Below, in pieces: positions 1-42,064 of a stretch of 42,064 nt of DNA (positions are counted from its first letter, which is position 1; each line of letters begins with the position of its first letter). The position numbers and the translations under genes were made by a program. Origin of the DNA: an uncultured Opitutales bacterium (GTDB taxonomy: Bacteria; Verrucomicrobiota; Verrucomicrobiia; Opitutales; Intestinicryptomonadaceae). Location: positions 1 to 42,064 of the forward strand of contig CALXNZ010000021.1 of the NCBI GenBank assembly GCA_944389885.1, in the 5' to 3' direction. The notes below the pieces were generated by a model. That model was not told where the DNA came from, did no database searches, and saw only the letters and a list, made by a program, of their open reading frames with translations.

Positions 1-3
1 GCT

Positions 4-1260
4 TTGCCGCGCTTTGCTTCGGATATCCCTAAAGCCGCCCACTACGACGTCATCGTCTGCGGCGGCGGCCCCGCCGGTTTCGCCGCCGCATGCTCTGCCG
101 CTGCGGCCGGATTACACTCCGCTATATTCGAATCCTCTTCTTGCCTCGGCGGCACCTGGACGCGGGGATTGTTGTCTTGGGTCTTCGATTTCAAAAAAGA
201 CGGAATCTGCGCGGAAATTGTGTCGCGGCTCGACCGCAGAAACGCCCGTCACGGCGGCAATAATAGAGATTTTGTATATGAGCCCGAAGCCATGAAACTG
301 GTTTTGGAGGAAATCGCCCTTGAGTCGAAAGTTGATGTTCACTATTTTACGCGTTGTTGCGGGGCTCGTACAAAAGACGGGAAAATGGCCGCTATCATTA
401 CCGATTCCAAGTCCGGAATCCAGATGTGGACGGCTAAAATATTTATAGATTGCACCGGAGACGGCGACGTGTGCGCGCAGGCCGGAGCCTCATTCGATTT
501 CGGGACGAACGGCGATAGGGTCGTGCAGCCATGTTCTTTCAATGCAATAGTGTCGGTAAAAGACGTTGAAAAGCTCGCTGATAGAATATCCGCGTATAAA
601 AAAGATTCCCTCGAGGGCCATGTGGATTCCGTGCGCCTAAATTTAAAAGATCTGCTTTCCTACGGCATAGATCCGTCGTATCATATGCCCACGCTTTTCC
701 ACCTCGGGGGAAATATTCTTTTGATGATGTTCAACCAGCAGTATAACGTCCACTGCGACAATGCCGCAGAGTTGACTGCGGCGACAATTCAGGCAAGGCG
801 CGAAGTATTTAAGATAGTAGATGTGTTGTCCAAGACCGATTCTCCTTGGAACGGAATGAAAATTATTTCCACTTGCGACCATATTGGAATACGCGAGGGA
901 CGCAGGGTGAAAGGTTTATACACAGTTAGCAAAGACGATGTGGTCAATGGGGCAAGACACCCCGATGCTGTCACAAGGGCTACTTTTTGTGTGGATATAC
1001 ACGCTCCCACAAAAGAGGAAAATAAGGAAAAAACTATAAAAAATATCCATACGAAGCCATACGATATCCCATTGCGCGCGCTAATATGCAGGGATATCGA
1101 TAACCTTATGATGGCTGGACGCTGTATCAGCGGAGACAGAATTGCCCACGCCAGTTATAGGGTTACGGGAAATGCCGCGGATATGGGCTATAAAGCTGGG
1201 CTCGCGGCTGCAGATTTTATAGCCAGAGGCGTGACTCCGCACAGCCTGAAAAATTCATAG
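4..1260 (+). CDS. FAD-dependent oxidoreductase (FAD_oxidored family)
   Basis: Probable flavin oxidoreductase of the PF12831 type; the substrate is unknown. A Rossmann dinucleotide-binding motif (CGGGPAGFAAACSAA) lies at about residues 19-33. The C-terminal family signature is also present, with NLMMAGRCISGDRIAHASYR followed by a second glycine/alanine-rich segment (GNAADMGYKAGLAAADF) that closes the FAD site. No signal peptide is visible, so a cytoplasmic enzyme is likely. The frame is open from the first base, and the only start nearby is a TTG at position 4, so the true start probably lies to the left of the window and the gene may be partial at its 5' end. Such proteins are frequent in glycan-utilisation regions of Verrucomicrobiota and Planctomycetota, often with unassigned roles. 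The family call is firm; the function is not. Confidence 0.85.
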   Translation: MPRFASDIPKAAHYDVIVCGGGPAGFAAACSAAAAGLHSAIFESSSCLGGTWTRGLLSWVFDFKKDGICAEIVSRLDRRNARHGGNNRDFVYEPEAMKLVLEEIALESKVDVHYFTRCCGARTKDGKMAAIITDSKSGIQMWTAKIFIDCTGDGDVCAQAGASFDFGTNGDRVVQPCSFNAIVSVKDVEKLADRISAYKKDSLEGHVDSVRLNLKDLLSYGIDPSYHMPTLFHLGGNILLMMFNQQYNVHCDNAAELTAATIQARREVFKIVDVLSKTDSPWNGMKIISTCDHIGIREGRRVKGLYTVSKDDVVNGARHPDAVTRATFCVDIHAPTKEENKEKTIKNIHTKPYDIPLRALICRDIDNLMMAGRCISGDRIAHASYRVTGNAADMGYKAGLAAADFIARGVTPHSLKNS

Positions 1261-1334
1261 AGGCTGTATATCATTGTTCGTAAAGAAATATATTTTATAT
1301 ATTATATTACGATACTCTATTATTAAATAATTGT

Positions 1335-1358
1335 TTTTACTGTATTTTAACAGTAAAA
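1335..1358 (+). terminator. AT-rich hairpin after the FAD oxidoreductase
   Basis: A perfect 9-bp stem (TTTTACTGT at 1335-1343, ACAGTAAAA at 1350-1358) surrounds a 6-base loop. It lies 75 bp after the stop of the FAD oxidoreductase and about 130 bp before the next gene. The stem is AT-rich and no clean T-run follows, so it could be a weak terminator or a regulatory palindrome for the downstream PEP-CTERM gene. Confidence 0.3.
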
Positions 1359-1485
1359 TACTATTGTGATTTTTTGAATCGCATTGGAATAGTATAGATT
1401 TTTTGTTATATATTTTTTATTACTATTGATTTTTTTGATAAAATTATTATCTAAGTACTTGTTTTATAAAACGAAAGGTTGGTTT

Positions 1486-3336
1486 ATGAAGAAATTAAGC
1501 CTTATTTTTGGAGCTTTCCTTTTAATTGCATGCCAATTTGGCGCATATGCTGCGACATATTATTTATACGTTCCGGGATCTGGAGAAACGCGCGAAGCTT
1601 TGTGGACCGACAGCAGCATATGGTATGCGGATACGCCGACCTCGAGCGAGCCGGTGGGAGGCGGATTTTACGCGGGGATGTCGGATTTGGACAAAGTGGA
1701 TTTCTTTGGCACTTCGGCTACGCAATCCTACTCTATAACTTTGAATACCGATGTTTCAATCGGTGGGTTTGTTATGGATCAGGTTTCGCCAAGTGTCGAA
1801 ATATATATGCAAGGCACACTGCCTGATTTAAGCGATGCCACTCTTACCATTGACGCCAATGGAACATCTACCTCAAAAAGTTCTCCATATAACTTTATAA
1901 CGTATAGGTCAAAATTGGGATCAGAGACCCATAGGAGCCTTAGCTTTTACGGCGGTACTGTCCACCTCACGGGGCTGTCTCAAGACGGATACGGATACAT
2001 TCAGGTCGCATTTAACGACAATGCAAAGGGGAATCCTTTGTCCATCACTTTTGACAGCGCCCTATTGAGCGATTCAAACCTGATTTTAAAGGGCGATATA
2101 GACCCGTCGCGTTTGCCTGAATCAAGGAACTATACGATAAATTTGAATGGAAAAACCGATATAGGCGTTGAGTCCGGCGGAGTGTGGACATACAAAAATT
2201 TGATTGTGGACGACCATTCAATTATTGCCGATAAAGGTTTGGGCTTGAATGTTGTAGTGGGAAAGGACGGAGTTGTAAATGCCTCCACTTTTACTACTGG
2301 AAACAATACCGTCACGACAATAAACGGCACAATGCGCCTTCATAAAGGCTCTACAGATACGTCTTCGGAGTCTGGGGTCACGCCTCTGCTTGTTGAAACT
2401 GGGTCAACGTTGACTGTGGACGGCGGGACTATTGAACTTGTGGGAATCCCTACGGCTTCGCCAAATTACGACGCGTATTTAAAATCGGGTTCTGTTGTAA
2501 ATGTGCTAAATGGAGGTAAAATAGAGTCCGGAGCCAGAATAGCGGGAGAAAATTCCACGTTTAATATATACGAAGGCTCAACTATTTCCGCCGCTTATAC
2601 GCGTTTTTTCTTGGGTATGAACGTTAATCTTTCAGGCTCGATAAACCTGTCGGGCAACTTCAAGTTCGATAGCAGCACGGCGGATCTCCAGTCTTTGCTC
2701 ACGGTTAGTTCAGGGGCGAGCATTTCGGCAACAAATATAGAAATGCTCAATTACGGCTCTATGCTTGTAGAAAGCGGGGTCGCCGAGGGCGCAATACAGC
2801 TGTCTCAAAACTATGTGAAATTGGGAGGCGTAGGAATATCCGCAACCGATAGGACTGTCGTAAATTCCATAACACTGAATAGCGCGAACGTATTTGAGGG
2901 CAGGAGCGGTTCCGCAGTCTACATATCGCTTTCCGGCCTTAATGGGCGCGCGATGCTCAATGTCAATGCGGATCAAAAATTCGGAAAGTTTTCCTTCGAG
3001 AATACGGGGCAGATTCTATTCTTAAATTTGGGCGAAAATCTTGGGATTCTTGAATTGGATTCTCTGTCGGGAAATTCAATGATAGCTAACGGCGGCAGCA
3101 TTGTTATAGACGGCTTCCAAAACGGCCTAATACATTTGGCGTCATACGAATCCGGCGAGGAGTCTTTTATAAGTTCACTCAATGGAGATTGGGAGGATTT
3201 TGAATTTGTAAAGGATACTACCGGCTTAGGTGGATATTGGCTTTCGGCAACTCAAATACCGGAACCGGCTCTCACGTCTATTATTTCCGCAATTTGTGTT
3301 CTGTTAATGTTCGTTTATAAGAGAAAGAAATCTTAA
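1486..3336 (+). CDS. PEP-CTERM surface protein with beta-strand-repeat passenger
   Basis: Secreted protein of 616 residues, predicted to be exported by Sec and anchored or processed by an exosortase. It begins with a signal peptide (MKKLSLIFGAFLLIACQFGAYA). It ends with the tripartite sorting signal: IPEP, a hydrophobic helix of about 17 residues, then a basic tail (KRKKS). The body is rich in Gly, Ser, Thr and Asn, with short motifs such as GSTLTVDGGTIEL and GSVVNVLNGGKIESGA that resemble autotransporter-type beta-helix repeats. The start is set at 1486 because GAAAGG lies 7 bases upstream (1473-1478) and the signal peptide starts there; the TTG at 1426 would add a non-signal extension. The C-terminal 35 residues and an internal VAEGA segment match the protein at 8925-10832. 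Its ligand or structural role is unknown. Confidence 0.85.
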   Translation: MKKLSLIFGAFLLIACQFGAYAATYYLYVPGSGETREALWTDSSIWYADTPTSSEPVGGGFYAGMSDLDKVDFFGTSATQSYSITLNTDVSIGGFVMDQVSPSVEIYMQGTLPDLSDATLTIDANGTSTSKSSPYNFITYRSKLGSETHRSLSFYGGTVHLTGLSQDGYGYIQVAFNDNAKGNPLSITFDSALLSDSNLILKGDIDPSRLPESRNYTINLNGKTDIGVESGGVWTYKNLIVDDHSIIADKGLGLNVVVGKDGVVNASTFTTGNNTVTTINGTMRLHKGSTDTSSESGVTPLLVETGSTLTVDGGTIELVGIPTASPNYDAYLKSGSVVNVLNGGKIESGARIAGENSTFNIYEGSTISAAYTRFFLGMNVNLSGSINLSGNFKFDSSTADLQSLLTVSSGASISATNIEMLNYGSMLVESGVAEGAIQLSQNYVKLGGVGISATDRTVVNSITLNSANVFEGRSGSAVYISLSGLNGRAMLNVNADQKFGKFSFENTGQILFLNLGENLGILELDSLSGNSMIANGGSIVIDGFQNGLIHLASYESGEESFISSLNGDWEDFEFVKDTTGLGGYWLSATQIPEPALTSIISAICVLLMFVYKRKKS

Positions 3337-3418
3337 TAACAAAAATCTAATAAATTCTAATGCAAATTTAACTTGTTTTTTATTGACAAGATACTTAAGT
3401 AATTTACTTAGTTTTGGT

Positions 3419-4504
3419 ATGAATAAGAAATTATCTTGTACCTTAATAGGCTTTATTCCCTTTTGCGTCTTTGGTCAAACCACCATTACCGGAGACTATG
3501 TTGTTCCGGAGATGGGTGAGGAAATCTCTTCCACTTTGACTATTGAGACAGACAACGCTAAAACTTACGAGATGACCGGCGGGTTTTACACTCTTATGAA
3601 TGTGACTACTACCGAAGAATCAAGGGTTCTTACTGCCAATAGCGATTATAAATTTAATACTAAGCTCATTCTTAGTGCTTCAAGTTCTATTACTGGCGTT
3701 TCATGGCAAGTTCTGTACGCTGCTCCAGGCAAGTCCGTCACTATTGCCGACCTCGATACTTCAAGCATGAATATGGTGGGGAGATCCGGCATGAAATTTA
3801 TAAGCACCAAAACATCGGATCAAAGCCAGTATTCTAATTTTTATGTGGGTACTACCGATACTTCAACTTTTTCGAAAAAACCTATTCAAGCTTCCAATAG
3901 CAATTATGAGGTGTGGTTGAATTATGTGAACTTTTACCACAATTCAAGCGTTGATACAGTCTATCATTACGTTCATTTCCAGTTTGGTTGCAATTTTATC
4001 TGCAATAACGATGCATCTTTCGGCACTATAGCTGTGCGCGAAACGTATGGTCATAAAAATGTATATTCCGCTGCCGACGCTTTTTCCGGACGTATAAGTA
4101 TGAATGGAAACAATGTTTACACCGATAACTTGTTCTTTAATCCGCAGAAGAATGTATATTGCGACTTCTTTATAGACTATGGCGTAAATTCTGATGCCCA
4201 AGAATTTGTAATATCAGCGCTGACCGATAGTGGGGCAGATTATTGTACTATAGATATGTGCAGTCTCATTATAGAGAATTTTGGAGCAAATGACAGCTTT
4301 TTGGTAAAGACAAAGCTCGACGAAAAATATCTTTCCATTCTGACGATAAACGGTTTCAGTGCTGACGATATAATTGAGGAACAGATAGTTGGCGGGAAAT
4401 ATGACGGATATTGGTCGTATTCGGCAATTCCCGAACCGGCATGGTTTGCGGCGATTTTTGGAGCGGCGGCCTTAGTGGCGGCATTGCGCCGGAGAAGTAG
4501 ATAG
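3419..4504 (+). CDS. PEP-CTERM surface protein (shorter, divergent)
   Basis: Secreted protein of 361 residues. It has an N-terminal signal peptide (MNKKLSCTLIGFIPFCVFG) and a C-terminal exosortase sorting signal: IPEP, a hydrophobic stretch (WFAAIFGAAALVAAL) and a basic tail (RRRSR). The middle is beta-rich with many Thr, Ser, Asn and Tyr residues, and contains no catalytic motif I recognise. It follows the preceding PEP-CTERM gene by 82 bp and has its own terminator, so it may be co-transcribed or separately promoted. I chose the ATG at 3419 because the signal peptide begins there; the TTG at 3383 is upstream and overlaps a promoter-like TTGACA. No Shine-Dalgarno sequence precedes the ATG. 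Function unknown; the surface location is inferred from the sorting signal. Confidence 0.8.
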   Translation: MNKKLSCTLIGFIPFCVFGQTTITGDYVVPEMGEEISSTLTIETDNAKTYEMTGGFYTLMNVTTTEESRVLTANSDYKFNTKLILSASSSITGVSWQVLYAAPGKSVTIADLDTSSMNMVGRSGMKFISTKTSDQSQYSNFYVGTTDTSTFSKKPIQASNSNYEVWLNYVNFYHNSSVDTVYHYVHFQFGCNFICNNDASFGTIAVRETYGHKNVYSAADAFSGRISMNGNNVYTDNLFFNPQKNVYCDFFIDYGVNSDAQEFVISALTDSGADYCTIDMCSLIIENFGANDSFLVKTKLDEKYLSILTINGFSADDIIEEQIVGGKYDGYWSYSAIPEPAWFAAIFGAAALVAALRRRSR

Positions 4505-4512
4505 TTTCCCGA

Positions 4513-4540
4513 AAAACGGCGAATTTCTCGCCGTTTTTTT
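4513..4540 (+). terminator. Rho-independent terminator
   Basis: A perfect 10-bp stem (AAAACGGCGA at 4513-4522, TCGCCGTTTT at 4528-4537) with a 5-base loop runs into a T-tract ending at 4540. It starts 9 bp after the stop of the second PEP-CTERM gene and separates it from the DNA glycosylase. Confidence 0.9.
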
Positions 4541-4563
4541 GTGCCTGTTGCTAAAGGCCTAAT

Positions 4564-5181
4564 ATGAGAAAGACTTTGGATATCCGCGAAGCTTCCGATT
4601 TTCTGTCGGCTTCAGATTCCCGCATGGCGGCATTGATAAAAACTTGCGGCCCTGTGAAATGGCACATTGAAACAAATCTGTTTGCGGTATTGGCGTTTTC
4701 TATTATAGGCCAGCAAATTTCTACAAAGGCCCAACAAAGCATTTGCGGAAAATTTTGCGCCATATTGGGCAAGATTGCGCCGGGGCGCGCATTGGAGGCA
4801 GGATTCGACAACCTGCGCGCTTGCGGAATTTCGTCTAAGAAATGCGGGTGGATTCTGAAGGCGGCTTCGGCTTTTGAAAGCGGAGAAATAAATGTAAAAC
4901 ACCTGCGCAAGATGCCGGACGGAGATGTCGTTCGTGAATTGACAAAGCTCGATGGAGTGGGGGTTTGGACGGCAGAGATGCTGCTCATATTTTCGCTCGG
5001 CAGGCCGGACGTCATGAGCTTTGGAGATTTGGGCATACGCAACGGTCTGCGCAAATTGTTGAATCGCAATGACATTTCCAAAAAAGAATTTGAGAAGTTT
5101 GCAAAAGAAAAATGCTCGCCGTACGGTTCTGTGGCGTCGCTCTATTTATGGAAACTTGCGGGCGGCGGAGTCCCTATGTAA
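4564..5181 (+). CDS. alkA: DNA-3-methyladenine glycosylase II (AlkA/Mag-like)
   Basis: Base-excision-repair enzyme that removes alkylated purines from DNA. It is a compact HhH-GPD protein of 205 residues, the size of the Mag/AlkA catalytic core without the N-terminal beta domain of E. coli AlkA. The core signatures are LAFSIIGQQIS (about 43-53), the helix-hairpin-helix LDGVGVWTAEM (129-139) and the catalytic aspartate D155 in MSFGDLGIRNG. No FeS-cluster cysteine cluster is seen, which argues against an endonuclease III-type enzyme. AAAGG at 4553-4557 precedes the ATG by 6 bases. It sits alone between a terminator and the glycoside hydrolase gene, and its context gives no further clue. The symbol is by family and orthology is not proven. 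Confidence 0.88.
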   Translation: MRKTLDIREASDFLSASDSRMAALIKTCGPVKWHIETNLFAVLAFSIIGQQISTKAQQSICGKFCAILGKIAPGRALEAGFDNLRACGISSKKCGWILKAASAFESGEINVKHLRKMPDGDVVRELTKLDGVGVWTAEMLLIFSLGRPDVMSFGDLGIRNGLRKLLNRNDISKKEFEKFAKEKCSPYGSVASLYLWKLAGGGVPM

Positions 5182-5220
5182 ACTTGACTTGTCTATTAAA
5201 AATGTCCAAATTGAACGCAT

Positions 5221-7158
5221 ATGCGTTTCGTTATGAATATTAAAAAATTATTTTTGTTGATGTCGTTGCTGCCTATTTTTACGGCGCCGGCATTTTCGGC
5301 CAAGATTGAGTCGCGTTTTGGAGTATGCTGCCACCCCGTCCGCAACCATGAATATCCTATGCATGTTAAAATGTTCGACGGCGTTAAGGATTGCGGAATA
5401 AAAATTGTCCGTACCGATATGGACTGGGGCCCGATAGACGCCGGCGGTGGATTTTACGATTTTGTGCGCTTCGACGAAGTCTTTAATAACGCTTTGGATA
5501 GGGGAATATCCTTGCTCGGAATAATGACGGGAGTTCGTTCAAGTAAGGAATGGGCTGTAAACGCAACGGAGAAATGGCAAAATTATCTTACAGCTACAGC
5601 GGCGCATTTTAAAGGCAGGGTTGACGATTGGGAAATAATAAACGAGGTCGATTGGGGAGATTGGCTGAAGGTCAAATATAATAACAACAATAAAGAGCTT
5701 GGGGCCGCCTACGCCAAACTCTTGAAAGCGGCCTATGCGGCCGTAAAGAAGGGCAATCCCGACTCCCGCGTGCTTTATAGCGGAGTGGCGCTTATGAACG
5801 GCCCTTTTATAGAGGAGACCTTTAAGGCCGATCCCGAAATAGGAAAAAATTTTGATGTGATGAATATCCATAAATACTACGGGTTCGAGCTCCCGGAATA
5901 TGCGCTTTCGGACTCCATGAAGAAGCTGAAAGAGCTAATGGCAAAATACAACATAGACAAACCCATATGGCTGACTGAGACTGGCTGCAATACCGCCCCC
6001 CTTCAACAGACTGTCGTAAAGGGCATACGCATGGCTCTGGAAAAGCTTGGCATAGGGATAAACAAAGACGAGATTGCCGTAATATTCGACGAATCCGAAA
6101 ACTATTCGAGCAGAATGTACACCGATTGGGTATCGCAAGCATTCCCCGAAATAAAGCGCTTTAAAAGAATAAAACTTTCCGAGATTGAAAACCTCGACCC
6201 CAAAAAGGTAAAAGCTGTACTCCTGCAATCGAGGGCGATTTTCCCGCGAAAATATCTCAATGCGCTCTTGTCTTATATAGGCGAAGGCGGAACAATAGTA
6301 TCGCCGGACGATATTCCCTTGGCGCGCGACGGCATTCTCGAGGAAAATGGAAAATATATGACAAAATCGTACGGCAATGCGGGGGCAGAAATGTTGCATT
6401 TTAAGGTGAGCACTCCCTGGGAGCGCGAGCACAATAAAGATTTTAGCCTGCCCAGGGATTTTACCAGAGGCTTTGAAGCAGGCGAGGGCTTTGAAGATTT
6501 AAAACCTGAGGGAGTCTATGTGTCGTATGTAATAAGCGATTCCCTCTTGCAGGAAAACGATAAAATGTATCCGATACTCGTGGCCAATCATGGCGGGAAA
6601 AAATACATTCTCGGCGCCCTTATAAAATATGACAGCGTATTTAAAGGCAATGCCATCGTCTTTGCCCCAATATTGAAATCTAACGGCTCCGAAGAGTATC
6701 AGGGAAAACTATTGCCGCGGTATATGCTCACCGCTCTTGCCACGGGAGTTGAAAAAATATTTAATTATAGCTACCACTCAAATGGGCTTGTGCCAGATGC
6801 CGAGGGGCACTTTGGCATTTCGCGCTATGATTGCTCCTATAAGCCGGCATGGTATTCCTATAAGACCCTCATTGAAATGCTCGGCGAGAAGTCGAAACCC
6901 GTAATGACTTTTGACGGGAACGTGGTTCTAACGTCGTGGACTCGCGTGGAGGACGGCGCAAAAGTTTGGGCCGTTTGGAAACTTCCGGAGCTGAAGAAAG
7001 TAAAGGTTAAGTTTGCGGTGAAGGGCGAAATAAAAGAAATGAAAAACTGGCTGGGGAAGAATCAAAGAAAACCAAAAGGCGATAGCTTTGAACGTTTCCT
7101 CGATTCGGGGCCACTGTACTTGGTCGGGCCTGAAGCCCTCGAAATAACCCGCCTATAA
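5221..7158 (+). CDS. Secreted TIM-barrel glycoside hydrolase (GH39-like, clan A) with inserted domain
   Basis: Probable retaining glycosidase with a signal peptide (residues 1-27, ending APAFSA). The clan-A catalytic pair is visible: an acid/base glutamate in DWEIINEVDWG (E142) and a nucleophile glutamate in IWLTETGCN (E253). A typical last barrel strand (ATGVEKIFNYSYHSNG, 507-522) and PKPAWY-like segment (YKPAWYSYKTLIEML) come only after about 220 further residues. That insert (about 283-500) has a Rossmann-like pattern (IAVIFDESENY, VKAVLLQSRAIF, LLSYIGEGGTIVSPDD) resembling the class I glutamine-amidotransferase-like domains of some glycosidases. The final 90 residues look like a small beta domain. 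The substrate is unknown; family GH39 is the closest match I can name, not a firm assignment. The start could also be the ATG at 5233; neither has a Shine-Dalgarno sequence. Confidence 0.75.
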   Translation: MRFVMNIKKLFLLMSLLPIFTAPAFSAKIESRFGVCCHPVRNHEYPMHVKMFDGVKDCGIKIVRTDMDWGPIDAGGGFYDFVRFDEVFNNALDRGISLLGIMTGVRSSKEWAVNATEKWQNYLTATAAHFKGRVDDWEIINEVDWGDWLKVKYNNNNKELGAAYAKLLKAAYAAVKKGNPDSRVLYSGVALMNGPFIEETFKADPEIGKNFDVMNIHKYYGFELPEYALSDSMKKLKELMAKYNIDKPIWLTETGCNTAPLQQTVVKGIRMALEKLGIGINKDEIAVIFDESENYSSRMYTDWVSQAFPEIKRFKRIKLSEIENLDPKKVKAVLLQSRAIFPRKYLNALLSYIGEGGTIVSPDDIPLARDGILEENGKYMTKSYGNAGAEMLHFKVSTPWEREHNKDFSLPRDFTRGFEAGEGFEDLKPEGVYVSYVISDSLLQENDKMYPILVANHGGKKYILGALIKYDSVFKGNAIVFAPILKSNGSEEYQGKLLPRYMLTALATGVEKIFNYSYHSNGLVPDAEGHFGISRYDCSYKPAWYSYKTLIEMLGEKSKPVMTFDGNVVLTSWTRVEDGAKVWAVWKLPELKKVKVKFAVKGEIKEMKNWLGKNQRKPKGDSFERFLDSGPLYLVGPEALEITRL

Positions 7159-7590
7159 ATGGAAATCTGAAAATTCTTTACATCGGATATTAAAGTGTAG
7201 CCATGCGCCATATATCAATTCTATGGTATATGGCGGGTCTTTCCCTTTAGCGCGGATTTGTCCATGCAAGCGCCTCTTTACGGCATTTATAGTTTGGAGA
7301 AATGCCGTTGCCTTCTAAAAATCTTTTGTTAGCCAATTAAAAAGAATATAGCATATTAGATGTTTGGCGAAAAACGAATAAAATTCTAAAATAAGCGGAA
7401 AGTAGTATATTTTTGAGAAGGGAAGCCTTTGAAGTATTTTTGCTATTTTTGATAGTAAAAAGAAATATTTTTTCTAAATGAGAAAGAATGGAAGATTTTA
7501 TTATGCCATGGTTAATGCAATGGGTTTAGGCAGCTTTTAAAACGTCTCATAAAATGTTGACTTCCATGTCTTATAAATAAAATCAACCGT
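7159..7590. other. Gene-free stretch between hydrolase and beta-helix genes
   Basis: About 430 bp, AT-rich, with no open frame that looks coding. It contains the hairpin at 7206-7235 close to the upstream gene. Near its right end are a TTGACT at 7557-7562 and a TATAAA at 7572-7577, but these are too close together to form a normal promoter. No Shine-Dalgarno sequence precedes the next ATG at 7591. Confidence 0.5.
7206..7235 (+). terminator. Hairpin after glycoside hydrolase, possible terminator
   Basis: A perfect 9-bp inverted repeat (CGCCATATA at 7206-7214, TATATGGCG at 7227-7235) with a 12-base loop lies 47 bp after the stop of the hydrolase. The T-run behind it is interrupted (GGTCTTTCCCTTT), so it may be a weak terminator, an RNA 3'-end stabiliser or a protein-binding palindrome. 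Confidence 0.4.
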
Positions 7591-8748
7591 ATGGCAATTA
7601 GAGACTTACAAAAGAGAAAATTTCTAAAGAGCGCGGCGGTATTTGGAGTTGTAGGTGGAATTACCGCCTTTTCTAAACAGTCGTTTGGCGCGGATAACGC
7701 CCCGAAGAACATTGCGAGCGTATTTAATGTTCGAGATTTTGGGGCAAAAGGCGACGGTAAAAATTCCGATACTCTCTCAATACAAAATGCCTTAAACGCC
7801 GCCGGCGCAGTGCAAGGTACGGTCTATTTTCCCTCCGGGAGGTATTTGTGCTCAAAATTAAAACTACCCGCACATACTACTATGTTGGCGGAACCCCAGT
7901 GGGGATATGGGCGAAATGCCGGTGCAATATTGCAACTCGAATCGTCGGATGCCGATTGTGTGGTTGATATTACCGCTTCTTATGCCGGTCGCATAGCAGG
8001 TCTTTCGATATGCGGGCTTGGTGGGGGCATAGTTAAATCTCATGGCATTTATCTAAATAACGATAAAGGGTATAGTAAAAGAGAAGACGCGTGTGTAATA
8101 GAAGATTGTTGCGTGAGCGGCTTTTCCGGTGACGGTGTGTATCTCAAGCGCGTATGGCTCTTTATCGTGCGGCGCAACATTTTTAAGGGCAACGGCGGTG
8201 CGGGGATTCGCGTGCAGGGTTGGGACGGATTTGTGAGCGATAACCAATTATCAGACAATGGCGAAGGCGGATTTGTCGGAGAGCATGTCACTGCCACTGT
8301 AATGTTTACGGCAAACCGTGTGGAATGGAATAGGGCCTGCGGGTTGGATATTCCATCGGGGGACGCTTGGAATATTACGGGAAACTGTTTTGATAGAAAT
8401 TGGGGGCCAGGCTTGCGAATGTGCAATGCCTCGGATTCCGCTGTCACAGGAAATGTTTTTAGAAGATGCGGCAAAGATGCTTCTAAACTTGGAGATGAAT
8501 ATTCGAGCCAAGTCTATCTTGAAAATTGCAAGGGAATTTCAGTTACCGCGAATTCCGGAGCTGCAGGCAAGGACGACGGCGGGAAAGGTATTATTACGCC
8601 TAAATATGGCTTTTCCACAAAGAATCTCCAATATTGCGCCATAACCTCCAACACAATGTTCAAGGGATTTACAGATAAGTTTTTCAATGAGCTTTCGCAA
8701 AATAACGAATGTTCGTTAAAAGACAATATAGGTACATCGTGCAAATGA
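7591..8748 (+). CDS. Secreted right-handed beta-helix protein (pectate-lyase-3 type)
   Basis: Exported protein of 385 residues from the PF12708/GH28-related beta-helix superfamily, probably acting on or binding polysaccharide. The family N-terminal signature VFNVRDFGAKGDGKNSDT (about 44-61) is followed by VYFPSGRYLCSKLKLPAHTTM (the motif for the first coils). Later NxF/NxV repeats (NIFKGNGGAGIRV, NQLSDNGEGGFVG, NRVEWNRACGLDI, NCFDRNWGPGLRM, NVFRRCGK) mark successive helix turns. The N-terminus (KRKFLKSAAVFGVVGGITAF) resembles a Tat signal but has KR-K instead of a strict twin arginine. I cannot assign catalytic residues, so lyase, hydrolase and non-catalytic roles are all open. No Shine-Dalgarno sequence is seen. 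Confidence 0.78.
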   Translation: MAIRDLQKRKFLKSAAVFGVVGGITAFSKQSFGADNAPKNIASVFNVRDFGAKGDGKNSDTLSIQNALNAAGAVQGTVYFPSGRYLCSKLKLPAHTTMLAEPQWGYGRNAGAILQLESSDADCVVDITASYAGRIAGLSICGLGGGIVKSHGIYLNNDKGYSKREDACVIEDCCVSGFSGDGVYLKRVWLFIVRRNIFKGNGGAGIRVQGWDGFVSDNQLSDNGEGGFVGEHVTATVMFTANRVEWNRACGLDIPSGDAWNITGNCFDRNWGPGLRMCNASDSAVTGNVFRRCGKDASKLGDEYSSQVYLENCKGISVTANSGAAGKDDGGKGIITPKYGFSTKNLQYCAITSNTMFKGFTDKFFNELSQNNECSLKDNIGTSCK

Positions 8749-8857
8749 TAATTTTTGTCTGCTGTAAAAACCGATTCTTTTAATGCGTATTTTTGCAGGG
8801 GCATATTGTCCGATGTGAATCTTACGAAAAAATTTTAGAGATAATACCATAAAATTA

Positions 8858-8886
8858 TTGACTGATATTGGAAATATTTATATGAG
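8858..8886 (+). promoter_or_regulatory. Candidate sigma70-type promoter for third PEP-CTERM gene
   Basis: TTGACT (8858-8863) and TATGAG (8881-8886) are separated by 17 bases, and the gene starts 38 bp later. The same TTATTGAC octamer also occurs upstream of the PEP-CTERM gene at 3419 (3380-3387). Support is by sequence pattern only. Confidence 0.4.
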
Positions 8887-8924
8887 TTATAACCAATATA
8901 TTAATAACTTTATTTATTTTCAGT

Positions 8925-10832
8925 ATGAAGCGCGAATTATCTTTTATATTACTCGGTTCTATTGCCGCATTTTCTGCCGCTCAAGCGGAAGTTTTTCTTA
9001 CTCGTGACAATTCTGACAGCGAAGTAAATTGGTCTTTGGCTTCTTGGTTTAATGGTACTTATGAGGAATTTAAAGAAACTGATCTTATCCCCGGATATAA
9101 GAACGAGGAACTTGGAATAGATACAACTGATGCAAGTGTGCAATTTCCAGGCGGAACCAACAATGCAAAATTGCAGCTTAATATAGATGACAATTATACA
9201 ATAGGTAAATTCATATCTCAATATGGCCAGTTCAGTGTAAATATGAATATGACTGGAATGTTGGACGAAGGAGCTTCGGATAGTTCCATTACTATAAAAG
9301 CAACGGATCCCGCCGCCAGCACATATACATTTATGGAATTTGGCACGAGCATGCGCATTAAGGTCGAACCTGCAGAAATAAAATTTACCGGAGGTACGGT
9401 CAATCTCGTGGGGCTCAACGAAGGTAGCAACGCCAGAATTACAATTCGCAACGGCGGCAACGGACAGGACGGTGGAATAAAGGGCGTGACTCCGTCGGTA
9501 CTCACTTTTTCGGAAACTAACGTGCTAAATGTCGAGAGCGCCCTGTATATACAGGGAACAAATAATTCTTCAATCCTTCCTGAAAATTTAGATGCCACGA
9601 TAAATCTTAACGGAACTTTAAATGTGCGCAAAAACACAGGAACTGCCGAGTCTCCCGAATATACATACTATAAACTCACTATCGCCTCGTGCTCAAGTTC
9701 CGTTGGAATAGGTTTGAAGGCGAATATGACGGGTACAACAAATGCCCTCTCCTTTCAACAGGACGCCAATACGCAGGTAAACCTTACCGGATTGCTGAAC
9801 ATCACTGGCTCAAATGAGACAACAAATGATACGGGAGCGGTCTTTATTCTTTCCAAAGGCGCCGAATTTAATGTTTTGGACGGGGGAAGAGTTGAAATGG
9901 CTACGCAATCGCAAACATCTTATGCAGACGTTTATATGTATGCTGGCTCAACTCTTAACATAGAAGACGGTGGTGTCTTTTCCGCCGGAGGACGTTTTGG
10001 ATCGGCTTATTCAAGTTCCGGCAACTCCGTAATAAATATAAAACAGGGCGGCACCCTTTCCGTGCCGTATTTTAGAGTTTCGGCAGGTACCATTGTAAAT
10101 CTTTACGGAAAATATATCTCCGAAGACAATCATATGACATATATCGCCGGAGGTACTTCAGAGCCAGCTAAGAGCTATCTTAACGTTTATGCCGGAGCAA
10201 CAGGCGATGCGTGGGTATACCAAGTAGTCTATAATGGCGAAATAAACATATACGAAGGAGTCGCGGAAGGTGCTTTAAGGACGCGTTCAAATGTAATTAT
10301 CTTGGATAATAATGGCGCGACCATAAATTTCTATTCTTCAAATCCGTTCAAAGGAAATGCTGAAAGCAGCACTCAAAAAGATATAATGGTTCAAAATTCG
10401 GTTGGAGACGGATATTTGAATATTTACGCAAACCAGGATTTTAAATGCCTGGATTATAGCGTCAAGGCCGTGACCGATACGATTGATAAAATTACAACCA
10501 CTATTTTTATAGGCGACGATGTCACCCGCATCAATTTTAATAATCTCGCCAACAATAAACTTGTAGCTCAGGCCGAGGGGAATATGGAGCATTGGCTCAT
10601 AATTGATAATTTCCGCTTAGAACTCATACATGTTGACAATCGCGACAGCCAAATAGATTTCTCGTATATAAAATCTTTGGACGGAGATTGGGTGGATTTC
10701 TGCTTTGTTGAGGATACTAACGGCGGATATTGGCTTTCCGCAACGCAGGTGGTAATTCCGGAACCTTCGCTTGTGGCTGCGTTCTTCGCGCTTGCGGCGT
10801 TAGGGTTTGTTTGCTTTAAGAAAAGAAAATAA
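8925..10832 (+). CDS. PEP-CTERM surface protein, paralogue of the first
   Basis: Secreted protein of 635 residues. The signal peptide is at residues 1-21 (ending FSAAQA). The C-terminal exosortase signal consists of IPEP, the hydrophobic segment SLVAAFFALAALGFVCF and the tail KKRK. The body is rich in beta-strand repeats with Asn, Thr, Gly and Ser (GGTVNLVGLNEGS, GSTLNIEDGGVFSAGG, INIKQGGTLSVPYF). It shares the module GDWxDFxFVxDTxGGYWLSATQ directly before the sorting signal with the protein at 1486-3336. It also shares KFTGGTVNLVGL-type and EGVAEGAL-type segments, so the two are paralogues about 5.6 kb apart. The function is unknown; surface adhesion, S-layer-like or matrix roles are possible. 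It ends in a strong terminator. Confidence 0.85.
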   Translation: MKRELSFILLGSIAAFSAAQAEVFLTRDNSDSEVNWSLASWFNGTYEEFKETDLIPGYKNEELGIDTTDASVQFPGGTNNAKLQLNIDDNYTIGKFISQYGQFSVNMNMTGMLDEGASDSSITIKATDPAASTYTFMEFGTSMRIKVEPAEIKFTGGTVNLVGLNEGSNARITIRNGGNGQDGGIKGVTPSVLTFSETNVLNVESALYIQGTNNSSILPENLDATINLNGTLNVRKNTGTAESPEYTYYKLTIASCSSSVGIGLKANMTGTTNALSFQQDANTQVNLTGLLNITGSNETTNDTGAVFILSKGAEFNVLDGGRVEMATQSQTSYADVYMYAGSTLNIEDGGVFSAGGRFGSAYSSSGNSVINIKQGGTLSVPYFRVSAGTIVNLYGKYISEDNHMTYIAGGTSEPAKSYLNVYAGATGDAWVYQVVYNGEINIYEGVAEGALRTRSNVIILDNNGATINFYSSNPFKGNAESSTQKDIMVQNSVGDGYLNIYANQDFKCLDYSVKAVTDTIDKITTTIFIGDDVTRINFNNLANNKLVAQAEGNMEHWLIIDNFRLELIHVDNRDSQIDFSYIKSLDGDWVDFCFVEDTNGGYWLSATQVVIPEPSLVAAFFALAALGFVCFKKRK

Positions 10833-10856
10833 TAGCAGCGGATTTTCACCGTATTT

Positions 10857-10890
10857 AAATGCGATGCCGTGCGGCATCGCATTTATTTTT
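10857..10890 (+). terminator. Rho-independent terminator
   Basis: A perfect 12-bp stem (AAATGCGATGCC at 10857-10868, GGCATCGCATTT at 10873-10884) with a 4-base loop GTGC is followed by a T-rich stretch. It lies 24 bp after the stop of the third PEP-CTERM gene. Confidence 0.88.
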
Positions 10891-10945
10891 ATCTTCAAAC
10901 TTTTGGATTATTTTCTATGCCGTACGCATATAAACTTCTAAAATA

Positions 10946-10980
10946 AAAAATTCTCCGCATCGTCGAAACGGAGAATTTTT
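10946..10980 (-). terminator. Bidirectional terminator between convergent genes
   Basis: A perfect 12-bp stem (10946-10957 with 10969-10980) encloses an 11-base loop and is flanked by A-runs on the left and T-runs on the right, so it can act on both strands. It lies 57 bp after the stop of the minus-strand carboxyltransferase gene and behind the terminator of the plus-strand PEP-CTERM gene. Confidence 0.85.
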
Positions 10981-11036
10981 ATTTATTGGAATTAAATGCA
11001 ACCGGAGTCCTTTAAAATTCAGGCGCTCCCGATTGG

Positions 11037-12509
11037 TTAAAGTTGTTGGACTTTTACAGTATGCGGGGCGGCTCCGTCGATAGAAATTTTGAATGTTCCG
11101 CTCGATGGGTTCGCCGCGCCTTCAGGCTTTTTGTCCGCCGGAGACTTTAAGGCGTAAGCAGACCGCGGCTTTTTATAAAGATCTTCAAGCTGTTGCGGGA
11201 ACATGGCGTAAATCACGCAATGTTCGTCGTCGTCTTTTATGCCCTTTTCGCGCAGCTGCTCGCGCAGATCTTCCATTCCGGGTTTCTTGAGGTCCGCAGG
11301 GCGGCAGTCTATTGGAGGCTTGCCCGATTTTTCCTCCGCAAGTTTGCGAACTTCCGCATCTACCGGGGCGGGAGTGCGCCCGTAATATCCGAGAGCTATA
11401 TCCATAGCCTGCGGGGTGAACATCTTCCAACGCCCGAACTTGACATTCATCATCGCCTGGGTCCCGACAATTTGTGAAGTGGGAGTGACAAGCGGAATCC
11501 AGCCTAATTTTTCGCGAACATAGGGAACTTCAGCAAAGACCTGGTCGAATTTATCTTCCATCTTTTGCTCTTTTAGCTGCACGCGGAAGTTTGAAAGCAT
11601 GCCGCCGGGAACTTGGTAATTCAGTACATCGGTGTCTATGCCTTCATTCTTTTTGGAGGTGTAGAAGCCGAGCTCATCGTAGATTTTCTTAAAATATAGA
11701 TGAAGTTCGCGCAGCTTTTTTGTGTCGTAAGACGGGCAGCGCGGGTGATCCTTCAACAGAGCCTGCATTCTGGCGGTATCGGGTTGTCCGGTTCCGTTGG
11801 CGAAGGGGGCGATTGAAGTGTCAATCGAATCTACGCCGGCATCCACAGCGGCATAATAAGTTGGCGCCCCCATTCCGGCGGTTTCGTGGGTATGTATTAT
11901 GACCGGAATTTTTATGTTGGATTTCAAGCCGCTTATAATTTCGTGGGCGACATACGGGGGAATCAATCCGGCCATGTCTTTTAAAACAACGGCGTCGCAA
12001 CCCATTTCCTCGAGCTCTACCCCCAGGCGTATGAAGGTATCTACCGTGTGCACGGGGCTCGTCGTATAACAGATTGTGCCGTGGGCCTCTTTGCCAACTT
12101 CTTTAACCGCCTTTATGGCGCATTCCATATTGCGGGTATCATTTAGGGCGTCGAATATGCGGAATATATCCATGCCGTGCTTCGCCGAAGTGCGAACAAA
12201 TGCTTGTACAACATCGTCCGGAAAATGCGAATAAGCCACTATATTTTGTCCGCGGAAAAGCATCATGTGCTTAGTCTTGGGGCAGGCTTTTTTTAGGGCG
12301 TCGAGCCTGTCGAATGGGAATTCGCCGAGAAAGCGCAGACCTGAGTCAATGGTGGCTCCCCCCCAAGTTTCAAGGGCTCCGAAATCCATGCTGTCGAGAA
12401 GGGGGCAAATCGGGAGCATCATTGATGTCGGCATACGCGTAGCCGCCAACGATTGGTGACCGTCGCGCAGGACGGTGTTGTTGAATACTACTGGTTTTGA
12501 ACTTGCCAT
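11037..12509 (-). CDS. oadA: Biotin-dependent carboxyltransferase subunit (OadA/PycB type), no biotin domain
   Basis: Carboxyltransferase of the oxaloacetate decarboxylase alpha / pyruvate carboxylase B family, which moves carboxyl groups between biotin and pyruvate or oxaloacetate. The HMGL-like barrel motifs are clear: NTVLRDGHQSLAATRM near the N-terminus, VVLKDMAGL, and the metal-ligand HTHETAGMG. The conserved PAC domain (YQVPGGMLSNFRVQL, VTPTSQIVGTQAMMNVKFGRW) follows. The protein stops at 490 residues just as the linker to the biotinyl domain begins (FKISIDGAAPHTVKVQQL). The usual C-terminal EAMKM lysine domain is absent, so a separate biotin carrier must be encoded elsewhere if the enzyme is active. 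An AAGGAA sits 9 bases upstream of the ATG. Its partners (membrane beta subunit or biotin carboxylase) are not in this window, so decarboxylase and carboxylase roles cannot be separated. Confidence 0.88.
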   Translation of the reverse strand: MASSKPVVFNNTVLRDGHQSLAATRMPTSMMLPICPLLDSMDFGALETWGGATIDSGLRFLGEFPFDRLDALKKACPKTKHMMLFRGQNIVAYSHFPDDVVQAFVRTSAKHGMDIFRIFDALNDTRNMECAIKAVKEVGKEAHGTICYTTSPVHTVDTFIRLGVELEEMGCDAVVLKDMAGLIPPYVAHEIISGLKSNIKIPVIIHTHETAGMGAPTYYAAVDAGVDSIDTSIAPFANGTGQPDTARMQALLKDHPRCPSYDTKKLRELHLYFKKIYDELGFYTSKKNEGIDTDVLNYQVPGGMLSNFRVQLKEQKMEDKFDQVFAEVPYVREKLGWIPLVTPTSQIVGTQAMMNVKFGRWKMFTPQAMDIALGYYGRTPAPVDAEVRKLAEEKSGKPPIDCRPADLKKPGMEDLREQLREKGIKDDDEHCVIYAMFPQQLEDLYKKPRSAYALKSPADKKPEGAANPSSGTFKISIDGAAPHTVKVQQL

Positions 12510-12665
12510 ATCTAATTGTTCCTTAAAAATTTTTTGAATAATCAGAGCGATTCAAACAAAGCTTTTTTATAATTTCAACAAATTTTAGCGATTTTTAAGC
12601 GCGCTTGAATTTGATGATTTTAATCGACTAAATATCGATTTTCATTAGAGCTTTTAATTTTTGAG

Positions 12666-14075
12666 ATGAAAATATATCTGCGCACATACGGCTGCCAAAT
12701 GAACGAGCGCGATTCCGAAAACATAGCTGCGGAATTTGCGGAGCGCGGGCACGATATCGTATCCGACGACGCCGTCGCCGATATAATAGTCGTAAATACA
12801 TGTTCGGTGAGGGAGCAGGCTGAACAGAAAGCCATAGGCAAGCTCGGCCATGTCCTTGCGCGCAGGAACGCGCGGCGGGCAAGTTTGCCGATAATCGGCG
12901 TGACGGGTTGTATGGCTCAGAATAGGGGAGGGCAACTTATGCGGACGCTCCCCGGAATAGATTTCATATTGGGAGCCCGCAAAACCCATATGGTTCCGGA
13001 GATTGCGCTGAAAATGTACGCAAGAAGGCTCGGGGGAATGTGCCACCCAAAGCCGCCGCGATTGCTGCGCGATGATCCTGAGTCGGCGGACACATATTTG
13101 GATATTTCCGACGACCTCCAGTCGCACAGGTATATAAATCGCCACCTTTTGGCGGATACTTCCCAGACCTGCGCCTACATATCCATTATGCAGGGCTGCC
13201 AAATGAACTGCTCTTATTGCATAGTGCCTAAGACGCGCGGAATACAAAGGTCGCGCCCGCCGGAAGAGATATTGGAGGAGGCCGCCAAGCTCGTAGATTC
13301 CGGGACTAAGGAAATAACGCTGCTTGGGCAGGTAGCAAATGCTTACGGCAGGGATATCGGGCTTGGAGGCGATGCGTTTGTGGGGCTTTTGCGCAGTCTC
13401 GACAAGCTTGACGGCCTTGAGCGCATACGCTTCACTTCGCCGCACCCATCGTTTTTCACGCCGCAGCTCACGGGCGCATACGCAGAATTGCGGACTTTGT
13501 GCGAATATGTGCATTTGCCTCTGCAATCGGGGAGCGATCGCATTTTGAAACTTATGCGCAGGCCTTATACGGCCTCTAAATTTCTTGAGATTGTCTCAAG
13601 GCTCCGCGAAGCAAAGCCAAATATTTCGATTTCAACCGATATAATAGTCGGCTATCCCGGAGAGCGCGACGAGGATTTTGAATGCACAAAAGAGATTTTT
13701 GAAAAGTCGGGTTTTGATATGGCTTATATATTTAAATACAGCCCGCGCAAAGGTACTTTGAGCGCGGAGTTGCCCGACGATGTTCCCGATTCCGTCAAAG
13801 AGGGACGCAACGCTGAACTTCTGGATTTGTTGGCGAAGCAGTCTATGGAATACAACCTGAGGCTTGTTGATACCGAGCAGGAAATACTTGTGGAATCCTG
13901 CGCCAAACGCAACCCCGACGCCATAATGGGGCGCACCCGCACGCACCGCAAAGTATTTTTTAAATCGTCTAAAAATCTTGCCGAGCTTCGCGGAAAATTG
14001 ATAGGCGTGAAAATAAAATCGGCAACAGTTGCGGCTCTTGAGGGATATTTTTACGATCCTGAGCCGCGGCTATAA
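12666..14075 (+). CDS. miaB: tRNA-2-methylthio-N6-dimethylallyladenosine synthase MiaB
   Basis: Radical-SAM methylthiotransferase that converts i6A37 of tRNAs to ms2i6A37. The N-terminal UPF0004 domain carries the first FeS-cluster cysteines in TYGCQMNERDS (C10), NTCSVREQAEQK (C46) and TGCMAQ (C82). The radical-SAM motif is CQMNCSYCIVPKTRG (C178, C182, C185). HLPLQSGSDRILKLMRR and the C-terminal TRAM domain (about 400-469) complete the family layout. NTCSVREQAEQKAIGKLG and CxxxCxYCIVPxTRG separate it from RimO and MtaB. The length of 469 residues is normal. It diverges from the carboxyltransferase gene; the 156-bp gap holds a small AATCGA/TCGATT inverted repeat (12622-12640) of unknown meaning. 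Confidence 0.95.
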   Translation: MKIYLRTYGCQMNERDSENIAAEFAERGHDIVSDDAVADIIVVNTCSVREQAEQKAIGKLGHVLARRNARRASLPIIGVTGCMAQNRGGQLMRTLPGIDFILGARKTHMVPEIALKMYARRLGGMCHPKPPRLLRDDPESADTYLDISDDLQSHRYINRHLLADTSQTCAYISIMQGCQMNCSYCIVPKTRGIQRSRPPEEILEEAAKLVDSGTKEITLLGQVANAYGRDIGLGGDAFVGLLRSLDKLDGLERIRFTSPHPSFFTPQLTGAYAELRTLCEYVHLPLQSGSDRILKLMRRPYTASKFLEIVSRLREAKPNISISTDIIVGYPGERDEDFECTKEIFEKSGFDMAYIFKYSPRKGTLSAELPDDVPDSVKEGRNAELLDLLAKQSMEYNLRLVDTEQEILVESCAKRNPDAIMGRTRTHRKVFFKSSKNLAELRGKLIGVKIKSATVAALEGYFYDPEPRL

Positions 14076-14128
14076 TTATCGCGTCTATTCGGGGAAATCT
14101 ACAAAAAATACCCTAAAACAAAAGGCCG

Positions 14129-14965
14129 CTACTCTATGATTTCAATGGGGGAGTCCGGCGTCTGCTGAATAGCCGCCGAAAGGTTATATTCGGAGCATAT
14201 ATCCTTAATTTCCGGCAATGGCAGTATCATAAATGCCGTTGACATTGCGTCGGCAATGGCTGCGGAACCCGCGAAAGCCCAAGTCCTGTATGGCTGGTTT
14301 TCCGGCACGGTGCCCGTGCGGGCGTCCAAAATATGCGTTCCCTGTACCGCGACGCCGGACGCCCCGACCGCAGCGTTGTTCAAGGGTATTTCCATGCCGC
14401 CTTCACCGCCGAGCCTTATAATCCATGATTCGGCGTCGTCTGGTTTCCCAAAGGCGTATATTGAACTTCCCCCGAAAGTGATAAAAGCGTTTTCCACCTC
14501 CCAAATATCTATGAGCTTGTCCACAATTTTGTCTACTGCAAAGCCTTTGCCGATTGCCCCAAGGTCGATCATGCCGTCGTATTTCTTGCGAATCGCATAG
14601 TTTTCGGCGTCAAATTCAAAGACTCCCCTGCGGGGTTCCCCTTTTATGGCTATGGTAGAATCCTTTTTATTTTTGAGAAAATATTCGCCCATGCATACGT
14701 CGATGACCCCTCTGCTTATTTGAGCCGCCTGGAATGCCGATATGAGGCATTCGGTGGCGCTGTCGGTGAGCTTCACGGTTTCCCCAACATTGGCGGAGTT
14801 TATCATGGATATGTCGCTTCCCTCAATATATACGCTTAGGAGGCTTTCAAGCATCTCAAGGTCGTGAAAGCATTCCAGCGCCGCGCTGCGGGCGTAGTTA
14901 TATTCAACCCCGCATATGCGAATTACCATATTTGTATTCATGGCTTCCGTGTCAAATTCGTGCAT
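14129..14965 (-). CDS. apbE: FAD:protein FMN transferase ApbE
   Basis: Flavin transferase that attaches FMN to a threonine of target proteins such as NqrB/C or RnfD/G. The family motifs are visible in order: the N-terminal EAMNTNM (normally AMGT), DLGAIGKGFAVDKIVDKL, the FGGSSIYAFG strand (normally GG[ND]), HILDARTG, and ADAMSTAFMILP with its metal-binding Asp and Thr region. No lipobox or signal peptide is seen, so the protein may be cytoplasmic, unlike many ApbE proteins. I take the ATG at 14965, which places MHEFDTEAM at the usual N-terminus; a GTG at 14983 is possible. The NQR/RNF complex it may serve is not in the window. It is convergent with miaB, with only 53 bp between the stops. Confidence 0.87.
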   Translation of the reverse strand: MHEFDTEAMNTNMVIRICGVEYNYARSAALECFHDLEMLESLLSVYIEGSDISMINSANVGETVKLTDSATECLISAFQAAQISRGVIDVCMGEYFLKNKKDSTIAIKGEPRRGVFEFDAENYAIRKKYDGMIDLGAIGKGFAVDKIVDKLIDIWEVENAFITFGGSSIYAFGKPDDAESWIIRLGGEGGMEIPLNNAAVGASGVAVQGTHILDARTGTVPENQPYRTWAFAGSAAIADAMSTAFMILPLPEIKDICSEYNLSAAIQQTPDSPIEIIE

Positions 14966-15084
14966 GGCATGAAAGATATTCACAGAACGATGGGAATGTC
15001 AAAACAGGAATTGCCGGAATTTCGCAGAAAATTGTTGCATAAAAACTGTGTCGATATAGTCCTTTTCTAAGATTTTGGGGATAT

Positions 15085-15762
15085 ATGAAAGATTTGCACG
15101 GAACTTTTATTTTTGCCATATGCCTGTTGGCGTTTACCGCCGTGGTGTTCTTTTTTAAATATGGACAGCAGCGCGTGCATTCGCACATGCTTGAAGCCGA
15201 AGCGTTCACCGCCCAAAATATCGCCCTCAATGCTGAAAAAACGGCAGAAATAAAAGCCAAAGAAGCCGCGAGATTGGCCAGAATTGCCCAACAAAGCGCC
15301 ATAAGCAATATGGAAAAAGCCAAAGAGGCGCGCCAAATGTTGGAAAAGGCCCGCGAAAAAACCAAGATGACACAACAGGAAATTGTGGATAAACTAAATC
15401 GCCAGTTAGAGCGCGAGGCTGATGCGAGAATTTCCGCGGAAAACGCAAAAGTTGAACTCGCAAAACAGCGCGACATTCTCCATCAGGCCGTGCAAGATAC
15501 CCGTATGGCCCTCGAAAAACTCCAAAAGGAACGCAAGGACAATTCTTCAGATGCAAGAATATCCAAACTCCAGGAACTTCTGAAGGCCAGAGAGGCGGAA
15601 ATCGCCGAGTTGAAAAGGTATCAGGCCATACTTGAAAAAATGCGCATGGAAGCCGTTGAAGCCCAAAAACGTACGGAACTTGAAATAGAGTCCAGAGGGG
15701 GCAGGGTGACCCTGCCGCGGGCAAGGAGAATCATATCTCCCAATATACCTTCCGTATTCTGA
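15085..15762 (+). CDS. Membrane-anchored coiled-coil protein
   Basis: Protein of 225 residues that I cannot assign to a named family. One membrane helix lies at residues 7-24 (TFIFAICLLAFTAVVFFF) after a short N-terminus. A long, charged, Ala/Glu/Lys/Arg-rich stretch (about 35-200) shows strong heptad character and is predicted to be coiled coil. A basic, proline-containing tail ends the protein (LPRARRIISPNIPSVF). The topology suggests a single-pass inner-membrane protein with a long periplasmic rod. GGGG precedes the ATG by 6 bases. The pal gene follows 99 bp downstream on the same strand, so a role in the cell envelope, such as a Tol-Pal-like or structural spacer function, is a guess from position and shape only. 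Confidence 0.7.
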   Translation: MKDLHGTFIFAICLLAFTAVVFFFKYGQQRVHSHMLEAEAFTAQNIALNAEKTAEIKAKEAARLARIAQQSAISNMEKAKEARQMLEKAREKTKMTQQEIVDKLNRQLEREADARISAENAKVELAKQRDILHQAVQDTRMALEKLQKERKDNSSDARISKLQELLKAREAEIAELKRYQAILEKMRMEAVEAQKRTELEIESRGGRVTLPRARRIISPNIPSVF

Positions 15763-15861
15763 TACGACCTTATTTTGTAAGAAGAAATATTTAGAAAAAA
15801 CTTGCAAAAAAAAACGATTATATAAAGTGTTAAACAGTTAATTTTCAGAATCGTCAAAACT

Positions 15862-16425
15862 ATGAAAAAATTATTCACTCTCGCTATTGCGACTTTGTCG
15901 CTCTTCTTCCTCGCGGCCTGCGATTCAATGGATAGCCCGTCGCCGCTCGATACTCGCGCGACAAACGCATCTGGTACGCTCAATCCCGATAATCTCCCGG
16001 AAGACGCCTCCATGGGTGCAGATTCCGGCCTTGCGGATCGCGGGGAATTTGGCAATAGCGGAATGGATTATGAAAATATAAATCCCGAAGATATCGTATG
16101 CACCGTGTATTTCGGATTTGACCAATACGCTGTCGGACCCGCAGAACGCGGAAAAATAAAGAGCGCGGCAAGTTTTTGCGACGAAAACCCCGATGTGAAG
16201 TTGGTTCTTGTCGGGCACACAGACTGGTGGGGTACTGAAGAATACAATTTGTTGCTCTCGGATAAACGCTGCAAGGCCGTGTCGGATTACATGGGCAATC
16301 TCGGAGTTTCTCCCGACCGCATGAATTCCGTAGGCAGGGGCGAGGCTGGCGCAACTCTTGACGCCGCAAAAGATTCTCCGGAAGCAAGGCACGATAGGCG
16401 TGTGGATATCGTAAAAGTAAGATAG
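15862..16425 (+). CDS. pal: Peptidoglycan-associated OmpA-family lipoprotein (Pal-like)
   Basis: Outer-membrane lipoprotein that binds peptidoglycan and helps to hold the envelope together. The signal peptide ends in a lipobox (FFLAAC, with C20 as the lipidated residue). A flexible Ser/Asp/Asn-rich linker of about 60 residues follows. The C-terminal OmpA domain (about 83-187) shows VYFGFDQYAVGP, VLVGHTDWWGTEEYN, LSDKRCKAVSDYM, VSPDRMNSVGRGE and HDRRVDIVK, including the Asp and Arg residues that contact diaminopimelate. At 187 residues it matches the usual size of Pal. No tol or cpoB genes are adjacent; the neighbour upstream is the coiled-coil membrane protein. A strong terminator follows. 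Confidence 0.88.
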   Translation: MKKLFTLAIATLSLFFLAACDSMDSPSPLDTRATNASGTLNPDNLPEDASMGADSGLADRGEFGNSGMDYENINPEDIVCTVYFGFDQYAVGPAERGKIKSAASFCDENPDVKLVLVGHTDWWGTEEYNLLLSDKRCKAVSDYMGNLGVSPDRMNSVGRGEAGATLDAAKDSPEARHDRRVDIVKVR

Positions 16426-16436
16426 CTTTTAGAGAT

Positions 16437-16473
16437 AAAAAAGAACCCGTCCTTTGCGGACGGGTTCTTTTTT
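16437..16473 (+). terminator. Bidirectional rho-independent terminator
   Basis: A perfect 16-bp stem (16437-16452 with 16458-16473) with a 5-base loop has an A-tract on the left and a T-tract on the right. It ends the pal transcript 11 bp after the stop and may also stop the convergent MscS-type gene, whose stop is about 100 bp away. Confidence 0.92.
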
Positions 16474-16573
16474 TATGCGCGATAGGCTGCGAATTTTCCG
16501 CGCGCGATTTTCATATTTTATATGTTTTTGCTTAGGGGATTTTTCTTGTTGTGCAAATGTCTCCCAAGAGCGT

Positions 16574-17788
16574 TTATGTCTTGTCGGACTCTTCTTGGAA
16601 TATGCGCAACCCAAATGACGGCACAGATGCAATGACGTGTTCAAACACCCTGGATTGTACGTTTTCATAGGGTATCCAATCGGTGGTTGTAAAGAAATAC
16701 AATTCCAGCGGAATGCCGGTTGGGGTAGGTTGAAGCTGGCGCACAAAGTGCGTCATTTCGAGAATTACGTCGGGATTGTTTTCGAGATAACGTTCGAGGT
16801 AGATTCTGAATATCTCTAAATTTGTGGGTCTTTCGGAAAGTGCGGGAGAAGTTGTGGAAGTTGCAGGGGAGGCTTTTATTTTACCTATTTTCTCGGCTAC
16901 ATAATCGCTTATTAGGTTTATTTTCGCGAAGCGTTCCAGCATGGAATCGTCGCAAAATACCACGCTTTGCATGTCTATGGATATGTGCCGTTTTACGCGC
17001 CTTCCGCCTGATTCGCTCATGCCCCTCCAATTCTGATAGGAATCGCTTACCAAGTCGTAGGTGGGAATATTTATTATGGTGTTGTCCCAGTTGCGGACTT
17101 TTACGGCAGTAAGGCCTATTTCGATGACGGTTCCGTCGGCTTTGTTTCGGGGCATTGTAATCCAGTCGCCCACTTGGAGCATTTTGTTTGCGGATAATTG
17201 CACGGAAGCCGCGAATCCGAGCAGGACGTCCTTAAACACCAACATCAATACAGCCGCCGATGCGCCTAATCCAGCCAGAACATTGAACGGAGATTTATCG
17301 AGCAGCATTGAGATAAGCAAAATTACTATAATCAGAGATACCGCAACTTGTATTATTTGCGTAAATCCGCGTATGGACTTCCTATTCCTTATGGAAATTA
17401 TGTCTCCTATTGCAGAAACTAAGCCGGTTATAAAAATCCATAGAGTCAGATAGAGATAGGAGAAAAGAATTTTGATTGTTATCGTATAAAATTCGTCTCC
17501 CACGTCGGATTTTGGGAATATAAACGGAATTAGCATGATAAAACACAGCGGTGCAAGAAGCCTCGAGGCTTTCTTAAATACCCCGTGGGATTTTAAAATT
17601 TCCGCCTGCCGCTCAAGCTTGCGAATTCTGATTCTCTTGAAAAGCGCCGGTAAAATAATTCCGAGAATTCTACCGAGAACGTATATGAATATTATTGATA
17701 CTATAAGGAGTATGGTTATCGTGGCGGTATCTCTATCCATGCCAAATATTCCCGAAGGCGGTAATATATTAAAAAGCCAATTTCTCAT
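16574..17788 (-). CDS. Mechanosensitive ion channel, MscS family (YbdG-like)
   Basis: Inner-membrane channel that opens under membrane tension and protects against osmotic downshock. Five hydrophobic segments lie in the first 200 residues. The pore-lining helix is GASAAVLMLVFKDVLLGFAASVQ (about 174-196; read as two adjoining motifs, GASAAVLMLVFKD and VLLGFAASVQ), followed directly by the MscS beta domain (LQVGDWITMP, GTVIEIGLTAVKVRNWDNT, IPTYDLVSDSYQNW). The size of 404 residues and the C-terminal PSFGLRIFQ segment fit the YbdG branch rather than small MscS. The gene diverges from the sialidase-like lipoprotein gene, with 79 bp between the starts. There is no Shine-Dalgarno sequence. Confidence 0.88.
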   Translation of the reverse strand: MRNWLFNILPPSGIFGMDRDTATITILLIVSIIFIYVLGRILGIILPALFKRIRIRKLERQAEILKSHGVFKKASRLLAPLCFIMLIPFIFPKSDVGDEFYTITIKILFSYLYLTLWIFITGLVSAIGDIISIRNRKSIRGFTQIIQVAVSLIIVILLISMLLDKSPFNVLAGLGASAAVLMLVFKDVLLGFAASVQLSANKMLQVGDWITMPRNKADGTVIEIGLTAVKVRNWDNTIINIPTYDLVSDSYQNWRGMSESGGRRVKRHISIDMQSVVFCDDSMLERFAKINLISDYVAEKIGKIKASPATSTTSPALSERPTNLEIFRIYLERYLENNPDVILEMTHFVRQLQPTPTGIPLELYFFTTTDWIPYENVQSRVFEHVIASVPSFGLRIFQEESDKT

Positions 17789-17867
17789 ACTTAAACAATC
17801 GGAGCGTAATAGCTAAATATAATTTTTAATTTACGCTTTTGAAATAATTGTGTATTCTGTAAGAGTT

Positions 17868-19178
17868 ATGAATAATAAATTTGCCGCCTTAGTATTACCA
17901 ATATTCCTATTGCCCTTTTTATTTTGCGCGTGCAGAAGCGTTGACTCTTCCGCGGCAGACGTTGCAATGGAGCCCGCAGAAATGCTTGAAGCCCATGGCG
18001 AACTGGCTATGGGTACAAAGCCGTTTCAGGGAATATCGAGCATAGCTGCAAGCAAGACGGGTAAAAGAATATTTTTGGCTTGGTATGGAAACGGGAAAAC
18101 CGAATGCCCGGACAATTACATTATGGTAGCGTACGGCGTCGGGAACGAATGGAAGAATAAGGTGGACATGGTGGTTCGTTCTCCGCATGTGGGAAAAGTG
18201 CGGCTTTTCGACCCCTCGTTGTGGAGGGCTCCTGACGGTTCGATATGGCTGTTTTGGGCGCAGTCAAGCGGGGAATATGTGAATAAGGGCTGGCTTTGGC
18301 ATAAAGAGCCTAATCTTCGCGGACAATGGGATAGGAGGGGCGGAGTTTGGTATAGCGTATGTAAAAATCCCGAAGCTGAAAAACCCGCATGGAGCGCGCC
18401 GCGCCGCCTTTGCGACGGCGTGATGATGAATAAGCCCATAGTTCTTAAAAACGGAAAATGGGCCTTCCCTGTATGCAAGTTTCAGATGGAAAACATCAAC
18501 GACCTCGATTCTTCCAATGAGGGCGCAATACTTTATGTATCAGATTCAGATGCTAAAGACCCGAAACTTGTGAACTGCGTGAAAATACCGTTTGTGCCGT
18601 TTACCGAACACATGTTTGTTGAAAAACTCGACGGCTCTATATGGCTGCTCTCGCGCACGCAGCCCGATTGGACGGTGTCAAGGCAGGGAGCTAAAAGGAG
18701 TTCGCAAATAAGCTACGGCAACGACGGCATTCTCGAGGCGTTCTCTCAAGACGGCGGCAAGACTTTTGGGGAAATTAAGGCTTCCAAAATACCCCATTGC
18801 GGGTCGCGCTTCCACATATCGAGATTGAAGTCGGGGAATTTGCTGTTGGTAAAGAATGACGCCGACGACGCCCAATGGCTCGCCGGCAAACCGCGCGGCC
18901 CGGAGAATCTGCGCTCTTATCCGCGCAAGAAGATAATGGCCTATCTGTCGCGCGACGACGGCAAAACATGGGAGGGCGGTTTGGAAATAGACGGGCGCGC
19001 CGACGTCTCGTATCCCGACGCCGACCAGGACGTCAACGGCGATATATACGTCTGCTACGACCATTCGCGCTACGGCAAGCGCCAAATATGCGTGGCAAAG
19101 ATAAGGGAATCCGATATTCTTGCAGGTAAATCCGGTTCATCGAAGCAATATTTCCAGATAGCAAATGAGCGCCCATAA
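17868..19178 (+). CDS. Sialidase-like beta-propeller lipoprotein (BNR_2 type)
   Basis: Predicted surface or periplasmic lipoprotein of about 436 residues with a six-bladed propeller of the sialidase superfamily (PF13088). The signal peptide ends in a lipobox-like PFLFCACR, with C22 as the probable lipid site. Asp-box-type repeats are SQDGGKTFGE and SRDDGKTWEG, and the family segments FDPSLWRAPDGSIWLFW, NKPIVLKNGKWAFPV and SYPDADQDVNGDIYVCYDHSR are present. The canonical FRIP arginine motif of GH33 is not present, so true sialidase activity is uncertain and another exo-glycosidase or lyase role is possible. I use the ATG at 17868, with AAGAG (17861-17865) just upstream, rather than a GTG at 17850. 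A canonical sialidase is encoded separately at 28444-29652. Confidence 0.78.
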   Translation: MNNKFAALVLPIFLLPFLFCACRSVDSSAADVAMEPAEMLEAHGELAMGTKPFQGISSIAASKTGKRIFLAWYGNGKTECPDNYIMVAYGVGNEWKNKVDMVVRSPHVGKVRLFDPSLWRAPDGSIWLFWAQSSGEYVNKGWLWHKEPNLRGQWDRRGGVWYSVCKNPEAEKPAWSAPRRLCDGVMMNKPIVLKNGKWAFPVCKFQMENINDLDSSNEGAILYVSDSDAKDPKLVNCVKIPFVPFTEHMFVEKLDGSIWLLSRTQPDWTVSRQGAKRSSQISYGNDGILEAFSQDGGKTFGEIKASKIPHCGSRFHISRLKSGNLLLVKNDADDAQWLAGKPRGPENLRSYPRKKIMAYLSRDDGKTWEGGLEIDGRADVSYPDADQDVNGDIYVCYDHSRYGKRQICVAKIRESDILAGKSGSSKQYFQIANERP

Positions 19179-19267
19179 ATATGGTCTGCAAAGCTCGGAT
19201 TGCTGGAAATTTTTTATAGGCAGAATATTTGCGGGATAGGATATGGAAGGTCTGGCGAATAAAATAG

Positions 19268-20680
19268 TTAAGTCGCAATAAAGTGAACCAGTATTCCCGC
19301 AAAATATCCTAACAGAACCACAGGGGAAAATTTTTTGAGATACCACGCAAATGTGATTCTTTCTATTCCCATTACCACCACTCCGGCGGCGGAGCCTATG
19401 ATTAATATGCTGCCGCCAACTCCGGCGCAGTATGCGAGCAACTGCCAAAATACGCCGTCTTCGATAAAATTCAACATGTATGCCGAATCTCCAGCGGTCG
19501 CGATTGCTTCAACATTAAGCGTAGGATACATTCCCATTGCTCCGGCTACCAGCGGAACGTTGTCGACTATTGACGACATTATTCCTATAATTGAGTTTAT
19601 TACATAGACATTGCGGACATTTGTGTCGAGAAATTCGGAGGCGGCCGCGAGAACTCCCGCGGATTGTAGGGCGGATACTGCCATTAAAATTCCCAGAAAG
19701 AATATTGCCGTGGAAATATCTATTCTTCCGAGGACTTCCGACATTCTGTGTTGGTGTTGATACGGTATATCGCGGAGCTTGTTGTACATTAGCTCTATGT
19801 AAATCCAAATAAAGGCGAATACAAGAAGGGCTCCCATAAACGGCGGCAGCCCCGTAATGGCCTTAAATATTGGAATGAATAATAGTCCAAAAATTCCGAG
19901 CAGGAATATTGAAAGTTTAGCTTTGCGGTTTAGATATGACAGGGCATTTTGTTTAGCGGTAATGGATGGGGCTGCGAGCGGTTTGCGATTAAGCCAGAAA
20001 GTGCATATTGAAAGCGGCACGATCAGGGATACTACTGACGGAAGGAATAGAGTTTCCATAAGATTTATAGTGGTCAGCTTTTCTGCCATCCACAGCATAA
20101 TCGTAGTAATATCTCCGGTAGGTGTCCACGCGCCTCCGGAGTTTGCGCTGATTATTATAATTCCGGCAAAAATCCAGCGTTCCCTCTTTATAGATACAAG
20201 CTTTCTGAGAAGCATTGTCATTACTATTGCGCTTGTCATATTGTCGAGAACCGCCGACATGAAAAATGTTATAAATGCCACAATCCATAGCAATTTCCGC
20301 TTGCTCTTCGTTGTTATCCTATTGGTTATTACCGAGAATCCTCCGTGTATGTCTATCATTTCGACTATAGCCATTGCGGCTATGAGGTATAACACTATTT
20401 GCACAGTGTCGCCAAGATGTTCGGCAAGCTGGAAATTTGTGACGAATTTTGCGCATTGTTGCGCGATAGGAACCGCGGTAAGTTCGGGATTGCCCGAGAG
20501 AAAGTGTTCAAAATCTATTTCGTTTGCCGAAATGATTTCAGCGTCGCCCAAGAACATGTACATTATCCATAGGATTACTCCAAGCGCCACGGCAATGGGT
20601 GCCTTGTTTATTCCTATATTATGCTCCAGGGCTATCGCCAAATAGCCGAGCGCAAACATCGCAATCATTGCCGTAATCAT
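19268..20680 (-). CDS. nhaD: Na+/H+ antiporter, NhaD type
   Basis: Integral membrane antiporter of the ion-transporter superfamily that exports Na+ in exchange for H+. About 12 hydrophobic segments fill the sequence. NhaD/ArsB-family signatures are seen in SAVLDNMTSAIVMTMLLRKL, the SANSGGAWTPTGDITTIMLW loop, and SSIVDNVPLVAGAMGMYP in the second half, which mirrors the first as an inverted repeat. I place the start at the ATG at 20680, where the first membrane helix begins; a TTG at 20746 would add 22 residues without hydrophobic character. The gene follows the yggU gene at 130 bp on the same strand and is convergent with the sialidase-like gene. Sodium export fits with a sodium-dependent energy economy, which is an inference. 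Confidence 0.9.
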   Translation of the reverse strand: MITAMIAMFALGYLAIALEHNIGINKAPIAVALGVILWIMYMFLGDAEIISANEIDFEHFLSGNPELTAVPIAQQCAKFVTNFQLAEHLGDTVQIVLYLIAAMAIVEMIDIHGGFSVITNRITTKSKRKLLWIVAFITFFMSAVLDNMTSAIVMTMLLRKLVSIKRERWIFAGIIIISANSGGAWTPTGDITTIMLWMAEKLTTINLMETLFLPSVVSLIVPLSICTFWLNRKPLAAPSITAKQNALSYLNRKAKLSIFLLGIFGLLFIPIFKAITGLPPFMGALLVFAFIWIYIELMYNKLRDIPYQHQHRMSEVLGRIDISTAIFFLGILMAVSALQSAGVLAAASEFLDTNVRNVYVINSIIGIMSSIVDNVPLVAGAMGMYPTLNVEAIATAGDSAYMLNFIEDGVFWQLLAYCAGVGGSILIIGSAAGVVVMGIERITFAWYLKKFSPVVLLGYFAGILVHFIAT

Positions 20681-20810
20681 AACATATTGTCCGCTAATTT
20701 GGGAATGAATACCACATTTTATGTCCGCAAAAGGCAATGAAAACAAATAATTTAGTCAAGCGGAATCTTTGAATTTTTTATGCGGGAGCCTATATATTGC
20801 GCGAAAATAT

Positions 20811-21083
20811 TTATCGATCGGGGTTCAGCTCCAATAATTTCTTTTTGGCTTCATCGGATTCCATTCCGTCGATTTCCACTATTTTGTCCCTTGAACTCTC
20901 GCCCCTTGCTATCCTTATGGCGCTCTTTGGCAAATCCAAGCTTTCGGCAAGAAAACGCAAAAGTTCGGCATTGGCCTTGCCGTCAACCGCGCGGGCGGCA
21001 ACCTTAATTTTTATCGCGTCCGCGTGCAAGCCTGCGCAGAAACTCCGAGGGGAATTGGGTATGGCGCGTATTTTAAGGTTCAT
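20811..21083 (-). CDS. yggU: DUF167 / YggU family protein
   Basis: Small protein of 90 residues of the YggU (DUF167) family, whose function is not established. The family hallmarks are present: IRAIPNSPRS at the N-terminus, IKIKVAARAVDGKANAELLRF in the centre (20 residues or fewer per motif: KIKVAARAVDGKANAELL), and SAIRIARGESSRDKIVEI near the end. The start codon overlaps the stop of the algH gene by one base (TGATG arrangement), which indicates translational coupling. It is the last gene of the four-gene minus-strand run. Confidence 0.88.
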   Translation of the reverse strand: MNLKIRAIPNSPRSFCAGLHADAIKIKVAARAVDGKANAELLRFLAESLDLPKSAIRIARGESSRDKIVEIDGMESDEAKKKLLELNPDR

Positions 21084-21631
21084 CAGTTGAATGAAATATC
21101 GCTCTTAGGCTCTTCAAGCTCGCGGAATTGCGGACATTCGCGCAAGATTATTTCGCGCCAAAGCGTTTCCGCAGGAATCTCAAATACTGGAGAAATATCC
21201 AAGTCTGAGACTATCCATGCCCCCTCGTCTATTTCGCCTTGCAGCTGATTCCGGCTCCAGCCGGCAAACCCTATAAATGCTCCGATTCTTGCTTCGGGAT
21301 CTTCCCTCAACATTTCTGCGGCTTTTTCTGCAGACAACCCGAATGCGAAATTTCCGGAGTCGCAGTTGTTTGAACTCCACACGGCCAAACTTAGGCGTTC
21401 GCGTCCAACGGGCCCCCCGTCGAACACCGGAGCGTCCGCCAGCGGCGTATTGTCAAATTCGGGGGACATTTCTGAAAGTGTCTTATGTTCGGGCTTGTTC
21501 ATGACTATTCCGAAGGTTCCGTCTTCATTGTCGTCTATTATGAGTATGACGGATTCCTCAAAAATCGGATCTGAAGATTCGGGCGATGCGGCTATCAGAC
21601 TCCAGCCTCTGTCGTTGTAGGGTTTGCGCAT
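21083..21631 (-). CDS. yqgE: YqgE/AlgH family protein (UPF0301)
   Basis: Conserved protein of 182 residues of the UPF0301 family, with unknown biochemical function; in Pseudomonas the homologue affects alginate regulation. Family features are LIAASPESSDPIFEESVI at the N-terminus, GTFGIVMNKPEHKTLSEM, VFDGGPVGRERL, and IGAFIGFAGWSRNQLQGEI, which is the best-conserved block. It is preceded by the dCMP deaminase gene with a 3-bp gap and overlaps the yggU gene by one base, so the three are almost certainly translated from one mRNA. Confidence 0.9.
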   Translation of the reverse strand: MRKPYNDRGWSLIAASPESSDPIFEESVILIIDDNEDGTFGIVMNKPEHKTLSEMSPEFDNTPLADAPVFDGGPVGRERLSLAVWSSNNCDSGNFAFGLSAEKAAEMLREDPEARIGAFIGFAGWSRNQLQGEIDEGAWIVSDLDISPVFEIPAETLWREIILRECPQFRELEEPKSDISFN

Positions 21632-21634
21632 TTT

Positions 21635-22102
21635 TTAATCTCCCAGTTTTTCCACTGCTATGTGAGATTCGGAAAATAACCGTTCAACAAGCGGTTCATT
21701 ATTGTAGTCGTGCAAATATTTTATGCGCGTTATTCCCGCTGCAATCAATAGCTTTGCGCAGTTTACGCAGGGATAGTGCGTGATGTATGCCGTGGCCCCG
21801 TTTAAGGATACCCCGCGCCTGGCGGCGTCGGACACGGCGTTCTGTTCAGCATGTACGGTGGCGAGTTCGTGGCCGTTTACGACGCATGAATTGTGGGGAG
21901 CCCCCGGCAGAAAACCGTTGTATCCTGCGGCTATAATGCGATTTTTATGCTCTCCGCCGCTAACTATAACGCAGCCTACGTTTAGGCGCGTGCATGTTGA
22001 GCGCGAAGCTATAAGCACGGCGGCAGAAATAAAATACTCGTCCCAAGAGGGTCTTGACGAGCGACTTTCCACGAGTTTTTCGAGTGAGTTTAAAAAGTCC
22101 AT
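21635..22102 (-). CDS. Deoxycytidylate (dCMP) deaminase
   Basis: Zinc enzyme that deaminates dCMP to dUMP, feeding thymidylate synthesis. The cytidine/deoxycytidylate deaminase zinc motif is complete: HAEQNA (H84 with the catalytic E86) and PCVNCAK (C112, C115). The substrate-specific N-terminal part (SWDEYFISAAVLIASRSTC) and GYNGFLPGAPH match the ComEB/dCMP branch rather than tRNA-adenosine or cytidine deaminases. The length of 155 residues is typical. It lies 15 bp after the stop of the HlyIII gene and 3 bp before algH, so it belongs to that operon. Confidence 0.9.
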   Translation of the reverse strand: MDFLNSLEKLVESRSSRPSWDEYFISAAVLIASRSTCTRLNVGCVIVSGGEHKNRIIAAGYNGFLPGAPHNSCVVNGHELATVHAEQNAVSDAARRGVSLNGATAYITHYPCVNCAKLLIAAGITRIKYLHDYNNEPLVERLFSESHIAVEKLGD

Positions 22103-22117
22103 TTCAAAATTTCTGTA

Positions 22118-22756
22118 TTATACCACGCATGAAAACAATACGGCGAAAAAATGCATGATGGTTCCAAGCAGTACAAAAACGTGCCATATGGCGTGGGAGT
22201 ATTTCCGTTTCTTTTTTATGTAAAAGAAAACGCCTCCAGTATAAAAAAGACCTCCGAGAACAAGAAATACGAGCCCGGTGGCCGGGAGCATCGAAAATAA
22301 TTTTCCGGATATGAATACTATCAGCCAGCCCATTGCCAAATACAGGCTTATCGACCATATCTTTGTTCCAGAATTTGAAAGAAAAATTTTGAGGAATGTT
22401 CCCAGTATAGCGAGCGTCCATATTATTCCGAACAGAGTCCACGCCACTGTGGAACGCAAGCTCACAAGCAAAAATGGGGTGTAGCTGCCAGCTATGAGAT
22501 AATATATTGCTATGTGGTCGAACTTTTTCAGCAGTTTTTTCGCCTTCTCATTGCCTGCCGCATGATACGCCGATGACGCCGTATAGAGTATTATCATAGA
22601 TGTTCCGAAAATAGCGCACGAAACTATGCTCCATGCGTCGGAGTAAATTGAAGCGAGCGTGACAAGAACTGTCAATGCGGCTATGGCGAACGCAATTCCT
22701 ACGCCATGCGTGAACCAGTTCCAGAATTCTTCGGTTTTTGAATATTGCGTTTCCAT
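22118..22756 (-). CDS. Hemolysin III family membrane protein (HlyIII/PAQR)
   Basis: Integral membrane protein of 213 residues with seven predicted helices, of the HlyIII/YqfA/PAQR family; its cellular activity is not established. The family-defining residues are present: ETQYSKTEEFWNWFTHGVG at the N-terminus, SSAYHAAGNEKAKKLLKKFDH with its metal-binding histidines, AGSYTPFLLV, and the C-terminal HAIWHVFVLLGTIMHF. The start is placed at the ATG at 22756, because the upstream TTG at 22822 would add a basic leader not seen in the family. It appears to be the first gene of the HlyIII, dCMP deaminase, AlgH, YggU run. It diverges from the exosortase gene. Confidence 0.88.
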   Translation of the reverse strand: METQYSKTEEFWNWFTHGVGIAFAIAALTVLVTLASIYSDAWSIVSCAIFGTSMIILYTASSAYHAAGNEKAKKLLKKFDHIAIYYLIAGSYTPFLLVSLRSTVAWTLFGIIWTLAILGTFLKIFLSNSGTKIWSISLYLAMGWLIVFISGKLFSMLPATGLVFLVLGGLFYTGGVFFYIKKKRKYSHAIWHVFVLLGTIMHFFAVLFSCVV

Positions 22757-22882
22757 TGCCACTGCTTGCGAGTATTTAGGCGTATATATTGCACGCAAGT
22801 AAATTCTTTTGCAAACTTTCAAATCAATTACAACTTGTAAAATTCGGAACTTTTTTACATTCTCTGCCCTCTAATATTAAAA

Positions 22883-23770
22883 ATGGGCAACGCAGAATTT
22901 AAGAGGGAAAATCGGCAAAGGAGATCCGACGTCTTGCTTGAGACCTTTGCTTGGCTGTGTGTCTTTGTGGCATTTGCTCCGGCAGCCTACTGGCTATGGG
23001 ACGCTCTCTCCCATAGCAGGCAGTTGCGCGATGCCCTTGTCATATTGGCGTCGGGAGCTGTGGCGGTCGCCCTTGAGGGCGGCGTTAAGTTCCATGCCCC
23101 AAAATTTAATTTTCCAAGCATACTCTGTTTGGGGGCTGCATATACGCTATTCCTCTTGGCTCCCAACTTTGGCATTGGCGCAGCTTTTGCGGTCTTGGCG
23201 GGGCTTTCTGCGGCCCTCGTGTCGTTTAGCCTGGCTTGTACCGACAAACCGCGCTATTCATGGGCTATCGGAGTTTCGTTTTATGTTTTTACTATTCTTT
23301 CGCTTTTGGCGAGAATGTTCGACATGCCGCTAAGGGTATGGGGCGGCTTTGTGGCATCTAAAATCCTGAACCTTTTTGCCGAAACTTCCAGTTTGGTACT
23401 AATGCGCGGAGCCGAACCTCAAATCATACTCCAAAATGAAGGGCGGCCATTCGTCGTGGCGGCCGAATGCAACGGTTTTGGCATAATATCTTCCGTTCTG
23501 TTAATAGGAATTTTTATGGCGGTATTTATGCGCGGAATCGCATTGTGGGGCAGGTTTCTTATCCCTATAATCGCCGTTGCAATAGGATTTTTTGCAAATG
23601 CGGTGCGCATGGTTTGCATAGTGGTTGCAGCCCCATATGTAGGAAATGCCAATTATGATCTCATGCACGAGATCTTCGGGTATTTTTGGTTTTCAGTTGC
23701 GGTTATATCGGTGATATTGCTTTGCTTTAAGGTCTTTCCTCGAGCCTCCGCTCCGAAAGAAAAAAATTAA
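22883..23770 (+). CDS. Exosortase/archaeosortase family transpeptidase
   Basis: Multi-pass membrane cysteine transpeptidase that recognises PEP-CTERM signals, cleaves them and probably attaches the protein to a surface carrier. It has 295 residues with about eight hydrophobic segments. The three catalytic residues of the family are in the expected order: Cys196 in AAECNGFGIISS, Arg242 in FFANAVRMVC and His262 in DLMHEIFGYFWF. There is no EpsI-type extra domain, and no exopolysaccharide genes are next to it. Its likely substrates are the three IPEP proteins encoded at 1486-3336, 3419-4504 and 8925-10832, and perhaps others elsewhere. Orphan exosortases far from their targets are normal in this group. 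The subtype cannot be fixed from the sequence alone. Confidence 0.9.
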   Translation: MGNAEFKRENRQRRSDVLLETFAWLCVFVAFAPAAYWLWDALSHSRQLRDALVILASGAVAVALEGGVKFHAPKFNFPSILCLGAAYTLFLLAPNFGIGAAFAVLAGLSAALVSFSLACTDKPRYSWAIGVSFYVFTILSLLARMFDMPLRVWGGFVASKILNLFAETSSLVLMRGAEPQIILQNEGRPFVVAAECNGFGIISSVLLIGIFMAVFMRGIALWGRFLIPIIAVAIGFFANAVRMVCIVVAAPYVGNANYDLMHEIFGYFWFSVAVISVILLCFKVFPRASAPKEKN

Positions 23771-24309
23771 CCGCGCATCCGGCAATTTTAAAATGTCTGT
23801 CTTGGAATATCTTGCGTTTGATTCAGTGTGTTGCCAAATTATTTGCGATTTTCGTAAAAGTTAAAAAAAACTCTATTGTGACCTCGCCTTTCAAAAAATA
23901 AAATAGCGTTTAGTTCAACTTTTATAAGAATTTCCATACAAAGAGTATAAAATTAAGATAAACCGCTGTTCTTTGGAAAATTAATTTACGCTTGTGAGTT
24001 GTTTATAGATACATACTTATTCCTTTAAAATGGCATAATAAAAAATTGTGGATAAACTGCTCCTATTTAATGTCAAAATTCGGAATATCTCAATGTCAAA
24101 TCAATTGGATTCCCATATTATTAAATGACTTAAATCATAGGTATTATTATTTAAGCCCAACCTTATATCGCTAAAAAACTACAATTTTGTACATTTTTGT
24201 GCGCGATTTTTTAAAAAAAGTGTTGAAAGAAGTACGCTCCGTTGTAAAACCAAATACGAAATTTTTTATCTAAATCATTTAAAGAATTTAAACTCAACAG
24301 GAACGACAA
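23771..24309. other. AT-rich leader region upstream of pckG
   Basis: About 540 bp with no credible gene. Visible elements are TTTACGCTTG at 23985-23994 (related to the tandem repeat at 27650-27701), one perfect DnaA-box sequence on the minus strand (24047-24055), a direct repeat AATGTCAAA at 24069-24077 and 24092-24100, and an imperfect palindrome ATGACTTAAATCAT at 24125-24138. Together they suggest a regulated promoter region for pckG, but none is proven. Confidence 0.5.
24223..24250 (+). promoter_or_regulatory. Weak candidate promoter for pckG
   Basis: TTGAAA (24223-24228) and TAAAAC (24245-24250) lie 16 bases apart, 60 bp before the pckG start. The match to sigma70 consensus is partial (-35 good, -10 poor), so this is only a candidate. 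Confidence 0.25.
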
Positions 24310-26100
24310 ATGATAGATCCTAAAACAGTAAAGAACAAGGCACTTGTGGCTTGGGTGGACCAAATAGCGGCTCTCACCACACCTGAAAAGGTACATTGGT
24401 GTGACGGGTCCCAAGAGGAGGCAAAAGCCCTCTTCGACGCCATGATAGCCAAAGGTGCATGTATAGAACTCAATCAGCAGAAGCGCCCAGGGTGCTACTA
24501 CTTCCGCTCCGATCCGCGCGACGTAGCCAGAGTTGAAGCGCGCACATTCATCTGCTCAAAGAATAAATCCGATGCGGGCCCAACCAATAACTGGATGGAT
24601 CCTAATGAGATGAAAGAGAAACTTAACGGACTCTTTAAAGGCTGCATGAAAGGGCGCACAATGTTCGTGATTCCCTTCAGCATGGGTCCGATAGGAGGCC
24701 CAATCTCGCAGGTCGGAATAGAAATCACGGACTCCCCCTATGTTGTGGTGAGCATGAGAATAATGGCGCGCGTTTCGCCGAAAGTTCTCGAAGTTCTCGG
24801 TGAAAATGGCAAATTTATACCGTGCCTGCACTCGGTCGGAAAACCGATAAATTCGCCTGAGGACGATGTGGCATGGCCCTGCGATCCGGAAAATACTTAT
24901 ATAGTCCACTTCCCGGAAGAACGCTTAATCATGAGCATAGGTTCTGGGTACGGCGGCAATGCCCTCTTGGGTAAAAAATGCCTCAGCCTGCGCATAGCTT
25001 CGGCTATGGGTAAGGACGAAGGCTGGCTGGCGGAGCATATGCTCATTCTCGGTGTGAAAGATCCTAAGGGGAATAAGACCTATGTCACAGGAGCATTCCC
25101 AAGCGCTTGCGGTAAAACGAACTTTGCGATGCTTATCGCGCCAAAGGAACTTCAGAATAAAGGCTGGCAGATAACATGCGTCGGAGACGACATCGCATGG
25201 ATTAAGCCCGGTCCGGACGGCAAGCTCTACGCCATCAATCCTGAAAACGGATTCTTCGGAGTTGCTCCGGGAACAAGCATGAAGACCAATCCCAACGCAA
25301 TGCTTTCCTGCGTAAAGAACTCAATCTTCACAAACGTGGCCCTCACTGACGACGGCGACGTCTGGTGGGAAGGTATGACCGATACTCCTCCGGCCCACTT
25401 GACCGACTGGAGAGGCAATGATTGGACCCCGGAATCCGGCGTCAAAGCCGCGCATCCGAATAGCCGCTTTACAGCGCCAATCGCAAATTGCCCATGCCTC
25501 GACGACGGCGTGGAAAATGCTGGCGGCGTGCCGATTTCCGCCATTGTAATAGGAGGCCGCAGGGCTTCCGGAATACCCTTGGTGTACGAATCCTTCAACT
25601 GGACGCACGGCATATATCTCGGCGCCATGATGGGTTCCGAACGCACGGCTGCCGCCGAAGGAAAACAGGGCGAACTCCGCTCGGATCCCATGGCAATGCT
25701 CCCGTTCTGCGGCTACAATATGGACGATTACTTTGCCCATCTGGTGAAAATGGGTAAGAATCTTGAACAAACCCCAAGATTCTATCATGTAAACTGGTTC
25801 CGCAAAGACGCAGACGGCAATTTCATGTGGCCCGGATTCGGAGCCAATGCGCGCGTTTTGGCCTGGATAGTCCAGCGTCAGAATGGAGAAGCCAAGGCTA
25901 AGGAAACCGCAATCGGCTTCATTCCCAACTATGAAGATATAGATTGGGAAGGCATGGACTACTCCAAACAGCAGTTTGCCGACCTCATGAGCTACGATCC
26001 CAATACGATTGCAGCCCAGCCGCTCAGCGAAGAACTCTTCGACAATCTGCCGAACGCCCTTAAGGTGGAGCGCGAGGCCTTGCTCGAACGCCTCTCGTAA
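24310..26100 (+). CDS. pckG: Phosphoenolpyruvate carboxykinase (GTP)
   Basis: GTP-dependent PEPCK of 596 residues, interconverting oxaloacetate and PEP. In fermenters it often runs in the carboxylating direction. The kinase-1a P-loop FPSACGKTN (about 263-271) contains the reactive cysteine found in GTP-type enzymes. Other family blocks are [52 protein letters not shown] and [19 protein letters not shown]. The length matches GTP rather than ATP enzymes (about 530-540). AGGA (24299-24302) precedes the ATG by 7 bases. The codon use is that of a highly expressed gene. It ends with a strong terminator. Confidence 0.96.
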
Positions 26101-26118
26101 AAAAACAGGCAAAAATAG

Positions 26119-26151
26119 GGCGCGATTCAAACTGAATCGCGCCTTTTTTTT
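26119..26151 (+). terminator. Rho-independent terminator of pckG
   Basis: A perfect 11-bp GC-rich stem (GGCGCGATTCA at 26119-26129, TGAATCGCGCC at 26133-26143) with a 3-base loop is followed by eight T residues. It begins 18 bp after the pckG stop. Confidence 0.93.
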
Positions 26152-26179
26152 GCCAAACTTCTGTGAGGTGTTCGAGATG

Positions 26180-27622
26180 CTAAGAATATCTCATAGATGC
26201 GTATAGGGCCTTAGTCTGGTCTCCCAAATTCTTGAGGCTTTCCATCAATTCCGGAGAACGTCCGCCCTTGAGTATTTTGGACAGCACTTCGGCCTGCTTA
26301 GCGCAGAGTATGTCGTGCAGGGGGAAATATTCTTCCAAGAGGAAAAATGCAAAACGCACAAATCTGCGCCTGCCCAAGATTATAGGAGTTGTCCCATCCC
26401 CAGGGGAATCAACGGCGACGTTGTTATAAGATTTTATCGCGCTCCATATGTCGTTAAAGGCATTTGTCTTGGCGAATGCGATAGTGTATCCCTTGCCGTG
26501 CTGATCCGGGTGGTGGGCGTCGGAAACCCCTATTATAGGAATGTCTCTGCCGTGCGACTTAAACTCGGATATTGTCGCGGTCATCATATCGGTTTGTTCG
26601 TCGCGGGCGGTGGCGTTTACGGCCTCGACGGCGTCGAAATTGCATTTCATCAACAGGGCGTCTATTGTTCTATCCGAGAGGTAGGAATTTATTCCCGTGC
26701 CGAGCCTTTGCCCTATGCGTTCGGCTCCCAGCCTCCAATAGGGGTGCGCAAACACCGTATAGCCTTTGAGCTTGTGGGCTATGTCTATTTCGGCCATGGC
26801 TCTGGCTATTATTTGGCGCTCTTCGTCGTTAAACTCACCGGTAAGGGATTTTAGGTATTTATCGCAAGATTTGTCGAATTCCGCCTTGTTTGCGGCAATG
26901 TAGTTTGTGACGCTGTCGCCGGCTCCCACTACAAGGATATGGGCAACCGATTTATGTATTTCTTCGGCCATATAGACGTTCATCGATATGGGAAGTCCTT
27001 TAAATTCCTTCATCAATTCCACCGAGGAACTATAATTTGAATGGTCGGACAAAGATTGGTAGTCAAATCCGGTTTCCATACATTTTATTCCGGCTTCAAC
27101 GGGTGTTTCTTTTCCGTCGGAGCCGGTGCTGTGCATATGAAAGTCGCACTTGAAGGGAGTTAGTTGGTAAATGTCGGAATTTAAGGCGTAAACCTTCGCC
27201 ATTAGGTCGAAATTGCGGTCTTTTATATCTTTGAGATTTTTGTTATAAATCAGAAAAGTATAGCGCTGTTCCCGCGGAAAACTTATCTTGATTGATAGAG
27301 TGGAACCGTCGAAGGAAAATGGTATTTCATTTTTTGCCTTTAGGTAGGGGGCGTCGTTGGCGGCAAAGAATCCGCCGTCATCTCCGGCGCATAGAATTTT
27401 AAAATTTTCGGCTACATTCGAGTATTTATCCGGTATGGGAATCCTTATTTCCACGTCTTCGCCCACGGGAAATATTATTTTTTCGGCGTGGGCGAGTTTT
27501 GGATTTTCAGGGCGGCCGGAGTCTCCAACAGGGTGGAGTTCCGCGGCTCTTAACCCAGACGGCTTGGCAAATATGGCGCCCGCAACTATCGCGGTCGATT
27601 TTAAAAATGTTTTTCTATCCAT
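26180..27622 (-). CDS. Exported PHP-domain metal-dependent phosphoesterase
   Basis: Secreted phosphoesterase-like protein of 480 residues. The PHP motifs are clear: FKCDFHMHSTGSDG (H162, H164), LSDHSNYSSS (D193, H194), TVFAHPYWR and IIGVSDAHHPDQHG, which together supply a multi-metal site. Residues 40-155 form a separate N-terminal beta-rich domain that I do not recognise. The N-terminus (MDRKTFLKSTAIVAGAIF) looks like a Tat signal with RK in place of RR, suggesting export of a folded metalloprotein. The substrate is unknown; release of phosphate from sugar phosphates or nucleotides would fit the upstream nuclease and sialidase on the same strand. The 5' flank holds four copies of a 13-bp tandem repeat. 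No Shine-Dalgarno sequence is seen. Confidence 0.82.
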   Translation of the reverse strand: MDRKTFLKSTAIVAGAIFAKPSGLRAAELHPVGDSGRPENPKLAHAEKIIFPVGEDVEIRIPIPDKYSNVAENFKILCAGDDGGFFAANDAPYLKAKNEIPFSFDGSTLSIKISFPREQRYTFLIYNKNLKDIKDRNFDLMAKVYALNSDIYQLTPFKCDFHMHSTGSDGKETPVEAGIKCMETGFDYQSLSDHSNYSSSVELMKEFKGLPISMNVYMAEEIHKSVAHILVVGAGDSVTNYIAANKAEFDKSCDKYLKSLTGEFNDEERQIIARAMAEIDIAHKLKGYTVFAHPYWRLGAERIGQRLGTGINSYLSDRTIDALLMKCNFDAVEAVNATARDEQTDMMTATISEFKSHGRDIPIIGVSDAHHPDQHGKGYTIAFAKTNAFNDIWSAIKSYNNVAVDSPGDGTTPIILGRRRFVRFAFFLLEEYFPLHDILCAKQAEVLSKILKGGRSPELMESLKNLGDQTKALYASMRYS

Positions 27623-27649
27623 AGTCGAGTTTCTATTGTGTTGTGATTT

Positions 27650-27701
27650 AAGCGTAAACTACAAGCGTAAACTACAAGCGTAAACTACAAGCGTAAACTA
27701 A
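27650..27701. repeat. Four tandem 13-bp repeats upstream of PHP gene
   Basis: Four head-to-tail copies of AAGCGTAAACTAC (27650-27662, 27663-27675, 27676-27688, 27689-27701; the last differs in its final base). The array starts 28 bp upstream of the PHP-gene start codon. The reverse complement contains TTTACGCTT, which also occurs in TTAATTTACGCTT at 17826-17838 and 23981-23993. It may be a slippage expansion or a set of regulator sites. Confidence 0.95.
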
Positions 27702-27757
27702 GAGCGGCGAATCCGCCGAAACAACCCGATAAGGATATTTTAATGAATAAAATCCCG

Positions 27758-28432
27758 TCAAGTCTTTTGTGGTGTCCGCGGCGGAGGTTTTTGGGGCCTT
27801 ATTATAACGGGTGGACGGCTTGGAATCACATATACGGGCTCTATGGATTGGGTATTTTGGATTGTCGTCGTGCGGCGGAGTATGGAGATATCCGGAATGA
27901 ACAGGGAGGTGTCGCGCAGAAAAGTTTCAAAGAATTTTCCGAGCTGGACTTCGTGCATCTTGCTGCCTATCAAAACCGATACTATTCGGGATTTGTCGGC
28001 GTTTTTCAAGAGGTTGTCTATTACACTCTTGCCCCCGAAATTATACAAACCCATTGCCGCGTATATGCGGCCCTCGGGGTATTCGGCGGAGTTTAGGATT
28101 TCCTCAAATGCGAATTGGGCGGAGCTTTTGTTGGCATAGTATAGTATGGAGGCGAAGGCGAGGGCTTGTTCGGATATCTCGCCCCTGTCTCCAAGAGCGG
28201 CGCCCGTTATCAGATTTGTCTTCAATAATACTTCTTTGGCTTTCTGCAATGGCATGTCCAAGCTGGTGGACACTACGGAGAAGTTAGATGGGGCGGGGCT
28301 CAGTTGGGGGCGCGTGCGGAAATCTATCCCCCGCGGCGTTATTGATACTCCGCCTCCGCCCACCCTCGTGGAATATTGCGGCCATGCAAGAGGCGTTGCG
28401 CAAAGGAATATTATTATTGTCCGCTTTAGCAT
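27758..28432 (-). CDS. Secreted protein of unknown function, helical core
   Basis: Protein of 224 residues that I do not recognise. It has a short signal peptide (MLKRTIIIFLCATPLAWPQY) and a Gly-rich, then basic/Pro/Ser-rich segment (about 20-60). The helical centre (about 60-165) contains stretches such as LGDRGEISEQALAFASILYY and GRIYAAMGLYNFGGKSVID that resemble HEAT- or Sel1-like helical repeats. A low-complexity Pro/Arg tail follows (PSRPPVIIRPQKPPPRTP). It lies 11 bp downstream of the GH33 sialidase stop on the same strand, so the two are probably co-expressed. A periplasmic or surface binding role is possible but unsupported. Confidence 0.65.
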   Translation of the reverse strand: MLKRTIIIFLCATPLAWPQYSTRVGGGGVSITPRGIDFRTRPQLSPAPSNFSVVSTSLDMPLQKAKEVLLKTNLITGAALGDRGEISEQALAFASILYYANKSSAQFAFEEILNSAEYPEGRIYAAMGLYNFGGKSVIDNLLKNADKSRIVSVLIGSKMHEVQLGKFFETFLRDTSLFIPDISILRRTTTIQNTQSIEPVYVIPSRPPVIIRPQKPPPRTPQKT

Positions 28433-28443
28433 ATTTTAAGTTT

Positions 28444-29652
28444 TTAAAGTTCTTTGGGAACTGCAATCGTGGAAAATGCTATTTCCTCTATAGAACTCTT
28501 TACACCGCGCTCGTAGATTATTCCGAGTGTGTGTTCGTCGATGAAGACGGTGTCGGAATATCCCGACGGGGAATCGCATGTGAGCATTCCCGGAGTCCAT
28601 GCGCTTTTCGATGAAAAATTTTTGGAGAAGTTTTCCAGATATTTTTTTGAGTCGGCAAAGCGGAGCGTCATATTTACGCGCCTCGCTGTGTCGGCCGGAT
28701 TAGAAAATGCGAGTATGCTCGAATCTCCTCTGGGAAAAGATGTAAAAGACGCCTCGCATATGGGCTCAGGCAGCGCCGGATCGGGTATTGGATTTCCCCA
28801 TGTCCTGCCGCCGTCCCGGCTCATCGCCACTACCCTGAATGGCGTCTTTCGGGAACCGTCGGGATTGCGCCCGTGAATTCTCATATTTATTGCGATTGTA
28901 TCGGAATCAATCTGCGCAATCTGGCTTTCGTTGGCGCCGTCATATGCCACAAAGTTTCCGCGTTGCCATGTATTGCCGCCGTCGTCGCTGAATATTGCCG
29001 TAGCCCAATACAGGAATGGCACTGAAGTGGCGGTCGCCACGGGGCATACTATGCGCCCGTCAAATTTGCCTCCCTCTATTTGTATTGCCCCGGACGGGCC
29101 TATTGCAAACCATGTCTGTTCCTGAAGCTTTACTTGCTGGGTTATTTGGCGAGGCTCTTCCCAGGTATTTCCGTTGTCGCGAGAGCGTTTTATAAAGGTT
29201 CTGCGCATGTCTTTTGCAGTTCCTGACAGTATTCTTTTTTCAGTATCGCAGGCGAGAGTTTTATTGTATATGAGAATGAGGTCACCGCTTCTTTTGTCAA
29301 CTATGGGAACGGGATTTCCGCAAGAATCCCCGCCGCCGTCTGCCACTATTTCTATTGGAGTCCACGTCTTGCCGCCATCGGAGGATTTTCTCATGGCTAT
29401 GCTTATCCTTCCGGAATCTTTAGAGTTGTCCTTCCTCGCCTCTGCGAAAGCTGCGATGCTGCCGTCGGCGCAGCGCACTATTGCGGGGATTCGGAATGTG
29501 TGGAATCCAATATCCCCCCGTTTAAAGAGTATACATTCACGTTTTATCGCGGCGTCTTGCTCCGCATGGGAACTTTCGCAAAAGGAAATGGCGAAGAAAC
29601 CAAGTATAAGTAGAAAAAACCCAGCGCGATGAAACTTTTGTTCAATCTCCAT
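28444..29652 (-). CDS. nanH: Exo-alpha-sialidase, GH33
   Basis: Secreted sialidase of 402 residues that releases terminal sialic acids from glycoconjugates. The full catalytic set can be seen: the FRIP arginine (R54, FHTFRIPAIV), the acid/base Asp (D79 in KDSGRIS), the Glu of NESQIAQ (E242), a second and third arginine (R258 in NMRIH, about R325 in TARRVNMTL) and the nucleophile Tyr (Y365 in SGYSDTVF). Four Asp boxes are present: SSDGGKTW, SRDNGNTW, SDDGGNTW and SRDGGRTW. The signal peptide covers about residues 1-30. It belongs to a minus-strand run with the nuclease upstream (51 bp) and the unknown secreted protein downstream (11 bp). No sialic-acid transport or nan catabolic genes are in the window. 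Confidence 0.93.
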   Translation of the reverse strand: MEIEQKFHRAGFFLLILGFFAISFCESSHAEQDAAIKRECILFKRGDIGFHTFRIPAIVRCADGSIAAFAEARKDNSKDSGRISIAMRKSSDGGKTWTPIEIVADGGGDSCGNPVPIVDKRSGDLILIYNKTLACDTEKRILSGTAKDMRRTFIKRSRDNGNTWEEPRQITQQVKLQEQTWFAIGPSGAIQIEGGKFDGRIVCPVATATSVPFLYWATAIFSDDGGNTWQRGNFVAYDGANESQIAQIDSDTIAINMRIHGRNPDGSRKTPFRVVAMSRDGGRTWGNPIPDPALPEPICEASFTSFPRGDSSILAFSNPADTARRVNMTLRFADSKKYLENFSKNFSSKSAWTPGMLTCDSPSGYSDTVFIDEHTLGIIYERGVKSSIEEIAFSTIAVPKEL

Positions 29653-29703
29653 TTCGGGAAACGATAATTAAAGGTTCCGTGGGCAACAAGAAAATTTTGA
29701 TGC

Positions 29704-30579
29704 TCATTTAAATGGATTCGGATTTGCCAGGGCTTCCAATTTGTCCTCTATTGAATCCGGCAGTTGAGATAAAAAGTCTATTCCGGTGAGCTTTTCTATT
29801 TCGTCTATCGGCACGCAATAGTCCCATATCGATTTCTTCTGAGGATTTTGGGGCACTATAAATCCGGCGGCAAATATATCGTCGCCGCGCTTTGCCGCAA
29901 GTATGGCATAGCATGCCGCGGGCACGGATATTTTACCTTTTATTTTTGCGGGATTTTCTTCCAATATCGGGCCTACAAATACGAGTATCGCCCCAAATCT
30001 GGGAGCGGCGACTTCCGCTATGTGCTGTTCCATCTCCCGCCAAATTCCCCTATTCATATTGCCGCGTTGGGGAACTATGTTGGTGAGAAGAAAAGTCTGC
30101 GTTTGGGCGGCTTGGCCGTAGCAGCGGCCTATCGCGTAATTCGGGGCCATATGTCCGCGGTCGTATCCGGAATTTGAGTAATCTGAATGTTTTGGGCTTC
30201 CGGGTGCGCGCGGATCTTGCGAGAATGAAGAAGGGCGTTTTGAGGTGTTGTATTCAAAGGGAGTTTTAAGTTTGTACGCTACCCATAAGGGGATAGCGTC
30301 CTTATTTGAAAATCCCGAAGTGTATCCTATGTTGTCGAGTATCTGTAAATTCTTTTCGGATTTTGGAAAATAGTTTTGTACGGTGAATTCGTCTGTGGCG
30401 TAGATTCCTCCTTTTGAAGGCAATATGCCATTGAGCAGCTGCGCTATCTTTGATTCTACGATGGCGGACTCTTGTGGGAAATAGTGGCGGGCAAGCCCCA
30501 GAGCGAGAATCGCGGATACAACTAATATCGAAAGAAAGGATCCTATGCGGCTTTTTCTTTTCTTTTTGCGGCGGGCCAT
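29704..30579 (-). CDS. Membrane-anchored DNA/RNA non-specific endonuclease (NUC1 family)
   Basis: Protein of 291 residues with the beta-beta-alpha-metal endonuclease domain. The catalytic motif is SGYDRGHMAPN (histidine about 143), and the metal-binding region is NIVPQRGNMNRGIWREMEQ, which contains the conserved Asn and Glu. The N-terminus has a basic stretch (MARRKKKRKSR) and a membrane helix (FLSILVVSAILALGLA), so the enzyme is either anchored in the inner membrane facing the periplasm or released after cleavage. I use the ATG at 30579; a TTG at 30615 is possible. Likely roles are scavenging of extracellular nucleic acids or degradation of DNA released in mucus. It is the first gene of the run with the GH33 sialidase. 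Confidence 0.87.
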   Translation of the reverse strand: MARRKKKRKSRIGSFLSILVVSAILALGLARHYFPQESAIVESKIAQLLNGILPSKGGIYATDEFTVQNYFPKSEKNLQILDNIGYTSGFSNKDAIPLWVAYKLKTPFEYNTSKRPSSFSQDPRAPGSPKHSDYSNSGYDRGHMAPNYAIGRCYGQAAQTQTFLLTNIVPQRGNMNRGIWREMEQHIAEVAAPRFGAILVFVGPILEENPAKIKGKISVPAACYAILAAKRGDDIFAAGFIVPQNPQKKSIWDYCVPIDEIEKLTGIDFLSQLPDSIEDKLEALANPNPFK

Positions 30580-30714
30580 GGGGAAATAATTTGCAATATG
30601 CCTCTTTTGCGTCAAGTAGGTTTTTCTATTTTTTTCTTCTTGACTAAAATTTGTCCTGAAAATACTTAGCTCAAACAGAAGTTGCGTTGCTATCTGTTTA
30701 TTTGGAGGGAATAT

Positions 30715-32907
30715 ATGGGGAGAGTTTTTTTTATATTTTGCATGGTGTTTTCTTATGTGGGTTTCGGCATTCCCGTTGAAAAACCTGCGATATCAGGGGC
30801 TGAATTTAGGGTGAAACAGTATCCAGACGCCCCTATAGGGCAGTTTTCGCGTTCTGAAACCACTATAAGGGCCCACAACTTTTTGTTTTCAAATAGAGGC
30901 TGGCAGTACGGAACTTGGGCGAAGGACGCCGGAAGGGTAAAAAACCTGCCCAATATTCTCTTGGGCCTTAAATATTATGAACTTCCCGTGCAGGAAAGTT
31001 TGGATTACGAATTTTTAAGCGATGGCGAAGTTCTGGCTGTGGCCCATGTGATACCTCCGCTTGACGTCAGCAAAGAATTGGAAAAATTGGGATTTGAACG
31101 GGTAAAGGAAATCGCGCCGTTTAAATTGATAACGGATTTGGATAGAGACGCGGTTGGAGTGTTTAAAAAGAGAGTCAAGGCAGGAGAAAGCTTTAAAAGC
31201 CCTAAACCGTGGATTTTGTTGGCGGGATTAAATCCGCCGGAAGTCGAGCGCAGCGGAGAAACTCTTTATAATGGGATAGTCATACCTCGCAAGTGGCCTC
31301 CGCGATACGAGGATCCAAACGGGGAGTTCTATCCTGACGGATATAGAGTCATGCCCGTGCCGTATCTTGAAAAGAAGCCAAAGTTGATAGAAATAAGCAT
31401 TGGGCGCCAACTCTTTGTGGACGACTTCCTGATAGCAAAAGGAGACTTTGAACGCGAATACCACTTGCTCGTTCCCTGCGAAGGCAATCCCGTTCTCACT
31501 CCGCAAAATGCGCTTGAAATGGGGAAGTGTTCGCCTTTTAGCAGTAAAGTCAAGAGTGTGCCTCCCGCGGCGGCTCCGGTTTCCGGTGGATTGTGGTGGA
31601 ATCCGGACAAGGGAGTTTACGAAGTTTGGTATAATGCGGGTTGGCATGGTACAATGGGATACGCATATTCAAAGGATTTAAAGAATTGGATGCGTCCGAA
31701 TCTGGGGCTGTACGATGAGCCAAACCAAATAATGCCCGATAAAATGTTCATAGACAGCGGAGCCGTGTTCTTCGATAGAAATGAACCCGAACCCGCAAAG
31801 CTTTACAAAAATTTTAACCGGGGCGGGCTCGGGCATAATAGGGGAATGTTGTGGACCAGCCCCGACGGAGTGACCTTTGATTACGATTCAAGAGTCTTAG
31901 CTGGAATTTCCGGCGACAGGTCCACTGTGAATTATAATCCTTTCCGAAAGAAATGGATTTTTAGTTTGAGGTGGAATTCCATAAACGGCCGGCACAGGGC
32001 ATATGTCGAGGCTGACGATTTTATAAAAGGCTCGAGATGGGCTCCCGACGAACCCGTCTATTGGTTAAATGTGGATAAAAACGATCTTCCCGATCCCCAG
32101 ATAGGCGTTAAACCCTCTCTATACGATGTCGATACAATAGCTTACGAAAGCATCATGCTCGGGTTTGTAATGGTATGGCTCGGCCCGGAAAACGACGTGT
32201 GCCTGCGCAACGGGCACCCCAAATATACCGAGATTAAGTTCGCGTATTCGCGCGACGGTTTTCATTTCTCGAGGGGCAATTATGCCGCCGCCATAAAAAG
32301 CCAGAAGCGCGAGGGCGCATGGGACAGGGGATATGTGCAACCCGTAAATGGCGGGCTGGTTGTAGATGGCGATAAGCTCTATATATTTTATGTTGGTGTA
32401 AAAGGCGACGGCAAAAGCTTAAATAAAAAAAATCTTACGGGTGAGGAAATATGCTCCTCTACGGGAATGCATGCATACGCGTCCATGGGGCGCATGCAGA
32501 TGCGGCGCGACGGTTTTGCATCTCTCAACTCGAAACCCGATAAAGCCGCGGAAATCCTTACCGAACCGGTAAAGTTTGCCGGCTCGTTCCTGTTTGCAAA
32601 CATAGAGGCCCCCGACGGGGCTTTGTATGCCGAAGTATTAGACATGCAGGGACGGGTAATAGAGCCGTTTTCGTTCGCCAACTGCATTCCCGCAAAAGGC
32701 GATTCTACGGCCGCAATGATAACTTGGAAAGGGGCCAAAGATATTGGCAGACTCGCCCATGCTCCGGTACGTTTTAGATTTAAAATGGAAAACGGCAAGT
32801 TTTACTCGTTCTGGGTGAGCGTATCGGAAAACGGCAGAAGCGATGGATATGTGGGGGCGGGAGGCCCAAAGTATCCTATGGGTGTGGATACGGTCGGTTC
32901 AAATTAG
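30715..32907 (+). CDS. Secreted beta-propeller protein, glycoside-hydrolase-like
   Basis: Large exported protein (730 residues) of the five-bladed beta-propeller superfamily (GH32/43/117-like) found widely in Planctomycetota and Verrucomicrobiota and mostly unassigned. It has a signal peptide (about residues 1-20). The family signature GRQLFVDDFLIA is followed by GGLWWNPDKGVYEVWYNAGW, TMGYAYSKDLKNWMRPNLGL, the MLWTSPDGVTFDYD strand and SRDGFHFSRG, which look like Asp-box-type propeller edges. The last 130 residues look like a beta-sandwich. The N-terminal 200 residues are not recognised. A strong Shine-Dalgarno sequence (GGAGGG, 30704-30709) fixes the start at 30715. Substrate unknown; the rhamnosidase gene follows on the same strand. 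Confidence 0.72.
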   Translation: MGRVFFIFCMVFSYVGFGIPVEKPAISGAEFRVKQYPDAPIGQFSRSETTIRAHNFLFSNRGWQYGTWAKDAGRVKNLPNILLGLKYYELPVQESLDYEFLSDGEVLAVAHVIPPLDVSKELEKLGFERVKEIAPFKLITDLDRDAVGVFKKRVKAGESFKSPKPWILLAGLNPPEVERSGETLYNGIVIPRKWPPRYEDPNGEFYPDGYRVMPVPYLEKKPKLIEISIGRQLFVDDFLIAKGDFEREYHLLVPCEGNPVLTPQNALEMGKCSPFSSKVKSVPPAAAPVSGGLWWNPDKGVYEVWYNAGWHGTMGYAYSKDLKNWMRPNLGLYDEPNQIMPDKMFIDSGAVFFDRNEPEPAKLYKNFNRGGLGHNRGMLWTSPDGVTFDYDSRVLAGISGDRSTVNYNPFRKKWIFSLRWNSINGRHRAYVEADDFIKGSRWAPDEPVYWLNVDKNDLPDPQIGVKPSLYDVDTIAYESIMLGFVMVWLGPENDVCLRNGHPKYTEIKFAYSRDGFHFSRGNYAAAIKSQKREGAWDRGYVQPVNGGLVVDGDKLYIFYVGVKGDGKSLNKKNLTGEEICSSTGMHAYASMGRMQMRRDGFASLNSKPDKAAEILTEPVKFAGSFLFANIEAPDGALYAEVLDMQGRVIEPFSFANCIPAKGDSTAAMITWKGAKDIGRLAHAPVRFRFKMENGKFYSFWVSVSENGRSDGYVGAGGPKYPMGVDTVGSN

Positions 32908-33094
32908 AGCCTCCGTTTCAATTTACGCATGGAACTTTTCCCCATGTTAAGCCGCCGCAATGTAAGCTTTTTACTTGACGAACCTTTAAAATTCCGAAAA
33001 ATTCGGGGTCTAAACGGCGGCGCATGGAATGTCCGGTTTTATGTGTATTAGATTGGATTTTTTTGATTTTTGCGCGCCGTAAATTGGGGATATA

Positions 33095-35857
33095 ATGTTT
33101 ATGAAGAAAAAATTATTGGGAATATTTTTTGTCTTGTTTGCAAGCTTGAGCATTTGGGCGCAAGGGGCGAAACCCGAAAGCCTCACGGTTGGGGAATTCT
33201 TCTCAAATCCGTTGGGCATGAATCTTGAGAACATGCGCTTCTCATGGAAATTGCCCGAGGGTAGGGACGTAAAACAAAAAGCCTATCGCGTGCAGGTGTC
33301 AAATTCAGCCGATAATTTCGATTCCGCGTTGATATGGGACAGCGGAAAAGTGGAGAGCGATCAAAGCGTGTTTATCCCATTCGGGCGCGAGGTTCCGTCG
33401 GGACAAAAGTATTATTGGAGGGTAAAAGTGTGGTATGCCGACGGCGGCGAATCTGAATGGTCGGACATTAATAATTTTGAAGCCGGTTTGACAAAGAATT
33501 CCGATTGGAAGGCAAAATGGATCTCAACAAGCGAACCAATCAACCATCAGGAGCTTGATATTCTGCGGAACAATGGAAAAATAGATAAGGTTCCAAGAGA
33601 CAGCGTCCAACCCACATACTTGCGGAAAGAATTTGAAACTTCAAAAGACATCAAAAAAGCCCGCCTGTATGTAGCTTCAAAAGGCCTATTCCAAGCGTAT
33701 GTAAATGGCGAGAAAGTAGGCGACGACTATTGGGGCACAGGTTGGACCGATTATGGCACCCGCATACAGTCAAATACCTACGATGTCACCAAGCTGCTTG
33801 GAGACGGTGCAAACGCCGTGGCGGCTATCGTGGCCGACGGCTGGTATGCCGGCCGCATAGGCTGGACCCATCAAAAGGGCCTCTACGGGTCGGTACCCCA
33901 AATTCTACTGCAGCTTGAAATAGAATACGAGGACGGCTCAAAGGAATATTTGGTCTCCGACGAAACTTGGAAATGCTCCTATGGCCCTATTGTATCCTCC
34001 GATATTTATGACGGCGAAACGTACAATGCCAACCTCGAGATGGAAGGCTGGAATACGGCGGATTTCGACGATTCCTCATGGAAACAGGCAAAGGCTTATC
34101 CATTAGACCAGAAAGTCCTAATAGAGCCGCGCCGCAGCCAGCCCATAAGAATTATTCAAGATATGCGGCCTATAAGCGTGAACGAAGTCGCGCCGGGGAA
34201 ATTCGTGTTCGACTTCGGCCAGAATATGGTCGGCTGGGTATCGCTCAACAATATTCCCATGTCCATGGGGCAGTGCGTAAAGATTCGCTTTGCTGAGATG
34301 TTGGAAAAAGACGGCAATCTCTATACGGAAAATTATAGGGACGCAAAATCCACAGACTATTACATATCAAAAGGCGGCAAGGCTAATTGGTCGCCTCTGT
34401 TCACCTATCATGGATTCAGATATGTGGAGTTGAGTGGATTCCCGGAAGGCACAAAGCCGTCTATCGATTGGGTCATAGGCAGGGTAATGCATAATGATAT
34501 GCAGCCAACCGGCACCTTTGTCTGCTCTTCCGCCCTCGTAAACAAGCTTCAGAATTGCATAATATGGGGGCAGAAAGGCAACTTTTTCTCCACTCCTACG
34601 GATTGCCCGCAGCGCAATGAACGCTTGGGGTGGCTCGGAGACGCCCAAGTATTTATCCCAACTGCGGCGTTTAATATGAATGTCGACGCCTTCTTCAACA
34701 AGTGGTGCGTGGACGTTCTCGACGCCCAAACCCCGGCAGGAGCGTATTCGCATGTGGCTCCGGACGTCCTTCTAAACGCCAGAGAGAACCCGTGCCCGGC
34801 GTGGGCATCCGCCGGCGTAATATGCCCCTGGGAAATCTACCAGGCTTTTGGCGATTTGAAGATTCTCGCCCGCAATTATGAAGGAATGAAAAAATGGGTC
34901 GAATTCCAAAAAAGCCACACTAAGAATCTCGTTTACGGCGAAGTCGGGCACGGCGATTGGCTGCAGCCGGGAGCTTTCCCGATAAGCGATTGCCCGAAAT
35001 CCCTCATAGGCACTGCATACTTCGTGCGCACTACCGACATAGTCGCAAAAGCCGCAGATATACTCGGCAAAAAGGACGACGCCGAACGCTTCCGCAAGCT
35101 CGCCTCGGAAATCCGCGCGGCGTTCAATGCCGCTTTTGTAAAGGAGGACGGAACCATAAAGAGCGATTGCCAGACGGCTTATCTCTTGCCTCTGGCTTTT
35201 GAAATACTGCCTAAGGAAATGGAAAAGAAATCTTTTGCGAAACTCTTGGAAGCTCTTAAACGGGATAAAATGCATCTGAATACCGGATTTTTGGGAACGC
35301 CGCTCTTGAATCCCGTGCTGACTAAATTCGGAAGAATGGATTTGGCGTATCAACTGCTGAATAATCAAACTTATCCGTCTTGGCTGTACCCCGTGTTGCA
35401 GGGCGGCACCACTATGTGGGAGCGTTGGAATAGCTATTCCCACAAGGACGGATTCGGAGACGCCAGTATGAATTCCTTTAACCACTACGCGTATGGAGCC
35501 ATTGGACAGTGGTTATACAAAGACGTCGCGGGTTTGTGGTACAATCCCGACAAGCCTGGCTACAAGAGCGTGTTGTTTGCCCCGAAACCGGGTGGCGGCA
35601 TTACGTTTGCCTCGGCGACCCACGAAACTCCTTACGGCACTGCGCGTTCGGTTTGGAAAACCTCCAATGGAGTTATGGAGTGGACTGTGACTATACCTTC
35701 AAATTCTGAAGGAAAGCTCGTATTCCCGACGGATAAAGAGAATTCCATTAGAATAGACGGCAACCCGCTCGAAAAAGGTAGCCTTAAGAAGGCCGCTTGC
35801 GGAAGGCCAACTATTACTCTCCCAAGCGGGACATACCAGATACTATTAAAGCTTTAA
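33095..35857 (+). CDS. Alpha-L-rhamnosidase, GH78
   Basis: Secreted inverting alpha-L-rhamnosidase of 920 residues acting on pectin- or gum-type glycans. The signal peptide covers about 1-22 (ending SIWAQ). Then follow an N-terminal fibronectin-like domain (about 28-130), a jelly-roll domain (about 137-340), a second beta-domain with YVFDFGQNMVGW-like sequence (FVFDFGQNMVGWV, 370-382) and the alpha/alpha-barrel catalytic domain. The general acid lies in CPQRNERLGWLGD (E509) and the base in MWERWNS (E776). The C-terminal beta-sandwich (about 835-920) closes the fold. The alternative start two codons downstream (33101) is possible; GGGG lies just upstream of 33095. A bipartite terminator follows. 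Confidence 0.93.
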   Translation: MFMKKKLLGIFFVLFASLSIWAQGAKPESLTVGEFFSNPLGMNLENMRFSWKLPEGRDVKQKAYRVQVSNSADNFDSALIWDSGKVESDQSVFIPFGREVPSGQKYYWRVKVWYADGGESEWSDINNFEAGLTKNSDWKAKWISTSEPINHQELDILRNNGKIDKVPRDSVQPTYLRKEFETSKDIKKARLYVASKGLFQAYVNGEKVGDDYWGTGWTDYGTRIQSNTYDVTKLLGDGANAVAAIVADGWYAGRIGWTHQKGLYGSVPQILLQLEIEYEDGSKEYLVSDETWKCSYGPIVSSDIYDGETYNANLEMEGWNTADFDDSSWKQAKAYPLDQKVLIEPRRSQPIRIIQDMRPISVNEVAPGKFVFDFGQNMVGWVSLNNIPMSMGQCVKIRFAEMLEKDGNLYTENYRDAKSTDYYISKGGKANWSPLFTYHGFRYVELSGFPEGTKPSIDWVIGRVMHNDMQPTGTFVCSSALVNKLQNCIIWGQKGNFFSTPTDCPQRNERLGWLGDAQVFIPTAAFNMNVDAFFNKWCVDVLDAQTPAGAYSHVAPDVLLNARENPCPAWASAGVICPWEIYQAFGDLKILARNYEGMKKWVEFQKSHTKNLVYGEVGHGDWLQPGAFPISDCPKSLIGTAYFVRTTDIVAKAADILGKKDDAERFRKLASEIRAAFNAAFVKEDGTIKSDCQTAYLLPLAFEILPKEMEKKSFAKLLEALKRDKMHLNTGFLGTPLLNPVLTKFGRMDLAYQLLNNQTYPSWLYPVLQGGTTMWERWNSYSHKDGFGDASMNSFNHYAYGAIGQWLYKDVAGLWYNPDKPGYKSVLFAPKPGGGITFASATHETPYGTARSVWKTSNGVMEWTVTIPSNSEGKLVFPTDKENSIRIDGNPLEKGSLKKAACGRPTITLPSGTYQILLKL

Positions 35858-35879
35858 AATTAATCTCCATCTGAAAACG

Positions 35880-35914
35880 ATTCGGCCCCGATATTTATCG
35901 GAGCCGAATTTTTT
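35880..35914 (+). terminator. Rho-independent terminator of rhamnosidase
   Basis: ATTCGGC (35880-35886) pairs with GCCGAAT (35903-35909), and CCGAT (35888-35892) with ATCGG (35897-35901), with one C/A mismatch between the two stems and a loop ATTT. Six T residues follow (35909-35914). It begins 23 bp after the GH78 stop. Confidence 0.88.
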
Positions 35915-35970
35915 ATTATTTTAACGCTGTCGTTTGGCAGAAAGCGGCGCAGGCGGATAATCATTATTTA

Positions 35971-36477
35971 TCACGCCGGCTGAAGGCGTTGTTTTGCAGC
36001 GCCGCGCACGCAGATTCGATATATGGCGATATTCTTATTTTTCAGGTGTTTTACTGTAATATCTGAAAATGTGTAGCCGAATCCTTCTTTAAGATCCTGA
36101 ATGTTTACTGGTGTGTAATATTCGCCTTTGGCATAATCTATATAGACATTGAGCATGCCGTTTATCGGCGTTTTTATTGTTTCGGAGAGTGCTTTTGACT
36201 CTCCGGGTAAAACGATAATCGGATTGCCGCAAAGCGGAATCGGAGAAAATGAGAAAACGGGTCTTTTATTTCTGCCGCGCCATATGTATTGTATTGAATA
36301 AGTTCCCCAACCGGTGACGGAAATGGGATAAGAATGGAGATTCCTTAAAAATAAAGAAATATCGCCCTGGGATATTTCAACTGTTATGGGTAGTTTCTTT
36401 TTTAATGAGTATATTTTGTAGAAAAAAAACAATATCCACAACACAGACACTGTTATAATAATGTATAAAATGGCCAT
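35971..36477 (-). CDS. Small membrane-anchored protein of unknown function
   Basis: Protein of 168 residues that I do not recognise. One strongly hydrophobic N-terminal helix (ILYIIITVSVLWILFFFYKI) is followed by a Lys-rich segment (SLKKKLP) and a beta-rich domain of about 130 residues (ISLFLRNLHSYPISVTGW, PLCGNPIIVLPGE, NGMLNVYIDYAK). The shape suggests an inner-membrane anchor with a soluble domain. Coding is supported by length and coherent composition, not by homology. It is isolated between the rhamnosidase terminator and the divergent Gfo/Idh gene. There is no Shine-Dalgarno sequence. Confidence 0.55.
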   Translation of the reverse strand: MAILYIIITVSVLWILFFFYKIYSLKKKLPITVEISQGDISLFLRNLHSYPISVTGWGTYSIQYIWRGRNKRPVFSFSPIPLCGNPIIVLPGESKALSETIKTPINGMLNVYIDYAKGEYYTPVNIQDLKEGFGYTFSDITVKHLKNKNIAIYRICVRGAAKQRLQPA

Positions 36478-36750
36478 TTGTATTTATAAGGAGCTTTAGA
36501 ATTCATTGCATTTGTTGTGTCAGCGTCAAGTTTTAAATATTTATAATATATTGGCAAAACTCTCTAATTCTTTTCCAGAATCTACTTTTGCCTGCTATTT
36601 TATACGGAGCGATAACGAGTATTTTTCTCAAAATTCGCAGAAAATATGTTCAATAAAATATTTCACTGAAGGATTTTGGAAGCTTTTGAATAAGGAACGC
36701 TATATACTGGATTAGTTGAACCCATCTAATCAAACAGTAAAGGTAAGCAT

Positions 36751-38067
36751 ATGAATAGACGCGAGTTTTTGAGAAATTCCACCTTGATATCGATGGCCGC
36801 TTCGTTGCCAAAATTCAGTTTTGCGCAAGTCAAAGCCGACGACAGGATAAAAGTAGGGCTTATAGGTTGCGGAAACCGCGGCTGCGGGGCGATATGCAAT
36901 ATGATTGAGGCCGATTCAAATATAAAGATAATTGCTGTCGCCGACTTGTTTGAAGATAGGTTTAAAAGCCATCTTCCCAGAATATCCAATTTTTGCGCGC
37001 AAAAGAAAATCTCCGATGAGGTTTTTAATATAAATACGGTGAAAAAGTTTTCCGGATGGAATGCGGTTGATGAGATTCTTTCCACAGATGCAGACCTGAT
37101 TGTCGATGCGTCGCCGCCGGTATTCCGTCCGGGCCATTTTGAGAAGATAATAAATGCCGGCAAGCACGCTTTTCTGGAGAAGCCCGCGTGCGTAGATGTC
37201 ACTCAGGTGAGGCAGATGTATAAGTTGACGAAACTGGCCCAGGAGAAAAAATTGTGCGTAGTTTGCGGCACTCAACGGAGACACCACGCCGGTTATCAGG
37301 AAATAATAAAACGCGTTCAAGACGGAGAAATCGGCGAAATATTGTCCGCGGATTGTTATTGGCATCAGGGAGGATATTTTGGACAGGGCCTTTGGGGCGA
37401 ATATACCGACGAATTCTGCAAGGATCCAGAGGAAATGGAATATCAAATACGGAATTGGCCGTGCTTTATATGGACGTCTGGAGACCATATCGTAGAGCAG
37501 CATGTCCATAATATAGACGTCGTGCTTTGGGCGTTGGGAGATTCCAAGCTTCCAAAGATAGTAAGGAGCGTAGGCGGGCGCTCAAACGACTTGGAATACC
37601 CCAAGTACGGTGATAGGTTCAGCCATTTTGCGACCGATTTCGATATGGGAGACGGGCTTCATATGCATAGTTATGCGAGCCAGGATCCCAAGACAAAGTC
37701 TCAAGTCGGCGAGCGCATTGTTGGAACTAAAGGTTATATCTATACGAACCTATACGGGACTCAAACTATGACGGATTACAAGGGAAATGTGATATGGAAA
37801 GCTCCGAGTTCGCGCGAAGCGCTTGTCCAAGAACACGCGAATTTGCTGGCGGCAATAAGGAGCGGGCAATATATTAACACGTTAAATCCCTTGATAAACG
37901 CCACATTGACTGCGATTACCGGGAGAATGAGCGCCTATTCGGGATTGGAGTTCAAGTTCGACTGGGCTTTGAGCAAGTCGCGCGAATCCCTAATGCCTAA
38001 GGAGCTGAAGTTTGGAAAAAATCCTATTTCGCCGATTCCTGTTCCCGGTAAAAATCAACTCGTATAA
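36751..38067 (+). CDS. Tat-exported Gfo/Idh/MocA oxidoreductase
   Basis: NAD(P)-dependent oxidoreductase-family protein of 438 residues with a genuine Tat signal (RREFLRNS) and hydrophobic stretch STLISMAASLPKFSFA. The Rossmann motif VGLIGCGNRGCG follows (about 35-46). The sugar-dehydrogenase motif EKPACV and the substrate-site region EQHVHNIDVVLWAL are present. Export by Tat implies that the cofactor is bound before translocation, as in glucose-fructose oxidoreductase. The substrate is likely a sugar or a deoxy-sugar, possibly from the rhamnosidase or galactosidase next to it. AAAGG (36738-36742) lies 8 bases before the ATG. A perfect hairpin terminator follows. Confidence 0.85.
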   Translation: MNRREFLRNSTLISMAASLPKFSFAQVKADDRIKVGLIGCGNRGCGAICNMIEADSNIKIIAVADLFEDRFKSHLPRISNFCAQKKISDEVFNINTVKKFSGWNAVDEILSTDADLIVDASPPVFRPGHFEKIINAGKHAFLEKPACVDVTQVRQMYKLTKLAQEKKLCVVCGTQRRHHAGYQEIIKRVQDGEIGEILSADCYWHQGGYFGQGLWGEYTDEFCKDPEEMEYQIRNWPCFIWTSGDHIVEQHVHNIDVVLWALGDSKLPKIVRSVGGRSNDLEYPKYGDRFSHFATDFDMGDGLHMHSYASQDPKTKSQVGERIVGTKGYIYTNLYGTQTMTDYKGNVIWKAPSSREALVQEHANLLAAIRSGQYINTLNPLINATLTAITGRMSAYSGLEFKFDWALSKSRESLMPKELKFGKNPISPIPVPGKNQLV

Positions 38068-38084
38068 ATAATATATGACCCATT

Positions 38085-38119
38085 AAGCGCTTTCAATTTG
38101 ATAGTTGAAAGCGCTTTTT
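38085..38119 (+). terminator. Rho-independent terminator of Gfo/Idh gene
   Basis: A perfect 12-bp stem (AAGCGCTTTCAA at 38085-38096, TTGAAAGCGCTT at 38105-38116) with an 8-base loop ends in five T residues (38115-38119). It starts 17 bp after the stop. Confidence 0.93.
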
Positions 38120-39200
38120 GTTGTTTTGAGCATGGCGGTTTGGAGGAATGTTATAAAATCGCAATTATCTTTTTGCGCGTAGAGATGTTTCGCGGATTGA
38201 AAAAGTTTGGAGCAAGCATTGCTTGGAATCCGCAGATATTTACATTAAGTTTGCAACGGATTGGATATCCGGCGAAAAGCGTTCCGCGTTGCAATAATGC
38301 TGAGCAATTTTCTACAATAGAAGACAATCCAAAAATCGCGCAATGCCCGCCGAGTGCAGGATAAACCGTATTCATCGATAGGCGATTTTGTAATTTGAGT
38401 TTCCTATGGGATTTTGACAAAACAGCTTGTTTACAGATGAAAAGCAAACGCCATTTTAGCGGGGTGTTGGAGAATGGTGCGCTTGCGATAAACTCATAAA
38501 ACTTGAGGGCTTTCCTGAATCTGGAAAATTTGAATACGCGCCGGCTGAATCAAATTTCTGCGTTGAACATGGGCTATCATAGTTGGCGACGTCCTATTGT
38601 AGTATATTGCGGCGTTGGGCTGGCGTATGAAAATTGCCAAATAATCCGGCGATAGTGTGAAATATCAAGATTTTGTAGGATATGTGCTTGCACAGCCTCT
38701 CTCTGTGCGTGGAATATTTCTTATTTTTGGCTTGCTCCAGCATAAATGTAATCTGGTGGAATCGGAGGCGTTTGAAAAATCCTCTGCGACCCGGAAAAAT
38801 TGCGATTCGCTTTTTTATTTGGCCGAAAGTCTGTCGGAAAAAATCCGCGCGAGCATTTCAACATTGCAAAAGTGCGCCTCCAGATTTCGACCGCGATTGC
38901 GTCCGAAAAATAGAGGCGAGAAAGCCAAACGTTGCAGGATACTCGAAATCTTAAAATGCGTTTAGCGGCTGAATGAAAGCTGTGTCTTCGGTGTAAAAGT
39001 TTCCCAAAAGGCGCTTGTATTGCGATGGGGCCAATTATCGTATTTCTGCAATCCGCTCAAGCTCTCCGCCGCGTGCCTTATTTAATCAAAAAATGCCGCG
39101 TTGCGGCTGCCAAAAATCTAAAAAACTGCGAAAAATTTGCCAGTGGAAGAAAAATTGGTTTTGGGGAAGAGTACAATGCGCCAAAACATTAAAATGTGTA
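38120..39200. other. Region without an intact gene, possible decayed sequence
   Basis: About 1.1 kb between the Gfo/Idh terminator and the 3' end of the alpha-galactosidase gene. The short frames here (such as 38657-38965 on the plus strand and a minus-strand frame ending at 38721) have poor composition, no Shine-Dalgarno sequence and no family match that I can see. The GC content and the absence of an AT-rich promoter-like stretch suggest that it was once coding, such as a lost regulator or enzyme, but I could not reconstruct a protein. Confidence 0.5.
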
Positions 39201-41368
39201 TTACTTTTTAAAGAAAATCCTAAAATTGGAGACTGAGTTTTTAGAGGAACCTGAAGCCTTGAGTGTTAGCGATACAAACCCTGCGGAAATCGCGGCGGAG
39301 GATTCTGCTGACGATTCCGCTTTGTCAAATGAAAAGCCCTCCGGAACGGATATGTACATCGTGAGCGGGAAATTCCCGACAAGGGAGGCCGAGCCGTCGA
39401 GCGAGTTTTCGGAAGAATTCCATTTTGCGGATTTAAACTCAAATCCGCTTTGAGCGATGTGCCTATCGGTTGCGAGAATTTGCGGGGTTGCTGAGGCTTG
39501 GCGCAATACGGCAATTCTAACGCTTCGCGCGGGGACTTTAAACGCCAGCGGAAGTTTTATTTTCCCCATATATTTTTTAGTCCAGAATTCAAAAGTGTCG
39601 TATTTCTTTTTGGGGCATATGCCGAGCTCCTGAGCGGAGGCGGAAATTTCAGCGGCGTCGTCAGTCCAGTTGAAGAACGCAACCACATTGTACGCGCCAA
39701 GCACATGGTTGTTGACGGCGAGATTCCATATCGGCAACATCGAGAAATGCGGATAGATTGCCATAGGGCGCACGTCCGCTACGGGGAGAGTCTGTTGTAG
39801 GATTTTCATTTTTTGGGGCTCAATTCCGGCAAGTTTGTCGCCAAAGAAAGTCAGCTGCCCCGGAAGCGCGACGATAGTTGCCTCGACTCTCGCAGACTCA
39901 AGCGGAAGATCTTTTATGAGAATGGTGTCGGGATCTGATATCATCGAGATGTTATGCGTGAAAATCTGGTTAACCGTACACTTTGCCTGATTCAAAACAT
40001 TCTTCCATTGAATCGGCATATTGGGATTTACGACGTCCGCCCCCGTGCGCGACATTTCCGCGTAAGCGGCTTCCGGCCCCGATGTATGGCCTTGGCAAGC
40101 GAGGAAAATGGCGTCGTCGCCAATGCCCTCCCTGAATGCCTTAACGCATAGCTCAAAGGGGTTTGGGCAGGACGGGTCGCTGAAAATGGCGCGTATTTCC
40201 GGCCTTTCATAAAGGTGCGCGCAATAGCTTTTATTGCGCCCCGACATGCCGTCGATTTTGAAAAATTCGTATCCCCAATCGTCGCGCGCGATTTTAAAAA
40301 TCTTGCGCAGATGTTCTCGCGCGGCTGGCACAGTTGGGTCGAGAGTATACTTTCCATTCCACGAGGGAATCGGGGTGCCGTCGCTTGAGTGAAGGAACCA
40401 GTCTTTGTGCTGCAAATAAAATTCCTCATTGCCCGTACCGAATGGAGCCATCCAAATGCCGGGGCGGAAACCGAGAGCCCTAATGTCTTGGGCGAGTTTT
40501 TTCATGCCTTCTGGAAACTGGGCTTGATTGGTCTCGAGATTCATATTGTAGAACTTCGAGACTGGCAGCTGGTCCGAATTTCCCTGCCAAGATTCAATAG
40601 ACCAGATTTCGCAACCGAAAGGTTGAAGGAATTTTTTCCCGATGCGAGCTTCCGCGAGATTGTCTTTGGCGGTGGCCTTGTCGAAGTAGGTATTCCAAGA
40701 CATCCAGCCTGCCGGGGTCTTAGGGCATCGCTTCCTGTCGAGCGGTTTGTAGTATGGGACATATCTGTTTTTTAAGAAATCTTTTTGAATATCGAAGGTG
40801 AAAGAGGCTTCGGCGGCTTCGGAAATGTCTCCGGAGATGGAAATGTCGAAATTGCCGTTTCCGCGCGAGTAAATCTTTACTGAGTCGGCGCGTATTCTCA
40901 GCATAGTGTCGTGAAGCGGAGAGAAAAGGGAGTCGCATATGAAGGAGTCAGGGGAGTTGATCCCGAGTTGCAGGACGCGTTCATTTTTCTGCGGAATAGA
41001 GCGACAAGCAAAGGAGTCTTTTAGGAAAGATATTTTGCCGTTTATGGCGAGCTTGCCTTTGTAAGACTGGGCGGTGCGGTGGTAGAAAAAGAGTTCGAGG
41101 CGGTCGGATTTTTCCGGGAAGGTTATATAGCCTTGGACGTCGTCGATGTCGTCGAGGATTGCAAATCTATTTTTAACGCCGTCGCGCGAATTTGCGACTT
41201 TCCAAGCTTTTCCGTTGGCTGAAAATGATAGATTTCGTCGATGAAAACGGTATCGTTAGACGCCTTCAAACGTGACGAGTTTTCGTCGAAAGCCACGTTC
41301 CAATCTGCGAAAAGGGAAGATACCGCGAGAAATAAAACGTTTAGCGATGGAATAATTGATATGCGCAC
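39201..41368 (-). pseudogene. Alpha-galactosidase-like glycoside hydrolase (GH27/36), frameshifted
   Basis: Secreted alpha-galactosidase-type enzyme interrupted by one frameshift. From a GTG at 41368 one frame encodes a signal peptide (ending AVSSLFA) and DWNVAFDENSSRLKASNDTV. After about 41235 the sense continues one frame away (SFSANGKAWKVANSRDGVKN, then TFPEKSDRLELFFYHRTA) and stays open to the stop at 39201. The frame after the shift has a stop upstream at 41256-41258, so it cannot start alone with the signal peptide. The C-terminal part is complete: GWMSWNTYFD, the nucleophile in YEFFKIDGMSG, and EMSRTGADVVNPN with the acid/base Asp, then a C-terminal beta-sandwich. The first in-frame ATG after the shift is at 40904, so a shortened product is conceivable. 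Frameshift by mutation and sequencing error are both possible. The 2168-bp span is not a multiple of three. Confidence 0.8.
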
Positions 41369-41702
41369 AGCGATAAAGCAATGTAATGAATCGGAATTAA
41401 ATGTCAATTAGAGAGGGGTAAAATAGTGGAACTAATGGTGTTTTAAGTGATGTAGAAAACCGGGGGAGATATTTTTTCAAACTGCTTAGAATGATGCGAT
41501 AGAAATTGAGTGCGCAAATTGCGGGATAACAGAAGTGGATTATAACATATGGGTGTGTAAGAAAGGTGGCATCGACATTGAATATCGATATAATAGAACA
41601 AGGGAAAGGGTAGGGGTATTAATGGAATTATATGGGAATAAAAAGTGATAAATTGTATTGACCGCATGGAGTTGGATATGGTAGATTAGAAAACTTTATA
41701 AA
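41369..41702. other. Gene-free stretch between alpha-galactosidase and tRNA-Ser
   Basis: About 330 bp of intergenic sequence. The right end contains the tRNA promoter at 41658-41687. I see no open frame of substance and no clear promoter for the minus-strand gene. Confidence 0.5.
41658..41687 (+). promoter_or_regulatory. Probable promoter of tRNA-Ser
   Basis: TTGACC (41658-41663) and TAGATT (41682-41687) lie 18 bases apart, and the tRNA begins 15 bp downstream, which places transcription start just before it. The arrangement resembles a sigma70 promoter. Confidence 0.5.
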
Positions 41703-41789
41703 GGAGAGATGACAGAGTGGTCGATTGTGCCTGACTCGAAATCAGGTGACCGTGCAAGCGGTCCGGGGGTTCAAATCCCTCTCTCTCCG
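41703..41789 (+). tRNA. tRNA-Ser (anticodon CGA)
   Basis: An 87-base type II tRNA reading UCG. The acceptor stem is GGAGAGA (41703-41709) with TCTCTCC (41782-41788), and G at 41789 is the discriminator. The anticodon arm is CCTGA, loop CTCGAAA, TCAGG, which gives anticodon CGA. A long variable arm (TGACCGTGCAAGCGGTC) and the T-arm GGGGGTTCAAATCCCT confirm a serine tRNA. The CCA end is not encoded. Confidence 0.96.
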
Positions 41790-41807
41790 TTTAAAATTTC
41801 GCGCAAC

Positions 41808-41841
41808 AAGCCCATTTTCAGCAAGTTCTGAATCTGGGCTT
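41808..41841 (+). terminator. Hairpin after tRNA-Ser, possible terminator
   Basis: AAGCCCA (41808-41814) pairs with TGGGCTT (41835-41841), and TTCAG (41817-41821) with CTGAA (41828-41832), around a 2x2 internal loop. It is 18 bp after the tRNA and is followed by ATTTATG, not a clean T-run. Confidence 0.5.
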
Positions 41842-41887
41842 ATTTATGAGACAACACCCTTCTTTACAACTAATTGATTATTAGGGT

Positions 41888-42064
41888 TCAACAAAAGCCC
41901 GAGCACACCAAACGTGCAACTAAACTACAACCGCCACTCCGCGCCACAACTTGGCGACGATATTTTGGGTCAACACCAAAGGTTGTGGGGTCAACACCAA
42001 AGGTTGTGGAATAGGTTGATTTTTTAGATTTGTCTTTCATAGATTCACCCCGCATTCTACGAGC
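41888..42064 (-). CDS. Partial or small open frame with duplicated TTFGVDP segment
   Basis: An open frame that runs in from the right edge and ends at 41888 (59 residues visible). Internal ATG codons at 42055 and 42040 could also be starts. The first part is basic (RRMRGESMKDKSKK), followed by an exact duplication TTFGVDPTTFGVDP encoded by the 21-bp repeat at 41967-42008, and then KYRRQVVARSGG. The repeat length is a multiple of three, so it keeps the frame. I recognise no family. It may be the 3' end of a larger gene, a short peptide or chance; the coding call is weak. Confidence 0.3.
   Translation of the reverse strand, partial: ARRMRGESMKDKSKKSTYSTTFGVDPTTFGVDPKYRRQVVARSGGCSLVARLVCSGFC
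41967..42008. repeat. 21-bp tandem duplication
   Basis: Two exact head-to-tail copies of a 21-base unit beginning GGGTCAACACC (41967-41987 and 41988-42008), about 180 bp downstream of tRNA-Ser. It encodes the repeated TTFGVDP in the minus-strand open frame. Confidence 0.95.

Follow-up and report, generated by a model that had tools for sequence, protein, structure and literature searches.

Exosortases are usually viewed as acting one enzyme per signal. In the phylum Verrucomicrobiota, Verrucomicrobium spinosum was found to encode 65 PEP-CTERM proteins and two EpsH ORFs, while EpsI was not found (Haft et al., 2006, PMC1569441). The presence of two exosortases in a single verrucomicrobial genome has thus been known since 2006. 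The PEP-CTERM/EpsH-like system of Akkermansia muciniphila comprises 23 predicted substrates, nine of which were seen by mass spectrometry, and one EpsH-like gene has been named in this species (PMC4960237). Deletion of a cyanoexosortase affects PEP-CTERM-linked traits (Parrett et al., 2025, PMC12188702).

The DNA analysed here (hereafter the window, 42,064 nt) covers contig C21 in full; the assembly comprises 2.21 Mb in 27 contigs and is 96% complete. Among named relatives, the source genome is closest to uncultured Opitutales and to the isolate Puniceicoccaceae bacterium Marseille-Q1082. The window carries an exosortase gene that is the lesser of the two in the genome, as well as three PEP-CTERM genes that are a small sample of a genome-wide set.

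The window exosortase and its subfamily

The gene and its most regular neighbour are located as follows:

22883-23770, + strand: exosortase of 295 aa, single-domain, placed by its sequence in an unnamed 'ECNGF' subfamily (PF09721, TIGR04178, triad)
24310-26100, + strand: PEP carboxykinase gene, recurrent neighbour of the window exosortase within the genus (synteny clusters)

The window gene encodes a real exosortase of the PF09721/TIGR04178 superfamily, as the initial annotation had proposed from the letters of the ORF. The frame is intact over its 295 residues, and homology to exosortase HMMs is present: the protein scores 58.5 bits with PF09721 (E 8e-16; cut-off 25.7) and 45 bits with TIGR04178, the generic NCBIfam signature (cut-off 23), and so passes both, while no EpsI domain is found in it. 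The three residues previously placed in the expected motifs are indeed there, with C196 in AECNGF, R242 in NAVRM, and H262 in MHEIFGY. Within the subfamily, none of the three varies in alignments of 20 and 49 sequences, and the same holds for Asn197, Gly198, Phe199, Asn239, Tyr258, Glu263, and Gly266; the aligned sequences share 20-47% identity, and the triad with its flanking residues is still invariant at this distance. Every window-type member is an intact frame. The AlphaFold2 model made with the 49 sequences (pLDDT 92.6, pTM 0.88) is a helical bundle in which three short strands directly precede Cys196, and this confident model with its long hydrophobic helices predicts a polytopic membrane protein. 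No solved structure resembling the window exosortase was found in the PDB, either by sequence or by Foldseek.

Membership in a named subfamily was considered and rejected, all scores being under the cut-offs. The search against subfamily models suggested in the initial annotation turned out negative for XrtA-XrtX (NCBIfam): the best score of the window protein is a partial match to XrtW (NF038142) of 30.8 bits, for a cut-off of 425, and the XrtA and EpsH models (TIGR03109/TIGR02602) were not reached at E<=1. Two further window-type members scored against the named-subfamily cut-offs did not pass any of them either, and a scan of the 49 members lists E-values without cut-offs. A window-type profile gives 184-383 bits for its own members and at most 55 bits for all other exosortases collected. 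In a quick maximum-likelihood tree, in which the closest relatives of the window protein rather than the protein itself were rows and long branches among the other rows are uncertain, the window type is one clade (SH-aLRT 90) and the type of the second exosortase of the genome (C2 type, see below) stands apart (SH-aLRT 97). Judged from its sequence, the window exosortase belongs to an unnamed 'ECNGF' subfamily that is nearly confined to the order Opitutales. This order-specific subfamily, which no NCBIfam subfamily model claims (June 2026; window protein and two members scored), may be new, and no paper on it was found in a partial check of the literature.

The window type is present in all 12 of the readable other members of the genus, in one of the family's two other genera, and here and there across the order, with Cerasicoccus frondis, C. 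maritimus, and C. arenae as named carriers. One further genus member, a one-contig assembly (G010), was left out as unreadable: no query gave any match in it, not even the pattern controls, and it is not countable as a genome without exosortases. In an even sample of 240 genomes across the phylum, 18 carry the window type and 17 of these are from Opitutales. Short second exosortases of several relatives were tried as additional members and rejected: those of G045 and G065 obtained a window-profile score of 17 and none, respectively, and no ORF at the loci concerned in G037, G055, and G069 reached E 1e-3.

The PEP carboxykinase gene lies beside the window-type gene at 10 of 13 genus loci (window included), and, at part of the genus loci, genes for an aminotransferase and a topoisomerase recur as well, along with a small conserved gene. 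The PEP carboxykinase marks a stable chromosomal position of the window type, and no functional link is implied. In the synteny clusters, no neighbour gene was found to be conserved outside the genus and no conserved small tailed protein was found to adjoin the window type. A conserved partner gene for the window exosortase was rejected, with just the PEP carboxykinase and a few housekeeping genes recurring, all at the genus level. Since its neighbours are not conserved beyond the genus, the window type is a vertically kept stand-alone gene and not part of a cassette. The earlier observation that no exopolysaccharide (EPS) genes adjoin the exosortase stands, and it extends further: neither EpsI nor EPS genes were found beside the window type, in the window or around the subfamily relatives.

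PEP-CTERM proteins in the window and in the genome

The candidate substrates in the window and the carbohydrate-related genes around them are:

1486-3336, + strand: PEP-CTERM protein 1, 616 aa, signal peptide, tail IPEPALTSIISAICVLLMFVYKRKKS (translation, BLASTP)
3419-4504, + strand: PEP-CTERM protein 2, 361 aa, signal peptide, tail IPEPAWFAAIFGAAALVAALRRRSR
5221-7158: weak glycosyl-hydrolase-core ORF, between the PEP-CTERM genes
7591-8748: pectate-lyase-like beta-helix ORF, between the PEP-CTERM genes
8925-10832, + strand: PEP-CTERM protein 3, 635 aa, signal peptide, tail IPEPSLVAAFFALAALGFVCFKKRK
17850-19178 and 28444-29652: BNR/sialidase-like proteins, clear hydrolases
33095-35857: GH78 alpha-L-rhamnosidase, clear hydrolase

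Each of the three proteins has a signal-peptide-like N-terminus and a C-terminal tail made of IPEP, a helix, and a basic end, which can be read directly from the translations; their earlier description as secreted PEP-CTERM proteins is correct. None of them contains a Pfam domain above cut-off, and none passes the cut-offs of PF07589 or TIGR02595, while further copies in the genome score above the PF07589 cut-off. Protein 2 obtains 15.2 bits with PF07589 in the genome search (cut-off 20.7) and matches the tail profile of its own genome with E 2e-13, its own tail being part of that profile; protein 3 is slightly below the cut-off of TIGR02595 (14.8 bits for 16). Protein 1 is distantly related to protein 3 (28% over 584 residues), both being paralogues from a family that is repeated in the genome. 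The statement that these targets lie among glycoside hydrolase genes holds for the weak core ORF and the pectate-lyase-like ORF, which are located between them, but not for the clear hydrolases (GH78 and the two BNR/sialidase-like proteins), which are 7-30 kb away. The two BNR/sialidase-like proteins and the GH78 enzyme together represent a glycan-degrading gene set of the gut type. The role in holding or capturing glycans that the initial annotation suggested for the three surface proteins is a tentative one, given their lack of Pfam domains above cut-off and the mere two carbohydrate-related ORFs, one of them weak, that separate their genes.

Tails of this kind are found across the genome, far above chance. 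The pattern ATHCCNGARCCN has 88 DNA matches, versus 18 for the reversed control, and 44 of the 88 lie about 24-29 codons before a stop and are followed by a hydrophobic and basic tail, one of these being doubtful. A profile derived from 39 tails retrieves 51 places in the genome, including the three window proteins, a search that is circular for the source genome and not for others. The IPEP/VPEP tail pool of this 2.2-Mb genome therefore amounts to about 43-51 members. At such a density, 0.97 tails are expected in the 42-kb window and 3 are seen (Poisson P=0.075 for three or more); the tail nearest to the exosortase is 12 kb from it. The initial annotation had paired the window exosortase with the three local substrates, and this pairing was rejected: the three tails are a near-chance sample of the genome-wide pool, so that proximity is uninformative on which enzyme acts on them.

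A survey of 462 kb (21% of the genome) yielded 15 PEP tails and one degenerate IPESS tail. No other tail type sharing this architecture was seen to recur in these 462 kb, and a separate tail class for the window exosortase was rejected on this basis. On contig C2 of the source genome (G000), the otherwise typical tail at L328:11028-12395 has IPESS for IPEPS, i.e., a degenerate or variant signal. PEP-CTERM genes also occur in this genome as tandem pairs or triplets (C2:67928-72106, C5:26055-26945, C6:97289-98441, and C9:32413-34660), with near-identical tails and diverged bodies, as expected from local duplication.

The second exosortase of the genome and other types in relatives

The initial annotation also regarded the window exosortase as an orphan. 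That it is the only exosortase of the genome was rejected following the identification of a second, EpsI-linked enzyme:

Contig C2, 258552-259553: C2 exosortase, motif EACSG, PF09721 139 bits

An EpsI-like gene is located immediately upstream of the C2 exosortase, and the contig ends 0.5 kb past it. The existence elsewhere of an exosortase better matched to the IPEP signals had been put forward as evidence that would count against the role of the window gene, and the C2 enzyme comes close to this, with 139 bits for PF09721 versus 58.5 for the window protein. At most loci inspected in the genus and the family, C2-type genes adjoin an EpsI-like gene, whereas window-type genes never do; in some species, the C2-type loci additionally contain sugar transferase and nucleotide-sugar genes. 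EPS-type genes are found elsewhere in the source genome, namely a Poly_export gene (C9) and a sugar transferase gene (C5), and are not beside the window exosortase.

Other arrangements exist among the relatives. In G012, the C2-type exosortase is present in two copies, each with its own EpsI-like gene (L134/L185). A third exosortase type was seen in G009 (L201:8670-13886) and G004 (L202:8756-13983), where the loci include two small paralogues (160-165 aa) ending in a hydrophobic stretch and a basic tail, with a PrsT-like TPR protein and glycosyltransferases nearby. These loci resemble a small dedicated sorting cassette.

Co-occurrence of exosortase types and tails

The distribution of exosortases and tails was compared in 87 readable relatives, a genome being tail-positive if it has at least 5 IPEP-type tails. 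All 32 genomes with the window type are tail-positive, versus 18 of the 55 without it. At the family level, tails occur in 10 of 10 families with the window type versus 4 of 18 without (Fisher P 1.5e-4). The C2 type shows a similar association with tails (P=7e-5 at the family level), and both types are present in 30 of the 32 window-type genomes. The association between the window type and the tails could thus be due to its co-occurrence with the C2 type.

Genomes with a single type are informative here. Seven relatives in which the C2 type is the sole exosortase have 8-64 tails; the C2-only genomes G054 and G068, both 98% complete, have 64 and 51, respectively. In a sister genus (g3), the window type is missing from three of three genomes and near-identical tails are kept, e.g., IPEPSTYAAIFGALALAFAAYRRRK. 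As these genomes are 91, 83, and 79% complete, it is unlikely (about 0.3%) that missing sequence explains the absence of the window type from each of them. Two members of the genus of the source genome, G002 and G007, have the window type alone and carry 21 and 37 such tails, respectively (e.g., IPEPSEIAALFGVAALVFALRRRRG); their assemblies are incomplete (91% and 80%), and about one missed C2 gene is expected over the genus. The C2 type is therefore sufficient for tails, and the window type perhaps as well, while in genomes with both the data single out neither as required.

Possible roles of the window exosortase

The explanation that we favour, with evenly divided confidence, is that the window gene encodes an accessory, EpsI-independent exosortase that draws, like the main enzyme, on one common pool of IPEP tails. 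It would be a polytopic inner-membrane cysteine protease/transpeptidase, acting on Sec-exported proteins held in the membrane through their C-terminal IPEP-helix-Arg/Lys tail. Cleavage would take place near the PEP motif and be carried out by Cys196, with His262 and Arg242 assisting, after which the proteins would be released or transferred to the cell surface, possibly by anchoring to a glycan or lipid. The IPEP/VPEP pool, including the three tails in the window, would be common to the window enzyme and to the main, EpsI-linked C2 exosortase, with some division of labour between the two. Catalysis, cleavage site, and surface anchoring are proposed here by analogy with exosortases of the literature (PMC1569441; PMC12188702), and it is plausible that the window exosortase cleaves IPEP tails at all. 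That one tail pool is served by two unrelated exosortase subfamilies, with and without EpsI, in one cell is a more tentative idea, which we are inclined to doubt. If true, it could mean, for instance, two fates for the same tail, release versus anchoring, or two acceptors.

The main rival to an accessory enzyme is a dedicated one, whose one or few special targets would bear a different or degenerate tail, the C2 enzyme handling all ordinary IPEP proteins. The processing of ordinary tails in C2-only genomes is consistent with this, as is the presence of EpsI at most of the C2-type genus loci inspected and never with the window type; other Opitutales exosortases, such as the third type of G004 and G009, also look dedicated. 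However, no small tailed protein was found conserved beside the window type, and the survey of 21% of the genome revealed no further tail class; we consider such specialization unlikely, if worth keeping in mind. The roles might also be reversed, with the window exosortase as the main IPEP enzyme and the C2 enzyme tied to exopolysaccharide assembly, a genome-wide extension of what the initial annotation had in mind. The 21 and 37 tails kept by the two genus members that have the window type alone point in this direction, together with the sugar transferase and nucleotide-sugar genes found around the C2 type in some relatives, but the same tails remain in C2-only genomes and PF09721 is matched better by the C2 type, making this reversal improbable. 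Finally, failure to reach the named-subfamily cut-offs and the lack of a partner gene conserved past the genus would suit a relic, or a family member of other chemistry for which sorting tails are no longer the target. Such a fate is very improbable for a protein whose triad and adjoining residues do not vary among sequences of 20-47% identity, and whose relatives are all intact frames found only in genomes with tails.

Comparison with known systems

As a local finding in the window, the exosortase is ordinary. At a broader scale, Opitutales, a large order with both environmental and gut members, appear to keep an extra EpsI-free exosortase only in PEP-CTERM-rich genomes, beside an EpsI-linked main enzyme. 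Genomes with two enzymes would allow a clean genetic test of signal sharing, and this in cultured, named species (Cerasicoccus).

With EpsH-type XrtA (TIGR03109/TIGR02602), the window enzyme has in common the PF09721 fold family, the Cys/Arg/His triad, and many scattered PEP-CTERM proteins; it differs in being encoded without an EPS cluster and without EpsI, and in its 'ECNGF' motif, versus 'EACSG' in the C2 enzyme. XrtW (NF038142), the best partial match among the named subfamilies (30.8/425), is a model of 494 positions. The likeness to A. muciniphila lies in a gut verrucomicrobial PEP-CTERM proteome, whereas the window subfamily is essentially limited to Opitutales in the phylum sample (17/18). 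V. spinosum resembles the source genome in belonging to the same phylum, in its dozens of PEP-CTERM proteins, and in its two exosortases; EpsI was not found there, whereas the source genome has an EpsI-like gene by one of its two enzymes.
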